From DHVE2 group archaeon (GTDB lineage Archaea; Thermoplasmatota; Thermoplasmata; Thermoplasmatales; Aciduliprofundaceae), in NCBI GenBank assembly GCA_026993785.1, contig JALWRZ010000003.1, forward strand, positions 62,001-126,000: a stretch of DNA of 64,000 nt. Direction: 5' to 3'. A model generated the notes under the pieces. It was not told the DNA's origin and ran no database searches. It worked only from the letters and a program-made list of their open reading frames with translations. A program made the translations under genes and the position numbers. Position 1 is the stretch's first letter. Every line of letters begins with the position of its first letter. Positions 1 through 64,000 of the stretch are shown piece by piece.

Positions 1-349
1 CATTTATCATCTGATCTTTAACTTTGAAAACGGGATTGAGAGAGCCAATGGGGTTCTGGAAGATCATGGATATCTCCTTACCTCTAATTCTGTTGAGCTC
101 ACTCTCCGACATCTTCAATACGTCTTTACCGTTAAAGAGGATCCTTCCAGATCTGATATTTGCATTGTTTGCAACGAGTCCCATTATAAGGCGAGAGGTG
201 ACACTTTTCCCACATCCCGATTCACCCACAAGCCCGAAGATTTCCCCCCTCTTTATCTTGAAATTCACATCATCGAGAACATGGAGGACTCCCTCGTAGG
301 TGTAGAAGTCAACCGTTAGATTTTCCACTGAGAGTATCACATCTTCCAT
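1..349 (-). CDS. dppD: Oligopeptide ABC transporter ATP-binding protein DppD (N-terminal part, cut by window edge)
   Basis: This is the first ATPase of a dipeptide/oligopeptide importer; it would sit on the cytoplasmic face and power the DppB/DppC pore. The ATG at 349 follows a GGTGAT ribosome site that overlaps the end of dppC. The 116 visible residues carry the Walker A motif (GESGCGKSV, near residue 40) and the Q-loop (MIFQNPIGSLNP), both typical of DppD. The signature motif, Walker B and stop lie outside the window. It is the last visible gene of the leftward SBP-dppB-dppC-dppD operon. The start and family are clear; the exact substrate is not. Confidence 0.93.
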   Translation of the reverse strand, partial: MEDVILSVENLTVDFYTYEGVLHVLDDVNFKIKRGEIFGLVGESGCGKSVTSRLIMGLVANNANIRSGRILFNGKDVLKMSESELNRIRGKEISMIFQNPIGSLNPVFKVKDQMIN

Positions 350-354
350 TTTTA

Positions 355-1764
355 TCACCTAAATCTCTTCAACCTGATCTTGGGATCCAAGAACTCTCTC
401 AGGGCATCACCAATCAGATTGAAAGATATCACTGTGAGGAATATGAAGATGCCTGGAAACACCGAGGGCCACCATATTCCTTGGGTTATGTATGTTGCCT
501 CTTGCGATATCATAAGACCCCAATCTGGAGTTGGAGGCTTGGCTCCCAATCCCAAGAATGCTAGAGCTGCTTCTGCAAGTATGACTGTGCCCATGTCTAG
601 GGTTGCTTGGACTATTATGGGTGCGAGAGAATTTGGAAATATGAACTTGGTTATTATCGACATATTCTTTATTCCAGCTGCTTTTGCAGCCATCACATAC
701 GCTCTTTCTCTTAGGGATAGAACCATGTTTCGCATTATTCTCGTGTACCACGGCCACCAGGCTATTGCTATGGCAAACATCGCATTCATCAGGTTTGGAC
801 CTAGAGTCACCGATAATACCATGGCTAGGAGAAGTGCAGGAAATGCTAGGAATATGTCAGTAATTCTCATTATGACCTCATCTATAATTCCACCATAGTA
901 GCCCGCAAAGGCTCCTAAAGGCACACCTATGAGCATTGATAGGGCTACAACCACAATGGCAACAAATAAGGCAATTCTTGTTCCGAAAAACACCCTGCTC
1001 ATCACATCCCTGTTATAATAATCGGTGCCAAAGGGATGCTCCCAGCTTGGAGCCTTCCAGAAATCCACGCCAATCTTTCCCATTTTGGATTCGGAGATTA
1101 TTATAACGTTTACCGTTGTGGTGGCATCCACCTTCACAGAATCAGAGCTGGCACTTATTGAGATAATGGTAGTCCATGCTATAGATACATTTGTTGTGGT
1201 ATTTGGCAAGGTTACATTTTCTCTACCTTTCATATTGAGATACGTTGGAAACTCCTGTCCAGGAGATACCATGCCCGATTCAACATCCGTAAGGTTTACA
1301 TATAAAGCTGTTACATTTTTTATCTCAATAAATACGGTTACGTTCATCTTGGCGCTAATCGGTGTATTCCGGGGTACGCTAACCGATAACTCAGTTTTAT
1401 TATCACTAACCATAGTCATAGAGGCATTACCCACAGTGACCGTAGCGGTACCTTCACCTCTGGGAGAGAACTTCCATTCTTCATAGTTTCCAATGAAAAC
1501 GGTGCCTGAGGAGGTGAAGGTTGAGTAAACCGTGGTGTTTCCAATTCCTCTATAGGATGTACCTACGGTCATAGCATCCTCAGGATGGGGAGAGATCCAA
1601 GGAGCAAATATGGCAATTATAACAAGGGCTAGCATAAGAAGTATGCCTATTTTCATTAGAGGGTTACACCAAACTATTTTGAAGCCTATTTTCCACTCCT
1701 TAAACTGTTCTTGATGATTTTCCAAGAACTTCCGATATCTCTCTCTTAACCCTGCAGAACTCAT
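355..1764 (-). CDS. dppC: Oligopeptide ABC transporter permease DppC with a large extracytoplasmic insert
   Basis: This is one of the two membrane subunits of the importer. The protein has 469 residues; DppC proteins usually have about 290. The C-terminal half is an ordinary permease core, beginning near residue 239 with the conserved PSWEHPFGTD and later GAKPPTPDWG motifs. The extra length lies between the first membrane helix (about residues 38-56) and that core. It is about 170 residues rich in Thr/Ser/Val with nine N-X-S/T sequons (N76, N113, N122, N141, N150, N157, N183, N188, N192), and probably a beta-rich outer domain. The paralogous DppC at 51.0 kb has no such insert. The start codon overlaps the dppB stop by 4 nt. 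The function of the insert is unknown. Confidence 0.92.
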   Translation of the reverse strand: MSSAGLRERYRKFLENHQEQFKEWKIGFKIVWCNPLMKIGILLMLALVIIAIFAPWISPHPEDAMTVGTSYRGIGNTTVYSTFTSSGTVFIGNYEEWKFSPRGEGTATVTVGNASMTMVSDNKTELSVSVPRNTPISAKMNVTVFIEIKNVTALYVNLTDVESGMVSPGQEFPTYLNMKGRENVTLPNTTTNVSIAWTTIISISASSDSVKVDATTTVNVIIISESKMGKIGVDFWKAPSWEHPFGTDYYNRDVMSRVFFGTRIALFVAIVVVALSMLIGVPLGAFAGYYGGIIDEVIMRITDIFLAFPALLLAMVLSVTLGPNLMNAMFAIAIAWWPWYTRIMRNMVLSLRERAYVMAAKAAGIKNMSIITKFIFPNSLAPIIVQATLDMGTVILAEAALAFLGLGAKPPTPDWGLMISQEATYITQGIWWPSVFPGIFIFLTVISFNLIGDALREFLDPKIRLKRFR

Positions 1765-2819
1765 GCTTTCTCCCCCAAACTGATCCTAGGATCTATATAT
1801 GCTTGAATTATATCCACCACCAGATTGACAATAACATAGAAGAGCGAGACTACCACCACCATACCCATTATCACTGTATAATCTAAGTTCAGCAATGCCA
1901 TACCTGCAAACCAGCCTATACCACCCCATCCAAATATCCATTCCACGTAGAATGCTCCTGTTAACATATAAGCAAAGTTCAATCCAGTGATGGTTAACGT
2001 GGGACCAAGGGCATTTTTCAGGGCGTATTTCGTTATTATTTTCTTGGGTAGTCCCATTGCTCTTGCAGCATTTATATATTGCTCGTCCATAACTTCCAGA
2101 AGCGTGGCCCTGGTCATTCTTGCTATGGCACCAAAGGGGTATGAAGCCATAGCAATTGCAGGAAGCACTAGGTGCCAGGCCACGTCTCCAAACATTGTGA
2201 AATTTCCCTGAATTAGGGTATCTATAAGATAGAAACCCGTTATTGTATTAAACGGATGTTGATGAAAGAGCTGGGGATCGTATCTTCCGCTAATTGGAAA
2301 CCAGCCAAGTACACTTCCAAATATAAACTGGAGAAGTATGGCAAGCCAAAAGGCGGGTAGAGATACACCGCTTATGGAAATTATTCTCATGAGATGATCT
2401 GTAAATTTATTTTGCTTTTTTGCGCTTATTACTCCCACTGCAACTCCCGCAACCAGAGCGATGACTATGGATACTATGATAAGCTCCAATGTTGCGGGCA
2501 AACGATTTGCAATCTCCTCCCCTACTGGTTTATGTGTACGCATAGATATACCCATATCGAACTTTAAGAATAAGTTGTAGAGATAATATCCATATTGTAC
2601 CCATAAGGGCTTATCCAATCCAAATTTTTCCCGGGCAGCTTTGAGCATCATCTCGGCCTCGTTTATTTCTGTGGCAGGATTGTCTCTGGGATTGCCCGCG
2701 TACATAGCTGCGAGATCCACAGGAAGTGCATGCATTAAAATGAAAGTGATGAACGTGATACCTATTATTATAAACACGGTAAGTATAATCCTTCTTATTA
2801 TGTAATCCCTGATACTCAT
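1761..2819 (-). CDS. dppB: Oligopeptide ABC transporter permease DppB
   Basis: This 352-residue membrane permease pairs with DppC to form the translocation pore. The N-terminal helix (IIRRIILTVFIIIGITFITF) and the MHALPVDLAAMYAGNP segment are typical of DppB. Further on are the transmembrane core, the EAA-like loop (YINAARAMGLPKKIITKYAL, about residues 247-266) and the ending YIDPRISLG. The length is normal for the family. It lies 63 nt downstream of the binding-protein gene and overlaps dppC by 4 nt, so it is translated within one operon. Confidence 0.95.
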   Translation of the reverse strand: MSIRDYIIRRIILTVFIIIGITFITFILMHALPVDLAAMYAGNPRDNPATEINEAEMMLKAAREKFGLDKPLWVQYGYYLYNLFLKFDMGISMRTHKPVGEEIANRLPATLELIIVSIVIALVAGVAVGVISAKKQNKFTDHLMRIISISGVSLPAFWLAILLQFIFGSVLGWFPISGRYDPQLFHQHPFNTITGFYLIDTLIQGNFTMFGDVAWHLVLPAIAMASYPFGAIARMTRATLLEVMDEQYINAARAMGLPKKIITKYALKNALGPTLTITGLNFAYMLTGAFYVEWIFGWGGIGWFAGMALLNLDYTVIMGMVVVVSLFYVIVNLVVDIIQAYIDPRISLGEKA

Positions 2820-2882
2820 AGCATCACCGTTTTTAATGGTTCAGAGATAGGATAAATAAAAAGAATAAAGAGATTTTGATTT

Positions 2883-4745
2883 TTACTCGCCGATGTAGTA
2901 GAGTTCATAGAAGAATATGGTTCTTGGATAGTACAGATTTGGTGTGTATCCTCCGATATCCGATTTCATAGAAAGTACACTTTGCACATCAATCAGGAAC
3001 AATGCTGGTGCCTCGTCAATTAGCAAATTCATTGCCTTCACATAGAGATTCTTGGCAGTTTCAGGATCTGTGGATGTCTTTATATAGGCCTGCCATAGCA
3101 GGCTATCATAGGTGCTGTTGTACCAGTAGCAGAGATTGAAGAGCGGTGGATAGCTGTGGTCGGCGAACATGGAGTTAAGGTTGTCGTATCCATCGGCCAT
3201 ACTTGGCCACCAGAGAATCATGAATATATCCTGCTTTGGACCAAAGACCTTCTTCAGGAACGTCTCATTGGTGAGCCAGTCATCAGGTTTATCGGTGGGC
3301 ACCTGCCTAGCTAGAGACCACTGGGTTTTCCATTCAAGTGCGTTAATTTGCACATATATACCTATATCTGCAAGAGATTGCTGTATTACCGGTGCATATG
3401 CAGCTTCTACACCATTCTCGGCGGTATAGTTCAGGCGGAGTATCATCCAGGCATTGCTTCCATCCTCTGCCATGGGCTGTCCGTCTGTGGTGGTATTTGG
3501 ATAACCTGCCTTTGCAAGCAAATCCTTAGCCTTCTTCACATCATAGTTGTACTGCATAAGCAAACTATCCACGTCTGCGGTGTGAGGCCAGAGTCCATAT
3601 GGTACAGGACCCTTTGCCTGCCTACCATATCCAAGAACTCCAGCTCTTAGAACTTCCTGATAATTTATTGCATACGATATTGCTTTCCTTACTTCTTTAT
3701 GGGTAAATGGATAGGGATCTAGACCCTTACTTGCAAGCTCGGGATGATAAGCCCAGATATTTATGTATCCTATATAGTTATAAGCACTTGGAGAAATATA
3801 CACCGAAATTTTAGGATCCTTTTTGAGATTATCTATTGCGCTTAAATCAGTGGCCTTGGCAATATCTATTTCTCCGGCCTGAAGTTTCTGAGTTTGAGTG
3901 CTTGGCTGGGGAGTTGTAAGATCTATATCCACCTCTTTATACTGGGTTTTGTTCCATCCATTCCAGTAATTATCGTAGGCTTTCAGAACTATCTTCTTAC
4001 CTGTTACATAGTCGCTCAAAGTATAAGGACCTGAACCCAAATCATGCCCCTGCTCAAACCAACCATGCAATGATGTTTCATTCACACCCTCTGGAAGCTG
4101 AGAGCTGAATATCCACGCACCGTATATAGCAGCAGCCACACGATCCAGTGGAATCGCATAAGTTAGGTGGAACACCACAGTGTAATCATCGGGAGCAGTT
4201 ATATTCGCGTGCAACGTGCTCCAGTTATCCACAACTGGCCACCATAGCCAACCTGCGCCTTCCCAAGTTGTATAGAAAGTTGTGAGGGTTCTCTGTATTG
4301 AAAATATAACATCCTGTGCATCAAGGGTATCTCCATTATGGAACGTCACATTATGCCTAAGATGGAAAGTCCAAGTTAATCCATCCGCTGATACCTCCCA
4401 AGAGGTAGCCAGCCCTGGTCTAAAGGGTTTATCGCTTCCTGGGGGATTGGCCCATATCAGAGGCTCATATATATTCGCAAGGTACTCAGCCTCCGTCGAG
4501 TATGAATACGATGGATCCCAAGTGGTGACATCTGAGGTTCCTGCAACATAGAGAACCTCAGGGGCAACTACTGGTTTTTTCTCTTTGCTAGGTTGAGACA
4601 TCATCCAAACACCTGCAATCGCTGCTATAACGATTATCACCACAACAATGGTTGTTATAATTTTTCCAGAAGATTTTGATGGTTTACTGGTGCTCTTTGG
4701 TTCTTCAAAGACATCTTCAATTTCTTTTTTTTCTTCATCTACCAT
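2883..4745 (-). CDS. Membrane-anchored oligopeptide-binding protein (SBP family 5)
   Basis: This extracytoplasmic receptor captures peptides for the downstream permease. The 620-residue protein starts with a charged cytoplasmic tail of about 28 residues. One hydrophobic helix (about residues 29-50) follows, then a Lys/Pro linker, then the DppA/OppA-like domain (TTWDPSYSYSTEAEYLANIY, TWTFHLRHNVTFHNGD). There is no lipobox cysteine, so it is probably held by an uncleaved N-terminal anchor. It is the first gene of the leftward operon. A TATA-like box lies upstream at 4784-4794. The homolog at 48.3 kb is shorter and lacks the charged tail. Confidence 0.93.
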   Translation of the reverse strand: MVDEEKKEIEDVFEEPKSTSKPSKSSGKIITTIVVVIIVIAAIAGVWMMSQPSKEKKPVVAPEVLYVAGTSDVTTWDPSYSYSTEAEYLANIYEPLIWANPPGSDKPFRPGLATSWEVSADGLTWTFHLRHNVTFHNGDTLDAQDVIFSIQRTLTTFYTTWEGAGWLWWPVVDNWSTLHANITAPDDYTVVFHLTYAIPLDRVAAAIYGAWIFSSQLPEGVNETSLHGWFEQGHDLGSGPYTLSDYVTGKKIVLKAYDNYWNGWNKTQYKEVDIDLTTPQPSTQTQKLQAGEIDIAKATDLSAIDNLKKDPKISVYISPSAYNYIGYINIWAYHPELASKGLDPYPFTHKEVRKAISYAINYQEVLRAGVLGYGRQAKGPVPYGLWPHTADVDSLLMQYNYDVKKAKDLLAKAGYPNTTTDGQPMAEDGSNAWMILRLNYTAENGVEAAYAPVIQQSLADIGIYVQINALEWKTQWSLARQVPTDKPDDWLTNETFLKKVFGPKQDIFMILWWPSMADGYDNLNSMFADHSYPPLFNLCYWYNSTYDSLLWQAYIKTSTDPETAKNLYVKAMNLLIDEAPALFLIDVQSVLSMKSDIGGYTPNLYYPRTIFFYELYYIGE

Positions 4746-4890
4746 TTAAACACCCCTACTTAGCGAGGATGTCATCTTCCACCGCATATATAAGTTTTTC
4801 GATTTTCGTAAACCATTTAAAAATTATGCGACGAAAACATTAAATATATCTTTAAAAAATATCTTCGAAAATATCCGCTGAGGTGTTTAA
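4746..4890. promoter_or_regulatory. Divergent promoter region between the peptide transporter and AOR operons
   Basis: A TATA-like box for the leftward operon lies at 4784-4794 (CTTATATATGC on the minus strand). One for AOR lies at 4838-4850 (CATTAAATATATC). Between them is a perfect 7-bp inverted repeat, TTTTCGT at 4803-4809 and ACGAAAA at 4831-4837. A further TCGAAAA lies at 4864-4870. The placement suggests an operator shared by both directions. A GAGGTG ribosome site at 4880-4885 serves AOR. Confidence 0.5.
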
Positions 4891-6732
4891 TTGGATATGA
4901 AAGGATACATTGGAAATATATTAAGAGTGAATCTAAATGACTTGTACTATGAAATTGAAGATACTGAAAATTATCCCATCCATGATTTTATGGGTGGCCG
5001 AGGACTTGGAGCCAAACTTCTTTTCGATATGACCGATAAAACCACAGAACCATTAAGCGAGGAAAATCCCTTGATGTTTCTCACAGGCCCTTATACAGGC
5101 ACCCCTGCGATCTCCTCTGCCTTTTACAATGTCACAACCAAAGCTCCTTTAACAAGAACTCCATCGGGCTCGCATTCTGGAGGATTCTGGGGACCACATT
5201 TGAAGAGGGCAGGGTTCGATGGAATAATCGTAGAGGGAAGAGCAGATAAGCCTGTGTATATTTATATTGAAGATGGAAAGGTAAGCATAGAGGATGCCAC
5301 TAATTTATGGGGAAAGGGAGTATTTGAAACCACCGATTATCTTGAAAGAAAGTATCCTTCAGCTAAAATTGCAGCCATAGGACCAGCAGGAGAGAATTTA
5401 GTTTGGTATGCATCCATTATGAATGATAAATATAGAGCTGTGGGTAGAACTGGAGCAGGAGCGGTTATGGGAAGCAAGCTTCTTAAGGCAATAGTGGTAA
5501 AAGGGAGACACAGGGTGGAAGTGGCAGATCCGCAGGGATTAAAGGATGTGTTTGCAGAAGCCTTGAAAAACACAAAGGTGAAAGCCGCCAAGGTTTCTGA
5601 GTTGGGTACCCCGGCAATGATTCCTGTCACGAATTCTACAGGTACATTACCTACAAGAAACTTTCAGCAGGGATCATATGAGAAGGCCGATAACTTGGAT
5701 CCAAAGAAGCTGCGATACGAGTTCACGAAGAAAAAGGTAGCTTGCTATGGGTGCCCCATTAGATGTTCTAATTTTACCGAAGCAGAATATGAAGGAATAA
5801 GAGTGAAAGGTGAAGGGCCAGAGTATGAAACAACGATGGCCTTTGGTTCCAATATTGACAATGACGATTACAATCTTTTAATAGTGGCCAATGCTCTTTG
5901 CAATGATTACGGTATGGATACCATAACCGCTGGAGACACAATTGCCTTCTTTATGGAGCTTTACGAGAGAGGAATCCTAACTAAGGAGGAAGTGGATAAC
6001 TTGGATTTCAGATTTGGAAACAAGGAGATTATATTGGATCTTCTGCGCAAGATTGCAAAAAGAGAGGGTGTGGGCAAACTTCTCTCTTTAGGCGTAAGAG
6101 AAGCTTCCAAGCGCATAGGAAGGGGTTCTGAGAGATACGCGATTCATGTAAAAGGATTAGAGCCTCCAGGATACGATCCGAGAGGAAGCGTGGGGATGGG
6201 ATTGAATTATGCTACAAGCAACAGAGGCGCATGTCATCTGCGAGCGGCTATGTATGTGCCTGAGCTACTTTACAAGACAATGGATAGGCTCCAAATAAGG
6301 GGCAAGCATGAGTATATAAGAGATTTTCAAAATATACTTGCCGTTGTGGATTCCATGATAATGTGCAAATTTGGAAGTCGTTACGGATACCTGGATGATC
6401 CAGACACTATTGCCAAAGCCCTCACAGTGGTTACAGGCTATGAGTACTCGGGTGAGGAGATACTAAAGATAGGGGATAGGATATGGAATATGGAGAGACT
6501 CTTTCTCCTTAGAGAAGGATACACTTCTAAAGATGATACTCTACCTGATAGGTTCTTTGAGGAGCCTGTGGATGTTGGTAATGGAGAGAAGAGGGCTATT
6601 GACCGAGAAGAGTTCCATCAGGCCATAAAAGATTGGTACAGAGCAAGAGGATGGGATGAAAGTGGAAGACCCACGAGATGGAAATTGGAAGAATTGGGAT
6701 TGGATAAATATATCGGAAAATTTGGGAGGTGA
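4891..6732 (+). CDS. aor: Aldehyde:ferredoxin oxidoreductase (tungsten AOR family)
   Basis: This enzyme oxidises aldehydes to carboxylic acids and passes electrons to ferredoxin. In peptide-fermenting archaea the aldehydes come from 2-keto-acid breakdown. The 613-residue length is usual for AOR. The N-terminal half has the tungstopterin-binding character (GGRGLGAKLLFD, TGPYTGTPAISSA). The [4Fe-4S] ligands are visible as C285, C288, C292 (CX2CX3C) and the distant C492. The chosen start is TTG at 4891, five nt after GAGGTG; an ATG two codons later is possible. The aminotransferase gene begins 6 nt downstream, which fits amino-acid catabolism. The exact subfamily (AOR, FOR or WOR) cannot be settled by eye. 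Confidence 0.93.
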   Translation: MDMKGYIGNILRVNLNDLYYEIEDTENYPIHDFMGGRGLGAKLLFDMTDKTTEPLSEENPLMFLTGPYTGTPAISSAFYNVTTKAPLTRTPSGSHSGGFWGPHLKRAGFDGIIVEGRADKPVYIYIEDGKVSIEDATNLWGKGVFETTDYLERKYPSAKIAAIGPAGENLVWYASIMNDKYRAVGRTGAGAVMGSKLLKAIVVKGRHRVEVADPQGLKDVFAEALKNTKVKAAKVSELGTPAMIPVTNSTGTLPTRNFQQGSYEKADNLDPKKLRYEFTKKKVACYGCPIRCSNFTEAEYEGIRVKGEGPEYETTMAFGSNIDNDDYNLLIVANALCNDYGMDTITAGDTIAFFMELYERGILTKEEVDNLDFRFGNKEIILDLLRKIAKREGVGKLLSLGVREASKRIGRGSERYAIHVKGLEPPGYDPRGSVGMGLNYATSNRGACHLRAAMYVPELLYKTMDRLQIRGKHEYIRDFQNILAVVDSMIMCKFGSRYGYLDDPDTIAKALTVVTGYEYSGEEILKIGDRIWNMERLFLLREGYTSKDDTLPDRFFEEPVDVGNGEKRAIDREEFHQAIKDWYRARGWDESGRPTRWKLEELGLDKYIGKFGR

Positions 6733-6738
6733 TGTGAT

Positions 6739-8076
6739 ATGAATGGCCCTAAAATAAAGGTAGTTCCCCCGGGACCAAAATCTCAAGAGATTTTGAAACT
6801 GAAGTATAAATATGTGGCTCGGGGGATGAGCGTAGCGCATCCGATTGTTGTGGAGAGAGCACATGGAGCGTTCGTAGAGGATGTCGATGGAAATGTATAC
6901 ATAGATTTTGCTGGAGGTATAGGAGTTATTAACGCCGGGCACACTCCTGATGAGGTTGTGGAGGCAATAAAGGAGCAAAGCGAGAAGCTTCTCCATACAT
7001 GCTTCATGGTCCTGCCCTATGAACCATTCCTTCGTCTTGCAGAGAGAATGGTGCAGATCACACCTGCGAATTTGGAAAAGGTGGCCCTCTTTAACAGTGG
7101 TGCTGAGGCTGTTGAAAATGCCATAAAAATTGCAATTTACAGCACAGGAAAGCAGGGAATAATTACCTTTGACCACGCATTTCATGGAAGGACAAGAATG
7201 GGCATGACTCTTACTGGAAAGAACAAACCATACAAATACAAGCTTGGAATGCCCATACCTGGCATCTGGCAATTGCCCTATCCCTATCCCTATAGATGTA
7301 TGGGTGGAAAGAAAGCGGATCCAGAGGAATGTTTGCAAAGAACTTTGGAGTACATAGATTTCAAGCTTAGAACACATATATCCCCCGAGGAAACTGCTGC
7401 ATTCATAGCCGAGCCCTTGCAGGGAGAAGGTGGGTTTATAGTGCCCCCCAAGGGATTTTTCCCAGAGCTGAAGAAAATTGCAGAGGAAAATGAAATGCTA
7501 CTGATTGATGATGAAATTCAGAGTGGTTTCGGTCGTACAGGAAAGATGTGGGCCATCGAGCATTTCAGAACAGAGCCTCATATAATGACCTTTGCAAAAT
7601 CTGTGGCCTCTGGATTACCACTTTCAGGTGTGATTGGAGAAGCTGAAATCATGGATTCTGTGCATCCCGGTGGTCTAGGAGGTACCTATGGAGGAAATCC
7701 TGTGGCGTGTGCAGCTGCTCTCAAAACCATCGACATAATTGAGAGAAATCTCGATAATGCGGTGAAGATTGGAGATATCATACACAAGCGTTTTATAGAT
7801 ATGCAGGATGAATTCAAAATAATAGGGGATGTTCGTGGCCTAGGTCCAATGATAGCCATGGAGCTTGTTAAAGATAGGAAAACTCAGGAGCCCGCTACGG
7901 AGGAAACCAAGAAGATACTACATAAAGCTCTTGAAAAGGGTCTTATCTTGATAAAGGCAGGATTATTCAGTAACGTGATACGCATTCTTGTACCCATTGT
8001 GGCATCCATCGACACCGTTGAGAAAGGTTTGGACATTCTCGAGGATGCCATACGAGAAATATCTCAGCAACTCTAG
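6739..8076 (+). CDS. Class III pyridoxal-phosphate aminotransferase (4-aminobutyrate aminotransferase-like or amino-acid racemase)
   Basis: This PLP enzyme of fold type I has 445 residues. It shows the substrate/cofactor motifs NSGAEAVENAIKIA and LLIDDEIQSGFGRTG, and the PLP lysine K287 in FAKSVASGLP. The N-terminal PGPKSQEIL segment resembles archaeal proteins annotated as GABA aminotransferases. Several Thermococcales members of that group were shown to be amino-acid racemases, so racemase activity is a real alternative. It is cotranscribed with AOR (6-nt gap). A role in feeding amino acids into fermentation is therefore likely. Confidence 0.88.
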   Translation: MNGPKIKVVPPGPKSQEILKLKYKYVARGMSVAHPIVVERAHGAFVEDVDGNVYIDFAGGIGVINAGHTPDEVVEAIKEQSEKLLHTCFMVLPYEPFLRLAERMVQITPANLEKVALFNSGAEAVENAIKIAIYSTGKQGIITFDHAFHGRTRMGMTLTGKNKPYKYKLGMPIPGIWQLPYPYPYRCMGGKKADPEECLQRTLEYIDFKLRTHISPEETAAFIAEPLQGEGGFIVPPKGFFPELKKIAEENEMLLIDDEIQSGFGRTGKMWAIEHFRTEPHIMTFAKSVASGLPLSGVIGEAEIMDSVHPGGLGGTYGGNPVACAAALKTIDIIERNLDNAVKIGDIIHKRFIDMQDEFKIIGDVRGLGPMIAMELVKDRKTQEPATEETKKILHKALEKGLILIKAGLFSNVIRILVPIVASIDTVEKGLDILEDAIREISQQL

Positions 8077-8112
8077 GGCACAATCATCCTAGAAAACACT
8101 TCTGAACAAGAA

Positions 8113-8141
8113 CTTACAAATTTTCTTTATTTTTATATTTA
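8113..8141 (+). terminator. Possible T-rich terminator after the AOR-aminotransferase operon
   Basis: A T-rich stretch (TTTTCTTTATTTTTATATTT) lies in the gap between the convergent aminotransferase and Nudix genes. Archaeal termination commonly uses such runs without a hairpin. The assignment rests on position and composition only. Confidence 0.35.
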
Positions 8142-8181
8142 GTTATCCCGTACCTCCCCTTTGATGGAGTTGGTAACACAC

Positions 8182-8733
8182 TCACTGCTGCTCCCTAAAT
8201 TCCCTCTGCTTCAGATATTCCTGAAGCATGAATATGCCGCTGAGCACGTTCACCCCAAATTTTATATTGGGAGGGAGATGGAGAAGAAAATCCATCACCT
8301 TCTCCAGAGGGACTTTTATGACCTCAATATCCTCCGTGGGCTCTAAATTCCTCGTGCCAGAATATTTCACATCCGGCGCATAAAAATAATGGGCTTCAAT
8401 GTAGGTTAAGCCCGGACAGAGAACTCCGGAAAAGAGGTGGATTAGCTTATCCGCCATATAACCTGTTTCCTCGAGCAGTTCCCTCCTGGCGCAGTCTTCC
8501 ACATCCTCGCTCTCCTCAGCCAGACCTGCAGGAAGCTCAATAACGTAGGAGTCTACGGGAAAGCGGTAATGCTTCTCCAGAATTAACTCTCCCTGAGGAG
8601 TAAGGGCCAGAATTATGGCACTCTTTTTGTATTTTTTAAGCTCAACAGTCTCCCACGCACCCTGCGATATATAATCTTTCCTTACTCTTATATGCTCGCC
8701 TTCGAAGAGTATCTCCCTCTTTTCAACTTTCAT
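8182..8733 (-). CDS. Nudix hydrolase, ADP-ribose pyrophosphatase type
   Basis: This 183-residue protein probably hydrolyses ADP-ribose or a related nucleoside diphosphate compound. Residues 70-92 form a complete Nudix box (G-x5-E-x7-REL-x-EE-x-GY). The preceding ELPAGLAEE and following GVLCPGLTYIEAHYF are typical of the ADP-ribose subgroup. The ATG lies 5 nt beyond the stop of the HMG-CoA reductase gene, so the two are one transcription unit. No functional link between them is obvious. Confidence 0.9.
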   Translation of the reverse strand: MKVEKREILFEGEHIRVRKDYISQGAWETVELKKYKKSAIILALTPQGELILEKHYRFPVDSYVIELPAGLAEESEDVEDCARRELLEETGYMADKLIHLFSGVLCPGLTYIEAHYFYAPDVKYSGTRNLEPTEDIEVIKVPLEKVMDFLLHLPPNIKFGVNVLSGIFMLQEYLKQREFREQQ

Positions 8734-8738
8734 TCCCT

Positions 8739-9998
8739 TTACCCCTTTCTCAGCTCTTCTAGAAGCTCCTTGGCGCGATCCAACCTAACTTTTCCTTCTT
8801 TTACTAAAAGCTCTGCAAGACGATCGATTTCATCACCCTGCGCTCCGGCCATAACCGCTATGTTCCTTGCGTGCAGGCTCATATGTCCACGCTGAATGCC
8901 CTCAGTGGCCAGGGCCCTGAGCGCTGCAAAATTCTGAGCAAGTCCCACAGCAGCTAAGACCTCTGCAAATTCCTTGGCAGTTTTCACTCCCAAAATCTTT
9001 CTGGCTATTTTGGCCTTGGGATGCGTGCTTGTGGCACCTCCTATCACACCCACAGCCATTGGCAGCTCAATAGTGCCCACTAGGTTACCTTCAGAATCTT
9101 CCTCGTAATGGGTGAGCGAGGTGTACCATCCATCCATGGCCGCGAAGGCATGGGCTCCAGCTTCCACAGCACGCCAGTCATTGCTCGTAGCAATCAAAAC
9201 TGCGTCTATCCCATTCATAATACCCTTGTTGTGCGTCGCTGCCCTGAAAGGATCCACGCGGGCAAACTCATAGGCCCAGAGTATGCCTTTCACTGTTTCT
9301 TCGCCTATCACATCTTTCTTCCACACTGCCCTGGCCCGGGCCAATCGATAAATGGCCAGATTGCTGAGAATCCTCAAATAAACCTTGCCACCGGTTATAT
9401 CTTCAATATAGGGAGCAAGGGCCTCAGCCATGGTATTGACGGCGTTGGCACCCATGGCGTCACGGACATCCACATGAAGATGCACAATCACCATAGGACC
9501 TAGATTGGAATCCAGAACCCTAGCCTTGATATCTCTGCATCCACCACCTACCTTAACAAGCACAGGGTCCTGCTCGTTGGCTATGCGAATAAGCTCTTCC
9601 TTATGCTCAAGAATCTGCATCTTGGCAAAATGCGGGTCCTTCAATCCGGTGAGCTGAATCTGAGCTATCATTATTGGCTCCGTGGAGCTTGTGAAAAATC
9701 CTCCGCCAGGCCTGGCAAGCTTAGCCGCATGACTTGCAGCGGCAACCACGCTGGGTTCCTCTATGGCCATGGGAATGAGATAATCCTTACCGTTAATCTT
9801 GAAATTTACCGCTATCCCGAGCGGCAACTCGGTTTCTCCTATCACATTCTCTATCATTCTATCGGCAAGCTCCAGGGAAAGATGCCCCTCCCGCAGAAAC
9901 TGAGCCTCCTCATCGGTTAGCTCAGCAAATTCCTTCACTAAATTTAATCTCTCCTCCATACTCATCTTGTAAAACCCGGAAATTCTCGAGGATTTCAT
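8739..9998 (-). CDS. mvaA: Hydroxymethylglutaryl-CoA reductase, class II
   Basis: This is the key step of archaeal isoprenoid lipid synthesis, reducing HMG-CoA to mevalonate. The 419-residue length and motifs (ENVIGETELPLGIAVNF, EEPSVVAAASHAAKLARPGGG, VDVRDAMGANAVN, THNKGIMNGIDAV, GHMSLHARN) match the class II (Pseudomonas mevalonii-like) form found in Thermoplasmatales and Archaeoglobus. The catalytic Glu, Lys, Asp and His are all present in these motifs. The start at 9998 is supported by a minus-strand TATA-like box about 27 nt upstream (10020-10030), which implies a leaderless message. A second ATG lies 12 codons in. Confidence 0.95.
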   Translation of the reverse strand: MKSSRISGFYKMSMEERLNLVKEFAELTDEEAQFLREGHLSLELADRMIENVIGETELPLGIAVNFKINGKDYLIPMAIEEPSVVAAASHAAKLARPGGGFFTSSTEPIMIAQIQLTGLKDPHFAKMQILEHKEELIRIANEQDPVLVKVGGGCRDIKARVLDSNLGPMVIVHLHVDVRDAMGANAVNTMAEALAPYIEDITGGKVYLRILSNLAIYRLARARAVWKKDVIGEETVKGILWAYEFARVDPFRAATHNKGIMNGIDAVLIATSNDWRAVEAGAHAFAAMDGWYTSLTHYEEDSEGNLVGTIELPMAVGVIGGATSTHPKAKIARKILGVKTAKEFAEVLAAVGLAQNFAALRALATEGIQRGHMSLHARNIAVMAGAQGDEIDRLAELLVKEGKVRLDRAKELLEELRKG

Positions 9999-10093
9999 AT
10001 ACCCTTATCTGCGATGCCGTATTAAATTTTTCTCAAAACGCCTAAATTCAGGCATGAAAAATTTTATCTAATTTCCCACTTTATGGGCTAAAC
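9999..10093. promoter_or_regulatory. Divergent promoters for HMG-CoA reductase and triosephosphate isomerase
   Basis: On the minus strand AAATTTAATAC at 10020-10030 lies about 27 nt before the HMG-CoA reductase ATG. On the plus strand AATTTTATCT at 10060-10069 lies about 29 nt before the triosephosphate isomerase ATG. Neither gene has a clear ribosome-binding site, so both messages are probably leaderless. Confidence 0.5.
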
Positions 10094-10765
10094 ATGTGGA
10101 AGCTTCCAGTGATTGTTGTGAATTTCAAGCTCTATACCCAGGGAAGCGGTAAAAAAGCCCTGGACCTCATCAAAACTATGGAGAGGGTGGGGGAGGAAAG
10201 AGGCGTAACTTTAGTGGCAGCCCTGAACCCCCTTGATCTGGGCGCCTTAAGAAAAGATGCTCATATCCCTGTAATTATTCAACATGCTGACGCTGTAGAA
10301 TTCGGCGCCTTCACAGGCAGGATTAATTTGGAGGTGGCAAAGGAAAGAGGTGCCGATGGTGTTTTAGTAAACCACTCTGAAAGGAGATTGACCATAGCGG
10401 ATATAGATTATCTTGTGGAGAGGGCAAAGAAGCTAAATATGGTTTCCCTTGTATGCGCCAACAATCCCCGGGTTTCCGGAGCGCTGGCATTTCTCAGACC
10501 GGATTTTATCGCCATGGAGCCTCCTGAGCTCATAGGCGGCGATATCTCCGTTTCCAAGGCAAAGCCAGAGGCCATAACCCAGACCATCGAGGCAGTTAAA
10601 TCCGTAGCGGATATCCCGGTATTGGTTGGTGCAGGAATAAAGAGCGGGGAGGATGTTAAAAGAGCTCTGGAGCTGGGTGCCCAGGGAGTGCTCGTGGCCT
10701 CGGGAATTGTAAAGGCCCGTAACCCCTATGAGGCACTTAACGACCTTGTGGACGGGATGATGTGA
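10094..10765 (+). CDS. tpiA: Triosephosphate isomerase (archaeal short form)
   Basis: This enzyme interconverts dihydroxyacetone phosphate and glyceraldehyde 3-phosphate in glycolysis and gluconeogenesis. The 223-residue length is the archaeal short form; bacterial and eukaryotic enzymes have about 250. Catalytic residues are in place: K12 in VVNFK, H94 in VNHSERR and E142 in AMEPPELIGGD. The phosphate-binding GAGIKSG and GVLVASGIV segments follow near the C-terminus. The next gene starts 2 nt after the stop. Confidence 0.96.
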   Translation: MWKLPVIVVNFKLYTQGSGKKALDLIKTMERVGEERGVTLVAALNPLDLGALRKDAHIPVIIQHADAVEFGAFTGRINLEVAKERGADGVLVNHSERRLTIADIDYLVERAKKLNMVSLVCANNPRVSGALAFLRPDFIAMEPPELIGGDISVSKAKPEAITQTIEAVKSVADIPVLVGAGIKSGEDVKRALELGAQGVLVASGIVKARNPYEALNDLVDGMM

Positions 10766-10766
10766 T

Positions 10767-11435
10767 ATGGCAAAGAGAAAGAAGACCCCTGAGGAAGAAG
10801 AGAAGGAGCTTTTCCAGGAGCCCGAGTTTGATGAGGTAGAATTCTTAAAAAGCGAGATAAAGAAGGCAAAGGGCATAATAATCGTGTTTCTCCTGGCTAT
10901 AGTCACGGGATTTATCTCCGGCTATATTCAGGTTATGGGGGTGACTGCTTTAGCCGCGATCCTTGGCTTCGCCGTAATCTTCGCTTTAAAACCTCTACTT
11001 AAGAAACTCAATGCAGAATTCAAGGAGAGAAGCAACTGGGCTTACGCAGTAATCGCGTTTCTTCTTATCTGGTTCTTAGCGTGGACGGTAGCCATTAATC
11101 CCCCATTCAACGATGTTTCGCCTCCGCAGATAAGGAGCGTGGAGGTCTATAATGGAACTGCGTGGGTCACCATTTACTCTTTCCCGCACACCAATGATAA
11201 GAATATCAAGGCTATAAACTGGAATAAGGTCACTCTTGGAGATATAAGGGTGAAAGCCTCCGACAATGTGGAGGTGGTTTCCGTAGAGATAAATGGCCAC
11301 ACGGCTGTTCTCAAAGATGGTTACTATATGGTAAGCGGAAGCCATGGCGAGATTCTGGGAAAAATAGTGGTCAAGGTATGGGATAAGGCAGGTCACGAAA
11401 GCGATTTGAGTATCACCGTTCCCACGGGAACTTAG
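10767..11435 (+). CDS. Membrane protein with a C-terminal extracellular Ig-like domain, unknown function
   Basis: I do not recognise this 222-residue protein as a named family. The N-terminus is highly charged (KRKKTPEEEEKELF). About three membrane helices follow: residues 35-52, 55-73 and 89-108. The remaining 110 residues look like a small beta-sandwich outside the cell (SPPQIRSVEVYNGTAWVTIY ... VVKVWDKAGHESDLSI), similar in pattern to Ig-like domains of archaeal surface proteins. It is coupled to tpiA with a 1-nt gap, but a metabolic link is not evident. Its 3' end overlaps the convergent CCA-adding enzyme gene by 23 nt. Confidence 0.8.
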   Translation: MAKRKKTPEEEEKELFQEPEFDEVEFLKSEIKKAKGIIIVFLLAIVTGFISGYIQVMGVTALAAILGFAVIFALKPLLKKLNAEFKERSNWAYAVIAFLLIWFLAWTVAINPPFNDVSPPQIRSVEVYNGTAWVTIYSFPHTNDKNIKAINWNKVTLGDIRVKASDNVEVVSVEINGHTAVLKDGYYMVSGSHGEILGKIVVKVWDKAGHESDLSITVPTGT

Positions 11436-12816
11436 GCTCAAAAAATTCCGTGAGTTGAGAGAGATCTAGAGAGCTCAAAGCCTCCTCAAGCTTTATTATT
11501 TTAAGTGCATCTTTATTCTTTTCAAAGCTCTTTCCCAGCTTGTAATTTTCAATTTCTTTGCGAAGCACTTCCTCCACGGTTCTGTGCTTGCGGGGTATGT
11601 CAGCGAACCATCTATGGCCATGGATATAGGGTCCCCGGAGAGCATTACCCTTCCACTGAGCTAAGAAATTTTTGGAATTTTCGTGCCACACCGGTGGTCC
11701 CTGGTGCTTCTTAACCACGGGCAGCTGCTCTCGCTCCAGCTCCATGATCAGATGAACCTTAGTAGAATCTACCACGTAAAAAGAATTGAGGGGATGGAAC
11801 TCTTTTAAGATTTCCTCAAATATATCGAGGGTTCTCCTTATCTGGGGATAGAGATTATCCTCCACCGTTTCGTCGCGTGGAAACGTGAAAACATAAAAGT
11901 ATGTGCCCCTATTCTTCATCCTCTTCAAAATTTCCTCCGGGGTAAGGGGTTGCACAGGATTCGGGAAGAAGAATTTAAGATTAGGTTCTTCCAGATAGCT
12001 TTGGGATGCATGTATGAACAGGGATTTTTTCTCCTCGCTTACAGCGGAGGCTGCATTTCTGTTGGGATCCACGGGATCTATGAAGACCACAGGGTCTCGA
12101 AACCTCGCACCCTCACCCTCAAGATGAAGATATACCTTCTTTCTCCACCGTGCCACATTTTCCAAGGTACCAAGAAAATCGCCGTATTTGAGAACGAGAA
12201 GCTCCGTAAGATATCCCGAGAAGCCGCGAATTTTCGCCTCGGCACCGTAGGCACCGATGCCCTTTAGGAAAGCCTTGAGGAGCCTTACCTCGTCCTTCTG
12301 CTCCTCGCGCAAATGCTTTTTAACGTACTCAGTATGAAAGGGCGTTCGATCCACGGCGCTCATCTTCTCTTCGGGGCTCTCTATTCTGTAGCAGGGAACA
12401 ATGTCCACATCAAAGCCCTTATAGATGCCATGCCAGTAGGGATGTTCCGCATATTTTGTATAGCCCTGGGGAAGTACTGCTTTGCCTATCTCCAGTCCAA
12501 GCCTTTTGAGCTCTTCTCTGCCCAAATCCTTTGGAAATCTCAGAAATATATCGATATCTGGATTCTTTAGATACGTCCCCTTTGCAACAGAGCCTACGAG
12601 AATTGCGTCCCCTTCTATTCCTCTTCTCTCTATTTCCTTCTGAGCAAGAGCAAGAAGCGTACTTACTGCCTCTTTCAGCTTCTTATCCTCCTCCTTATGA
12701 GGTTTGATCCTTCGAAGAACTTCCTCCCTTATCTTCTGCTCATTATGGATATTATCGCCTCCGCCGGCTCGCCATTCGCCTCTTCCAGCGCTTTTCTGGC
12801 CTCTTCCTCGCTGCAC
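11413..12816 (-). CDS. cca: CCA-adding tRNA nucleotidyltransferase, archaeal class I
   Basis: This enzyme adds or repairs the 3' CCA end of tRNAs without a nucleic-acid template. The nucleotidyltransferase core is plain: GSVAKGTYLKNPDIDIFLRF gives the GS and DxD metal ligands. The tail, poly(A)-polymerase-like and RNA-binding regions follow. Homology appears to begin near the codons for NEQKIREEV (about 12745). The only ordinary start codon upstream in frame is the ATG at 12816, deep inside the NAC gene. It would add a Gly/Arg-rich stretch of about 24 residues unlike the family. The true start is therefore uncertain and may be a rare codon used by coupling with the NAC stop. Confidence 0.9.
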   Translation of the reverse strand: MQRGRGQKSAGRGEWRAGGGDNIHNEQKIREEVLRRIKPHKEEDKKLKEAVSTLLALAQKEIERRGIEGDAILVGSVAKGTYLKNPDIDIFLRFPKDLGREELKRLGLEIGKAVLPQGYTKYAEHPYWHGIYKGFDVDIVPCYRIESPEEKMSAVDRTPFHTEYVKKHLREEQKDEVRLLKAFLKGIGAYGAEAKIRGFSGYLTELLVLKYGDFLGTLENVARWRKKVYLHLEGEGARFRDPVVFIDPVDPNRNAASAVSEEKKSLFIHASQSYLEEPNLKFFFPNPVQPLTPEEILKRMKNRGTYFYVFTFPRDETVEDNLYPQIRRTLDIFEEILKEFHPLNSFYVVDSTKVHLIMELEREQLPVVKKHQGPPVWHENSKNFLAQWKGNALRGPYIHGHRWFADIPRKHRTVEEVLRKEIENYKLGKSFEKNKDALKIIKLEEALSSLDLSQLTEFFEPKFPWER

Positions 12817-13070
12817 CCTGTCTGCTGCATCACCAGCTGAACATCTTCGTCGGTGTAAAGGGGCTTTTCCTCCTTCTCCTCCACCCTCTCTATCTTTTTC
12901 ATCTCTCCAATAACCTGAAGCATCTTCTGTCCCTGAATCTCCATATACATAACCTGCGGGTCCTCTACTACATAATCTCCATCCCTGGCCTTTATTATGA
13001 CCTCGTAGGCATCGATCTCCTTTGCCTTCAACTGCCGCATAAGTCTTCGCATCTCTCTGGGATTTATCAT
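12729..13070 (-). CDS. nac: Nascent polypeptide-associated complex protein (archaeal NAC)
   Basis: This ribosome-associated factor shields new chains; in archaea it works as a homodimer. The 113 residues contain the N-terminal basic segment (NPREMRRLMRQLKAK), the NAC beta-barrel (about residues 20-65) and a C-terminal UBA domain (TDEDVQLVMQQTGCSEEEA). Its last 18 nt run into the likely beginning of the CCA-adding enzyme, which suggests translational coupling. A TATA-like AAATTTTTAATAC lies upstream on the minus strand. Confidence 0.95.
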   Translation of the reverse strand: MINPREMRRLMRQLKAKEIDAYEVIIKARDGDYVVEDPQVMYMEIQGQKMLQVIGEMKKIERVEEKEEKPLYTDEDVQLVMQQTGCSEEEARKALEEANGEPAEAIISIMSRR

Positions 13071-13139
13071 AATAGGCTATTCCCTTGTGGGTATTAAAAA
13101 TTTACCTCTTCGATTATTGGGGAAGGAGCTTCCCACCCA

Positions 13140-13211
13140 TCAATCCCCTTCGTCATGGTCCAGCTGATATATCTCCTCCACACTTTTATCTTCACAGTCC
13201 TTACATATCAT
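13140..13211 (-). CDS. Possible micro-ORF with a CxxC motif
   Basis: A 23-codon frame (MICKDCEDKSVEEIYQLDHD then EGD) lies between the antiporter and NAC genes. A strong minus-strand TATA-like box (TTTATATATTG, 13232-13241) sits about 27 nt before the ATG, the spacing expected for a leaderless message. An in-frame ATG four codons upstream (13223) would give 27 residues. The CKDC could bind a metal. It may equally be a leader or a chance frame. Confidence 0.3.
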   Translation of the reverse strand: MICKDCEDKSVEEIYQLDHDEGD

Positions 13212-13262
13212 AGGATTAACCATGCATCGGCAATATATAAAGTTTTATACGACAATAAACGA

Positions 13263-14480
13263 TTATCTCTCGAGGTTCTCTACCTCCTTCCCATGTTTCT
13301 GGAGATACCAGGCAAGCAGCACGGGAGAGAGAAGCGTGGTGGTTATGCTAACCAGCGTGAGAAGGGAGAATATAACCCTGTCTATTATGCCAAGCTCCAC
13401 ACCGTAGGTCGCTATAATTAGCTCCATGAGACCGCGGGAGTTGAGGGCAATTCCTATCCCCAGGGAACTGCGATGAGGTATATTGCCCAACCTGGCGCCT
13501 AAGTATGCTCCGCTCATCTTGCCACCCATCGCCACAAGGAAGAAAACTAACGCGATGAGGGAGATAAATGGAAGATTTGCCTCTCCTGAGAGATAGAAAT
13601 TTAGACCGGTATACACGAAAAAGATAGGGGCGAAGAACCCAAAGGTCACAGCGGAGAATGTGGTCTTTATCTTTCTGTAAACTCTTTCTCCGATGATACG
13701 CTCTCCTATCAATACCCCACCGTAAAACGCACCCAGTATGAAGGATATTCCAATATACTCTGCCAAAAGCGCAAGAGCCATCCCGAAGAGCACAACCACG
13801 GCAAATTCTCCCTCTCTGCTTCGGAACTTGCGTATATAGTGCTGAATGTATCTCGCTATCAGCCCGCATCTCCATCTCAGAAGCCTGTCTATGAGAAGTA
13901 TCATACCCAGGAAGAGGAATATCCGAAGTGAGATGTTTATCACATCCCAGGGGGTAATCTGGGATGCTGGAGACGAAAGAGAGAACACAAGACCCAGGAG
14001 AAACATGCTGAACAGGTCATCATAGATGGCTGAGGTGATAACGATTCTCCCAAACTCTGTATTTTCCTTCTTCATATCCCCAAGAATTCTCAGAGCTACA
14101 GGCAAGGCGGTGAGGGAGAATGCTGCACCGATGAATATGCCCACCTCTACATTGTAGCCGAGAAATAGGGCCATCATCAGCCCGGTAAAGAAGGCTATAT
14201 TGTTACCCATAAAAGATATGGGAAATGCCCGCGATGAAGATTTACGTATGGTTGCCAGGGAGAATTCGAGACCTGCGGTGAAAACCAGAAAAAAGAGACC
14301 TATGTCCACAAGAACCCTGAATCCAGGAATATCGGGAGAAATCAGGTTGAGTGCCATAGGACCCAGAATTATACCCACAAGAACCTCCCCGATTACCGCG
14401 GGAAATCTTTTCCTCTCAAATAGCTCCCCCATAAGCCGTGAGAATGCCAGCACCAGGATGATGACGAGAATTATCTCCAT
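13263..14480 (-). CDS. CPA2-family cation/proton antiporter membrane subunit (KefB/NapA-like)
   Basis: This integral membrane protein exchanges Na+ or K+ for protons. About 12 helices are visible, with family motifs such as FPAVIGEVLVGIILGP, FFLVFTAGLEF, the ion-binding region SAIYDDLFSMFLLGLVFS and the late SLGIGIALNSRGLMELI. I start it at the ATG at 14480 (MEIILVIILVLAFS); a TTG 19 codons earlier would put a basic stretch before the first helix. A TATA-like AAATTTAATC about 27 nt upstream supports a leaderless start here. It lacks a C-terminal TrkA-N domain, so it is the short form. Confidence 0.9.
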   Translation of the reverse strand: MEIILVIILVLAFSRLMGELFERKRFPAVIGEVLVGIILGPMALNLISPDIPGFRVLVDIGLFFLVFTAGLEFSLATIRKSSSRAFPISFMGNNIAFFTGLMMALFLGYNVEVGIFIGAAFSLTALPVALRILGDMKKENTEFGRIVITSAIYDDLFSMFLLGLVFSLSSPASQITPWDVINISLRIFLFLGMILLIDRLLRWRCGLIARYIQHYIRKFRSREGEFAVVVLFGMALALLAEYIGISFILGAFYGGVLIGERIIGERVYRKIKTTFSAVTFGFFAPIFFVYTGLNFYLSGEANLPFISLIALVFFLVAMGGKMSGAYLGARLGNIPHRSSLGIGIALNSRGLMELIIATYGVELGIIDRVIFSLLTLVSITTTLLSPVLLAWYLQKHGKEVENLER

Positions 14481-14541
14481 CCAAATCTTATCTACCCGGG
14501 CATAGATTAAATTTTTGGTTGCGCGGCGTGCTTTCAAAAAT

Positions 14542-14550
14542 CTTTAAATA
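14542..14550 (+). promoter_or_regulatory. TATA-like box of tRNA-Asp
   Basis: The sequence CTTTAAATA lies about 30 nt before the first base of the tRNA, the normal archaeal box A spacing. Confidence 0.65.
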
Positions 14551-14575
14551 TTCCTTCTCATTTCGCTCCCTTAGT

Positions 14576-14696
14576 GCCCCGGTAGTGTAGCGGCCTATCA
14601 TGCGGGCCTGTCGAAAAGCCCCTTTGGAAAAGGTGCTTTACCCCCAAAGGACTTTGCGGTTAGCCCGCGACCCGGGTTCAAATCCCGGCCGGGGCG
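14576..14696 (+). tRNA. tRNA-Asp (GTC) with a 48-nt intron
   Basis: The acceptor arms GCCCCGG (14576-14582) and CCGGGGC pair, with discriminator G at 14696. The D-arm GTGTAGCGGCCTATC is characteristic of archaeal tRNA-Asp. The anticodon stem is CGGGC (14603-14607) with GCCCG (14663-14667). The loop CTGTCG reads anticodon GTC at 14610-14612. The T-arm is CCGGG-TTCAAAT-CCCGG. The intron (about 14614-14661) interrupts the canonical position between bases 37 and 38 and contains its own hairpin (CCTTTGG with CCAAAGG). CCA is not encoded. The exact intron ends may shift by a base or two. Confidence 0.95.
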
Positions 14697-14900
14697 CTAG
14701 AAACGGTTCAGGATTTTCTCGGTTCGCTACTCCTTGATTTCCAAAATCTGCCATTTCACTCATTTAAAAGAAAAGGCATGATAGAAAAACTTATCCATAC
14801 ATATTTGCGCCTACAAACTTCCTTTTCTGAGTTTATTCTCTAAGAGCTCTTTCTCCTTAACACAAAGCAGAGGTACGGTATATTACCAAGAGCAGAGTAT

Positions 14901-16094
14901 CTATGATGACCCATTTTTTCCAGGTACTACTAACCAATACCCTAATCCTGCCATAAAATAAAGAGCTCCCGCCAAGACGAATGGTAGGTATACCCATAGC
15001 GAGATTAGTAAAACACTCACAAAAGGTGCAGCTGCAGTGGAGACTCGGAAGGCCGTGGACATTGAACCAAAAAACATGCCTCTCTTCTCTTCCGGAATAG
15101 TATTGAAGAGCATTGTTCTATGCACTGGAAACCAGAACAAGTTTCCCAAAGTTTGAACTATTATTCCTATGAGAACTGGAATTATGCTCATCTGCCATGC
15201 AGCTAGAATGTAAAATACATTGACACACGCAAAAAGTATCACACCTCCGATTAAAAGAGATCTTTTACTCACTTCTCTACTCTTTAAATAATGCCCGCCA
15301 ATTATAGTCACTGCAGAGTTCGTAACCTCTAATAGCATCAATACAAAAAAACTCTGTTTAAGAATGAACATGACAAAATAGGTTAGTGTGATGGTGGGAA
15401 CCATGGATTCTGCCACTATCAGAGAATCCTCAATTAAGAAAAGCGATAGAAAATCCCTAGGTATTGAGAATTTGAAGCTCTCTTTCTCTATTTTCTCTTT
15501 TCTTATGTCTTCTATTGCATAGAAAATGTAAACTATCATCAAAAAAGAGCCTGCAGAAACAAAAAGCAAAGTGTTTCTGTACGCGAAAACGCCTGGATAG
15601 ATGTACGTGAGAAAGAATCCAAATAGTGGAAATGCCACAATTTGAACATACTCGGGAATCATTAGATGATATATCATAGCTTTTTCTCTTATTTCTTCAG
15701 GATACACATAATGCTCGTATGTGGGAAATATGGGATAAAACACTGTTGCAAATTTCATGATGAATACACCCAGCACCAGAAAAATCCAAGTTCCAGGGCC
15801 TGAGACCAGGTAGAAGAAGAAGTAAGCGAGTCCTTCAAGAAAATAGATTAAACTCATCGCGAGCTTTGCACTTATCTTTGTATCATACAATCTTCCTAAA
15901 AGGGCAGGAAACAAAAGCTCAATAAAATTTATTGCAGTAAAAACAGCACCCACGCTTATTACCTTGTACCCCGTTAAGAGCAAGTACACCAGCACGACAT
16001 AGTCCCCAATCATTAGCGGCGACCCTATTGTATGTAGAAGAATATATCGCCTAGCATTCTCCGGTAGATTTCCGAATTTTTCAATCATACTCAT
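14901..16094 (-). CDS. MFS transporter, probable exporter of the modified peptide
   Basis: This 397-residue polytopic protein has about 12 predicted helices in two halves and an MFS-type loop (GRLYDTKISAKLAM, near residue 75). The second half carries GNLFWFPVHRTMLFN and EEKRGMFFGSMSTAFR. It is the last gene of the radical SAM/PqqD-like operon. Its ATG overlaps the tail of the second radical SAM gene by 14 nt, with the ribosome site GAGGTG lying inside that gene. This tight coupling suggests that it moves the pathway product, most likely outward. Import of a precursor cannot be excluded. No substrate can be read from the sequence. Confidence 0.85.
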   Translation of the reverse strand: MSMIEKFGNLPENARRYILLHTIGSPLMIGDYVVLVYLLLTGYKVISVGAVFTAINFIELLFPALLGRLYDTKISAKLAMSLIYFLEGLAYFFFYLVSGPGTWIFLVLGVFIMKFATVFYPIFPTYEHYVYPEEIREKAMIYHLMIPEYVQIVAFPLFGFFLTYIYPGVFAYRNTLLFVSAGSFLMIVYIFYAIEDIRKEKIEKESFKFSIPRDFLSLFLIEDSLIVAESMVPTITLTYFVMFILKQSFFVLMLLEVTNSAVTIIGGHYLKSREVSKRSLLIGGVILFACVNVFYILAAWQMSIIPVLIGIIVQTLGNLFWFPVHRTMLFNTIPEEKRGMFFGSMSTAFRVSTAAAPFVSVLLISLWVYLPFVLAGALYFMAGLGYWLVVPGKNGSS

Positions 16095-17175
16095 TTTTAA
16101 CGCACCTCGGATCGGGTCGGTCTATGGTGTTGTAAAACCCATAAGCCATTCCAGTACATCCACCTTTACACAGACTGATATAAGGGCATTTTTCACAGAC
16201 TGTATTTTTTAGATTTCTTTTTAGCAAAGAAGGGTCCCAATTGGACCATATCTTTTCTATGTCTTCCCTTAACACGTTTCCCATTAGAAATTTTGGGAAT
16301 TGCAAATATACGCAGGGATAGACATCTCCATTAGCAGCTATATGAAATTTAGTTATCCCTGCATCACAATGTATGTTTTTAGTTTTTTCATTTTTTATGT
16401 AGAAAGTGATATTTTTTATAGTGTTTATATATTGACATAATTCTCCTCTAATACCCCCAAGGTATCTTATGCCTCTCTTCTCTAAAATTCTTTCAACTTT
16501 TTTTTCTATATCTATAGCAAGTTTTGGATCAGGAATAAGATGTAAGTCTCTTTTATTGAAAACTGCAAGTGGAGACGCACCAAAACCATCCACCCAAGGT
16601 ACTATTTTGGCCAATGTATCTAAATGATTTATATTTAATTTAGTAGGTACTGTATTTATAGTAACGGTTATCCCCACATCCTTTAATAAGATGATATTTT
16701 TAATAACCTTATCCCATAATCCTTTTCCTTTTATAGATTCATATATTTCTTTGGGCCCATCTAGGCTTATTTGTACTATATCGTATTTTGATAATAAGTC
16801 ACTTAAAACTAAAATATTTCTTTCATTGAGTAAGGCTCCATTTGTTTGTAATGTTATAAATATATCTGTATTTAGCTTTATATATTTTATGATTTCTAAT
16901 AAATCTGGTCTTATAAAGGGTTCACCACCTGTTATTATTAATTCAATAATGCCTAAAGATTGTAAATCATCTATAACTCGTAGAATTTCATGTTCTTTCA
17001 TGTTTTCAATTCTTACTTTATCATTATAAATATTATTATAGCAATAAAAACATTTTAAATTACAATAAGAAGTAATTTCAAAGCTGGCCGATACTGGACG
17101 AAATCTTTTCTCCCAATGGATAGATACAATATGATTTAACAGATCTATATAATCTCTTAGTTTATATTTATTCAA
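16081..17175 (-). CDS. Radical SAM/SPASM peptide-modifying enzyme, second of the pair
   Basis: This probable peptide maturase uses S-adenosylmethionine and iron-sulfur clusters. The radical SAM cluster motif CNLKCFYC (CX3CX2C) begins at C38. A complete SPASM domain follows at the C-terminus: C-x12-G-x4-C (ending GDVYPC), then CEKCPYISLCKGGC (CX2CX5CX3C), then a last Cys in PDPRC. This predicts two auxiliary [4Fe-4S] clusters, as in PqqE and AnSME relatives. I place the start at TTG 17175, seven nt after GGAGG in the tail of the preceding gene. An ATG at 17196 would overlap that gene and lacks a ribosome site. It differs clearly from its neighbour, so the two probably do different reactions. 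Confidence 0.9.
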   Translation of the reverse strand: MNKYKLRDYIDLLNHIVSIHWEKRFRPVSASFEITSYCNLKCFYCYNNIYNDKVRIENMKEHEILRVIDDLQSLGIIELIITGGEPFIRPDLLEIIKYIKLNTDIFITLQTNGALLNERNILVLSDLLSKYDIVQISLDGPKEIYESIKGKGLWDKVIKNIILLKDVGITVTINTVPTKLNINHLDTLAKIVPWVDGFGASPLAVFNKRDLHLIPDPKLAIDIEKKVERILEKRGIRYLGGIRGELCQYINTIKNITFYIKNEKTKNIHCDAGITKFHIAANGDVYPCVYLQFPKFLMGNVLREDIEKIWSNWDPSLLKRNLKNTVCEKCPYISLCKGGCTGMAYGFYNTIDRPDPRCVKNEYD

Positions 17176-17177
17176 AT

Positions 17178-18380
17178 TTATTCCCTCCATTTGCATCTAG
17201 GATCTGGTTTATTAAAATTTTTATATTTATAATAAGTAGCACCATAGCATCCTCCACTACAGATTTTAGAGAGTTCACATTGTCCACACTTATGAGGGGA
17301 TGCCATACGATATTCCCTAAAAATTTTTGATATATTATTATCTATTGTCCATATGGATCTCAATTTTTGCTCTTTAATATTTCCTATCCTAAATTCAGGA
17401 TATTGTAAAAATACACAAGGATATACATCTCCATTATAATTTATGTTGATTTTTGAACTAAAAGCTACACACCCTGTTCTATTGACATAACCATATATCT
17501 CTTGAAAATGTTGTTGCACGATGCTTTTTACATGAGGAATAAAATAAAAAGGAGGTAATCCTATGATTTGTGTATGGGAATTTTGCTTCTCATATTTAAA
17601 TGCTCTATTAAGACTGCGAATAACCTCAAAAAATTTTTCCGGCTCTCTATAAATGGGATCATCAAATTGAAATGGTGGTACTACAGAAAAACCAGAATTT
17701 ATACCAATTTCTGAGGCCAACAAATACACTTTATCTAAATTGTTATAATTGAATTTGGTAATTACAGTATTAGTTCTAACATTTAGACCATATTTCAGTA
17801 ATTCCTTAGTATTCTCTACTACTTTATAAAAAGTATCTGCGGAAGTGGTGTTGTAATGATCTTTTCTATTATAAGCCAATAAGCTTACCTGTATAGCATC
17901 ACATTTATTATCTAACAATTTATATATTTCTTTAATAACAGGTTGTGATAGTAATGAGCCATTTGTAAGTATATCCACGCAAATATCAGTATTCTTTTTT
18001 ATATATCTTAATATTTCCAACATATCCTTTCTTACAAAAGGCTCACCCCCTTCTATAGTTAGAATAAGAACGCCCATATCATTTAATTCATCTATCATTT
18101 CTTTTGCTTCCTCTGTTGTGAGTTCGTTAATATTAGAATTAAGATTATGTTTGAAATAGCAAAAATAGCATCTATGATTACACCGCGAAGTAGATTCCCA
18201 CTGTACCTCCGTGGGTGCGCTAAAATGAGATACTTTTTTTAATTTAATCAATCCCTCTAGAATTTCTATAAAATCCCAGAAAGTATACTTTGATCTAAAA
18301 GATCGCTCTTTCATCATTTTTCTTATATATATATTTATGTAATTTTTAATCTCTCTTGTAATATCCTCATCAATCACCAT
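17178..18380 (-). CDS. Radical SAM/SPASM peptide-modifying enzyme, first of the pair
   Basis: This is a probable peptide maturase of the PqqE/MftC type, about 400 residues long. The radical SAM motif CNHRCYFC (CX3CX2C) begins at about C67, preceded by the QWESTSR strand. The SAM-binding TIEGGEPFVR follows. The SPASM domain is complete: C-x12-G-x4-C ending GDVYPC, CGQCELSKICSGGC (CX2CX5CX3C), and the final Cys in PDPRC. The start is uncertain by up to 9 nt (GTG 18386, ATG 18380 or GTG 18377) because AGGTGATT sits directly in front. The N-terminal 50 residues are helical and basic. It lies 20 nt after the PqqD-like gene and is followed at once by the second radical SAM gene. Confidence 0.91.
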   Translation of the reverse strand: MVIDEDITREIKNYINIYIRKMMKERSFRSKYTFWDFIEILEGLIKLKKVSHFSAPTEVQWESTSRCNHRCYFCYFKHNLNSNINELTTEEAKEMIDELNDMGVLILTIEGGEPFVRKDMLEILRYIKKNTDICVDILTNGSLLSQPVIKEIYKLLDNKCDAIQVSLLAYNRKDHYNTTSADTFYKVVENTKELLKYGLNVRTNTVITKFNYNNLDKVYLLASEIGINSGFSVVPPFQFDDPIYREPEKFFEVIRSLNRAFKYEKQNSHTQIIGLPPFYFIPHVKSIVQQHFQEIYGYVNRTGCVAFSSKININYNGDVYPCVFLQYPEFRIGNIKEQKLRSIWTIDNNISKIFREYRMASPHKCGQCELSKICSGGCYGATYYKYKNFNKPDPRCKWRE

Positions 18381-18400
18381 AATCACCTACATATAATTAT

Positions 18401-18664
18401 TTATACTTGACATATTATTTTTTCTTTTAACAAAATATCTATTAATTTTTTAGGATCAGCATTCAAAGAGTTCAAAATAAAATTTTGTAGATATTGTATT
18501 GTCAAACGTTTATCTTTATATGACTTAATATAAAGAATTACTTTATATACCACCGCATTCCCAACGAATATTCTCCCTGTTTCCTTGTTAAAAATAAATA
18601 AAGTGCCCCCATCTACATCCGGTTCATATCGGAAAACCAGATGGGGGCATAGTAAAACATCCAT
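18401..18664 (-). CDS. PqqD-like RiPP recognition element
   Basis: This 87-residue protein has the PqqD fold pattern: CPHLVFRYEPDVDGGTLFIF, then NKETGRIFVGNAV, then helices with ADPKKLIDILLKEKII. Proteins of this family bind the leader of a precursor peptide and present it to the radical SAM enzyme. It lies between the short peptide gene (4-nt gap, with the ribosome site GGTGA overlapping that gene's stop) and the first radical SAM gene. The stand-alone form, not fused to either enzyme, implies that it could serve both. The family call is strong; the partner is inferred from position. Confidence 0.88.
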   Translation of the reverse strand: MDVLLCPHLVFRYEPDVDGGTLFIFNKETGRIFVGNAVVYKVILYIKSYKDKRLTIQYLQNFILNSLNADPKKLIDILLKEKIICQV

Positions 18665-18668
18665 AATC

Positions 18669-18791
18669 TCACCATATGGTCCCGCCGTGGTGTGATCTCT
18701 GAGAGGCTGTTCTTTCGAACCAAATTTGCTCCATGTTTATATTGTGCTCTATCAGCCAATTATCTATGTTTTGTATATACACTCCTTCCAT
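18669..18791 (-). CDS. Putative RiPP precursor peptide, 40 residues
   Basis: This short gene opens the operon. It has the strongest ribosome site in the neighbourhood, AGGAGGT at 18799-18805, seven nt before the ATG at 18791. The 40 residues contain no Cys, Lys or Pro. The N-terminal part (MEGVYIQNIDNWLIEHN and following) is acidic and helical, suiting a leader for the PqqD-like protein. The C-terminal part, TASQRSHHGGTIW, carries Arg, two His, a Gly-Gly pair and a terminal Trp, suiting a modified core. The stop lies 4 nt before the PqqD-like gene. I do not recognise it as a described precursor family. Expression and modification are inferred. Confidence 0.78.
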   Translation of the reverse strand: MEGVYIQNIDNWLIEHNINMEQIWFERTASQRSHHGGTIW

Positions 18792-18821
18792 GTTTATTAC
18801 CTCCTAAGATCCATAATAATT

Positions 18822-18855
18822 TATAATATAAAAACTTTGTTGTATTATAATAAGT
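18822..18855 (-). promoter_or_regulatory. Candidate promoter of the RiPP operon
   Basis: Two TATA-like boxes read on the minus strand: TTTTTATATTA (18824-18834) and TTATTATAATAC (18843-18854). The nearer one would start transcription almost on the ribosome site. The farther one leaves a leader of about 30 nt and fits better. Confidence 0.42.
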
Positions 18856-19053
18856 GTTACTTTAATTGTCTGATTATTATATTTTCGCCTATCAATCTCT
18901 TATAATGGAAATAATTACTATATATTCAACAAATATTTAACAAAATAATCAAATACCTTTTAAATATTCATCTTACAACTTTCATATGCCTTGCTAATAT
19001 TATTAGCTTAATCTAAAACAAAGTCATTATTATTTATTATCTTGCTAATAAAA

Positions 19054-19312
19054 TTATGACTTAAGCTCACATTTAATGAACAGATAATTCCCTGAGCCCG
19101 TTAAGATATAGAACCAACACATAATTATATATTCTAAATAGTTTTTTGTATGCTCTCTATTTTCAAAGTGCCTTGCAAGTTCTTTAAGGGCGCCAGTTAG
19201 TTTATAAAAATGTTCTTTCTTGATCCTTATTATTTCTCTCCTCTTTCCCCTCTTTTTCTATCTCACTATGTATCTTATTTTCTTCTCGTTCAGCTTCATC
19301 CATCTCTTCCAT
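19054..19312 (-). pseudogene. Possible decayed ORF in an AT-rich gap
   Basis: The 18.86-19.47 kb gap holds no intact gene. On the minus strand an ATG at 19312 opens a charged 36-codon frame (MEEMDEAEREENKIHSEIEK and on) that stops at 19202. An overlapping frame then stays open to 19054 and looks protein-like (KEHFYKLTGALKELARHFEN ... YIIMCWFYILTGSGNYLF) but has no start codon of its own. One frameshift would join them. Family unknown. Confidence 0.28.
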
Positions 19313-19468
19313 CCCCACCAAGTGGGAAATTTTTTCGGGACTATACAAAAATCTATTCTAAATGAAAGCATTATGTAAGTTTTAAAACCACAAAATAAAA
19401 ATTTAACGCCGAAGTTTTTACCCTTCCTGCAAAAACATTGAAATACTAACCTCCACTATAGATGAGCA

Positions 19469-19645
19469 ATGAAGAAAAAGATGCTGAGATGTCCCAAATG
19501 TGGCTACGAGTTCTCCGCTCCAAAGATGGATAAGAAAAGCATTGGATATGGCTGGACCTTCCCTTATATGGGCGTGGTGGAGTGCCCCAAATGCCATTAT
19601 CGCGCTCCTCGCAAGGAGTTCGAAAGGGGGACGACAGAAAAATAA
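19469..19645 (+). CDS. Small zinc-ribbon protein, 58 residues
   Basis: The frame starts MKKKMLRCPKCGYEF and continues with two CPKC knuckles (C8/C11 and C39/C42), a classic zinc-ribbon spacing. The middle is Gly/Tyr/Trp-rich (GYGWTFPYMGVVECPKC) and the tail is basic. Proteins like this are common in archaea, but their roles are mostly unknown. The start ATG at 19469 follows a weak GATGAG; an alternative out-of-frame ATG sits 7 nt upstream. It is convergent with the Thi4 gene, 29 nt away. Function is not assigned. Confidence 0.72.
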   Translation: MKKKMLRCPKCGYEFSAPKMDKKSIGYGWTFPYMGVVECPKCHYRAPRKEFERGTTEK

Positions 19646-19674
19646 AAAACCCGAGTTTTTAAACACTGGAATTA

Positions 19675-20448
19675 TTATTGCGGGGAGCTTCTCCTCCGCT
19701 CTATTCTCTCCCTGGCGAGTTGATATGCCTTTTTACCACTGAGCAGCATACCGCCGAAGGTAGGGCCCATGCGCGGTGCTCCGCTAACCGCGTTGGCTGC
19801 CATTCCGCAAACGATAAGCCCCGGATAGATTTCCTTGGTATTGCGGACCGTTGCTATATCTCCCAGCTCCACATTCATGGCGCCTTCACCGGTCACGATT
19901 ATCTCCTTCTTCCTCTTTGAAAGGTGGGCTACGATTTCGGCCGAATGTCCCGTGGCATCTATAACCACCTTAGAGAGGAGTATGAGAGGATCCACCATAA
20001 GCTTCAAACTGTCCACCGAGGCCCAGTTTATGACCACTCCGCGAACCTCATCATTCTTAAGAACAATATCCTCCGCGTAAATGCAGTTGAGTATTTTAGC
20101 TCCACTCTGTGATATCTTGTAGATTAGAGCCCCTGCAAGCTCTATACTGCTGGCCACATAGATGTCTCCCTTCCTGCGATAATTTATTCCAAGCTCCTCG
20201 AAGATTGGTCTGGATTCCTCAGAGAATGTTATGGCATTGAACATCATGCCACCGCCCCAAATACCGCCGCCAAGAGAGCAGCGTTTCTCCAGAAGCACGG
20301 TGCGATATCCATCCCTCGCCAAGAGATATGCTGCATAGAGTCCAGAGGGCCCTCCGCCCACAATAACGGCGTCCACATTAAGAGAACCTTTCAAATTCTG
20401 AAAGTACTCTTCAATTATCGTCTCGCTTATTATCTGCTCCATTTCCAT
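19675..20448 (-). CDS. thi4: Thi4-family thiazole synthase, probably sulfide-dependent
   Basis: This enzyme makes the thiazole half of thiamine from NAD and glycine. The 257-residue protein has the Rossmann start VDAVIVGGGPSGLYAAYLLA, the family motif GGGIWGGGMMFN and the C-terminal GMAANAVSGAPRMGPTFGGM. Eukaryotic suicide enzymes donate sulfur from a conserved Cys just before a Met-Asp-Pro. Here the equivalent segment reads LKLMVDP with no Cys. That fits the archaeal catalytic form using free sulfide, as shown for methanogen enzymes, which have His at this place. It is monocistronic and convergent with the zinc-ribbon gene. Confidence 0.87.
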   Translation of the reverse strand: MEMEQIISETIIEEYFQNLKGSLNVDAVIVGGGPSGLYAAYLLARDGYRTVLLEKRCSLGGGIWGGGMMFNAITFSEESRPIFEELGINYRRKGDIYVASSIELAGALIYKISQSGAKILNCIYAEDIVLKNDEVRGVVINWASVDSLKLMVDPLILLSKVVIDATGHSAEIVAHLSKRKKEIIVTGEGAMNVELGDIATVRNTKEIYPGLIVCGMAANAVSGAPRMGPTFGGMLLSGKKAYQLARERIERRRSSPQ

Positions 20449-20549
20449 GCTTCAGGGTATATTCGTCCGGTTAATATCCTTTTTCTCAGCATACTTTGCA
20501 GCTCGGTAATTTTAAATACGGCAAAAGCGTTAAGAGGGATGAGATTTGC

Positions 20550-20990
20550 ATGATTCCTTCTCCAACCTTTAAATTTGGCGTGGAGACCATTGCCCTCTCT
20601 TTAATGATTATTTTTCTATCGGGGATTGCAGCAATGCTCATAAGCAAGAAAACAAAGTTCCCCTATACCCCGCTTCTAATATTTCTGGGCATCCTGGTAG
20701 GTCCCATTCTTGGATGGTTATTTTCGTTGCAAGACCCCTGGCCACATTGCCCATTCTTCCAAAGATGGGTGCAAAGAAGTTTTTATTTATAGCACTGGAA
20801 GGGCCTAAGGGTGCGGTGGCGGCGAGCATGGCTACCCTACCTATAGCACTGGGAAAACTGCTCAATGATGCAAATCTGATACAGTGGAGAGAGTTCCTAC
20901 TCACTGTCTCCCTTATGAGCTTTCCTCTCCATGATTCTGGAATCTGCGTGGATGGTCCCCCTGAAGAATAAACTGCTGAGCCGGGGATAA
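20550..20990 (+). pseudogene. Remnant of a CPA1/NhaP-type Na+/H+ antiporter
   Basis: The beginning (FGVETIALSLMIIFLSGIAA, then PLLIFLGILVGPILGW) is the N-terminus of a sodium/proton antiporter. The frame then jumps directly to a C-terminal piece in another frame (VIFVARPLATLPILPKMGAK, ALEGPKGAVAASMATLPIAL). The normal six or seven middle helices are missing. A further shift late in the sequence restores MILESAWMVPLKNKLLSRG before the TAA at 20990. An internal deletion plus at least two frame changes make it non-functional. Both retained ends are still easy to recognise, so decay may be recent. Confidence 0.8.
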
Positions 20991-21021
20991 GCTCTTTATT
21001 AAATTGTGCTATTCTCTTTCC

Positions 21022-21480
21022 GTGAAGGTAATCTACGAAAAGATCATAGATGCGAAAGGAATCAAGGTGACTCCTCGTCCCGTTTGGAAATGCCGCAGTT
21101 GCGAGTTCTACGGAAAAAGGCCCTCATGCCCTCCATATGCTCCTTCTTGGAAAGAGACAAGAGAATGGGTAAACAGCTATGAGAAGGCGCTGCTTATCAA
21201 ATTTGAGATAGATATGGATCGCTTTGAAGAGGAGAAAAGAGAGGTGTTGCAATATCTTCTAAAAAGGGAGGGGGAGCTTTTTAGGGATTATCCCTACGCA
21301 TACGCTCTGTTTCCAGGAGCTTGCAATTTATGTGATACATGCGAATTCGAGAAGAGCGGTTTTTGCCCCTTGTCCCAGAAGGTGCGCCCTTCCCTGGACG
21401 CTGTGGGCATAGAAATTACCTCCGTGACGAAAATAGATTTCAAGGAAGCGGTGCTTTACTCCCTGATTTTTCTGGAGTAA
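21022..21480 (+). CDS. DUF2284 predicted metal-binding protein
   Basis: This small cytoplasmic protein of the DUF2284 family is rich in Cys. The motifs are WKCRSCEFYGKRPSCPPYAP near the N-terminus and ACNLCDTCEFEKSGFCPL later, probably ligands of an iron-sulfur cluster or zinc. The family's reaction is unknown; members occur widely in anaerobes. I choose the GTG at 21022 because a TATA-like TTTATTAAA (20995-21003) lies at leaderless distance. A TTG six codons earlier is possible. The 3' end overlaps the convergent DUF998 gene by 41 nt. Confidence 0.82.
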   Translation: MKVIYEKIIDAKGIKVTPRPVWKCRSCEFYGKRPSCPPYAPSWKETREWVNSYEKALLIKFEIDMDRFEEEKREVLQYLLKREGELFRDYPYAYALFPGACNLCDTCEFEKSGFCPLSQKVRPSLDAVGIEITSVTKIDFKEAVLYSLIFLE

Positions 21481-22009
21481 GGATTGGCTGCACTATTACA
21501 AAAATGGCTATGACGATTATTTCATATATCTCCAAAATTGCAGTTGAGGGCCACGGAAGAAACGCCCCTATAAGCGCAGCTATAAACAATCCCACGCCTA
21601 GATATCGTAGCGCGGATTTCATTCCACAGGAAAATACCAGCATCCCGAAGAAGAACTGCAGAAAGAAGTAGGAAGAAACAAAACCATGGGGCGAGGTGCC
21701 ACTGTGAAAAATTCCGATGAAAGCAAGGAACACGGAGGAGATGAGAATCATCGTCGCTCCAGCAGTCTGGATCTTATTTTCAGATATATAAATCAAATAG
21801 AGGGAATAGAGAAAGAAGGGCGCGAAGGAAAGAATAAGACCATAATTATATATCCAAGGAGCGTTAGCATTGGGTGCGCCCAGATCACTTAGCGCACCTC
21901 CCATCACAGAAAAAGTGGGATTGTGATGCATAGCTACCAAAGTGAAGCTCCAGTATACCACGAGGGTAATTGCTCCGCCATATCTCCAGAGAAAAGTTAA
22001 GGGCTTCAT
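21440..22009 (-). CDS. DUF998-type membrane protein
   Basis: This 189-residue protein has about six membrane helices and belongs by pattern to the DUF998 family (MGGALSDLGAPNANAPWIYN, HSGTSPHGFVSSYFF). The function of the family is unknown. Its start overlaps the AspRS stop by 4 nt, so it is translated from the same message. Its tail overlaps the convergent DUF2284 gene. Confidence 0.8.
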   Translation of the reverse strand: MKPLTFLWRYGGAITLVVYWSFTLVAMHHNPTFSVMGGALSDLGAPNANAPWIYNYGLILSFAPFFLYSLYLIYISENKIQTAGATMILISSVFLAFIGIFHSGTSPHGFVSSYFFLQFFFGMLVFSCGMKSALRYLGVGLFIAALIGAFLPWPSTAILEIYEIIVIAIFVIVQPILTPEKSGSKAPLP

Positions 22010-23289
22010 GGCACCAGTCTTGTTCTGTCCCTAGGGAATATCACACATTCTCTTATATTCTTAACCCCCGTTACGATCATTGTTAATCTCTCAAGACCAA
22101 GACCCCAGCCTGCATGGGGCGGCATACCGTATCTGAAGGCACGGAGATAGAACTCAAAGCTCTGGGGATTTAAGCCCTTACTTTTCATAACCTCTACGAG
22201 GCTCGAATACACATGATTTCTCTGCGCTCCGGAGGTCACTTCCTTCTCCCGATACATAAGGTCAAAGGACCTGCTGTACTTGCCATCCGGCATAACATAG
22301 AAGGGCTTGATTTCCAATGGCCACCGGGTTATGAAATAAAATCCTTCCATTTCCTCGCCAAGAATCTTCAAGGCTTCCGAGGAGAAATCTTCACCCCACT
22401 GCATGGGCATCTTGCGATTCACAATATCCACAGCTTCATCGTAGGTAATTCGCGGGAACGGTACCTCAGGCACCTCCCATTTCATTCTGAGCAGTTCAAG
22501 CTCCTTCTTTCTCTCTCTCACAGCCCTTTCTATGGCATGTGCTACACTGTTCTCAAGCATGCGCATGGCATCTTCATCATCAGCAAAGCTCATTTCTATA
22601 TCGATGGATATAAACTCGTTAAGATGCTTTGTGGTATTGTGCTCCTCTGCGCGGAATGCAGGCGCAATTTCCAGCACACGGTCCAGACCAGCCGCCATAA
22701 GAATCTGCTTGTACAGCTGCGGACTTTGATTAAGATAGGCATCTTTCTCAAAATATTTCACAGGGAAAAGCTCGGTACCTCCTTCAGTGGCGGTCGCCAC
22801 AATCTTTGGAGTATGCACTTCTATGAACCCCTGGCCAATGAGATATTCTCTTATGCCTTGGAGAAGCGCGCTACGGATCTCAAATATGGCAAGAACTTCA
22901 CGCTTTCTCATATCTAAAAATCTGTTCTCTATCCTGGTGTCCATCTCCGCCTCTACCTTATCCACTACTCCCAAGGGAAGTGGGGCTTCCGCTGGATTTA
23001 GCAGCTCCACGCTTTCCGGGATTGTCTCGAACCCCATTTTCGCCTGCTCGCTCTTCTGCACAGTGCCGGCGACGCATACCACGCTTTCCCTGGGGATCTT
23101 AGTGTATTCTTTGAATTTCTCCTTCCCCAGCATACTCCTGATTAGGGTTACCTGCGCAAATCCGTACCTATCCCGGAGAATCATGAAGGCTATCTTCCCA
23201 AGGATGCGTATATCCTGCACCCATCCGCATACCTTCACCTTTTCACCAAGATGCTTCGGAAGCTCTCCTAAAGTATGAGTACGAAGCAT
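22006..23289 (-). CDS. aspS: Aspartyl-tRNA synthetase, archaeal type
   Basis: This enzyme charges tRNA-Asp, whose gene lies 7 kb away. The 427-residue length is the archaeal/eukaryotic short type. The N-terminal OB-fold anticodon domain (VKVCGWVQDIRILGKIAFMI) is followed by the class II core with motif 2 (FRAEEHNTTKHLNEFISID) and motif 3 (GWGLGLERLTMIV). Whether it discriminates against tRNA-Asn cannot be judged by eye. The last 4 nt overlap the DUF998 gene. Confidence 0.96.
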   Translation of the reverse strand: MLRTHTLGELPKHLGEKVKVCGWVQDIRILGKIAFMILRDRYGFAQVTLIRSMLGKEKFKEYTKIPRESVVCVAGTVQKSEQAKMGFETIPESVELLNPAEAPLPLGVVDKVEAEMDTRIENRFLDMRKREVLAIFEIRSALLQGIREYLIGQGFIEVHTPKIVATATEGGTELFPVKYFEKDAYLNQSPQLYKQILMAAGLDRVLEIAPAFRAEEHNTTKHLNEFISIDIEMSFADDEDAMRMLENSVAHAIERAVRERKKELELLRMKWEVPEVPFPRITYDEAVDIVNRKMPMQWGEDFSSEALKILGEEMEGFYFITRWPLEIKPFYVMPDGKYSRSFDLMYREKEVTSGAQRNHVYSSLVEVMKSKGLNPQSFEFYLRAFRYGMPPHAGWGLGLERLTMIVTGVKNIRECVIFPRDRTRLVP

Positions 23290-23386
23290 ACTACCTCATC
23301 TCCCCATTTTATTAAAATATTAGCGTGGCCAAATTTGCAATCTTTACAGCTCAAGATTTTTATAATACCTTGGCATCCGTGCATCT

Positions 23387-23968
23387 ATGAAAATAGGTGT
23401 GCTAGGGATCCAGGGTGATGTGAGCGAGCATGTAAGCGCCGCCTCCAACGCACTGCAGTTTTACGGCGTGAAAGGTGAAGTTATAACTGTGAGAAAGAAG
23501 GAAGTATTGAAAGATTTAGATTATCTTATAATCCCCGGAGGAGAGAGCACTACCATATCGAGGCTTATGATAAGAAGCGGTATTTATGATGAGATCCTGA
23601 GAAGAGTTGATGAGGGTATGGGCGTGATAGGAACCTGTGCGGGCTCAATCCTCATGGCAAAGGAGGTTGTGGATGATGATAGGGTTACTCCCTTGAAGCT
23701 TATGGACATCTCCGTGAGGAGAAATTTCTTCGGAAGACAGAGGGAAAGTTTTGAGACTGAGCTTGAGATTAAGTACCTCGGCAAATATCACGCGGTGTTT
23801 ATAAGGGCTCCAGTAATTGAGAAGTGCTGGGGAGATTGTGAAGTCTTAGCTACCATAGGAGACAACATTGCTATGGCTAGACAGGAAAAGCACTTCGCTC
23901 TGATTTTCCATCCAGAGCTTACCGAAGATTATCGCATCTACCGACTATTTCTTAATCTCCGGGAGTAA
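23387..23968 (+). CDS. pdxT: Pyridoxal 5'-phosphate synthase glutaminase subunit PdxT
   Basis: This subunit releases ammonia from glutamine for PdxS, which builds pyridoxal phosphate. The 193-residue length is normal. The oxyanion motif PGGESTT is at about residues 50-56. The catalytic Cys is C84 in GTCAGS, and the His/Glu pair is H175 and E177 in FHPELTED. The synthase partner pdxS is not in the window. The product would serve the PLP enzymes here, such as the class III aminotransferase. A TATA-like TTTTATAATACC lies about 25 nt before the ATG. Confidence 0.95.
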   Translation: MKIGVLGIQGDVSEHVSAASNALQFYGVKGEVITVRKKEVLKDLDYLIIPGGESTTISRLMIRSGIYDEILRRVDEGMGVIGTCAGSILMAKEVVDDDRVTPLKLMDISVRRNFFGRQRESFETELEIKYLGKYHAVFIRAPVIEKCWGDCEVLATIGDNIAMARQEKHFALIFHPELTEDYRIYRLFLNLRE

Positions 23969-23998
23969 TAAGGGAGACCCCCTCTTTTCCACTGGAGA

Positions 23999-25114
23999 TT
24001 ATTTTACCATCCTGGGCTTAGATATCTCCGCTTTGACCTTTCTTCCTCTTATCTCCACCAAGACCTCCGTGCCCACCTTGATATATGGTCTTTTCACATA
24101 CCCTAAGCCTATTCCTACCTTCAGAACTGGAGACATGGTCCCGCTTGTAATATGCCCTATCTTCTCCCCATCCTTGTAAATCAAGAAGCCATGGCGTGGT
24201 ATTCCCCTCTCTTTAAGAATAATTCCCCTGAAGAGTTCGTATTTCTTCTCTTCTTTTATTTTTAGCAAAACATCCTTGCTCAGAAACTCATGGTCCCAGT
24301 CTATGACCCAAGAGATTCCCGCTTCTAGCGGGGTTCTGGGTTCCTCGTGGGGATGAAAATCCTGCCCACTCAGGAGAAAACCCTTTTCCAGACGAAGCGT
24401 ATCCCTTGCTCCCAATCCGCAGGGTTCTATTCCATACTTCTCTCCCACTTCCAAGACCTTCTTCCATAGCTCTACAATATTCTCATTAGGTACGACGAAT
24501 TCAAAACCATCTTCACCGGTGTAACCTGTCCTGGATAGATACGCCTTATCGCCAGAGAGAATATTCTCTTTAATTTTTATTCCCTTTAGGGTTACATTGG
24601 CTGCATGGAAGAAACCTAACTTACTGAGATCTTCCTCTACAATCTCCTGCAGAACTTTCTCTGCATTAGGTCCCTGAACTGCGATGGATGAAAACTCAGA
24701 AGAGATATTCTGCAGCGATAGATCGTATCCTCCAGAGAGAGAGAACATCCAGTGATAAATAAGATCCGTGGTGGCAGCGTTGGGCACCACCAAGTATCTA
24801 TCCTCCCCCAGCTTTGTTACTATTGTATCATCGATTAGTATTCCCCTGTGATTTATAAAGGCAGTATAGGTAGCCTTTCCCACCTCAATTTTGGAGAAAT
24901 CAGAGGGGAGAATATAGCTCAAATACTCTGTTGCATCCTTTCCTTCCACAAGAATATCTCCCATATGGGATACATCAAACACACCCACACTCTTCCTGAC
25001 AGCCATATGCTCCTCCACTATGCCCTTGTACCACAGCGGCATATGAAATCCTGCAAACTCTGTCATCTTTGCTCCCATCTCTATATGCACATCATGCAAC
25101 GCGGTAGTCTTCAC
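23999..25114 (-). CDS. gcvT: Glycine cleavage system T protein (aminomethyltransferase)
   Basis: This protein transfers the methylene group from the H-protein to tetrahydrofolate or its archaeal counterpart. The start of the fold (LHDVHIEMGAKMTEFAGFHM) and the motifs FDVSHMGDI, SRTGYTGEDGFEF and GLGARDTLRLEKG are all present. I use the GTG at 25114, four nt after GAGGTGAT. A GTG three codons earlier lies inside that ribosome site. The other glycine-cleavage genes are absent from the window. Length (371 residues) is normal. Confidence 0.95.
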   Translation of the reverse strand: MKTTALHDVHIEMGAKMTEFAGFHMPLWYKGIVEEHMAVRKSVGVFDVSHMGDILVEGKDATEYLSYILPSDFSKIEVGKATYTAFINHRGILIDDTIVTKLGEDRYLVVPNAATTDLIYHWMFSLSGGYDLSLQNISSEFSSIAVQGPNAEKVLQEIVEEDLSKLGFFHAANVTLKGIKIKENILSGDKAYLSRTGYTGEDGFEFVVPNENIVELWKKVLEVGEKYGIEPCGLGARDTLRLEKGFLLSGQDFHPHEEPRTPLEAGISWVIDWDHEFLSKDVLLKIKEEKKYELFRGIILKERGIPRHGFLIYKDGEKIGHITSGTMSPVLKVGIGLGYVKRPYIKVGTEVLVEIRGRKVKAEISKPRMVK

Positions 25115-25217
25115 ATTAATCACCTCTTTAAAAGGGATAGCATACTTATTAATACCTTTTTCTTAGTGAAAGATGAGACATTTCCACACGAAATTGGGGG
25201 GTCTCCCTATGGAGCAT

Positions 25218-25847
25218 TTATAGATATAGGGCCACGAGTCCAATGATAGAGAGTGCCATAAGCATCAGGTAAGCGTCTATTCTCCAAGATAGCACCTTTG
25301 TCCCATCCATAGGCGGTATAGGTAGAAGATTAAAAAATGAAAGGAAAAAATTCAACTGTGCAATATAGCGCAGAGAGAAAAATAAAAGGGAGGGTCTTAT
25401 TATAAAAGATAAGCCCAGAAGCGCAAATCCTATTGCTAGGTTGGAAACAGGGCCCGCCGAGGAAATCAAGCCGTTCTCTCTTCGAGAGGGCATTCCATAG
25501 ATATACACAGCTCCTGGAGCCGCAAAGATGAACCCTAAAAAGCTCAGGAAGAGGGCAAGAATAAGTCCCAGATCCCATCGTCTAAATGCTGCAGGATAGC
25601 CAAATCTAATGGCAACATACTTGTGTGACATCTCGTGGGAGAAAAAAGCTGTCAAAACCGCAACGAATGATATGAGAAGAAAGTAAAAGGTTTCAAATGC
25701 CCCTGGAATACGATAGGGAAGAGGCGAGATAAGAACAAAGAAGGCAAGGGTGAGAATTAATACGGCTATGCCTATGTCCCTCCCCTCGCCGGGATAGAAT
25801 TTGAATTTGGGCCTGATGAATCCGTAGCTCGTAGGACCGTAGCTCAT
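25218..25847 (-). CDS. Site-2-protease-like membrane metallopeptidase (M50 family)
   Basis: This 209-residue polytopic protein has the zinc motif HEMSH (HExxH) inside a helix after AVLTAFFS. The third ligand region is NLLPIPPMDGTKVL near the C-terminus. These are the two hallmarks of intramembrane site-2 proteases. About five to six helices are predicted. It lacks PDZ and CBS domains. Its target is unknown. Related archaeal proteins are often annotated simply as peptidase M50. Confidence 0.85.
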   Translation of the reverse strand: MSYGPTSYGFIRPKFKFYPGEGRDIGIAVLILTLAFFVLISPLPYRIPGAFETFYFLLISFVAVLTAFFSHEMSHKYVAIRFGYPAAFRRWDLGLILALFLSFLGFIFAAPGAVYIYGMPSRRENGLISSAGPVSNLAIGFALLGLSFIIRPSLLFFSLRYIAQLNFFLSFFNLLPIPPMDGTKVLSWRIDAYLMLMALSIIGLVALYL

Positions 25848-25884
25848 ACGCTCCCCTTAGCTACCGATGTTTATAATTTTTTCC

Positions 25885-28800
25885 TCAGAGAAAATTCTCT
25901 TCTTCTTCCTCCTCCTCGCCTGTTGCCTCTTTAGACGTAGGTTCCTCCTTTTCCTCACCTTCCCTCTCCTCAGGCTCCTCTTCCTCCATCACAGGCTCTT
26001 CCATTTCTTCTTCCTCGCTCAGCTTCATAAGATATTTTTGAATAGTCTTGGCTTTTCCCAACCCTATATTTAGATTCATCATTAGGTTTAGCAGAGAGTA
26101 ATCCTTCAAATCCAGGGCTAGCGCCCTTTTCAGAAGTCTCTCTATCTCTGGGGTTGGCTCAGACACGCTTTTTTCTTTCATTACCTCTTCAATATACTTA
26201 AGCAGAAGCTTCGCGGAGCCCACGTCCAGCTCTGTGTTGGCAACTATTTCCGAGAGCTTAACTCCTTCTATTTTATTTATCGCCTTTGCCAGCTTTAGCG
26301 TAGCCTTCTCGAACTTTTCCTTATCTTTCTCACTAAGCTCTCTGAGATTAAGAGGGGCCTCCCTTCTGATGTATGAGAACACCTTATCCAGATATCCCAG
26401 GGGCACATCCAGTTTTTGGAACGCCACTTTTTTCGTCACCTTTTTTCCGCTACGGTACTCATGGACCAAAATACTCCGAGCATACTTTTCAATCTCTTTC
26501 TCCTCCAGAATTCTCTGGCAATCGTTCTTTCCCTCCAGGGCAGGGGTGAACTCGGGATCGAGCTCCAGCGCTCTATTGAAAGCTTCCATAGCCTCCTTGT
26601 ATTTTTTCATCTTCATCAGAATCAGACCCTTTGAGTTCCAGAAATACTTATCCTTAGGGTCTTTAGATATGCCCTTCTCTATCCAGGAAAGAGCATCTTC
26701 AAGTTTACCCATTTTCTCGTAAACAAAAGCCAGAGACCTGCAGATTTCCTTGTCCTCCGGGTTGAGAAGATAGGCTCTCTCATAGGCCTCCGCCGCTTTT
26801 TCGTAGTTCTCCAGGGACATATGGCAGGTTGCGAGGCCAATCCAAGCCTCTAAATTGCGCTTATCCTTCTCTATCACCTTCTCGTAAAGCTTGGAAGCTT
26901 CTTCGTATCTCTTCTCCTCCTTAAGTGATTTGGCCATAAGCAGAAGCGCCTCCACGTTTTCATTTTTGGCCAGTGGTTTAAGCAGCGAGATGACATCTTC
27001 ATAGTTTTTCAACCCAAATAGGATATTGGCAAGATGCATCCTTGTTTCTGGAGAATCCCGAAGCTGGAACGCACTCTTTGCATACTTTAGTGCGGAGGTA
27101 AGAGAACCCTTCTGAATGTAGAGCTCAGAACCTAGAAGGTAGTATTCCGCCTTCTTACTGAGTTTAAGAGCGCTCTTTACATGCTTAAGAGAATCGCTAA
27201 GCTTACCCATTTTTTGATAGGAAAGCGCAAGCTTGTAATGTAAATTCTCCGAGGGAGCTATATTCAGGGCGTCTCTGTAATTCTCCACAGCGCCCTCATA
27301 TTTTTCTAAGGAGAAATATACATCGCCTAAGAGCTCCAGAGTTTCCCTATCCCTGTTAAGCTCCAAGGTACGCAGAAGATAATCTCTCGCCTCCTCGTAT
27401 TTCTTGAGCTTCATCAGCGCTTTGGCAAGGTCCAGCAGGTTCCTGAAATCTGAGGGCTCAATGGCCAGGATTCTCTTCGCAACTTCTATAACCTCCGCAT
27501 ATCTCTCATGCTTAAGAAGCACATTCTTAAGCTCATAAAGCAGCACCCGTTCATCTGGCAAAATCTCCAGGGCCTCCTTGTATACGGCTACGGCGCTATC
27601 AACTTTACCTGCCTGGAGATAGCTCTGAGCTAAATCTCTCCATGCACCCACATTCTTCTTATTTATTTTGAGAATTTCCTTGGATATATTGGAAACGCAG
27701 ATATTATCCTTCAAAGCTTTGCATATCTCCTTCTTCAACTCCAGATAATTCTCTCTCTTTTCGTATTTTAACGCGTTGTTTATATCTTTAAGAGCTGCCT
27801 CATACTCTTTACGCTGCACCCTTATCCATGCTCTTCTGTAAAGGGCCCTGTGATTGGAAGGCTCCTTATCTATGATCCTATCGAAGGTTGCCAGAGCCTC
27901 TTTAAGATTGCCCAAGGATATGAGGAGCTCTCCCTTCTCCATTAGCGCCTTTGTGAAGGAAGGATTAAGCTTAAGAGCCTCCTCGAAGCTCTTTAAAGCC
28001 TCCTCCTTGCGATTAAGCTTTTTCAAGCACAGTCCCCGCTCGTACCATATTCTCATATCCTCTGGCTCGAGTTGCAGAGCTTTATCAAAATACTCTACAG
28101 CCTTCTCATACCTCTCTAGCTTTTCTGCAGTCCAGCCAAGATTGTTCCAGTACTTTTTTACCTCCGGATTCATTTCTGCGGCCTTCTCGAAGGCCATTCT
28201 GGCTCTCTCAAAATCCCTGAGCTTGTAGTGGATCATGCCCATAAGGTTCCAGGCATCGGCATCCTCCTTTATTCTAAGTCCCTTCTCCATTATTTTTTTG
28301 GCCTCATCATATCTGCTTATGGTGTAATATGCTCTCGCCAGGTCCTTGTAGGATTCAAAATCCTCCTCCATGTTGAGAATCTCCGTGGCCGCAGTTATGA
28401 TCTCCTGGGGCTTATTTAATTGCTTGGCCAGCTCCTTTCTCTCTTTCCATATCTCTATGTTTTTGGGCTCTATCTGCGAGGCCCTTATAAGGAGACTCAA
28501 AGCGCTCTCCAGCTTACCCAGAGATTTGTAGGCATGGGCCTCGTCTATAATGGCCTCTATATTGTTTGGTTCAATCTTAAGTATATTTTCACAGATGGCG
28601 ATAACCCTCTCCCACTTCCCCTGTTTTTTCATTATCTCCTTCTCCAGGTTGAGGGTTGGTATATGATTAGGGGCGCTCTGGAGAATTCTAACAGTGATTT
28701 TCAAGGCATTTTCGTAATCTTTAACCTTGTAATATGCCCTTGCCAGTTCCAGGAGAATATCCATATCCTCCTGCCCGAGCTCCCATAGCTGCTTGGCAAC

Positions 28801-29802
28801 CCTTATCATTTCCTCGGGTCTATCCACCTTCTTTAGGATATCTCTCTTTAAAATGAGAGCCTCCTCATATTTCTCCTCCAAATCCAGGGCACGATTTATG
28901 GCCTCCAGAGCCTCTCCATAGCGACCTAGAGAGTAAAGCACCGATGCTTTGAGATACCAGCTCCTCTTATCATTAGGCTCGATTTTTATGGCCTCCTCAA
29001 AACACTTTAAAGCCTCCTCATATTCTCCCCGCTTCTTGTAAATAATCCCTAGATTTATCCAGGAGGGCTTATCATTGGGATCTATTTTAAGAGCCTCTTT
29101 GAATGATTTTATGGCCTCTTCAATGCGTTCCATTTTTGTGTAAGCGGCACCCAGATAAACCCAGGCCTTTTGATTATCCCTGTTTATCTCCACAACTTTT
29201 CTCATAGCCTTTGCACAACCGTCATAGCTCTTTATCTTGTAAAGCTGCACCCCCTTTTTGAAAAGAATATCCTCATCATTGGGCCTATACTCCAGATATT
29301 TGTCAAAATATCTCAACTCCTCCGGATACATGTTTATAAGCTTCCGGTAAATGTTAAGAGCCTCGTCAATATCTCCCATCAATTCATAAATCTCCGCTTT
29401 CATTTCCCAAGCGCCTTTATTCCGCCTGTCCAGATTTATGGCCTTCTCTACCGTTGCGAGGGCTTCCCCGTACTTCTTCTGGAGGGCTTGGAGAAACGCA
29501 TAATTGGTGTATGCATCTATATTCTCGTTATTAAGCTCCAGGGATAACGTCAGTGCTCTCTCAGCAACTTCAAAATCTCCTAGCTTCTGAAGTCCCTGGG
29601 CTGCTAACACAGATAAATAGGAAAACTCATCCCGATGATTTTTTATCAACTCCCTATTGGAAGATATAAGCTCTATTAAGTTTTGGAGAAGCTCCCTACC
29701 CTCCGGATCTTTTCTTTCCACTAATTTAGCACCCTTATCGTAAATCTTCCTAGATTTTTTGAGCAGCTTTAACTCTTTATCAAATAGAGAACTAAAGGGC
29801 AT
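25885..29802 (-). CDS. Giant tetratricopeptide-repeat protein, 1305 residues
   Basis: Almost the whole protein is built from TPR units of about 34 residues (recurrent pattern W-x2-LG-x2-Y-x8-A-x3-F-x2-A-x4-P), more than 25 in sequence. The final 60 residues are very acidic (EEEEMEEPVMEEEEPEEREG and on). A non-TPR segment near residues 1105-1245 (VTKKVAFQKLDVPLGYLDKV and on) interrupts before the tail. There is no signal peptide or membrane helix, so it is a cytoplasmic scaffold. Partners are unknown. It stands alone, with the hairpin-repeat region immediately upstream. Confidence 0.9.
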   Translation of the reverse strand: MPFSSLFDKELKLLKKSRKIYDKGAKLVERKDPEGRELLQNLIELISSNRELIKNHRDEFSYLSVLAAQGLQKLGDFEVAERALTLSLELNNENIDAYTNYAFLQALQKKYGEALATVEKAINLDRRNKGAWEMKAEIYELMGDIDEALNIYRKLINMYPEELRYFDKYLEYRPNDEDILFKKGVQLYKIKSYDGCAKAMRKVVEINRDNQKAWVYLGAAYTKMERIEEAIKSFKEALKIDPNDKPSWINLGIIYKKRGEYEEALKCFEEAIKIEPNDKRSWYLKASVLYSLGRYGEALEAINRALDLEEKYEEALILKRDILKKVDRPEEMIRVAKQLWELGQEDMDILLELARAYYKVKDYENALKITVRILQSAPNHIPTLNLEKEIMKKQGKWERVIAICENILKIEPNNIEAIIDEAHAYKSLGKLESALSLLIRASQIEPKNIEIWKERKELAKQLNKPQEIITAATEILNMEEDFESYKDLARAYYTISRYDEAKKIMEKGLRIKEDADAWNLMGMIHYKLRDFERARMAFEKAAEMNPEVKKYWNNLGWTAEKLERYEKAVEYFDKALQLEPEDMRIWYERGLCLKKLNRKEEALKSFEEALKLNPSFTKALMEKGELLISLGNLKEALATFDRIIDKEPSNHRALYRRAWIRVQRKEYEAALKDINNALKYEKRENYLELKKEICKALKDNICVSNISKEILKINKKNVGAWRDLAQSYLQAGKVDSAVAVYKEALEILPDERVLLYELKNVLLKHERYAEVIEVAKRILAIEPSDFRNLLDLAKALMKLKKYEEARDYLLRTLELNRDRETLELLGDVYFSLEKYEGAVENYRDALNIAPSENLHYKLALSYQKMGKLSDSLKHVKSALKLSKKAEYYLLGSELYIQKGSLTSALKYAKSAFQLRDSPETRMHLANILFGLKNYEDVISLLKPLAKNENVEALLLMAKSLKEEKRYEEASKLYEKVIEKDKRNLEAWIGLATCHMSLENYEKAAEAYERAYLLNPEDKEICRSLAFVYEKMGKLEDALSWIEKGISKDPKDKYFWNSKGLILMKMKKYKEAMEAFNRALELDPEFTPALEGKNDCQRILEEKEIEKYARSILVHEYRSGKKVTKKVAFQKLDVPLGYLDKVFSYIRREAPLNLRELSEKDKEKFEKATLKLAKAINKIEGVKLSEIVANTELDVGSAKLLLKYIEEVMKEKSVSEPTPEIERLLKRALALDLKDYSLLNLMMNLNIGLGKAKTIQKYLMKLSEEEEMEEPVMEEEEPEEREGEEKEEPTSKEATGEEEEEEENFL

Positions 29803-29849
29803 ATTTTCTCACCAAAACAGTATCCTTAAGGATATTATTAAAATTTTTC

Positions 29850-30288
29850 CCACTGGGAACCACCGGCGGGTTCCCATTCCCTCCTGCGACCAAACGATGC
29901 GATGAACCTCCGGCAGGTTCCCCACGAAGGGGCACCTACGGTTCCCCTCTCTACACCCCTCCCTTTTAAATTTTAACCTTCGGTGGGTTCCCATACGAGG
30001 GGACACCTACGCAACGCCCCGCTAAAGCGAGGCTTGCTCGCATTTTCTAATGCTCATTTCCCCCTCTACCCCCTTCCCTTTTTATGGGGGTTTAGAAAGG
30101 GGGCTCCGCCCCCTTCTTGGGGTATCTACGCATCGCCCTTTTCAGGGCTTGCTCGCAATTTTTTACAGAATTGCTCGTTCTCCCCTCTACCCCTCTCCCT
30201 TTTCATTATGGGGGTGTAAAGAGGGGGCGAAGCCCCCTCTGGGGGTTTAGAAAGGGGGCGTCAGCCCCCTTCGTGGGGGTAAAACTTA
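29850..30288 (-). repeat. Hairpin-repeat array, copy A
   Basis: The 528-bp gap between the TPR gene and the Lhr gene is filled by a dense array of palindromes. Examples are GAGGGGGCGAAGCCCCCTC, GGGGGCTCCGCCCCC and GGGAACC facing GGTTCCC. On the minus strand two long modules share the order GAGC-stem-GCGAGCAAGCC-stem-GC-GTTGCGTAG or GATGCGTAG. The same modules occur at 44.87-45.30 kb on the opposite strand. No protein-coding frame there is convincing. It is probably a dispersed intergenic repeat; transcription is unknown. Confidence 0.8.
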
Positions 30289-30330
30289 TATTTGAGTAGA
30301 GCCTCATGCATAAGTTCCGAGGTTTGAGTT

Positions 30331-33300
30331 ATGAAAAGGGTAAAGAGAGCATGGGGAATGGACGAGGTTCTATCACTCTTCGATCCGGTTATTGCAGAGT
30401 GGTTTTCCTCAAAATATTCGGGTTTAACTGAGCCCCAGGCGTATGCTATTCCTCTCATTCATCAGGGTAAAAATATTCTGGTTTCGTCCCCTACAGGAAG
30501 CGGAAAAACACTAACCGCGTTCATATCAATAATAAATGAGCTGTTCTTGCTGGCCAAGAGAGGTGAGTTGGAGGACAAAGTTTACTGCGTTTACATCTCG
30601 CCGCTCAAGGCCCTGGCCAACGATATACATCGCAACCTCGAGGTCCCATTGCAGGAAATTAAGGCTCTGGCCAAGAAGAAGGGAATAGAGATTCCCCAGA
30701 TAAGGGTAGCCGTTAGGTCTGGAGATACCAGCCAGCAGGCGCGCCAGAAGATGCTGCGCAAACCACCGCATATATTCATTACTACACCTGAATCCTTAGC
30801 TCTGGCGCTCACCGCACCCAAATTCAGGGAGAAGTTCCGGAATGTGAAATATGTGATAGTGGATGAGATCCACGAGCTTGCGGGCAATAAGAGGGGGGTA
30901 ATGCTCTCCCTGAACCTGGAAAGGCTCTGGTACCTGGCAGGAGAATTTCAGAGGATAGGGCTGAGCGCAACGCAGGCACCCATTGAGGAGATCGCAAAAT
31001 ATCTCGCAGGATACAGAGGGGAAGAGAATAGGGATATGTACATTGTGGAGGTGGAGGTCCGGAAGAAGCTGGATTTGAAGGTGATAACCCCTGTGGAAGA
31101 CCTTACCATGGTGCCCTACGAGGTGGCCAATGAGAAGATGTATGATATTCTGGTTGACATAATAAACAGGCATCGCACCACGCTCATATTCACCAACACC
31201 AGAAGCGGTACGGAGCATGTGGCCTACAAACTGAAGGAAAGGAGCGTGGAGAAGCTTGAAGCGCATCACGGTTCCTTAAGCAAGGAGACTCGGTTAAGGG
31301 TGGAGAGGGCCCTTAAAAATGGAGAGCTAAAATGCGTGATATCCTCAACCTCTTTGGAGCTGGGGATAGATATAGGCTACATCGACGTGGTGGTTCAAAT
31401 AGGCTCGCCCAAGAGCGTGGCCAAGGGATTGCAGAGAATTGGCAGGAGCGGACATGCCTATGGTTCGGTGTCCAAGGGGAGGTTCGTGGTCTTTGATAAC
31501 GATGATCTAATTGAATGTACCACGCTTATAAAGTGTGCCTATGAGGGAAAGATAGACAGGATAAGGATACCCAAAAACTCTCTGGATGTTCTAGCTCAGG
31601 TAATTGTGGGTATGAGCCTGGAGAAGAAATGGGATGCAAAGGAGGCCTACGAGCTCATAAGGCAGTCCTACTGCTATCATGAGCTCCCTTGGGAGAAGTT
31701 CTTAGAGGTGCTACGCTACCTGGGGGGCAAGGTGCTTGGAGATGCAGTCTATTCCAAAATATGGTTTGACGAAGATGATTTAGTTTTTGGTAGAAAGCGC
31801 AGCTCCAGGATGATTTACTTTATGAACATGGGCACTATTCCCGACGAAGCCGATTACATCGTGGTGGATAAGGAAGGAAAGAGGTTGGGGGATTTAAGTG
31901 AGAAATTTGTGGAGAGACTACGCAAGGGAGATGTGTTCGTTTTAGGTGCCAGGAGCTACGAGGTTCTCACGATAAAGACAGGCAAGGTGATAGTCAGGGA
32001 TGCAACGGGAAAGAGACCCACAGTGCCCTCGTGGGTAGGAGAGATGCTCCCCCGTTCATTCGATTTAAGCATCGAAGTAGGAAAATTCAGAAAATTTGTG
32101 GAGGAGAGCATAAGGGAGAGGGGAAAGGAGAAAACGATAGAGGTGCTTATGAAAGAGTACTACTTAGATTACAAGGGTGCCAAGAGCATAGTGTCTTACA
32201 TTTCCCAAGGGATGCATGCCGTGGTGCCCACCCATGATCGGGTTGTCATAGAGGGCTACGTGGATCCATCTGGGAAATACAATATCATCTTTCATTTTCC
32301 CTTTGGCAGGCGTGTTAATGACGCGTTATCCAGGGCCTATGCTTACAAGCTCACGGAACGCTATGGGGTTAACGTGGGCATAAGCATAAACGACGATGCT
32401 TTTATGCTAACTTCCAAGAAGAAGATCAAGCTTGAGGAAATAAGGGATCTGCTGAGCCATGAAGAGCTTGAGGATGTGCTCCGCCGTGCCATATTCAACA
32501 CCGAGCTTTTCAAGCAGCGTTTCAGACACTGTGCATCCCGCTCATTCATGGTTCTCCGCCGCTACAAGGGTCGCGATATTTCAGTGGCGAGACAGCAGCT
32601 CAGGAGCGACAAGATTCTTCGCCTTTTAAGCGAGATCCCCGGGTTCCCAGTGATGGAAGAAACATACAACGAGATTCTCAACATCGTTATGGATTTGCCC
32701 AACGCCAAAGAAGTGCTCAGAAGAATCGAGGAAGGGGAGATAGAGGTGAACATCCTTGCTTACACGGATACTCCTAGTGTTTTCGCCCACAATATTATAC
32801 TGGCAGGTATATCGGATATAGTTCTCATGGAAGATAGAAGCGCGCTTCTCAAAGAGTTGCATATGAAGCTTCTGGAGAAGGTAATCCCGAGGGAGGAGCT
32901 TGCCACCGTATTCGAGGAATCCCAGGTAGCTGCCTATTTCCAGAACAAGATAAAGATACGGAGCAAGGAGGATATCTTGAGATTTCTAAGCCTTGCTCCA
33001 GGTGCGGATATTCTGCACCGCAGAGGCATAAACATTTACGATTATTCAGAGCTTCCGGCAGAGAAGCTGCGGAGATACGTGGAGGAGCTTGTGAAGGAGG
33101 GAGAGATAGTATCGGTGTATACCACGAGGCTTCTCTGGACCACGCAATCCAATTTACCCGTGTTCTCCACATTATATGCTAAGAATTGCGATGATGTGAT
33201 AGATTTCCAGGGTGAGAAGAAAGCGGAGGAACTGGCTAAAGAGATGGGAATGAAACTCTCTGAAATAAGAGAAAAGCTAAGATGCATGGAACGTGCCTAT

Positions 33301-35385
33301 CTTGTTGGAAGGAAAATCATAGGCGGTGAGACATACTGGTACAGGAGGGGGAGGGAAGAGATAGAAAGAGATTACGCTTTAGAGATTCTCATCAGGAACC
33401 TCCTCTATTTCAGGGCACCTCTAACCTTCGAGGAAATCGTGTATTCTCTTCATCTACCAGAGGAGGATGTGCGACGGGTGCTAAAGCACATGGTGGAGGC
33501 GGAAGAGGTCATAAAGGGCGTATTCCTTGTGGGCTACGGAGAACAGTATATGCTCCGCCAAGATTATCAGGAGCTCCAGAAAAGGATAGGGATGGATGAG
33601 GAAGAGCTGCAAGCGTATCGATTTGGAAAGCTCCTGAGAAAAATGGGTCTTGAAGAATACTTCGATAATTTCCTGGTAGTTTTTGATGAGGATTCTCTCC
33701 GGGTTAGGGGCTGCTGGGACGAGTTTCAGGAGGAGAAAAGAAAGGGTAATATCCTGCTGGGAAGATTTATGAGAGGAAGGCTCTGCTACACCCACAAAAA
33801 TATAGCACCCCTTCTTATCTCTGTTTATAGGAGAGAAGAGCTGAATGAGAAAGAGAAGAAAATCTATTCTCTCATAGGCCTGCTTGGTAAGGATGCCACA
33901 CCTACAAAGATAAAAAGTGTGAGCAATCTCTACCCCAACGAGGTAAAAAGGATTCTGGAGAAGCTGGAAAACAATCTTTACATTTACAGGGTGGAAACCA
34001 CACACTCCTCAGGATATTACTATAGGATAATCAAGATGTCCCCGGAAGGTAGTTTAGATGAATTTTTCACAAGAATAGTTAAAGGATATGGTCCTATAAC
34101 AAGACAGGGGATAGAATATTTAACTTCACTTAATCCCAAGGAACATTTGAGCAAATTCAAAAGAATCAGTTCAGGAGGAAGAATTTACTACCATCTTGAA
34201 GACGATCTAACATCTCGGGGGAAGGGAGAGTACATAATCCCCTACACGGATCCCCTAGTTTACCCACAGCTAAATTATATCTATGATACCTTCGGTGAGG
34301 TGCACACCCACGTGTATTTGAGGGATGGAAAGGTTCTGGCTACAGGGGAGATAAAGAGGCACGCAGATTATATAGAGGTTAAGGAAAGCATCGGCGATAA
34401 GGAGGGTTTCTATGCCAAGCTAAAGGAGGAGGGCATAGTACTATCTCACGAGAAAGCCCCGGGCTACAGGAAAATTGGAGATTACTATGTGCATGGTGAT
34501 GTATATCCCTCCACCATCCCCCTTTCCCGCCTCATCATCTATCTTCTCTGGAAGAATAGGGTGCTTGTAGGAAGGAAATTAAAGACTACTCTCGATGTAG
34601 CAAAGTTTTTGGGTGGGTTGCATAGCGATATGGAGCTCATAAGAGCATACAAACCTCTGGAGATAGAGAAATACTATCGCTCTGAGCTTCTATATGAAAC
34701 TGTGGATCTCCAAGGTAATACTCTTTACGCAGTTCCCGATTACATTTCTCTACTCCAATCCCTGAAGATGAAGGAACTCACCCAAGACATGCGTACAGTG
34801 CTCCAGATAGTTGAGAAATACAGGAAGATAGGGATGAAGGAGCTCCTGGAAGAATCTCCTCTAGGGGTGGAGAAGACTCAGAGGGCCATACAGGAACTCT
34901 ATCAGGGTAATTACGTTGCACAATATCCCGGTGGATACATCCATGTGGAAAGAAAATACAGCAGAGAATATGCCGCGGAAAAATTCGTGGAGCAATGTGT
35001 ATCCATTTTTGGGCTGGTGAATCCAGAGATAATATGGCTTCTTTCCGCCGGATATGTATCTCAGGAAGAAGCTGCATATCATCTCTCCAGGTATGCCCTT
35101 GTTAAGGGATTCTTCCTTAACGATGCAAAGCTCTACAGACTTCCTGAGAAGGATCTTGAGGAGTTGGAATTCTTGGAGATGCCAAATACCGTAGTTCTCG
35201 ACCCAAAGGATTCTCTTTCATCTATTATATCCTATATCTCCGGAGAGCATCATGGAGGATATCTTGTAATTGAGCGGGGGAAGCTCATTGGCTGGGTGTC
35301 GGCCCGGAAAAGGCAGAAGGGATTCAAAATTATCAAATACAGCAGCGAGGAAGCTCTGAGAATATTTAAAAATTTTTTCAGATAG
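30331..35385 (+). CDS. lhr: Lhr-type superfamily 2 DNA helicase, very long form
   Basis: This 3'-5' helicase/translocase is implicated in DNA repair and recombination-related processing. The 1684 residues begin with a canonical Lhr core: FDPVIAEWF, Walker A TGSGKT (residues 55-60), DEIH (178-181), then motif VI with GLQRIGRSGH. Most archaeal Lhr proteins have about 850-950 residues. This one has a further 700-800 residues that continue as winged-helix-like segments with EEL/REEL patterns and a late GWVSARKRQKGFKI. E. coli Lhr also has a long C-terminal half, so the layout resembles the bacterial form. Downstream in-frame ATGs at 30349 and 30358 could also be the start. It is the first gene of a repair-rich region. 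Confidence 0.9.
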   Translation: MKRVKRAWGMDEVLSLFDPVIAEWFSSKYSGLTEPQAYAIPLIHQGKNILVSSPTGSGKTLTAFISIINELFLLAKRGELEDKVYCVYISPLKALANDIHRNLEVPLQEIKALAKKKGIEIPQIRVAVRSGDTSQQARQKMLRKPPHIFITTPESLALALTAPKFREKFRNVKYVIVDEIHELAGNKRGVMLSLNLERLWYLAGEFQRIGLSATQAPIEEIAKYLAGYRGEENRDMYIVEVEVRKKLDLKVITPVEDLTMVPYEVANEKMYDILVDIINRHRTTLIFTNTRSGTEHVAYKLKERSVEKLEAHHGSLSKETRLRVERALKNGELKCVISSTSLELGIDIGYIDVVVQIGSPKSVAKGLQRIGRSGHAYGSVSKGRFVVFDNDDLIECTTLIKCAYEGKIDRIRIPKNSLDVLAQVIVGMSLEKKWDAKEAYELIRQSYCYHELPWEKFLEVLRYLGGKVLGDAVYSKIWFDEDDLVFGRKRSSRMIYFMNMGTIPDEADYIVVDKEGKRLGDLSEKFVERLRKGDVFVLGARSYEVLTIKTGKVIVRDATGKRPTVPSWVGEMLPRSFDLSIEVGKFRKFVEESIRERGKEKTIEVLMKEYYLDYKGAKSIVSYISQGMHAVVPTHDRVVIEGYVDPSGKYNIIFHFPFGRRVNDALSRAYAYKLTERYGVNVGISINDDAFMLTSKKKIKLEEIRDLLSHEELEDVLRRAIFNTELFKQRFRHCASRSFMVLRRYKGRDISVARQQLRSDKILRLLSEIPGFPVMEETYNEILNIVMDLPNAKEVLRRIEEGEIEVNILAYTDTPSVFAHNIILAGISDIVLMEDRSALLKELHMKLLEKVIPREELATVFEESQVAAYFQNKIKIRSKEDILRFLSLAPGADILHRRGINIYDYSELPAEKLRRYVEELVKEGEIVSVYTTRLLWTTQSNLPVFSTLYAKNCDDVIDFQGEKKAEELAKEMGMKLSEIREKLRCMERAYLVGRKIIGGETYWYRRGREEIERDYALEILIRNLLYFRAPLTFEEIVYSLHLPEEDVRRVLKHMVEAEEVIKGVFLVGYGEQYMLRQDYQELQKRIGMDEEELQAYRFGKLLRKMGLEEYFDNFLVVFDEDSLRVRGCWDEFQEEKRKGNILLGRFMRGRLCYTHKNIAPLLISVYRREELNEKEKKIYSLIGLLGKDATPTKIKSVSNLYPNEVKRILEKLENNLYIYRVETTHSSGYYYRIIKMSPEGSLDEFFTRIVKGYGPITRQGIEYLTSLNPKEHLSKFKRISSGGRIYYHLEDDLTSRGKGEYIIPYTDPLVYPQLNYIYDTFGEVHTHVYLRDGKVLATGEIKRHADYIEVKESIGDKEGFYAKLKEEGIVLSHEKAPGYRKIGDYYVHGDVYPSTIPLSRLIIYLLWKNRVLVGRKLKTTLDVAKFLGGLHSDMELIRAYKPLEIEKYYRSELLYETVDLQGNTLYAVPDYISLLQSLKMKELTQDMRTVLQIVEKYRKIGMKELLEESPLGVEKTQRAIQELYQGNYVAQYPGGYIHVERKYSREYAAEKFVEQCVSIFGLVNPEIIWLLSAGYVSQEEAAYHLSRYALVKGFFLNDAKLYRLPEKDLEELEFLEMPNTVVLDPKDSLSSIISYISGEHHGGYLVIERGKLIGWVSARKRQKGFKIIKYSSEEALRIFKNFFR

Positions 35386-35496
35386 TTGGAAAATGTTAAC
35401 AAGTGACAAGGCGAAGATTTAAATAATTATTTTGCATACCCATGCATAGAGAAAAAGATAGCACATATAACGATTAATAGCTTCATAGGCATGATA

Positions 35497-37401
35497 TCAC
35501 ATCTCACGATGACGCCCCTCCTCCCCTTTTTCTTTCATGAAAAATTTTAACACATCTTTGACTATATTTTCACTTTTGAGCATGGGCATCTCTCTCTTGA
35601 ACTGGCTGGCTCTTCTATCTAAGATTATGGCTACTCCTCTATCTGGTGGACTTCTTATGAGCCTTCCTATGGCCTGCTTCATCTTCATCATTGCGGGATA
35701 ATGAAAAACATAATCCCAGCCCCTGCCATATTTGGCGTCATAGTATCTTTCCATGGCTTTAATCTTGGCGATTGGCTTTGGGTAGGGGATTCCTACGATA
35801 ACTACTATTTCAAGCTGCTCGCCGGGGAAATCTAAACCTTCTGAAAATCTTCCCCCAAATACGGAAAAAATTGCACCACCATGCTTTCTGAATTTTTCAA
35901 TCAAATGGAAGATCGTGGAAGTGCGCATCTCTCTTTCCTCTACAAGCACATCACTCTTTATATATTCTCTTACTCTTGCCAGCAACGTGTAAGAGGGGAA
36001 AAATACCGCTGTGTTTCTGCCTATCCCCAAAATTTTATCTACATACTCCGCTATTTTATCCACGTATTTATCCACCTCTCCGTATCTCGTGGTAACGTCA
36101 TCCACATAGAAGATCTGAAGATTCTCCTTAGGGAAAGGGGAGGGATATTTTCTAAGCATAGAACCTTCTGGTAGATCCACCAAATCCCGATACTCTTCAG
36201 GCATAAGGGTGCCTGACATATGGACGCTAGAATGCACATTTCTAACAATGTCCGTGAGTCCAGATGGGTCCATGCAATATACTTCAAGTGAGGGATTATC
36301 ACCCCATTTTATAAGCTTAACATATTCGTAGGAGTATGACTCTTTCCAGAAACTCAGGAAAACCCCTGTGTGGTATATGTATGAGCGGGGTAATTTTCTT
36401 CTCCTTGCCCTGTCCTCTCGCACCATCTCTCCATAGGATATCAACTCCTGGGCAAGTTTTTCAATATCCATATAATTAAGTTCCATAATCCTTACAAGCT
36501 CCTCCTCCAGGGCATATTCGGGCAATATTCCATCTTCATCCGCCACATATTTTCGCAGGGAGTATATGGCCTCCTTAAGATACTCGCCTATATCTGTGAT
36601 GGGATATCCTGCCGCAAGCGGATTTCCATATTTCTGTGCTTCTTCCTCCATCCTCTCCAAGGAAGTTACGCTAAGCTCAATGCTCCGCAGTTCTCTGGCA
36701 AACTCTGGAAAATTATGGGCTTCATCTACTATTAAAATTATTTCCTCCAGGGGTGCACCCATCCTATCCAAAAGACTTCTCCTTATCACCGGATGCAGGA
36801 AATATATGTAGGGTGAGACCACAAGTAAAGCGTCCTTTAAATGCATTTTAAGTGCCTCGTAGGGACATATTTTTTCCTCAACACCACGCAGGAAAATTTC
36901 CTCCGCCGTATGAACCTCCTCAATATAGCTCTTCAAAGCCTCGGGTCTCTGGAGAAGATTGTAATAGTAGGGGCATGCGGGAGTGCCCTTCTCAATAACC
37001 TCCCTCTTCATTTTTCTGCAAAGGAGAGATAATTCCTCCGCGTTACCATCGCGAAGCTCCTCGTTCTCCCTTGCCAGTGGACACAGATTATTGCGCCCCT
37101 GGAGAGCAATAGCAAAAATCCCCAGTTTTCTGGCTTCTTTTATAACCTGCTGCTCCTGGGAATGGGTTCGCACCAGATAGATGATCTTTTTTCCTTCTTT
37201 CATGGCGTATTTAGCAGCGGGATAAAGTGCAGCTATGGTCTTTCCTGTGCCCGTAGGTGCCTCGAATATTATATGGCCCCGCTGCTCTAAGACCCTATGA
37301 ATATCCTCGACCATTCTTCTCTGAACATCTCGCATTTCGTACGGAAACTCCACAAAGCTAAAAGGATGCATCTCTAATAAAAATTTTTCAATACTTGCCA
37401 T
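35497..37401 (-). CDS. xpd: XPD/Rad3-family 5'-3' DNA helicase with iron-sulfur domain
   Basis: This superfamily 2 helicase acts in nucleotide excision repair-like processes. The true start is the ATG at 37401 (MASIEKFLLE). A longer open frame upstream is only the antisense of mre11. From this start Walker A is GTGKT (residues 51-55), DEAH is at 226-229, and motif VI is QAIGRLIRSPPDRG. Four cysteines between motifs Ia and II (C107, C128, C143, C179) are the likely [4Fe-4S] ligands. The 634-residue length suits the family. It is divergent from mre11 with an 85-nt shared promoter gap. Confidence 0.93.
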   Translation of the reverse strand: MASIEKFLLEMHPFSFVEFPYEMRDVQRRMVEDIHRVLEQRGHIIFEAPTGTGKTIAALYPAAKYAMKEGKKIIYLVRTHSQEQQVIKEARKLGIFAIALQGRNNLCPLARENEELRDGNAEELSLLCRKMKREVIEKGTPACPYYYNLLQRPEALKSYIEEVHTAEEIFLRGVEEKICPYEALKMHLKDALLVVSPYIYFLHPVIRRSLLDRMGAPLEEIILIVDEAHNFPEFARELRSIELSVTSLERMEEEAQKYGNPLAAGYPITDIGEYLKEAIYSLRKYVADEDGILPEYALEEELVRIMELNYMDIEKLAQELISYGEMVREDRARRRKLPRSYIYHTGVFLSFWKESYSYEYVKLIKWGDNPSLEVYCMDPSGLTDIVRNVHSSVHMSGTLMPEEYRDLVDLPEGSMLRKYPSPFPKENLQIFYVDDVTTRYGEVDKYVDKIAEYVDKILGIGRNTAVFFPSYTLLARVREYIKSDVLVEEREMRTSTIFHLIEKFRKHGGAIFSVFGGRFSEGLDFPGEQLEIVVIVGIPYPKPIAKIKAMERYYDAKYGRGWDYVFHYPAMMKMKQAIGRLIRSPPDRGVAIILDRRASQFKREMPMLKSENIVKDVLKFFMKEKGEEGRHREM

Positions 37402-37486
37402 TGGTAAGGATGCGGAGATAGCTTCTCTATCCCCCTTCCAAACTTCGAGGATAACCTTAAATATCTCTGCTGGATTCGATAGCACG
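37402..37486. promoter_or_regulatory. Divergent promoter region between xpd and mre11
   Basis: An 85-nt gap holds a plus-strand TATA-like CCTTAAATATC at about 37453-37463, roughly 26-30 nt before the mre11 ATG. That suggests a leaderless mre11-rad50 message. No clear box stands out for xpd. Confidence 0.4.
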
Positions 37487-38827
37487 ATGAAATTCGCCCA
37501 CATTGCCGATGCACATCTGGGTGCTTTTAGCAAGAATCCGAGCCTGCGGGAGTTGAATCTACAGGCATTTGAGATGGCTATGGAGAAGGCTATGGATGAA
37601 GATGTGGATTTCATTCTCTTAGCAGGGGATCTTTTCCACAACCCCATACCCGATATGGATGTGGTGAAGAGAAGTGTAGAGATCATGAAGAAGGTCAGGG
37701 ATGCAGGAATTCGAATATATGCCATCTATGGCTCCCATGACTTTTCCGCGGGAAACACATCACTCATGGATGTTCTCGCCTCCACGGGGATTTTCACAAA
37801 AGCGGTGCGAATGGATGCGCGGGATGATAAGATAATTTTGCGCGAGGTGGAGGATGAAACGGGTGTGAGCATAGTGGGCATCTCTGGCCTCTCAAGCTCC
37901 GCGGAAGTTCACTACTTTGAGCACCTGGATATGGATTATCTACGCAGCATTCCGTCCCCCAAAATTTTCATGTTTCATACCACCATCGAGGAACTAAAAC
38001 CGGACTACATATCGTATAAGAATGCAGTGCCCAAATCTCTGCTCCCTAAAGGTTTTGATTACTATGCAGGGGGACATTTGCATGAGAGGATAGAGAGCTC
38101 CGTGGATGATTCTCCCCTTATATATCCCGGTGCCCTTTTTGGCGCCACTTATAATGATCTCGATATTCTTGGGCAAAGGGGCTTTTACATCGTGGAGGAT
38201 TTTAAGCCGAGATTTGTGGAGATAAAGGTCTGCGATTTCTTCAAGAAAATTATAAATGCAGATGGCCTAAGCGCCAAGGATGTTTATGAGGAGCTTATGG
38301 AACTAGCTCAAAAAAATTACGAAGGCAAGGTGGTAATCCTGAAGATAAGGGGAGAACTCAGCTCAGGCACCCCCGGAGACATAAACTTCCACGAAATAAG
38401 AGAAGAATTCAGAAAAACGGCAATAGACGTGCTTATCAACACCTACTCGCTCACCGCCAGGGAGAGGAGAATTTCTGCACCTGTGGGAAGCACCAAGGAG
38501 GAAATTGAGGAGAATGTGTTTAGAAGCATATCCACCTACGGATTGAGATTTACCAGAGAGCTTTTCAACATTCTTCGGGAGCGCATGCCGGAGGATATGA
38601 GGAAGGACGTCTTTGAAGAGAGACTGTGGAGCAGCACGTATCCCCTAATTCTCTCGGCCATAAATGGGGAGTATCTGGGTGAGGAGGAGAGTAAAGAGGA
38701 GGCACGCAGAGAGATGGAAGCCGAAAGAGAAGCTAAAAAGGAGGAGCCCGCAAATAGGGAGAGAAAAAAACCTTCACAGAAGGGCAGGATGCCCACATTG
38801 TTTGATTTTGGAGGTGATGCTTCTTGA
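37487..38827 (+). CDS. mre11: Mre11 DNA double-strand break repair nuclease
   Basis: This metal-dependent nuclease works with Rad50 in resecting DNA ends. The phosphoesterase motifs are D8 and H10 (ADAHLG), D48 (GDLFH), H84, H164 and H197/H199 (GGHLHE). The usual metal-binding Asn of GNHD is replaced by Ser (S83 in YGSHD). A capping domain follows. A highly charged tail of about 60 residues ends in GRMPTLFDFGGD, a short motif resembling a PCNA- or partner-binding peptide. The stop overlaps the rad50 TTG start. The length of 446 is normal. Confidence 0.94.
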   Translation: MKFAHIADAHLGAFSKNPSLRELNLQAFEMAMEKAMDEDVDFILLAGDLFHNPIPDMDVVKRSVEIMKKVRDAGIRIYAIYGSHDFSAGNTSLMDVLASTGIFTKAVRMDARDDKIILREVEDETGVSIVGISGLSSSAEVHYFEHLDMDYLRSIPSPKIFMFHTTIEELKPDYISYKNAVPKSLLPKGFDYYAGGHLHERIESSVDDSPLIYPGALFGATYNDLDILGQRGFYIVEDFKPRFVEIKVCDFFKKIINADGLSAKDVYEELMELAQKNYEGKVVILKIRGELSSGTPGDINFHEIREEFRKTAIDVLINTYSLTARERRISAPVGSTKEEIEENVFRSISTYGLRFTRELFNILRERMPEDMRKDVFEERLWSSTYPLILSAINGEYLGEEESKEEARREMEAEREAKKEEPANRERKKPSQKGRMPTLFDFGGDAS

Positions 38828-41229
38828 TCATCCGCAAGATACATCTCCACAACATAAGGAGCTATGTGGATCAGGAAATTCCACTTCAAAAAGGCACCAT
38901 ACTCTTTGAGGGGGATATTGGCAGTGGCAAGAGCACCATTCTTATGGCCATTGAATTTGCGCTTTTTGGCACATCGGATAGGGAATTCTATAACAGGCTC
39001 TTGCGCAAGGGTGCCCGAGAGGGCTGGGTAAAGGTGGAATTCGAGCATGAAGGAGAAGTCTATGAGGTTTATCGCTCCCTGGAGCGGGGGAAGGAAGATC
39101 GGATTAAGAGCGGGGAATCGTATATGCTCACCCCTCAGGGTAAAATGTTTCTAAGTCCACTAGAAATCAAGTCAAGGGTCCTTGGTCTTCTTGGAGTGGA
39201 AGTCTCTACCAAGAAAAAGAAGACTCTGCCCATAGTGAAATATGCCATATACACCCCGCAGGAGATGATGAAAGAGATTCTCATGGGCAACCCGGATGAG
39301 AGAAAGAACGTTATAAGAAGGATATTTAGGGTAGATGAATACGAGAATGCCAAGAACAACGCGGCGATTATCTCAAGCAATCTTAGAGCGGAGATAAGGG
39401 CCACAGAAAGAAAAAAAGAGGAGCTTTACAGAATGCAGATGGACCTTGAGAGAAAGAAGGAGGATTTGCAGAAGCAGATGAAGGAATTCGAAGACTTAAA
39501 GAGAGAGGCGGAGAAGAAAGAAGTGATTTTCAAGAAATTGAAAGGCGCGATGGACGAAATGAGGAGAAAAAGAGAGGAGCATGTGCTTCTGAGCCGAAAA
39601 CTCGAAGGTCTGGAAAGGGAGCTACAGGGCCATCGAAGGGAGAAAAAGAGAGAAGAGATGGAATTGGAGGAATTACGGAACGCAGCGATGAGGGTTAAGG
39701 CTCTTGAAACCTCTGCGAAAAGGTATGAAGCTCTTAAAAAAGAGGCAGAAGAGCTGGAGAAGAAGCTGGATTTGCTGCACAGGCTGGAGAAGGAGGAGCA
39801 ACGTCTCACAGGTGAGCTGAAAAGCATTAAAGAGCTAAAGACCCGCAGAGAGAAACTATATGCAGAGCTGCAGAGGAAAGAGGTAGAGAGAAATATGCTG
39901 CGCAGTCAGATCAGGAGAGAGGGACTTGAGAACAGCAAAAAAGAGGTTGAGGAGAAGATAAGTGCACTTCAGAAAAACATGGGTGCTACCGAGAGCAAAA
40001 TCCGTGAGTTGGAAAAAGAGTTAGAGGAGTTTCAAGCGCTATCAGTATGCCCAAAATGCAAGAGACCTCTGGATGAAGAATACAAGAGAAAGCTTATGGG
40101 GGAAATGGAAAAGGAGATAAAGAGAAAGAAGATGAATTTGCAAGCCCTGAAAGAAAAAATGGAGTTGTTGCAGAAGGAACTAAGAGGGATCGTGGAAGAG
40201 CTGGAAAAGACCAGGAGTATTGAAAGGAAAATAGCCATTCTTGAGGGAGAATTGAGCAAATACCGGCAGGAGATGGAGCAGATAGATAAAAAGATAGAAG
40301 AGGGGAAGACGCTCTTATCCTCCCTAAAGGAAATAGAAGAAAAAATAAAGGAGCTAAAAGTTTTCCAGGATGAATATAAGAAGATGGATGAAGAGATAAA
40401 AAATTTGGAGAATGATTGGAAGGAATACACTAAATTGGCAGGGATTTTGAAAAATAAGGATAAAATAGAGAGGAGTGTGGAGGAGAGGACCAGAAGAATC
40501 AATGAGCTTGAGGAGGAAATAGAAAAGATAAAAGAAAAACTCAGCGCTCTGGAATACTCCGAGGAAAAATATAGGGAGATGGAGAGGGAATACAATGAAG
40601 TATACGGAGAGGTTCGGGCTTTGAAGGCCAGAGCAGAGGAGATGAGAAGAAACATAGAGGAATGGAAGAAAGAGCTTGAAAGTGTAGAGAAAAGAATTGA
40701 AGAGATGAATAAGGAAATTACCCGAGGCGAGAAGCTTAAAGAGATGAGAGACTGGCTTGATAACAGATTTATAGAGGCTCTTCAGGAAATAGAGAGGCAG
40801 AGAATGTTCCAGATAAACGAGGAATTTAGAACGCTCTTTGAATCCTGGTTCCGGGAGCTTTTAGGAGAGAGCGAATATGAGGCTACCATAGACGAGAACT
40901 TCGAGCCAAAGATAAGATACGAGAAATACGATATGCCCATAAGCTCGCTCAGCGGAGGAGAACGCACCTCTGTTGCACTTGCTTATCGACTATCCTTAAA
41001 CACCATGGTAAAAAGGTCTTTGGGGTTAAAGACCAATATACTTATTCTGGATGAACCTACCGATGGATTCAGCAAGGACCAGCTCTATAAGCTGAAGGAT
41101 ATCTTCGAAAAGATGGATACGGACCAGATAATAATAGTGACGCATGAGAAGGAGCTTATCAACGTAGCCGACAGGGTTTACCATGTGGAGAAGGTGAATG
41201 GCCAATCCAGAGTTACACTTAAATACTAA
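38824..41229 (+). CDS. rad50: Rad50 ATPase
   Basis: This SMC-like partner of Mre11 bridges DNA ends. The N-terminal Walker A is GDIGSGKST (residues 31-39). Long coiled coils follow on both sides of a zinc hook CPKC at residues 409-412. The signature is SSLSGGERTSVALAYRL and the Walker B NILILDEPTDGF. The start is TTG at 38824, overlapping the mre11 TGA by 4 nt. It has 801 residues, so the coiled coil is somewhat shorter than in Pyrococcus. No HerA or NurA gene follows, unlike the four-gene cluster of many archaea. Confidence 0.95.
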   Translation: MIIRKIHLHNIRSYVDQEIPLQKGTILFEGDIGSGKSTILMAIEFALFGTSDREFYNRLLRKGAREGWVKVEFEHEGEVYEVYRSLERGKEDRIKSGESYMLTPQGKMFLSPLEIKSRVLGLLGVEVSTKKKKTLPIVKYAIYTPQEMMKEILMGNPDERKNVIRRIFRVDEYENAKNNAAIISSNLRAEIRATERKKEELYRMQMDLERKKEDLQKQMKEFEDLKREAEKKEVIFKKLKGAMDEMRRKREEHVLLSRKLEGLERELQGHRREKKREEMELEELRNAAMRVKALETSAKRYEALKKEAEELEKKLDLLHRLEKEEQRLTGELKSIKELKTRREKLYAELQRKEVERNMLRSQIRREGLENSKKEVEEKISALQKNMGATESKIRELEKELEEFQALSVCPKCKRPLDEEYKRKLMGEMEKEIKRKKMNLQALKEKMELLQKELRGIVEELEKTRSIERKIAILEGELSKYRQEMEQIDKKIEEGKTLLSSLKEIEEKIKELKVFQDEYKKMDEEIKNLENDWKEYTKLAGILKNKDKIERSVEERTRRINELEEEIEKIKEKLSALEYSEEKYREMEREYNEVYGEVRALKARAEEMRRNIEEWKKELESVEKRIEEMNKEITRGEKLKEMRDWLDNRFIEALQEIERQRMFQINEEFRTLFESWFRELLGESEYEATIDENFEPKIRYEKYDMPISSLSGGERTSVALAYRLSLNTMVKRSLGLKTNILILDEPTDGFSKDQLYKLKDIFEKMDTDQIIIVTHEKELINVADRVYHVEKVNGQSRVTLKY

Positions 41230-41270
41230 GTAGTAGAAGATTTAAGAATAAGGGGGTAATTCTCTTTTCT

Positions 41271-42191
41271 ATGGATCTCTATTCCTATTTCTATAACTTA
41301 GTAAAGCAGATTCCTCGGGGTAGGGTTAGCACCTACGGTGCTTTGGCAAAAGCTCTGGGAGATATCAGGGCAGCGAGGGCATGCGGTGTAATGCTCTCTC
41401 AAAACCCTGATCCACTACGCATTCCCTGTCATCGGGTGGTTATGAGTGACGGAAGCATAGGAGGATTCACTCATCCTCGAGGCGTAACCCGCAAAATAGA
41501 GCTTCTGCGAGAAGAAGGTGTGGAGATTCGCCATGGAAAGGTCATCAATTTTCGGCAGATTCTCTTTGAAGATTTTAGGACCGATTATCCACTGAAAAAG
41601 CTGAGAGAAGAGCAATCACGTCTTAGAGAACTAGTGATTCTGGATGATGATTTCATCCCGGATTTCATAGGGGGTGTAGATGTTGCTTACGAAGGCAGGC
41701 ACGCCTACGGTGCCCTAGTAATTTTTAGGGGAGATGGAAAACTCCTCGAGACCATTAGTGTGGATATGGAAATATCTTTCCCCTACATCCCTACATATCT
41801 TGCTTTTCGTGAGGAGCCAGTGGTTGCTGAGCTACTTAAAAAGTGGAAGGATGATCTTCTTCTCATGGCGGATGGCAACGGAATACTTCATCCTTTGCGT
41901 ATGGGACTTGCCACCTATATAGGAGTAAAGAATAACATACCCACAATCGGTGTGGCAAAGAGCCTTCTTATGGGGAAAATGGTAGGTGATTACATCTATA
42001 TCGAAGGAGATAAGGTAGGGAAATACATAAAAAGCGGAAAAAAGAGAGGTATATATGTTTCCCCTGGTCATAGAATATCCCTAAATACTTCTGTTAAAAT
42101 CGTTAGAAAATTTCTTAGATATAAGAATCCCGAACCCCTTCGATTTGCTCACCAGCTAGCAAATGAGCTTAGGAGGAGAAGTAGATATTAA
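41271..42191 (+). CDS. Fused O6-alkylguanine-DNA alkyltransferase and endonuclease V
   Basis: This is a two-domain DNA repair protein. Residues 1-85 are the alkyltransferase active-site domain with GRVSTYGALAKALG, the acceptor C53 in IPCHRVV and GGFTHPRGVTRK. The N-terminal ribonuclease-like domain of Ogt is missing. Residues 95-306 are endonuclease V, acting at deaminated bases such as inosine, with metal ligands in GGVDVAY, FREEP and ADGNGILHP. A fusion of the same order was characterised from Ferroplasma acidarmanus with both activities. It follows rad50 by 41 nt and adds to the repair region. Confidence 0.93.
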   Translation: MDLYSYFYNLVKQIPRGRVSTYGALAKALGDIRAARACGVMLSQNPDPLRIPCHRVVMSDGSIGGFTHPRGVTRKIELLREEGVEIRHGKVINFRQILFEDFRTDYPLKKLREEQSRLRELVILDDDFIPDFIGGVDVAYEGRHAYGALVIFRGDGKLLETISVDMEISFPYIPTYLAFREEPVVAELLKKWKDDLLLMADGNGILHPLRMGLATYIGVKNNIPTIGVAKSLLMGKMVGDYIYIEGDKVGKYIKSGKKRGIYVSPGHRISLNTSVKIVRKFLRYKNPEPLRFAHQLANELRRRSRY

Positions 42192-42261
42192 AAAATTTAT
42201 ATTCTTTGATAAAAATATTTAATCTCAACTCCTGAGATTTTTCCTTAAAACTGGCAGTAAG

Positions 42262-42270
42262 GTTTAAATA
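42262..42270 (+). promoter_or_regulatory. TATA-like box of the Lrp-family gene
   Basis: GTTTAAATA lies about 40 nt before the likely ATG at 42306, leaving a short leader that contains the GGTGGAT ribosome site. Confidence 0.42.
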
Positions 42271-42305
42271 TTGTTAATAAATTCTCCCCCAGGTAGGTGG
42301 ATGGA

Positions 42306-42845
42306 ATGGCAGGAGATAAGGACTACGCGGATGTTATGGAAGAGTTCCTCAAGGAAATAGTAAAGGGCAGACTGGATGAGATGGACATAAAGATTTACAA
42401 GCTCCTCAGGGAGAATGGAAGATTAAGCGATACTGAGCTTGCAGAGAAGCTAGGTGTATCCATAACCACAGCTAGGAGGAGGAGAATGGAGCTACAGAAA
42501 AAAGGCTATCTCCAGGTAATAGGACTGCTCTATTTTGGTCCTGTGGAGATAGCCTATGCCGATGTGGTAGTGAAAATAAATCTTCAGGTTCCTGTAGAAG
42601 ATGTAATTGAGTTCATTAAAGAATGCGCCAATACCCCTTACATCTACGAGATCACAGAGTACATGGGCAACTACATTCTTCTGAGATTCTACGAGAGAGA
42701 TCTAGAGAGACTGAATTACCGTATCCACAGATTTCTGCATCAGAGAAAAGTCGTGGAGGATTATCAGATTCACATAGCCACCTGGACACCCAAGGCCTGG
42801 AATAAGACTCTATGGTTCAGATTCGACGAGAACCACAAAAAATAA
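42306..42845 (+). CDS. Lrp/AsnC-family transcription regulator
   Basis: The N-terminal half has an AsnC-type winged helix (DIKIYKLLRENGRLSDTELA followed by EKLGVSITTARRRRMELQKKGY). The C-terminal half (about residues 85-170) is RAM-like (VEDVIEFIKECANTPYIYEI). There is a 25-residue acidic N-terminal extension. Its ligand and targets are unknown. In archaea such proteins often control amino-acid or energy metabolism. I prefer ATG 42306 after GGTGGAT; a GTG three codons upstream is possible. It is convergent with the polyamine operon, 11 nt apart. Confidence 0.87.
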   Translation: MAGDKDYADVMEEFLKEIVKGRLDEMDIKIYKLLRENGRLSDTELAEKLGVSITTARRRRMELQKKGYLQVIGLLYFGPVEIAYADVVVKINLQVPVEDVIEFIKECANTPYIYEITEYMGNYILLRFYERDLERLNYRIHRFLHQRKVVEDYQIHIATWTPKAWNKTLWFRFDENHKK

Positions 42846-42856
42846 TTCTTTATCTT

Positions 42857-43402
42857 TTATGGCACAAGCACAGCGGCAGCTACAACGGTAGTCCACTCGC
42901 CGGGTTTTTCCACCACAGCAGTGGCTGTTACGTTGGCTGTCATTAGTATCTTATCATTCAGTTTCCATGCCTGTTTTTCCTCATCCCATTCAAGGTGACT
43001 CTGCAATCCAAGGGTGGAGGCAAGCATCTCCGCTGCAAGCTCTTCTGCATAGTTGCCGGCAACTTCGCCGGTCTCCCCAAAGCTGTGATGCTCACTTAAA
43101 TATCCATATTTACTCCTATCCTTGGGTATAGCGAGTCCCACCGATGCGGATATCAACCTATTAAGCTCGTTACTCGAGTTCTGAGCAAGTACCACGAAGA
43201 CGATCTGTCCAGGTTTCAGATATTTAAGTCCTTCTTCCTTTTCCACGATTTGGGCGTTGGGTGGAAAAATGGAGCTTACCTCTACAAGATTGAATTGCGC
43301 TATACCTGCATCTCTAAGGGCCCTTTCAAAGGAGCCCAATTTGCTTTTGTGTCGGCCTACTCCTCGGGTGAAAAAAACCTTAGTGGGGATAAGACTCATC
43401 AT
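42857..43402 (-). CDS. pdaD: Pyruvoyl-dependent arginine decarboxylase
   Basis: This enzyme converts arginine to agmatine, the first step of archaeal polyamine synthesis. The proenzyme cleaves itself at a Ser-Ser bond to create the pyruvoyl group; the site is S43/S44 in [11 protein letters not shown]. The 181-residue length and motifs ([34 protein letters not shown]) match the family. It is the last gene of the leftward operon and overlaps bpsA by 4 nt. Confidence 0.95.
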
Positions 43403-44448
43403 CTCAATCGCCCCGAAGCCTTTGCGGTTACCAGAGATTCATCATCCACATAGATTTCATCCTTCAGCTCCACTCTTCCCTTCACGAGGGGTTTTATTTC
43501 ACCCACTGCCTCAATTCTTATCAAGGTTGAGCGGTAAAAATCAGCATCTATCCTAGTGGAGCCTGTAAGCTTCGAAATCTTCTGATAAATAGGATACTGC
43601 TGCTCAGACACCTCAAGATTATTTTTCATAGGGTAAACATTGAAATCCCTCAGCATATCGGTGATGGCGAAATTCATTTCCAGAAGCCTTCTTTCTATCT
43701 CCCTCCACTTAGAAAGCGATGCCTCCAAATGCGTTAGACCAAAATATCCAGCGCCTCCCTTTCCCCTCAACCCGCTGGCGGCACGGGAGAGAAAAAGGGT
43801 TATACCCGGAATCGTTTCCACCGGATCTGTTATGAAAACATCGAATTTGCCTCTCATAGCCTCGGGGAGATCCTCCCTCACATCGAATTTCTGCGCCTCC
43901 ACAGGGAAGCTACGCTCCTCGGCTATCTTGTTTATGAAATTTATAAGCCTCTCATCTATCTCCAGCACCACGATTCTTTTTGGTAGCCTGGTGAGCGCCA
44001 TTCCGAGACTTATTAAATCATCATCACCTACAACAAGGATCTCCGAATTTTCTAAATCACCACGCTCATAGATGAAAGCAATGCGGCGCATCACATCCTC
44101 CTCTTTGATGTATCCCTGATCATATTCCGCTGTTGGTTTTGGCCTGCTCTTTGCGATCTCTTTATACTCGGATAGAACATCAAAGGCGTCCCCCACTATC
44201 CCACGGCCCTGGCAATTTTTACAACGTGTGTCATAAAATACAGCCTTTAACCTATCTCTTTCCCTCTGCCCCTTATCTGTGAGTGTTAATTTTCCATCCC
44301 TAATCTCAACTAATCCATCTTGAATAAGGAGAGATAGTTCCTTTACAAACACGTTTAAGTCCGCATCAACTAGGCTGATTAATTCCCACGGGCTCCTTTC
44401 CTTTTCCAGATACCTCAACATTTGCTTCTTCGTTCTCAAACTCCACAC
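43399..44448 (-). CDS. bpsA: Branched-chain polyamine synthase BpsA (N4-bis(aminopropyl)spermidine synthase)
   Basis: This enzyme adds two aminopropyl groups to spermidine to make the branched polyamine used by thermophiles. The N-terminal winged-helix part and a C76/C79 knuckle (CKNC) lead to the aminopropyltransferase core. The catalytic acidic motif GDDD is at 141-144, followed by [10 protein letters not shown] and FITDPVET. Methyl donor-like decarboxylated SAM would come from SpeH. The start at 44448 overlaps speH by 83 nt; an ATG at 44421 shortens the overlap to 56 nt. Either way the overlap is unusually long. Confidence 0.92.
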
Positions 44449-44791
44449 CTCTCTCCATCCGCACTATATCAACCCGGCTAGGGTTGAGTTTCTCTTTAAT
44501 ATATTCATATGCCAAATCAGCTTGCTTTGGATCACCGCAGGTATAGATATCTAACGTTACAAGCCCATACTCTGGCCAGGTGTGAAAACTCAAATGCGAT
44601 TCAGCGATCAAAACAATGCCGCTGGCACCCTCGGGCCTGAATTGATAATAATCAGAAGAAATCTTGCTCAATTTTGCAAATTTTACTGCACCCTCAAAAA
44701 TTTCCTTCATCTTTTCAACCCTAGCCAGGAGCGCTGGATCCACACCATACATATCCGCTATGATGTGAATCCCGACAGCCATCTTCATCAC
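44366..44791 (-). CDS. speH: S-adenosylmethionine decarboxylase proenzyme SpeH
   Basis: This enzyme provides decarboxylated SAM as the aminopropyl donor. The proenzyme cleaves between E64 and S65 in LIAESHLSFHTWPE to form a pyruvoyl group. The Cys in YTCGDP (C85) is also conserved. The start may be the ATG at 44791 or 44782. The C-terminal 25 residues, coded over the beginning of bpsA, extend beyond the usual end of the family and have low-complexity character. It is the first gene of the polyamine operon. Confidence 0.94.
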   Translation of the reverse strand: MMKMAVGIHIIADMYGVDPALLARVEKMKEIFEGAVKFAKLSKISSDYYQFRPEGASGIVLIAESHLSFHTWPEYGLVTLDIYTCGDPKQADLAYEYIKEKLNPSRVDIVRMERGVEFENEEANVEVSGKGKEPVGINQPS

Positions 44792-44869
44792 CTTCCATAT
44801 TTTTTCACCTCCATTGAAGTAATAGCAAAGGAGCTTAATAGTATTTCCTATTTGAACATTACGGATAAG

Positions 44870-45305
44870 AAGGAGGCGAAGCCCCTTTCTAAACCTCGAA
44901 GGGGGGCACAGCCCCCCTCTCTACACCCCCCTAAAGATAAGGGAAAGGGGTAGAGGGGAGAACGAGCATCGTAAGATGCGAGTTTGCCCTCCGCAGAAGG
45001 GCTAAACGAGCAATTCTGTAAAGAATTGCGAGCAAGCCCTGCGTTAGCAGGGCGATGCGTAGGTGCCCCACGAAGGGGGCTCCGCCCCCTCTCTACACCC
45101 CCATAAAGATAAGGGAGGGGTTTAGAAAGGGGAACCGTAGGTGCCCCTTCGTAGGGGAACCCACCGGAGGTTCCCAGCGCTGGCAGTTCCTCCCTTTTTC
45201 TAAGCCCCCACAAGAAAAGGGAGACGGTGTAGTGGGGAGAACGAGTGACACACAAAGCAGGTTGCGAACAGGCTTTGCTTTAGCAGAGCGAAGTGTAAAT
45301 GCAAA
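44870..45305 (+). repeat. Hairpin-repeat array, copy B
   Basis: The 544-bp gap between the beta-helix protein gene and speH holds the second copy of the array at 29.85 kb, in the opposite orientation. Palindromes include GGGGGGCACAGCCCCCC, GCAATTCTGTAAAGAATTGC (45010-45029), GCCCTGCGTTAGCAGGGC (45036-45053) and GGGGGCTCCGCCCCC. The module order GAACGAG-stem-GCGAGCAAG-stem-GATGCGTAGGTGCCCC equals that of copy A. Two further, weaker modules begin near 44961 (GAACGAGCATC) and 45239. It holds no credible gene. Confidence 0.8.
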
Positions 45306-45335
45306 ACTATGGGCTTAAAAAGTAAAAGAAAAAAG

Positions 45336-47288
45336 TTAGTGCATCTTTCTTCGTATCCAAATCAAAGATGCTGCGAGGAAAAGAGAGAGCATGAGTATAG
45401 GCCATTCTAGTTCTGGAATAATGTTATCCGCAGGATTCATAAGGGGATAGCTATCCACAATGTTACCGCTGGTGTAGGGCGTATCTCCTATCCCGTCGCC
45501 ATCGTCATCGTTTCCCGAGTAATCACTCCAGTAATTCCCACCTGTGGGGTAGCTGGCATTCCAGAAGTTGGAGGTGGATGAATCGTAGGCGTTAGGATTA
45601 TTGTCTATGAAATTGTTGTTGTATATCCTATTACCGCTACTGAAGGTTAGCCTGAAGCCATGGAAGAAATTATCTTGGATGGTATTGTTTCTCACAATAT
45701 TGTTGTCGCATCGATAAAAAGCTATTCCGTAGAGATTATGGGAAAAAGAGCTGTTGGATATGACGTTATCATTGGAGTACCGGAAGGTGGCTCCTGTTAT
45801 TTCCCCGTACTCTGCCACAACACCTGAGAATATGCTGGAAGATACATCATTGCCAAATATATTGTAAAAACCCTGCTCTAAAAATGTGGAATTTTGAACT
45901 ATTATGGAGGATGAGAAACCTATCATTAATCCTGCATCACCCCCCACAACACTAGCATGCTCCACAACTATATTGTGGGATGAGGCAATAATAATCTCTC
46001 CCATGGTGCCCGTTATACTCTCGCCAATCGTATTCGCCACATACTTAATGGGCCTGCCATTTGCCACGTTGCTCTCATCGATGATGTGGGAATCCCAGTA
46101 CTCCGAAGAGTCCCCACTTATGAGTATATTGTTATTTTCAAACTCATTGCTGGATACGCTTATCTGCTGAGAGTTTACCAGCCATAGCCCCCGCATATTT
46201 CCTCTAAAGGTACTGTTGGTAACTTTAATATCATCAGATAGTTCCAAGTTAACTCCCTGCATATTATCTCTTGAGGTTATGTTGTTGATAGTGCAATTTT
46301 CGCTGTGATAGAAATATATCCCATAAAGCGTTGTGTTGTGAACCGTGGTATTCTTTATTGCAATCTGAGAGGAAAAACCTACGATAATAGATGCGCTGGT
46401 ATACCCTATCTTCGCGCCTTCGACAGTAACACTATAGGATGCTGCAATAATAATCTCGCCGCCATCCTCTGGGCTCTTACCACCATTTTGCTGTGTAAGA
46501 TAGTATATGGGCTTACCATTTACTGTATTGGTGGTATCTATATCATGGGTATCCCAATAGTCCTCAGCATTTCCCTTGATGAATATCCCATCATTCCCAA
46601 AGGTATTATTTTTAAACACTATTTGCTGAGAGATATATAGATAGGCACCCATAATATGGTTATCCTGAAATGCATTGTCCCGGATAGTTAAACCTGTACA
46701 ATCCTGAAGATGAATACCTGCATACCTATTCACATGGAATGTGTTGTTATGTACCACGCTATCGCTCCGTGCGCCTTTCAGATATACGCCCACATAATTG
46801 CTGCTAATTAAATTGTTCGAAATCTCTAGGTTGTGCATTTTTATGCTATAGACCCCATAGCGCAAACTGCTCTGCAGGCGATTTCCTTCAATTAGTGCAT
46901 TACTCGCATTATAAAGTATTATAGCACTACCGCCAAAATAAGGTGGTGGACCTCCATTCGCTGAATAAATGTAACAATTTCTTATTTCAAAATGAAGCGT
47001 CGTATTGCCCACATAAATCCCGTAGCCAAATCCAGCACCGTTTATTGAATAATTTTCGATGAGATATGGAGAATCCGCGGTGCCATCTCCACTCCAATTT
47101 TCCGCTGATGCGAGAGCCGCGAGTTCAGAATCGCTGTTTATTCTTATGGGCTGATGCGCAATATAGCTCTCTCCAAACATTGCTTCCCGCGTGCCTTTTT
47201 CCTGAGGTTCCATACCGTTCACGAAGGTAAAAAAGCTCCCTCCCATAATCAGTATGGCAATAATCAAAATCGAAATACTCATACGCAT
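45336..47288 (-). CDS. Secreted right-handed beta-helix (NosD-like) surface protein with C-terminal anchor
   Basis: The 650-residue protein begins with a signal peptide (SISILIIAILIMGGSFFTF) and ends with a Pro-Glu segment, a hydrophobic helix and an Arg/Lys tail (IPELEWPILMLSLFLAASLI then WIRRK). This tail resembles the archaeal PEF-CTERM sorting signal, which is processed by an archaeosortase. Between them are many 22-residue beta-helix rungs with repeated N-N-x-I and N-S-T/S motifs, as in NosD-like domains. There are also many N-X-S/T sequons. A linker WSDYSGNDDDGDGIGDTPY looks calcium-binding. It is probably on the cell surface. Ligand unknown. Confidence 0.85.
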   Translation of the reverse strand: MRMSISILIIAILIMGGSFFTFVNGMEPQEKGTREAMFGESYIAHQPIRINSDSELAALASAENWSGDGTADSPYLIENYSINGAGFGYGIYVGNTTLHFEIRNCYIYSANGGPPPYFGGSAIILYNASNALIEGNRLQSSLRYGVYSIKMHNLEISNNLISSNYVGVYLKGARSDSVVHNNTFHVNRYAGIHLQDCTGLTIRDNAFQDNHIMGAYLYISQQIVFKNNTFGNDGIFIKGNAEDYWDTHDIDTTNTVNGKPIYYLTQQNGGKSPEDGGEIIIAASYSVTVEGAKIGYTSASIIVGFSSQIAIKNTTVHNTTLYGIYFYHSENCTINNITSRDNMQGVNLELSDDIKVTNSTFRGNMRGLWLVNSQQISVSSNEFENNNILISGDSSEYWDSHIIDESNVANGRPIKYVANTIGESITGTMGEIIIASSHNIVVEHASVVGGDAGLMIGFSSSIIVQNSTFLEQGFYNIFGNDVSSSIFSGVVAEYGEITGATFRYSNDNVISNSSFSHNLYGIAFYRCDNNIVRNNTIQDNFFHGFRLTFSSGNRIYNNNFIDNNPNAYDSSTSNFWNASYPTGGNYWSDYSGNDDDGDGIGDTPYTSGNIVDSYPLMNPADNIIPELEWPILMLSLFLAASLIWIRRKMH

Positions 47289-47354
47289 TATTTTTCCTCC
47301 TTAAATATCCATAAATTCAACCTTTATAAAGGTTTGCGCTCGAAGGTATTGAAT

Positions 47355-48125
47355 CTATTTAATAAGCCTCGCGAGGATATCTACCAGGGCACCGGCGTTG
47401 GGAAGTACGTAATCTACGCGATCTGCAGGCTCCGTGGCAACACCGCTAAGCACAAGCACTTTTTTTGCTCTCAATCTATCAGCCATAAGCATATCCGTCT
47501 CAATGCGATCGCCTACAACCCAGTAGTCTCCATCTCCCAGCATTTTCCTTATTATTTGAATATAAGGCTCGTTGGGCTTGCCCATAACCTTGGCCTTTTT
47601 CCCTGTAGCTGCTTCCAATGCGGCTACCATGCTTCCCGCTCCGGGTATAAGACCTTCTTCCGATGGAAAATTCCTATCATCGTTGGTTGCTATGAACTTT
47701 GCCCCCTTATTTATTGCAAGACACCCGGCCTTTAATTTCTCGTAGGTGAGTGTGGTATCCATCCCCACGATTACATATTCCGCTTCTCTCCATTCTTTGA
47801 AATCCACAACACTCCACCCTATCCTTCGAATTTCATGATAAATTCCCATCTCCCCTATGATGAGGGCCCTTGCATGCCCTCTCTCCCCCTTCAACACTTC
47901 AGCAGTTACGTAGGCGGAAGTTATTATGTTATCCCTATTCACCTCCATTCCCATATTTCTTAGTTTCTCTACATACATATCCCGGGTTCTGGTGGAGTTG
48001 TTGGTGGCAAGAAGAAAAGGAATCCCATGGTCCTGGAGAAAGGTGATGAGCTTATCCGCTCCCTCTATTTTTTTATTTCCCCGATAAAGGACGCCGTCCA
48101 TATCTATGATGAATTTAATCTCCAT
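47355..48125 (-). CDS. HAD-superfamily sugar or nucleotide phosphatase (NagD-like, subclass IIA)
   Basis: The 256-residue protein starts with the HAD nucleophile motif FIIDMDGVLYRG. The motif II LLATNNSTRT, a cap domain and motif IV WVVGDRIETDMLMADRLRAK follow. This is the HAD-IIA (NagD/AraL) layout. In archaea members dephosphorylate small phosphates such as glycerol phosphates or phosphoglycolate; the substrate cannot be assigned. It stands alone, with an unrelated surface protein gene 66 nt downstream. Confidence 0.9.
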   Translation of the reverse strand: MEIKFIIDMDGVLYRGNKKIEGADKLITFLQDHGIPFLLATNNSTRTRDMYVEKLRNMGMEVNRDNIITSAYVTAEVLKGERGHARALIIGEMGIYHEIRRIGWSVVDFKEWREAEYVIVGMDTTLTYEKLKAGCLAINKGAKFIATNDDRNFPSEEGLIPGAGSMVAALEAATGKKAKVMGKPNEPYIQIIRKMLGDGDYWVVGDRIETDMLMADRLRAKKVLVLSGVATEPADRVDYVLPNAGALVDILARLIK

Positions 48126-48346
48126 AGGCCCTCATGCGCTTCACCCTTTTAAATTAATCTTTTTAATCCCCACTTCCAGGAGAGAGTCCACCTGAGCATA
48201 TTTCCAAAAAATTGTGTGATTTGGGAGAAAATATTCAAGAATTGTTGTGAAAATGTCAGAATTAAAAATGGTAATTTGGTTTAGTTTAAAATTTTAACAA
48301 AAAAAGTTATATATTTTTATCACCTTTCACTTACTGGGTGCGTTAC
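48126..48346 (+). promoter_or_regulatory. Promoter region of the second peptide transporter operon
   Basis: A TATA-like stretch AGTTATATATTTTTATC (about 48305-48321) lies 26-40 nt before the ATG at 48347. A GGGTG ribosome-like site follows at 48336-48340. Nothing else is recognisable in this gap. Confidence 0.45.
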
Positions 48347-49939
48347 ATGGACAAAAAAATATTGGTAGCTACCATAGTGGTAATAGTGATAATCATTGCT
48401 GCGGTGGGCGCGTACTTTGCAATGTCCGGCGAAAAAAAACCAGGTGAACAGAAACCCACGCCTTCTACCGTTATATATGGCTATATGGTGGAAATGATAA
48501 CCTTGGATCCAAGTACAGAGTTCTCCAATTCAATAGTAACCCTCGCCAATCTCTATGAGGATCTTACCAAGTATGTAGATGGAAATATAGAACCTTGGCT
48601 TGCCACCAGCTGGGAATCTAACAGTGATGCGACGGTATGGACATTCCATCTTAGGGAAAATGTCAAATTCCACAGCGGTAATCCCTTCACAGCCGAGGAT
48701 GTGAAGTGGAGCATTGAGAGGACTATGAGGATGGGGCAGGGTGCAGCCTTTATCTGGGACCCCGTGAAAGAGATAAAAGTGATCGATGACCACACTGTGG
48801 AATTTGATCTTAAGTATTCAGCTAACCTTCCTCTAATCGCCTCTGCCAGTTATGGTGCGTGGATAATGGATAGCAAGTTGCTATCCTCCATAGGCAACGA
48901 TACGCAGATTGCAGATTATCTTAACAAGGGACATGATGCAGGAACTGGCCCATATTATCTCGCTTCCTACGATGCCAAAACGCAGGTAGTTATGAAGAAA
49001 TTCGACGATTACTGGGGCGGCTGGAATGATAAGCAGTTTGATATAGCCATAATAAAAATTGTGCCTGATGCCTCTCTGAGGGAGCAGATGGTAACGAGCA
49101 ACCAGATACAAATAACCAGAGAGCTTCCTCTGGATGATATCCCTGAGCTGGAAAATAATCCCAATGTGAAGGTGGATGCCACACCCTCATATCAGGAGCT
49201 ATACGGCATGCTTAACACGGTAAAAGCCCCACTGAATAACAAGCTTGTTAGGCAAGCACTGGCCTACGCAACGCCCTACGATGATCTTGTGAAATATGTG
49301 CTTAATGGATACGGCGAAGTTGCCAAGTGCCCCATTCCCAAGGGCATGCCTGGATATTTTGATGACCTTCCTACCTACTCATACGATATAACGAAGGCCA
49401 AGCAGCTTCTGGATCAGGCAGGATATTCTAATGGGTTCCATCTTCTTCTAACTTACACCGCTGGAGATGAAGCGGAAAAGAAGGTAGCCGAGCTTCTCAA
49501 ATCCTCATGGAGCAAGATAGGTGTGGACCTCGAAATAAGGGCCCTGAACTGGGAGCAGCAGTGGTCCTTTGCCACAAGTGATCCTTCCAAGGCCCAGGAC
49601 GTCCTCATATTCTACTGGTGGCCCACATATCCAACGCCCTATGACTTCCTATTCAACATGTTCCACTCTGAGGAGCAGCCTTTCTTCAATCTTGCATACT
49701 ATAACAACAGTGAGTTTGATCATCTAATAGACCAGGCTGTGGCATTAGAAGGTACAGATATGCAGAAAGCGCTCTCTCTTTATCATCAGGCAGAAGAGAT
49801 TCTCATGGAAGATTCCCCGGCGCTGTTTCTCTACAACCCTGACGATGTATATGTGCTTTCCAACACCATCACAGGATTCAAGGATAATCCAGGCTATCCA
49901 CAGGTGGTATTCTTCTACGATCTACAAAAGGCCTCCTAA
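48347..49939 (+). CDS. Membrane-anchored oligopeptide-binding protein (SBP family 5), second system
   Basis: This is the receptor of the second peptide or amide importer. After a lysine-led start, one hydrophobic helix (ILVATIVVIVIIIAAVGAYF) anchors the protein. A Pro/Lys linker and a DppA-like domain follow (ITLDPSTEFSNSIVTLANLY, TWTFHLRENVKFHSG). No lipobox Cys is present. I start at ATG 48347; a GTG three codons upstream is possible. It is shorter than its paralog at 2.9-4.7 kb, lacking that protein's cytoplasmic tail. It heads an operon with dppB, C, D, F and a racemase gene, so its ligand may be an unusual peptide-like compound. Confidence 0.93.
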   Translation: MDKKILVATIVVIVIIIAAVGAYFAMSGEKKPGEQKPTPSTVIYGYMVEMITLDPSTEFSNSIVTLANLYEDLTKYVDGNIEPWLATSWESNSDATVWTFHLRENVKFHSGNPFTAEDVKWSIERTMRMGQGAAFIWDPVKEIKVIDDHTVEFDLKYSANLPLIASASYGAWIMDSKLLSSIGNDTQIADYLNKGHDAGTGPYYLASYDAKTQVVMKKFDDYWGGWNDKQFDIAIIKIVPDASLREQMVTSNQIQITRELPLDDIPELENNPNVKVDATPSYQELYGMLNTVKAPLNNKLVRQALAYATPYDDLVKYVLNGYGEVAKCPIPKGMPGYFDDLPTYSYDITKAKQLLDQAGYSNGFHLLLTYTAGDEAEKKVAELLKSSWSKIGVDLEIRALNWEQQWSFATSDPSKAQDVLIFYWWPTYPTPYDFLFNMFHSEEQPFFNLAYYNNSEFDHLIDQAVALEGTDMQKALSLYHQAEEILMEDSPALFLYNPDDVYVLSNTITGFKDNPGYPQVVFFYDLQKAS

Positions 49940-49967
49940 CCTTTCTTTCCTTTTTTGGTGATGTAAG

Positions 49968-50987
49968 ATGAAGCTGTGGGAATACATCATCTACAGACTC
50001 ATCCTCGCCTTCGTGGTAATCTTCTTTGTGATAGTCATAGTCTTCTTTGTATCTCATGTTATTCCTTCTAATCCCGCAGCTTTATGGGCCGGCGCACATC
50101 CCACTCCTGAGGAAATAGAGAAAGCTAAGGAGATGCTGCATCTAAATGATCCTTTAATCGTTCAATTTTATTATTATCTTAGCGATCTCCTGCATGGAGA
50201 TCTAGGAGTTTCCATACGAACGCATAACCCTGTTCTGGAGGACATCTCCAAGGCGTTTACAGCCACACTTGAATTGATAATTGTTGCGGAGTTCTTCGCT
50301 ATTATTGTTGGTATAGCCCTTGGTGTATATTCCGCTGTTAAGAAGAATAGCTGGGTTGATAATTTAAGCAGATTATTTGCCATAAGCGGGGTTTCACTTC
50401 CCGCTTTCTGGTTTGGAATGATTCTCCAGCTTCTCTTTTTTAAGCAGTTGGGATGGCTACCCCTCTCTGGAAGGGTGGATACCGTAGTAATGCTGGAACA
50501 TCCCCTGCATGTAATAACGGGTCTTTACATATTTGATTCTCTTATTACCGGTAACTGGGCGGTATTTAAAAATGCCATATGGCATATAATATTGCCCGCC
50601 GCCACCCTTGCGATGTATCCTGTAGGTCTTATAACCCGCCAGGTAAGGTCTATGATGATTGAAGTTCTTCAAGAAAATTATATAAGAACTGCAAGGGCCT
50701 ACGGGGTGCCAAACTGGAAAATATATATGAAGTATGCGCTAAAAAATGCCATAGCTCCTGCACTTATAGTTGTGGGTTTATCTTTAGCGTACACGCTGGT
50801 GGGCGCCTTTCTCGTGGAGATCATATTTAACTGGCCCGGGCTGGGTAGGTATGCAACATATGCGATTCTGAGTATGGATTATCCTGCAATTATTGGCGTG
50901 GTCATTATAGCGGCTTCTGCGTATGTTTTCATAAATTTAATCGTGGATCTAATTCAAATGTACCTGGATCCCAGGATCAGGGTGTGA
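49968..50987 (+). CDS. dppB: Oligopeptide ABC transporter permease DppB, second system
   Basis: The 339-residue permease has the DppB N-terminal helix (LWEYIIYRLILAFVVIFFVI), the SHVIPSNPAALWAG segment, the EAA loop (YIRTARAYGVPNWKIYMKYA) and the end YLDPRIRV. Its start follows the ribosome site GGTGATG at 49957-49963. It pairs with the DppC gene, which begins 4 nt downstream. It is clearly related to the DppB at 1.8-2.8 kb but not a recent duplicate. Confidence 0.95.
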   Translation: MKLWEYIIYRLILAFVVIFFVIVIVFFVSHVIPSNPAALWAGAHPTPEEIEKAKEMLHLNDPLIVQFYYYLSDLLHGDLGVSIRTHNPVLEDISKAFTATLELIIVAEFFAIIVGIALGVYSAVKKNSWVDNLSRLFAISGVSLPAFWFGMILQLLFFKQLGWLPLSGRVDTVVMLEHPLHVITGLYIFDSLITGNWAVFKNAIWHIILPAATLAMYPVGLITRQVRSMMIEVLQENYIRTARAYGVPNWKIYMKYALKNAIAPALIVVGLSLAYTLVGAFLVEIIFNWPGLGRYATYAILSMDYPAIIGVVIIAASAYVFINLIVDLIQMYLDPRIRV

Positions 50988-50991
50988 GAGC

Positions 50992-51855
50992 ATGAAAAAG
51001 GAAGAAATAATCAGAGTGATGAAAATACTCGTTCGAAATAAGCTTTCCCTGTTAGGTCTAATCATAATTATAGGGCTGGTAATAACTGCGCTTTTTGCGC
51101 CATGGCTGGCACCATACCCAGAGCAGGCCAAGGGTGAACCAAATCTGGAAGAGAAGCTGCAGCCACCCAGCTCAAAGCACTGGTTTGGAACGGATTATAT
51201 GGGAAGAGATGTGCTGAGCCGTGTAATTTACGGTGCTCGTATCTCTCTTATAGTAGCCGTGGCTGTCGTCTCTCTAGGGCTGCTCATAGGTGTTCCCCTG
51301 GGGCTTCTTGCAGGATTCAAAGGGGGCGCCGTGGATATAATCATTATGAGAATTACGGACATTTTTCTATCTTTCCCACCCCTGCTTCTCGCTCTCCTCA
51401 TATCTGTCACACTTGGTAGAGGCTTAGAGAATGCAATCATTGCTCTTGCTGTGAGCTGGTGGCCCTGGTATACCCGCCTTATAAGAGGTATGGCCATATC
51501 CATAAAAGAGAAACCGTATGTGGAAGTGGCTAAAAGCTTGGGTATAAGTAACTGGAAAATTATAGCCAGACACATACTGCCCAACGCCATTTCACCTGTG
51601 ATTGTTCAGGGAACCATGGATATGGGCTCTGCAATTTTGGAGGCAAGTGCCCTGAGCTTTCTTGGGTTGGGGGTGCAGCCGCCAACCGCAGACTGGGGAC
51701 TGATGGTGAGTCAGGGAAAGGACTATCTCCTCAATTTCTGGTGGTATCCAACCTTCCCAGGACTTGCCATCTTCATAACCGTGGTGGCCTTTAATCTGGT
51801 TGGTGATACGCTTAGGGAGATCCTTGACCCCAGGCTAAGGAGGAGGTTCCTATGA
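50992..51855 (+). CDS. dppC: Oligopeptide ABC transporter permease DppC, second system
   Basis: This 287-residue protein is of standard DppC length. The first helix runs directly (APWLAPYPEQAKGEPNLEEK) into the conserved HWFGTDYMGRDVLSRVIYG, so the large insert seen in the other DppC of this window is absent. The EAA loop is YVEVAKSLGISNWKIIARHI and the C-terminus is ILDPRLRRRFL. Its stop overlaps the dppD start by 4 nt. Confidence 0.95.
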   Translation: MKKEEIIRVMKILVRNKLSLLGLIIIIGLVITALFAPWLAPYPEQAKGEPNLEEKLQPPSSKHWFGTDYMGRDVLSRVIYGARISLIVAVAVVSLGLLIGVPLGLLAGFKGGAVDIIIMRITDIFLSFPPLLLALLISVTLGRGLENAIIALAVSWWPWYTRLIRGMAISIKEKPYVEVAKSLGISNWKIIARHILPNAISPVIVQGTMDMGSAILEASALSFLGLGVQPPTADWGLMVSQGKDYLLNFWWYPTFPGLAIFITVVAFNLVGDTLREILDPRLRRRFL

Positions 51856-52829
51856 GCGTGCTTCTTTCCATAGAGGACCTTCATCTGAATTTCAGAACCT
51901 TCTGGGGCACCGCGTATGTTCTAGATGGTGTTAATCTGAAAATCAATAGGGATGAGGTATTTGGTTTGGTCGGGGAGACCGGCTGTGGAAAGAGCGTAAC
52001 CTCCATGAGCATTCTCAGGCTTCTTCCCTCCAATGCTGAACTCTCTGGAAAGATAATCTTTGAGGGAAAAAATCTTCTGGAGCTTTCTGAGAAGGAAATG
52101 CGAGAGATTCGAGGAAAAAAGATATCCATGATTTTCCAGGATCCCATGAGCTCCCTCAATCCTCTCTTCAAGATAAAAACTCAGATGGTGGATATTATTC
52201 AGCTTCATCACCATATAGATAAGGAGGAAGCTCTTAAAAAAGCTAAAGAGTTGCTAAAGGCTGTAAATCTGCCAGATACTCATAGAATCCTAGAATCTTA
52301 CCCGCATCAGCTCAGTGGAGGTATGAGGCAGAGGATAATGATAGCTATGGCACTATCCTTTGAGCCATCTTTGCTCATAGCGGATGAGCCCACAACTGCA
52401 CTGGATGTTACAATTCAAAAGCAAATCCTCAATCTTATTCTTGAGCTGAAAGAGAAGTACCATTTCTCGGTGCTTCTCATAACCCACGACCTTGGCGTAG
52501 TCGCAGAAACCTGTGATAGGGTGGGTGTTATGTACGCGGGCAACATTGTGGAAGTTGCCGATGTCCATGAACTATTTGAGAATCCCAAGCATCCCTACAC
52601 CCAGGGGCTTTTAGCTGCTATACCTGACCCAAGATACAAGAAACCTTTAAAGCCTCTACGCGGCAATGTGCCCAGTCTTCTTAATCCACCTAAGGGCTGC
52701 AGGTTTCATCCCCGCTGCGATTACGCTAAACCCATTTGCAAGGAGAAGAAGCCCCAGCTTATTTCTTATTCAGAAAATCACGCTGTCGCCTGCCACCTCT
52801 TTTCTTCTCAAGGAGGGGATATAGAATGA
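51852..52829 (+). CDS. dppD: Oligopeptide ABC transporter ATP-binding protein DppD, second system
   Basis: This is one of the two ATPases. Walker A is GETGCGKSV (about residues 38-46), the Q-loop MIFQDPMSSLNP, the signature LSGGMRQRI and Walker B LLIADEPTTALD. The C-terminal oligopeptide-type region has RFHPRCDYAKPICKE with its Cys set. It is coupled to dppC and dppF by 4-nt overlaps (ATGA). Confidence 0.95.
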   Translation: MSVLLSIEDLHLNFRTFWGTAYVLDGVNLKINRDEVFGLVGETGCGKSVTSMSILRLLPSNAELSGKIIFEGKNLLELSEKEMREIRGKKISMIFQDPMSSLNPLFKIKTQMVDIIQLHHHIDKEEALKKAKELLKAVNLPDTHRILESYPHQLSGGMRQRIMIAMALSFEPSLLIADEPTTALDVTIQKQILNLILELKEKYHFSVLLITHDLGVVAETCDRVGVMYAGNIVEVADVHELFENPKHPYTQGLLAAIPDPRYKKPLKPLRGNVPSLLNPPKGCRFHPRCDYAKPICKEKKPQLISYSENHAVACHLFSSQGGDIE

Positions 52830-53800
52830 GCAGCGAGCCGCTTCTTAGAGTTGAAAATCTAAAGAAGTATTTCCCCATCAAGGAAAGATTATTTTCCAAG
52901 AAGGTGAAATATGTAAAGGCTGTGGATGGTGTTAGCTTTACTCTTCAACCCGGTGAAACTCTGGCTCTGGTGGGCGAAACCGGAAGCGGAAAAACTACCA
53001 CAGGAAGAACAATATTGAGGCTCTATGAACCTACAGGAGGGAAGGTTTACTTCAAAGGCCAAGAGATCACTAAAATGCCCATGAGGAAATTCAAGAAGAT
53101 TCGGATGAAGATGCAGATGATCTATCAGGATCCTTATTCCTCTCTCAATCCCAGGATGTCCATATTGAATATAATCGCAGAACCTCTCAGGGAGATGAAG
53201 GTTAACAATATTGAAGAAAGAGTTTTAGAGCTACTAGAAAATGTGGGGTTAAGAAAAGAGCACATGTACAAGTATCCTGATGAGATCAGTGGCGGACAGC
53301 AGCAGAGAGTTGCCATCGCCAGGGCCCTAGGTGTAAATCCAGAATTTCTTGTGCTGGATGAACCCACCTCAGCTCTCGACGTATCCGTTCAAGCTCAAAT
53401 CCTTAATCTCCTGGAAAATCTCCAAAAGGAGAGAAATTTCACCTATCTTTTCATCTCCCATGATTTGAGTGTTGTAAGATACATATCCCATCGGGTAGCC
53501 ATAATGTACCTGGGGAAAATAATGGAGATAGGTACAACGGAGCAGATATTCGAAAATCCCCAACATCCGTATACTAAAATACTCCTGGAATCAATTCCCA
53601 TCCCGGACCCGAAAGAGAAGAGAAGAAAGAAAATCGTGCTGCCTGGAGAAATACCCAGCCCGCTAAACCCTCCTTCAGGCTGTCCCTTCCACACCCGCTG
53701 TCCCTATGCCAGGGATATATGCAAAGAGAAAGAGCCTGAGTATGTGGAAGTGGAGAAGGGGCATCTGGTGAAATGCCATTTAGCAGAGGTGATAAAATGA
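52826..53800 (+). CDS. dppF: Oligopeptide ABC transporter ATP-binding protein DppF
   Basis: This is the second ATPase of the importer. I start at ATG 52826, which overlaps the dppD stop and follows AAGGAGG at 52810-52816; a longer upstream frame is only the dppD tail. It contains Walker A GETGSGKTT, Q-loop MIYQDPYSSLNP, signature ISGGQQQRVAIARAL, Walker B LVLDEPTSALD and the C-terminal CPFHTRCPYARDICKE motif. The length of 324 is normal. Its stop overlaps the racemase-family gene by 4 nt, tying that enzyme to the transporter. Confidence 0.95.
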   Translation: MSSEPLLRVENLKKYFPIKERLFSKKVKYVKAVDGVSFTLQPGETLALVGETGSGKTTTGRTILRLYEPTGGKVYFKGQEITKMPMRKFKKIRMKMQMIYQDPYSSLNPRMSILNIIAEPLREMKVNNIEERVLELLENVGLRKEHMYKYPDEISGGQQQRVAIARALGVNPEFLVLDEPTSALDVSVQAQILNLLENLQKERNFTYLFISHDLSVVRYISHRVAIMYLGKIMEIGTTEQIFENPQHPYTKILLESIPIPDPKEKRRKKIVLPGEIPSPLNPPSGCPFHTRCPYARDICKEKEPEYVEVEKGHLVKCHLAEVIK

Positions 53801-54474
53801 GTCGTGTAATTATAGCGGACCCGGTTAGTGTGGGCATAGAGGACGAGGTAGAAAAATACCTAAGGAAATATTTTCCCGAGGACGATTTTAGAATAGTCAC
53901 AGCAGAAGGAGCGCCCAAAACTATTGAGAGTTTCATAGCGAAAACTCAGGCTTGTAATGCGCTCCTCAAAAAAGTGGATGAGCTAAGAAAAGGCGACGCT
54001 GTGGTAATAAATTGCTTTGCAGACCCTTGCCTATTCGAACTACGGGAAGCACTGGATATCCCTGTGTTAGGGGCAGCGGAAACTACCATGCATATTGCCG
54101 CTATGCTGGGTGAATTCTCTGTGATTGGTCCAGGAGACAACATGATTTCCTGGGTAAGAATACAGGCCCGCGAGTATGGCGTATTTGATAAACTCATATC
54201 CGTGAAGAAGGTCTATATGACCGTCACAGATATCCTCGGTGCGTCAGATAAGGTATATGAGGATACGAAAAACGCGGCGGTGGAATCAATAGAAGAGGGC
54301 GCAGATGCCGTGGTTCTGGGATGCACAGGATTTAGTGTATTAGCGGAGCGCTTAAAGAGAGAAATATGGGAAGAATACAAGATACCGGTGCTCGAGCCTC
54401 TGTTCACAACCTACATGGTGGCAAGATCATTCTACATCCCCCACGGGAGGAGGGGTTTATTCTCAGGACAATAG
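53797..54474 (+). CDS. Asp/Glu/hydantoin racemase-family protein, first copy
   Basis: This cytoplasmic protein of 225 residues has the two catalytic cysteines of the family, C73 in INCFADP and C176 in VLGCTGFS. That spacing matches hydantoin racemases and related enzymes. It would act on a stereocentre next to a carbonyl. It is the last gene of the transporter operon (4-nt overlap with dppF), so its substrate is probably derived from the imported compound. It is related to the second copy immediately beyond, on the other strand. Whether it acts on hydantoin, aspartate or another molecule is not known. Confidence 0.87.
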   Translation: MSRVIIADPVSVGIEDEVEKYLRKYFPEDDFRIVTAEGAPKTIESFIAKTQACNALLKKVDELRKGDAVVINCFADPCLFELREALDIPVLGAAETTMHIAAMLGEFSVIGPGDNMISWVRIQAREYGVFDKLISVKKVYMTVTDILGASDKVYEDTKNAAVESIEEGADAVVLGCTGFSVLAERLKREIWEEYKIPVLEPLFTTYMVARSFYIPHGRRGLFSGQ

Positions 54475-54497
54475 CTCACATAAAAAAAGAAGAATAT

Positions 54498-55262
54498 TTA
54501 GAGGGTAAAATCAGCGGTCCTGCGCTTCTCAGCAGGATAAGGATAGGCTCTCTTACTATGGGATATGCCCAATAGAGCTTGATAAGTGGCATTGTACACA
54601 GCAACACGCAAAGGCTCTAACACGGGAATACTCTCTTCAAATTCTTTTTTTAAGGTATCTTGGAGATACTGCGCGAAGGTGGACATTCCGGTGCATCCCA
54701 GAATTATTGCCTCGGCACCATCCTCCAATATCGCCCTTTTGCTTTGCTCCACCAGAGATTTTTTAACAGCATCCTCCATCTTTTCTAAATCCAGGACCTT
54801 AGCATCCAGAAATCTTACGGATGCAAGTTTTCTTTCCATCCCATACTTTTCTATATTTTCCATCACAATCCTGTTTCCTGAGGGGGTCGGTGAGATTATG
54901 GAAAAGCGGGTGGCAAGCTGTGAGGCTAAAACCACAGAGGATTGGCATGGCCCTACCACAGGAATAGAGACCAGTTCCCTTGCCGTATCTATAAAAGGGT
55001 CAAAGAAGCAATCGATAACCACGGCATTAAAACCTACCTCCTGCGCCCATTTTACCTTTCCAAGTACGTAGGGCGCACTGTATATCTCGTCCAGGCCATA
55101 TTCCAGAGATGTGCTTCCCTTTTCTAGGGAAACTATATCCATCTCCACGGCTCCCTTTGTTCTTTCCCTAATTTCCCTAGCCAGTTCTTTCCTGTATTCC
55201 AGAGTTTTTTGAAGCTCTGGACCCATGACTATGGGAATTATATCCAGAATTTTTAGCGTCAT
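54498..55262 (-). CDS. Asp/Glu/hydantoin racemase-family protein, second copy
   Basis: This 254-residue relative of the neighbouring racemase also has both catalytic cysteines, C85 in VIDCFFDP and C190 in ILGCTGMS. The ATG at 55262 follows the ribosome site GGTGATG; codons for MVMS upstream lie inside that site. It is convergent with the first copy and transcribed alone. The segment after the first Cys (FIDTARELVSIPVVGPCQSS) resembles hydantoin racemases more closely than glutamate racemases. Two different racemases next to five DUF917 genes suggest handling of several related substrates. Confidence 0.86.
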   Translation of the reverse strand: MTLKILDIIPIVMGPELQKTLEYRKELAREIRERTKGAVEMDIVSLEKGSTSLEYGLDEIYSAPYVLGKVKWAQEVGFNAVVIDCFFDPFIDTARELVSIPVVGPCQSSVVLASQLATRFSIISPTPSGNRIVMENIEKYGMERKLASVRFLDAKVLDLEKMEDAVKKSLVEQSKRAILEDGAEAIILGCTGMSTFAQYLQDTLKKEFEESIPVLEPLRVAVYNATYQALLGISHSKRAYPYPAEKRRTADFTL

Positions 55263-55328
55263 ACTCATCACCACCTATTAACAATTATAAGGTAACACAA
55301 CCTACACAATAAAAAGAGAAAAAGAAAT

Positions 55329-55727
55329 TTAGATCGTGATGGAGACGCCTGTTTCGGCGTGGGGCTTATAGACTCCAACGATTCCGAGTAGCAGCCAGAG
55401 CACTGAAATTGCAGTCATCACATAGGCAGAGGAGCCTCCATGCTCTACGAAGAAGGGTGCCGGGAATAGAATGACTCCTGAGAATCCAAAGGAAAGAACC
55501 CACCAGGAATGCTGGATTCCAATAGCTGCCTTTGTCTCCAAATCCTTGGCCATCTTTATTCTCCCGGAACCTCCAAAGGCAAAGAACATGAGAGGCACGG
55601 AGATAAGGAGCCATAGAAAGCCCGCATAGGGGTCCTTCATCCACACGATTATGCCCAGTATAATCCCTATTATGGCGAATACCCCTGAAATCAGGAATAT
55701 TGTATGGAGGAAATTCTCCAGATTCAT
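55329..55727 (-). CDS. Small four-helix membrane protein, partner of the NCS1 permease
   Basis: I do not recognise a family for this 132-residue protein. Four hydrophobic helices are visible (residues 5-27, 35-49, 69-90 and 100-120). There are no charged motifs of known function. Its start overlaps the NCS1 permease stop by 4 nt, so the two are made together. A role as accessory subunit or stabiliser of the permease is inferred only from this. Confidence 0.72.
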   Translation of the reverse strand: MNLENFLHTIFLISGVFAIIGIILGIIVWMKDPYAGFLWLLISVPLMFFAFGGSGRIKMAKDLETKAAIGIQHSWWVLSFGFSGVILFPAPFFVEHGGSSAYVMTAISVLWLLLGIVGVYKPHAETGVSITI

Positions 55728-57133
55728 TGCTTCTCACCCCTGAGATACCTCTTCACTATCCAGGAGGGGGCCAGACCATACTCGGAGACCGTGTACTTTC
55801 CAAGGTATAGGGACACTCCCGCCTTATCGCAGACAATGGCTATGATGGCATAGAACACGAAACCAAGTATCAGGGAGTTGAGGGCTGCTATTCCAGGTAC
55901 ATACCAGCCTCCCAGGATACCGCCCAGTATCGCGGATACCCAGCCTACCCAGTTTATCTCTCCTATTTTGTCTCCTATCTTCAGCTTGTACCTTTCATGC
56001 ACAGGAACTTTCTTGTACCACCAGTACACATAGAAATCTGCGATGAGCACACCGCCTACGGCGGGAACGAATTTTCCTAAGATTACGAGGAAGTTTATGA
56101 AAGGCTGAAGACTTGCGCCTGCGGAGAAGCCCACATAGGCAGCTATGGCTGTTCCTATGATACCCTCTATTATGGTCACAGTTCTTTTGCTAAGAGGTAC
56201 AAGAAGAACCCAGTTCAAAGCACCGCTGTAAAGATTGTTATCGTTGGTGGTCCACTGACCGAAGATTGCCATGGCATAGGCACCCAGCCCCGCACCAGCT
56301 AGAAGAAGAGCTTCAGTTATCCTGGTACCACCCATACCCAGGGTGAGCATTCCAGCGCCCACCAGGAAATAGGGCATTATGACCATCACCTGAACTACCC
56401 AGGCAATTGCTGGATCTCTGGGTTTTTTAGCGAATCTACCCACATCGGAGGTTATGGTTGCACCTGCAATGTAAAGACCTACCACGGAAGTTATGGCCAC
56501 AGAGAGAGGCACTGGATTTACAGGCTGTATGGAGAATATCTTCTCCATACCCCCGCCCTGGTATACACCCATGGCAAAAGCTACACCGGCGAGCACTATG
56601 AACAGGGGTACTGTAAGATAGCTAAGGAAGGAAAGTCCCTTATAACCTACAACAGCGGTGGTCATCATCAGAAGCCCGCCCCAGATAGAGGCAACGCCCA
56701 CGTTGGCCCACCAGGCATTGGGCGCAAGGTCATGAATCATTACACCAAATAGCCAGGTTTCTACGGCAAACCACCCGAGACCGCAGGTTATACCTGCAGC
56801 GGTTAGCCCCCACAGAAATCCTCCGTATCTTCCAAAGGGCCTGGATAGATTGACATACGTGGATGTGCCTGTATGACCGCCTATATATGCGGTCAGCGCA
56901 CCTATCACGGACACTATGGCGCTTCCTACTATGGCAGCGATGATAAGCTGTGTCAGGTTTAGCTGGGTTCCTAGAGCACCGCCGCCCCAGAGCGCCGCGA
57001 TGCATGCCAGAACACCGGTGAACACTAAGAACTGGTTGGTCAGTGTTCTTCTCTCCTTGGGGTGCACTGGGACCACAGCGTAGTCTCCCAGTGCATCAAC
57101 CCAAGGCCATTTTGAGTTATGCTTTTCATCCAT
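55724..57133 (-). CDS. NCS1-family permease (cytosine/purine/hydantoin type)
   Basis: This 469-residue transporter has about 12 helices and NCS1 hallmarks: GALGTQLNLTQLIIAAIVGS, ITCGLGWFAVETWLFGVMI, GRFAKKPRDPAI and NWVGWVSAILGGILGG. The family imports nucleobases, allantoin or hydantoins with Na+ or H+. It lies between a DUF917 gene and a small membrane protein in one leftward operon. DUF917 proteins and racemases nearby make hydantoin-like substrates plausible; cytosine or purines are alternatives. Confidence 0.9.
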   Translation of the reverse strand: MDEKHNSKWPWVDALGDYAVVPVHPKERRTLTNQFLVFTGVLACIAALWGGGALGTQLNLTQLIIAAIVGSAIVSVIGALTAYIGGHTGTSTYVNLSRPFGRYGGFLWGLTAAGITCGLGWFAVETWLFGVMIHDLAPNAWWANVGVASIWGGLLMMTTAVVGYKGLSFLSYLTVPLFIVLAGVAFAMGVYQGGGMEKIFSIQPVNPVPLSVAITSVVGLYIAGATITSDVGRFAKKPRDPAIAWVVQVMVIMPYFLVGAGMLTLGMGGTRITEALLLAGAGLGAYAMAIFGQWTTNDNNLYSGALNWVLLVPLSKRTVTIIEGIIGTAIAAYVGFSAGASLQPFINFLVILGKFVPAVGGVLIADFYVYWWYKKVPVHERYKLKIGDKIGEINWVGWVSAILGGILGGWYVPGIAALNSLILGFVFYAIIAIVCDKAGVSLYLGKYTVSEYGLAPSWIVKRYLRGEKQ

Positions 57134-57137
57134 CTAT

Positions 57138-58259
57138 TTACACCACCTTTTCTATCGGTCTATACTCTATATCTTCAAATCCGAAATGTGGCGGAGCCAG
57201 GACCTTAAGACCTTCAGGAGTTCTCAGCTTGGGATGGCATTTTGCGCCGACTACAGCGACCTTTGTATTTTCCTGGAGATCTGTGTTGGTGATGGGTTCC
57301 GCGTCCTCCAGTCTAACCACTTCAATGATATCCGGGCTTGTTACATAGGGTTCATCATCCAGCCAGGAAACGTGGTTTTCATTCTTGAACCATATCTTGA
57401 ATTTGTGTCCCTTGAATTCATCGATGCCGTCTATGTGGGTAATACCCCACATGTAGCCCTCCTTGTCCCACCATTCCTTCTTTGTTACCACACCTTTGAA
57501 GAGAAGCCAGCCTTCCAGGTATTCCACCGCAGCCTTAACTGGATCACTGCCCTTCTCCCTAGCCTCTCTTATCGTTCTTCCAAGTTCTAGGGATTTAGTA
57601 AGAGTACCGGGCACTATTACCTTCTTCACTGTTTTGCCATCCATAAGGTATCCTGCCTGACCCACCAGACCAAAACCGGCTACGCTGATGAGTTTCCCTA
57701 TATTCTCCGCCACTTCGGGATTGACTGCCTCTTTTATGATGGCCTTATTTCCCCATTCATCCACGCTCGTTATAGGAGTAACGTTTAGCCCAAACATAGG
57801 AGGAGTGGTCTGACAAATCTCAGGAATCGCTCTTCCCGCATAATCGCCATCTAGAATCTTCTTTCCGAGACTCATGGCCGCATCCAGGGGCGCAGGAGTG
57901 TTCAGACCTCCCAACTCAACAGCCACAAGAGCTGCAATCTTCTTATTGGTGTAGTTCTCCAGCTCTTTCACAGCTTCGGGCAAAACTCTTTCAATGACTC
58001 TCTTTGTAAGACCAAGAGCTTTCATTTTCTTCTTGGCCTCTTCGGTGAGAGGAGCTATGGAACCCATATAATAAGGTGTGGCTACCCAGCTATCATCTTC
58101 TATTTCCTCGGGAGAGATCCAGGTTATCTCTCCATATCTGTTGAAGGTCTCCGACAAGAACTTTAGTCCCTTGGCCGGGTCTCCACCCCCACCGGTGCCT
58201 AAAAATGTTGCTCCTCTGACAAAATCTTCTACATCCTTTATATTTCTGATGCCAGACAT
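57138..58259 (-). CDS. DUF917 family protein, copy 1 (TGGGGDP type)
   Basis: This 373-residue protein belongs to DUF917 (Pfam PF06032), a family I recall being linked to S-methyl-thiohydantoin desulfuration and often found beside hydantoinase genes. The N-terminal glycine motif reads GATFLGTGGGGDPAKGL (residues 15-31), followed by TPYYMGSIAP. The family segment VELGGLNTPAPLDAA is present. The ATG at 58259 follows GGTGAT. It is the first gene of the operon with the NCS1 permease. Of the five copies it groups with copies 4 and 5 by its glycine motif. The reaction is not established here. Confidence 0.88.
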   Translation of the reverse strand: MSGIRNIKDVEDFVRGATFLGTGGGGDPAKGLKFLSETFNRYGEITWISPEEIEDDSWVATPYYMGSIAPLTEEAKKKMKALGLTKRVIERVLPEAVKELENYTNKKIAALVAVELGGLNTPAPLDAAMSLGKKILDGDYAGRAIPEICQTTPPMFGLNVTPITSVDEWGNKAIIKEAVNPEVAENIGKLISVAGFGLVGQAGYLMDGKTVKKVIVPGTLTKSLELGRTIREAREKGSDPVKAAVEYLEGWLLFKGVVTKKEWWDKEGYMWGITHIDGIDEFKGHKFKIWFKNENHVSWLDDEPYVTSPDIIEVVRLEDAEPITNTDLQENTKVAVVGAKCHPKLRTPEGLKVLAPPHFGFEDIEYRPIEKVV

Positions 58260-58533
58260 TTTGTCATCACCCACAAAACTATATCAATTGCTCTTATATA
58301 AATTTTTTTTCAAGAGCATGAAATTTTTGACAATTTTGCCCGAATATCTTTCAATATTTTCCTCATACAGAAATACTAATAAAATTAAAAGCAGCATTAG
58401 TATTGCATGCAAAAATCAAATATAGTGAATTAAATAAATATCATCTAATTTTGACATGTTTATAGCAATTTTTTGAAAAAAAATAAATACAAAGATTTAT
58501 TTAACCTTTTTGGAAGCACAAGGAGGTATGTCT
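58260..58533. promoter_or_regulatory. Divergent promoter region between DUF917 copies 1 and 2
   Basis: This 274-bp AT-rich gap separates the two DUF917 operons. A minus-strand TATA-like TTTATATAAGA lies at 58293-58303 for the NCS1 operon. A plus-strand AAATAAATAC lies at about 58480-58490 for copy 2. AAGGAGG at 58520-58526 is a strong ribosome site for copy 2. No gene is seen; a common regulator site is possible but not visible as a clear repeat. Confidence 0.45.
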
Positions 58534-59643
58534 ATGAAAATCTTGAGTGGTGGAGATTTAGAAAATATTGTGTGGGGAGCCACCCTGCTTGGTTCTGGTG
58601 GTGGTGGTTCTCCAGAGAACGGACTTCAGCTTGTGGAAGAGATAAAAAAGCTTGGCAAATCAGTGAACCTTTTAGAGCTTCAGGACATCGAGGAAAGTTA
58701 TCATATAGCTACTGTGGCAGGGATGGGAGCTCCTCTGGCCCTAAAGGAGAAGGGCTTTAACCTCGAGGCACTTTACGCCTTTGAAGCCCTCGAAAAATTG
58801 TATAATATGGCAGGTATAAAAATAGATGCTCTTATGCCAGTGGAAACTGGAGGCTTTAACTCTGTGGTGCCCCTGTATGTGGCAGCATACAAGAATTTGC
58901 CCGTTGTCGATTTTGATGGTGCGGGTGGAAGAGCTGTTCCAGAGCTGGGCACGCTCCTCTATCAGTTATACAAGATACCATCCTCCCCGCTAACTCTGGC
59001 TAACAAGAAGGGAGATACCATAGCTGTGTGGCTTGAAGATCCCCTGGATGCCAAAACAGGCGAGGAGATTGGAAGACACATAACTGTTGCCTTTGAAATG
59101 CTTTCAGGAATTGCTGGATGGGTTCTTACTGGCTGGCAGGCGAAGAGCTATATGAATCCAAACTCGTTGAGTAACGCACTTAAGGTCGGGAAGGCCATAG
59201 AAGAGGCCAAAAAAGCCGGAAAAGACCCGGTGAAGGCAGCTGTGGAGTCTCTGGGAGGCTATGAACTTTTCAGGGGAGAAATTAAGTCCATAGATGTGAA
59301 AACCGTCGGAGGCTTTGATTTCGGAAGAACAACCTTGGAAGGAGTAGAGGGTTACGAAGGTAGGAAGTTCTACATTGATTTCAAGAATGAAAATATGATA
59401 GCATGGAAGGATGAAAATGAGCCCGCAGCCATGGTGCCGGATCTCATATGCCTGATGACCCTGGATGGCACGCCTATGACCAATGCGGATATAAAAGAGG
59501 GAATGAAGTTGGCTGTTATAGGCTTCGCAGCAGGTAAGAAGTGGAGAGAAGCTCCGAATTTCTTCGATGTATGGAAACCTATCCTGAGCAAAATGGGATA
59601 CGAGGGTGACTTCATTCCCATCGAAAAACTGATGGAGGGATGA
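58534..59643 (+). CDS. DUF917 family protein, copy 2 (SGGGGSP type)
   Basis: This copy has 369 residues and heads the rightward operon. The glycine motif reads GATLLGSGGGGSPENGL. It differs from copies 1, 4 and 5 in having Ser instead of Thr/Asp and in lacking the YFVGS segment, reading HIATVAGMGAPLALKEKGF instead. The C-terminal part has EGVEGYEGRKFYIDFKNENM. The true start is ATG 58534, seven nt after AAGGAGG. Copy 3, its closest relative, follows after 4 nt, so the two may form a hetero-oligomer. Confidence 0.88.
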   Translation: MKILSGGDLENIVWGATLLGSGGGGSPENGLQLVEEIKKLGKSVNLLELQDIEESYHIATVAGMGAPLALKEKGFNLEALYAFEALEKLYNMAGIKIDALMPVETGGFNSVVPLYVAAYKNLPVVDFDGAGGRAVPELGTLLYQLYKIPSSPLTLANKKGDTIAVWLEDPLDAKTGEEIGRHITVAFEMLSGIAGWVLTGWQAKSYMNPNSLSNALKVGKAIEEAKKAGKDPVKAAVESLGGYELFRGEIKSIDVKTVGGFDFGRTTLEGVEGYEGRKFYIDFKNENMIAWKDENEPAAMVPDLICLMTLDGTPMTNADIKEGMKLAVIGFAAGKKWREAPNFFDVWKPILSKMGYEGDFIPIEKLMEG

Positions 59644-59647
59644 AGTA

Positions 59648-60769
59648 ATGAGAATCTTGAAGGAAGAGGATATAAAAAATATAATGGTGGGCGCCACATT
59701 TTTAGGCTCTGGAGGTGGTGGCTCACCCAAAGATGGCCTGGAATTGCTGGAGCGACTGAAGGATGAAGGTCACGAGCTTTCCGTGGTTCTCCATGACCCA
59801 AAAGAATTGAAACCGGAGGACTATGCAGTTATGGTCGCGGGAATAGGCGCGCCCCGTGCATTTAAGGAGAAGAAATTCGGGCCCGAGGCAATTTACGCAT
59901 TTGAGACCATAACCAAGATTTCATTCATCGGAGGAAAGAGCATAACGCATCTTATGGCAGGAGAGTTAGGTGGTTTCAATACCATCGTGCCTATATATGT
60001 TGCCATTGCAAAGGGTGTGCCCCTGGTAGACGCAGACGGTAATGGACGGGCTGTGCCAGAGCTTAGCACTGGTCTGTATCCCACTTACGACATCCCCCCT
60101 CATCCTCTTGTTCTCTCTAACTCCGATGGAGATTCTGTGGTGGCATATCTCAAGGACCCTATGAATCATACGGCAGCTGAGACCATCGCCAGACAGCTTG
60201 CAGTGGGCTGGGGCATGCTCGCGGCCTTCGCTACCTGGATAGTGAACAAGCAGCAGATTATTGACTATCTTGCACCTTACACAATTACGCTATCTCAAAA
60301 AATAGGAGAGATATTCACCCAAGTGAAGGATAAGGGTGAGGGTGTAGATTCTCTAACATCTCGGCTTGAAAAGGAAATCGGCGCATTGGAGCTTTTCAGA
60401 GGCAAGATCAGCAAGCTGGAATTCAGAACCGAGGGAGGCTTTGATTTCGGAACCACAACAATCGAAGGTGTGGGAAAATATGCTGGGAAAACCATGACCA
60501 TAGATTTCAAGAATGAGAATATGCTGGCAAAGATAGATGGAAAAATAGTCACCATGGTTCCTGATCTAATTTGTATGGTGGATTCCGATGCATTGTTCCC
60601 AATTACCAATGCGGATACCAAGGAAGGTCAGAATGTGGTCATCTATGGTATGCCCGCACCGGAAAACGCGAGGAAGAGCCCCAAGGGGTTCGAATGTTGG
60701 AGACATATTCTCGAGAAGTTGAAATATGAGGGAGACTATATACCCCTTGAAAAACTTGTTGGGAGGTGA
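59648..60769 (+). CDS. DUF917 family protein, copy 3 (SGGGGSP type)
   Basis: This 373-residue copy shares with copy 2 the GATFLGSGGGGSPKDGL motif, MVAGIGAPRAFKEKKFGPEA and TMTIDFKNENM near the end. It has a different middle (GADGNGRAVPEL region reads DADGNGRAVPELSTGLYPTY). It lies 4 nt after copy 2 and its stop overlaps the ribosome site of the aminopeptidase gene. The close pair without recent identity suggests two specialised subunits, but that is inference. Confidence 0.88.
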   Translation: MRILKEEDIKNIMVGATFLGSGGGGSPKDGLELLERLKDEGHELSVVLHDPKELKPEDYAVMVAGIGAPRAFKEKKFGPEAIYAFETITKISFIGGKSITHLMAGELGGFNTIVPIYVAIAKGVPLVDADGNGRAVPELSTGLYPTYDIPPHPLVLSNSDGDSVVAYLKDPMNHTAAETIARQLAVGWGMLAAFATWIVNKQQIIDYLAPYTITLSQKIGEIFTQVKDKGEGVDSLTSRLEKEIGALELFRGKISKLEFRTEGGFDFGTTTIEGVGKYAGKTMTIDFKNENMLAKIDGKIVTMVPDLICMVDSDALFPITNADTKEGQNVVIYGMPAPENARKSPKGFECWRHILEKLKYEGDYIPLEKLVGR

Positions 60770-60774
60770 AAAAA

Positions 60775-61734
60775 ATGAAAGAAGAGTATATTAAAGCCGC
60801 GGAAACTGCGGTTAAAACCTGCCTGGGTGTAAAGCCTGGTGAGAAGTTTTTGGTCATTACAGATACAGAGACAAAGGAGATTGGAGAGGCTCTATTCCAG
60901 GTAGGTTTGGATACTGGGGCAGAGGCAATCTTGACCGTGATGAAGCCCAGAACCAGGCACGGAGAGGAGCCTCCAGAACCCATAGCGGAGATGTGGAAAA
61001 CTGTGGATGTTTTCATCGCACCTACAAAATATAGCCTGTCGCATACCCAGGCAAGGGAGAGAGCAACCGAAAGTGGTGCGAGAGGAGCCACTATGCCGGG
61101 TATTACCCCCGAAATGTTCGTGGAAACCCTTGCTGTGGATTACACTATAATAAAGGAGTACAATGAAAGAATGAAGAAGGCGCTGATGGGCAAAAAAACG
61201 GTGAGGGTCACCACAGAACTAGGAACGGATATAACTCTGAGCATTGAGGGTCGCGAGATTCTCACGGACGATGGAATTCTTCACGAGAAGGGTGCCTTTG
61301 GAAACCTTCCAGCAGGAGAAGTCTTCATTGCGCCTGTGGAAGGGACAGCCAATGGCACAATAGTGGTTGATGGCTCCTTCGCGGCTATCGGAATACTCTC
61401 AGAGCCTGTAAAAATCACTGTAGAGAACGGCTTTGCGACCAAGATAGAAGGTGGTCCTGAGGCAGAGAAGCTCAAGGAGATGCTGGCATCGGTGAATAAG
61501 AAGGAGGCATACAACATCGCTGAGCTCGGCATAGGAAGCAATCTCAATGCTAAAATCGTGGGCAACATACTTGAGGATGAGAAGGTCTACAAGACGGTGC
61601 ATATTGCCTTGGGAGACAACAGCACCATAGGTGGTCATACAAAAGCAGGGATACATCTAGATGGGATAATAAAGAATCCCACTCTTATAGCCGACGGTGA
61701 GGTTCTCATAGAAAAGGGCGAGTGGAAAGTCTAA
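60775..61734 (+). CDS. M29-like aminopeptidase family protein (COG2309)
   Basis: This 319-residue protein resembles the thermophilic aminopeptidase family (AmpS/PepS, M29) and its relative 2,5-dihydroxypyridine dioxygenase. Visible are GAEAILTVMKPR, TTELGTDITLSIEGREI, the acidic/His metal-site regions LPAGEVFIAPVEGTANG, ELGIGSN and HIALGDNSTIGGHTKAGIHLD. I start at ATG 60775, after GGGAGGTG. Its place between DUF917 genes suggests hydrolysis of an amide or peptide bond in the product made by them. A metal-dependent ring-opening role is possible. Confidence 0.82.
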   Translation: MKEEYIKAAETAVKTCLGVKPGEKFLVITDTETKEIGEALFQVGLDTGAEAILTVMKPRTRHGEEPPEPIAEMWKTVDVFIAPTKYSLSHTQARERATESGARGATMPGITPEMFVETLAVDYTIIKEYNERMKKALMGKKTVRVTTELGTDITLSIEGREILTDDGILHEKGAFGNLPAGEVFIAPVEGTANGTIVVDGSFAAIGILSEPVKITVENGFATKIEGGPEAEKLKEMLASVNKKEAYNIAELGIGSNLNAKIVGNILEDEKVYKTVHIALGDNSTIGGHTKAGIHLDGIIKNPTLIADGEVLIEKGEWKV

Positions 61735-61763
61735 CCTTTTTTCTCTTTTTTTGGGGTGAATTA

Positions 61764-62291
61764 ATGGATTTGATGGAGATAATAAAAGGACGTAGAGCTA
61801 CGCGCAGATATGAGGATAAAGAGATTCCAAAGGAAGATATCAAAAAGATACTGGAGGCAGGAATCTGGGCACCCAGTGGAAGCAATCTGCAATCCTGGGA
61901 ATTCGTTGTGGTTCTTGACAAAGAGCTGATTGAGAAGATAAAGATGATATCCCCTGGACTCTTTGGAAACCCAGCTATGCTCGTTGTGGGATGCATCAAC
62001 GTAGAGAGGGCCAAGAAGGGAGGAAAAATAGGATATCCCATGGCAATGATGGATGTCTCCATGGCCTTTCAGAACATGATGCTCATGGCCTACTCTCTGG
62101 GCATAGGTTCCTGCCCCGTACTGTCCTTCAACAAGATAGCCCTCAAGGAGCTTCTGGAAATTCCAGAGCATGTGGACCCCATACTTATAGTGACCTTCGG
62201 ATATCCCAAGTTCTGGCCAAAGCCCCCCAGGAGGCGTCCGATAAAGGAGGTGATGCATCTTGACAAGTTTGGAAGACCTTTTGAAGAGTGA
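61764..62291 (+). CDS. Nitroreductase-family FMN oxidoreductase
   Basis: This 175-residue flavoprotein has the family's FMN contacts RRATRRYEDKEIPKEDI and WAPSGSNLQSWEFVV. Later segments are SLGIGSCPVL and FGYPKFWPKPPRRRPI. Family members reduce nitro, quinone or enoyl groups or act as hydrogenases of ring compounds. The ATG at 61764 follows GGGGTGA. It lies in the DUF917 operon, so reduction of an unsaturated ring is a reasonable guess. The stop overlaps the following small gene by 32 nt. Confidence 0.88.
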   Translation: MDLMEIIKGRRATRRYEDKEIPKEDIKKILEAGIWAPSGSNLQSWEFVVVLDKELIEKIKMISPGLFGNPAMLVVGCINVERAKKGGKIGYPMAMMDVSMAFQNMMLMAYSLGIGSCPVLSFNKIALKELLEIPEHVDPILIVTFGYPKFWPKPPRRRPIKEVMHLDKFGRPFEE

Positions 62292-62559
62292 CGAGTTCAA
62301 GCTCTTAAGCTTCCTCATAACCAGTGCTAGGGGTTGTGTGGATGAGCCGCAGCTCTATGGGCCACTTCGCCTGGTGGATGCTGCTGCAAGACTAATAACA
62401 ATCTGGGAAAAGGAAGGAAAGGCCCCTCCAGAGATACTGAAGCTTCGAGATTTAATTGAGGAGAAAGAATATAGTGTGATGTATAGCGAGGAGGAATTTA
62501 TCCAGTTTTTGGATGAGCTCTCCAAGGAGCTTGCTAAGCTCATAAAGGAGAAAGCGTGA
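62260..62559 (+). CDS. DUF6092-like small protein
   Basis: This is a 99-residue protein, mostly helical, of a type I believe corresponds to DUF6092 (FLITSARGCVDEPQLYGPLR is its distinctive part). Function is unknown. The start is TTG 62260 after AAGGAGGTGAT at 62244-62254; the gene overlaps the nitroreductase end by 32 nt. It sits directly before DUF917 copy 4. It may be an accessory to the catabolic enzymes. Confidence 0.75.
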   Translation: MTSLEDLLKSDEFKLLSFLITSARGCVDEPQLYGPLRLVDAAARLITIWEKEGKAPPEILKLRDLIEEKEYSVMYSEEEFIQFLDELSKELAKLIKEKA

Positions 62560-62577
62560 AAAATAGGAGGCGATAAG

Positions 62578-63678
62578 ATGAAAAAATTAAGCGAGGAGGA
62601 ACTAAAGGATATGATACTGGGATGCACAGTCCTGGGCACCGGTGGTGGTGGCGACCCACAAGAGGGCTGGAATATGGTGAAGGAAGCAATGGATCAGGGT
62701 AACTCGGTAAATATGGTTGATCTTGATGAACTGCCTGAGGACTCTATAATTGCGGTGCCCTATTTTGTGGGATCAATAGCTCCGGATGTTCAGACGAAAA
62801 AAGAGGTAAAAATTGAAGACCCTATAAAGGTGGCGTTTGAGAGGATGGAGAAATATCTGGGAAAGAAAATAGACGCGGTGCTAGCCAGCGAATTAGGTGG
62901 TGGAAACACCGGCGTTGCTCTAAGCATAGCGGCAAGATTAAATCGCCCCATCGTAGACGGGGATCTCCTGGGAAGAGCTGCCCCTGAGCTGCACCAGTGC
63001 ACCGTGCACATATTTGGTATACCCATGTATCCCTCCGTAATAGTTACGGAAACCGGTGATATGGTCCTCGTGGAGCAATACGCAGATATAGACGACTACG
63101 AGGCAATAGCCAGATATCTCTCAGTACTGGGTGGCAGATTCTCTGCAGTAGTGGATACCCCCATGAAGGTTAAGGATGCTAAAAATCCTGTGGTGAAAGG
63201 CACATTGAGTTTGAGTATAAAAATAGGTGAGGCAATAAGAAAAGCTAGGGAAGAGAAGAGAGACGCGGTAGATGCTGTAGTCAGTACTCTTTCGGGGTGG
63301 AGAATTTTTGAAGGAGAAGTGCAGAGATACGATTGGCGCAATGAGGGTGGATTTCTAAAAGGCGAGGTCGAAGTGTCTGGAAGCGGAAAATACAAAGGGC
63401 ATACCTTAAAATCCTGGATAATGAACGAGCATATAATGGCGTGGATAGATGAAAAGCCGATTCTTATGCCACCTGACCTTCTGATGTTTCTACGCGATGA
63501 TGGAGAGCCCATAACAAACACCGAGCTGCGGGAAGGTATGAAGGTTAATATTATAGCTGCCAAGGCTCCTGAAAAGTGGAGACTTCCAAATGGTCTAAAG
63601 TACTTTGGACCCAAGAAATTTGGCTTCGATTATGAATATGTTCCCGTAGAAGAGCTTGTGGAGGAGTGGATAAAATGA
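62578..63678 (+). CDS. DUF917 family protein, copy 4 (TGGGGDP type)
   Basis: This 366-residue copy has GCTVLGTGGGGDPQEGW and PYFVGSIAPD near the N-terminus, then ASELGGGNTGVALSIA. The C-terminal part shows GKYKGHTLKSWIMNEHIMAW and PILMPPDLLMFLRDDGEP. It resembles copy 1 and especially copy 5, whose ATG overlaps its stop (ATGA). The ribosome site is AGGAGG at 62566-62571. The pairing of copies 4 and 5 mirrors copies 2 and 3. Confidence 0.88.
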   Translation: MKKLSEEELKDMILGCTVLGTGGGGDPQEGWNMVKEAMDQGNSVNMVDLDELPEDSIIAVPYFVGSIAPDVQTKKEVKIEDPIKVAFERMEKYLGKKIDAVLASELGGGNTGVALSIAARLNRPIVDGDLLGRAAPELHQCTVHIFGIPMYPSVIVTETGDMVLVEQYADIDDYEAIARYLSVLGGRFSAVVDTPMKVKDAKNPVVKGTLSLSIKIGEAIRKAREEKRDAVDAVVSTLSGWRIFEGEVQRYDWRNEGGFLKGEVEVSGSGKYKGHTLKSWIMNEHIMAWIDEKPILMPPDLLMFLRDDGEPITNTELREGMKVNIIAAKAPEKWRLPNGLKYFGPKKFGFDYEYVPVEELVEEWIK

Positions 63679-64000
63679 GGATTTTAAGCGAGGAGGATCT
63701 GAAAGATATAATTGAAGGCTGCACAGTCTTGGGCACCGGTGGTGGCGGTGACCCGGAAAAGGGCTGGAAGATGATCAAAGAAGAACTTGACAGAGGTAAG
63801 AAATTCACGCTGATGGATCTGAAGGAGGTTCCGGAGGATAAGTTTGTTCCCATGCCCTATTTTGTGGGTTCTCTCTCAGGGAAGAAAGTAAAGCCTGTGT
63901 ATAAAGAGGGTTTGGCAGCACGCTCTTTCAGACTTCTCGAAGAATACATGAAGGAAGATTTTGCAGCGGTGATATCCACAGAGCTGGGTGGTGCCAATAC
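63675..64000 (+). CDS. DUF917 family protein, copy 5 (N-terminal part, cut by window edge)
   Basis: The visible 108 residues start MRILSEEDLKDIIEG and carry GCTVLGTGGGGDPEKGW and PYFVGSLSG, nearly the same motifs as copy 4. The ELGGANT segment is reached just before the window ends. The ATG at 63675 overlaps the stop of copy 4. It is clearly the same family; what lies beyond is not visible. Confidence 0.9.
   Translation, partial: MRILSEEDLKDIIEGCTVLGTGGGGDPEKGWKMIKEELDRGKKFTLMDLKEVPEDKFVPMPYFVGSLSGKKVKPVYKEGLAARSFRLLEEYMKEDFAAVISTELGGAN

Follow-up and report, generated by a model that had tools for sequence, protein, structure and literature searches.

Positions 14901–18791 of the window (the whole 64,000-nucleotide stretch of DNA analyzed here) contain five genes, all on the minus strand, which encode a 40-amino acid (aa) peptide, an 87-aa protein, two radical SAM (rSAM)/SPASM enzymes, and an MFS transporter (Table 1). 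These are the five leftward-running genes set out in a preliminary description of this DNA, and the close packing reported there was likewise found, gene B beginning 4 nt past the stop codon of peptide gene A and gene D sharing a 14-base overlap with the MFS gene. A recognizable Shine-Dalgarno site lies ahead of each of the five genes. Enzyme C most likely starts at the ATG at 18380, with GGTGAT as Shine-Dalgarno sequence (the longest ORF begins at 18386), and enzyme D most likely starts at the TTG at 17175, with GGAGGG as Shine-Dalgarno sequence (the longest ORF begins at 17196). GC content is 25–30% over genes A–D, 35–40% over the MFS gene, and 44–51% in the flanks (∼47% for the region). The tRNA-Asp gene next to this low-GC island was missed by the default tRNA scan and was detected only with introns allowed. 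Both the island character of the locus and its tRNA neighbor had been overlooked in the preliminary description.

Table 1. Features of the five-gene locus and its immediate surroundings, in window positions
Feature	Position	Strand	Description and basis
A, putative precursor peptide gene	18669..18791	-	40 aa, MEGVYIQNIDNWLIEHNINMEQIWFERTASQRSHHGGTIW, cysteine-free; ORF and Shine-Dalgarno site
Shine-Dalgarno GGAGGT of peptide gene A	18799..18804	-	Sequence
B, probable stand-alone RiPP recognition element (RRE; PqqD-like fold)	18401..18664	-	87 aa; AlphaFold2, Foldseek
C, rSAM/SPASM enzyme	17178..18380	-	Pfam PF04055, PF13186; cysteine motifs
D, rSAM/SPASM enzyme	16081..17175	-	Pfam PF04055, PF13186; cysteine motifs
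E, MFS transporter, a recruited family gene	14901..16094	-	PF07690; orthologs without cassette; DNA boundaries
Low-GC island	14750..19450		GC content
tRNA-Asp (GTC), 48-nt intron, abuts island	14576..14697	+	ARAGORN with introns allowed

The ORF of peptide A carries GGAGGT directly upstream of its ATG. Of 3000 dinucleotide shuffles of the sequence upstream, 7 yielded, within 260 nt of the end, an ORF of 35 aa or longer with such a 6-mer, so a chance origin of the peptide ORF is unlikely. Some caution is called for, as third-codon GC is 49–50% in peptide A, which has only 40 codons, versus 22–24% in B, C, and D. The peptide ends in HHGGTIW, and its second half contains Trp, Phe, His, and Arg, the residue types that take part in the radical C–C and C–O crosslinks of streptide, tryglysin, darobactin, and related peptides. 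Because peptide A has no cysteine, thioether links inside the peptide are impossible, and intrapeptide thioether chemistry of the sactipeptide or ranthipeptide kind was ruled out. No match to the peptide was found in Pfam or NCBIfam and nothing significant among plasmids, and the genome and plasmid searches made returned no close or convincing relative. Because these searches gave no homologous precursor, conservation does not separate the leader of the peptide from its core.

Protein B had been called PqqD-like, a designation that is borne out by its predicted fold and not by sequence profiles, as no match was obtained in Pfam (including PF05402, PqqD), in the NCBIfam PqqD and RRE models, or among PDB sequences. 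Of five AlphaFold2 models computed from the single sequence, one was confident (pLDDT 87.5) and the rest were not (37–52); the RRE assignment rests on the confident model, which consists of strands followed by three helices. In a Foldseek search of the PDB, ranks 1–11 were occupied by RiPP proteins only; the top match was leader-bound TbiB1 (E = 5.6e-4, probability 1.00), and further matches were lasso B1, ThcOx, CteB, and McbBCD, with SuiB lower down. From this ranking of solved RREs, B is most likely a stand-alone RRE with a PqqD-like fold. The gene set and the predicted fold lend good support to the earlier reading of a RiPP-type operon in which leader binding falls to a separate protein, and the locus has the general hallmark of RiPP systems, i.e., a ribosomal precursor adjoining modifying enzymes and an RRE. 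Sequence searches returned no convincing relative of B and at most one weak relative, an 87-aa protein encoded by a Streptococcus equinus plasmid (pairwise BLASTP, E = 8e-4). This RRE-like plasmid protein is annotated as a phosphoglycerate mutase, and its locus (L167, 3926–8515) also carries a MutR-type regulator gene, two rSAM genes, and ABC transporter genes.

Enzymes C and D both score above the Pfam thresholds for Radical_SAM and SPASM, and each contains CxxxCxxC and all seven SPASM cysteines; at 32% identity to each other, they are the two non-identical enzymes with complete cysteine motifs that had been described. Among 209 rSAM ORFs from part of the loci collected, C and D were each other's best match, which suggests that the pair arose by duplication inside the cassette. 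The nearest solved relative of C is SuiB, and the best solved relatives of D include the peptide- or protein-modifying SPASM enzymes anSME, CteB, SkfB, SuiB, and PqqE. Outside the pair, the closest matches by score were general archaeal SPASM proteins of 470–500 aa with identities up to 35%, and the substrate class is therefore unproven by enzyme sequence. A 32-row enzyme tree, in which branches were long, did not place C or D. Neither enzyme reached an NCBIfam equivalog cut-off. Assignment to the PQQ pathway (pqqA–E) was rejected, PqqE (TIGR02109) scoring 93 and 85 bits against a cut-off of 381, as was identity with viperin, whose models matched just the shared rSAM core.

The MFS gene has relatives outside any such setting. 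Copies 69–92% identical to it were found in five genomes of the family, none of them close to a gene for a peptide or an rSAM enzyme, and in four of these five the MFS gene adjoins a Hef-like helicase gene. The Hef-like helicase gene of the window genome itself (L202, contig C14) has no MFS neighbor. DNA similarity to the closest copy, in genome G007, is 86% and spans 14936–16086, starting a few bases inside the MFS ORF and stopping shortly ahead of its stop codon. The window transporter is 88–92% identical to its counterparts in another genus versus 77% to that of a same-genus genome, and its third-codon GC (39%) is close to that of the other-genus copy (38%), the neighboring genes of its own genome being at 51–55%. 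Judging from the relatives' copies without the cassette, the DNA boundaries, and third-codon GC, the MFS gene has an evolutionary history separate from that of the cassette and was added to it, and its overlap with gene D suggests subsequent use for export or self-protection. Of the earlier designation of an MFS exporter, the presence of an MFS gene (PF07690) in the operon stands, with the qualification that this is a recruited family gene that did not co-evolve with the operon.

The cassette is present in 1 of 18 genomes of the family, no ortholog of enzyme C being found in the 17 others (some of which are incomplete). The search for such orthologs spanned genome samples that together took in most of 1,991 genomes (Thermoplasmatota relatives, by phylum and class; one archaeal phylum via an Archaeoglobi genome; and, for bacteria, the class and phylum to which a Lachnospiraceae genome belongs), as well as genome contigs, plasmids, phages, and viral contigs. 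The preliminary description had proposed searching archaeal genomes for the peptide, the enzymes, and the gene order; no archaeal ortholog cluster of enzyme C was found in the sampled genomes or, for genome contigs, among the matches listed, and no convincing relative of the peptide was obtained, while a partial set was detected in one Thermoplasmatota genome (L163, below). The cassette was probably acquired horizontally. Flanking repeats indicative of site-specific integration at the tRNA-Asp were looked for and none were found, and integration of this kind is not supported. In the relative G009, the same tRNA-Asp lies near a serine-recombinase fragment (L162, 4843–5094), from which the tRNA-Asp site may be an integration hot spot.

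Across all samples (for contigs, among the matches listed), similar gene sets were limited to three Bacillota genomes, a clostridium, and, more distantly, L163. The Bacillota genomes (L221–L223), which are probably Caldicellulosiruptor, carry the order peptide/MFS/RRE/rSAM/rSAM. This cassette resembles that of the window in its five components, low-GC locus, and 87-aa RRE, and in a 32% identity to enzyme C over residues 9–399; in L221, the two SPASM enzymes are also mutually closest among those compared, as in the window. In contrast to the window operon, its RRE passes PF05402, which B does not, its 24-aa precursor (MKNYSKPVVKRVVRGLVVMGGHKV) is unrelated in sequence to peptide A, and its MFS gene stands second rather than last. 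No description of the L221–L223 cassette was found in the literature searched. In L223, a transposase gene disrupts the gene for the second enzyme. The clostridial locus (L226) has the order MFS/45-aa ORF/PqqD protein/rSAM/rSAM, with both enzymes of the SPASM type and the 45-aa ORF giving MAKEKKSKFVSPKVRKVACIPCMSLE when read from an inner ATG. L163 (genome G034, contig C1, 6782–10262) belongs to the same order of archaea as the window and encodes, in closely packed genes, a 40-aa peptide (MNKQKDDEIWGEKTLHEVYGKFNEIGFVTACMKCKSQKIA), two SPASM-type enzymes, and an MFS protein; unlike the window operon, it has two cysteines in the peptide and enzymes that are only distantly similar, and no RRE gene was seen. 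The window genome (G000) itself contains a second RiPP-like island on contig C10 (L164, 8841–11408, 33% GC), with genes for a 44-aa peptide ending in QLGCYSALRICPPIAFI, an rSAM/SPASM protein whose N-terminal extension may be an RRE, and an MFS protein. The precursors of the compared cassettes show no evident similarity to each other.

Two named systems are also reminiscent of the operon. SynChlorMet combines a PqqD-like protein with two SPASM enzymes (ScmD, ScmE, and ScmF in NCBIfam model names), and ScmE is the best NCBIfam model for enzyme D (126 bits). Membership was nevertheless rejected, as ScmE and ScmF score far below their 400-bit cut-off and B does not match ScmD; the window island, moreover, has no further ORFs for the other genes that we take to make up the full SynChlorMet cassette. 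The tryglysin operon wgkABCD of the streptococcal RaS-RiPPs comprises a short precursor, an rSAM/SPASM enzyme, a stand-alone RRE (WgkC), and a transporter, and uses a single rSAM enzyme (PMC8092268). It differs further in its WGK core, a motif absent from peptide A, and WgkB (NF050035) scored 120 and 106 bits against 650, which excluded the operon from this group. The preliminary description had held that two SPASM enzymes per peptide would be new. This claim was too strong given the recurrence of the gene set, the same components being found in L221–L223 and L226, two SPASM enzymes with a PqqD-like protein in SynChlorMet, and part of the set in L163. Archaeal rSAM RiPP clusters have already been reported in large numbers, and Thermoplasmatota is one of the archaeal phyla with the greatest wealth of biosynthetic clusters, all types taken together (PMC12144867). 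The operon is of a kind already known, also in bacteria; peptide A and the chemistry predicted for it match nothing found.

A joint reading of these observations, which we consider likely, is that of an acquired RiPP operon in which peptide A is presented by the RRE, modified by C and D, cleaved, and exported. The 40-aa peptide would be the substrate and its N-terminal part the leader; B would grip this leader and present the peptide in trans to C and D, paralogs that both lack the space to accommodate an RRE domain themselves. C and D would introduce radical modifications, either two distinct ones or two in succession, into the Trp- and His-containing C-terminal part (approximately residues 24–40). 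Given the lack of cysteine, C–C or C–O crosslinking at Trp, His, or Phe, or oxidation or decarboxylation at the C-terminal Ile-Trp, would be the likely chemistry in place of thioether formation. A host protease whose gene lies elsewhere would then cleave the modified peptide, and export of the product could plausibly fall to the MFS protein, whose recruited gene comes last and is translationally coupled. A role of the product in competition or signaling is more likely than one as a cofactor.

Crosslinking is given a larger share than a mycofactocin-like route, in which the enzymes would act on the C-terminal Ile-Trp and a C-terminal fragment would be released as a redox cofactor or signal. The window order peptide–RRE–rSAM/SPASM is that of mftA–mftB–mftC, and MftC oxidatively decarboxylates and then crosslinks the Val-Tyr at the C terminus of MftA (PMC5682303). 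Both precursors have an aromatic C terminus (…HHGGTIW in peptide A, …IDGMCGVY in MftA), MftC (TIGR03962) ranks second among NCBIfam models for C as well as for D (131 and 126 bits), and the RPEP seen in two of three MftB proteins reads RYEP in B. However, these scores are far under the MftC cut-off of 265 bits, B matches neither the MftB model (TIGR03967) nor a profile built from three MftB proteins, and the C-terminal resemblance comes to two residues of an end that is conserved as IDGMCGVY in mycofactocin precursors. Mycofactocin loci also have one enzyme and the genes mftD, mftE, and mftF, which the island lacks, while the MFS gene points to export. The operon was accordingly not assigned to mycofactocin, and a mycofactocin-like route appears improbable. 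Likewise doubtful is an archaeal counterpart of mycofactocin in which the paralogous SPASM pair would convert the Ile-Trp end of the RRE-bound peptide to a small molecule derived from tryptophan, either exported or cofactor-like.

Two further explanations would dispense with a modified peptide altogether or with its present-day function. C and D could be metabolic enzymes, either of the tetrapyrrole AhbC/AhbD or NirJ type or acting on lipids, with the short genes unrelated to them. AhbD is indeed the top NCBIfam model for C, and the nearest proteins by score outside the pair are the archaeal SPASM proteins of 470–500 aa, but the AhbD score is 134 bits against a cut-off of 500 and AhbC reaches at most 95 against 650. 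TIGR04545, TIGR04546, and TIGR04051 all fell below cut-off, and heme AhbC/AhbD and NirJ identities were rejected. With an adjoining RRE fold that has no known role in heme synthesis and a cassette that occurs sporadically, as a low-GC island, at odds with a core pathway, a metabolic role is very unlikely. The transferred cassette could instead be decayed or non-functional, the MFS gene being its sole part under selection, as might befit a cassette seen in a single family genome and with one related bacterial copy disrupted by a transposase gene (L223). Five open frames, a full complement of catalytic cysteines, and clean Shine-Dalgarno sites argue against decay, which we regard as highly improbable.

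To our knowledge, the RiPP products described from archaea are few, and those modified by rSAM enzymes exist largely as predictions. If the mycofactocin-like reading were true, the product would be a small molecule without described precedent. As an RiPP operon, the locus is a compact system for testing, with a peptide free of cysteine, a separate RRE, and two related SPASM enzymes, in an organism that is probably thermophilic. The gene set recurs in Bacillota and partly in other Thermoplasmatota with unrelated precursors, and the operon lets one ask how two paralogous SPASM enzymes share work on one short peptide.
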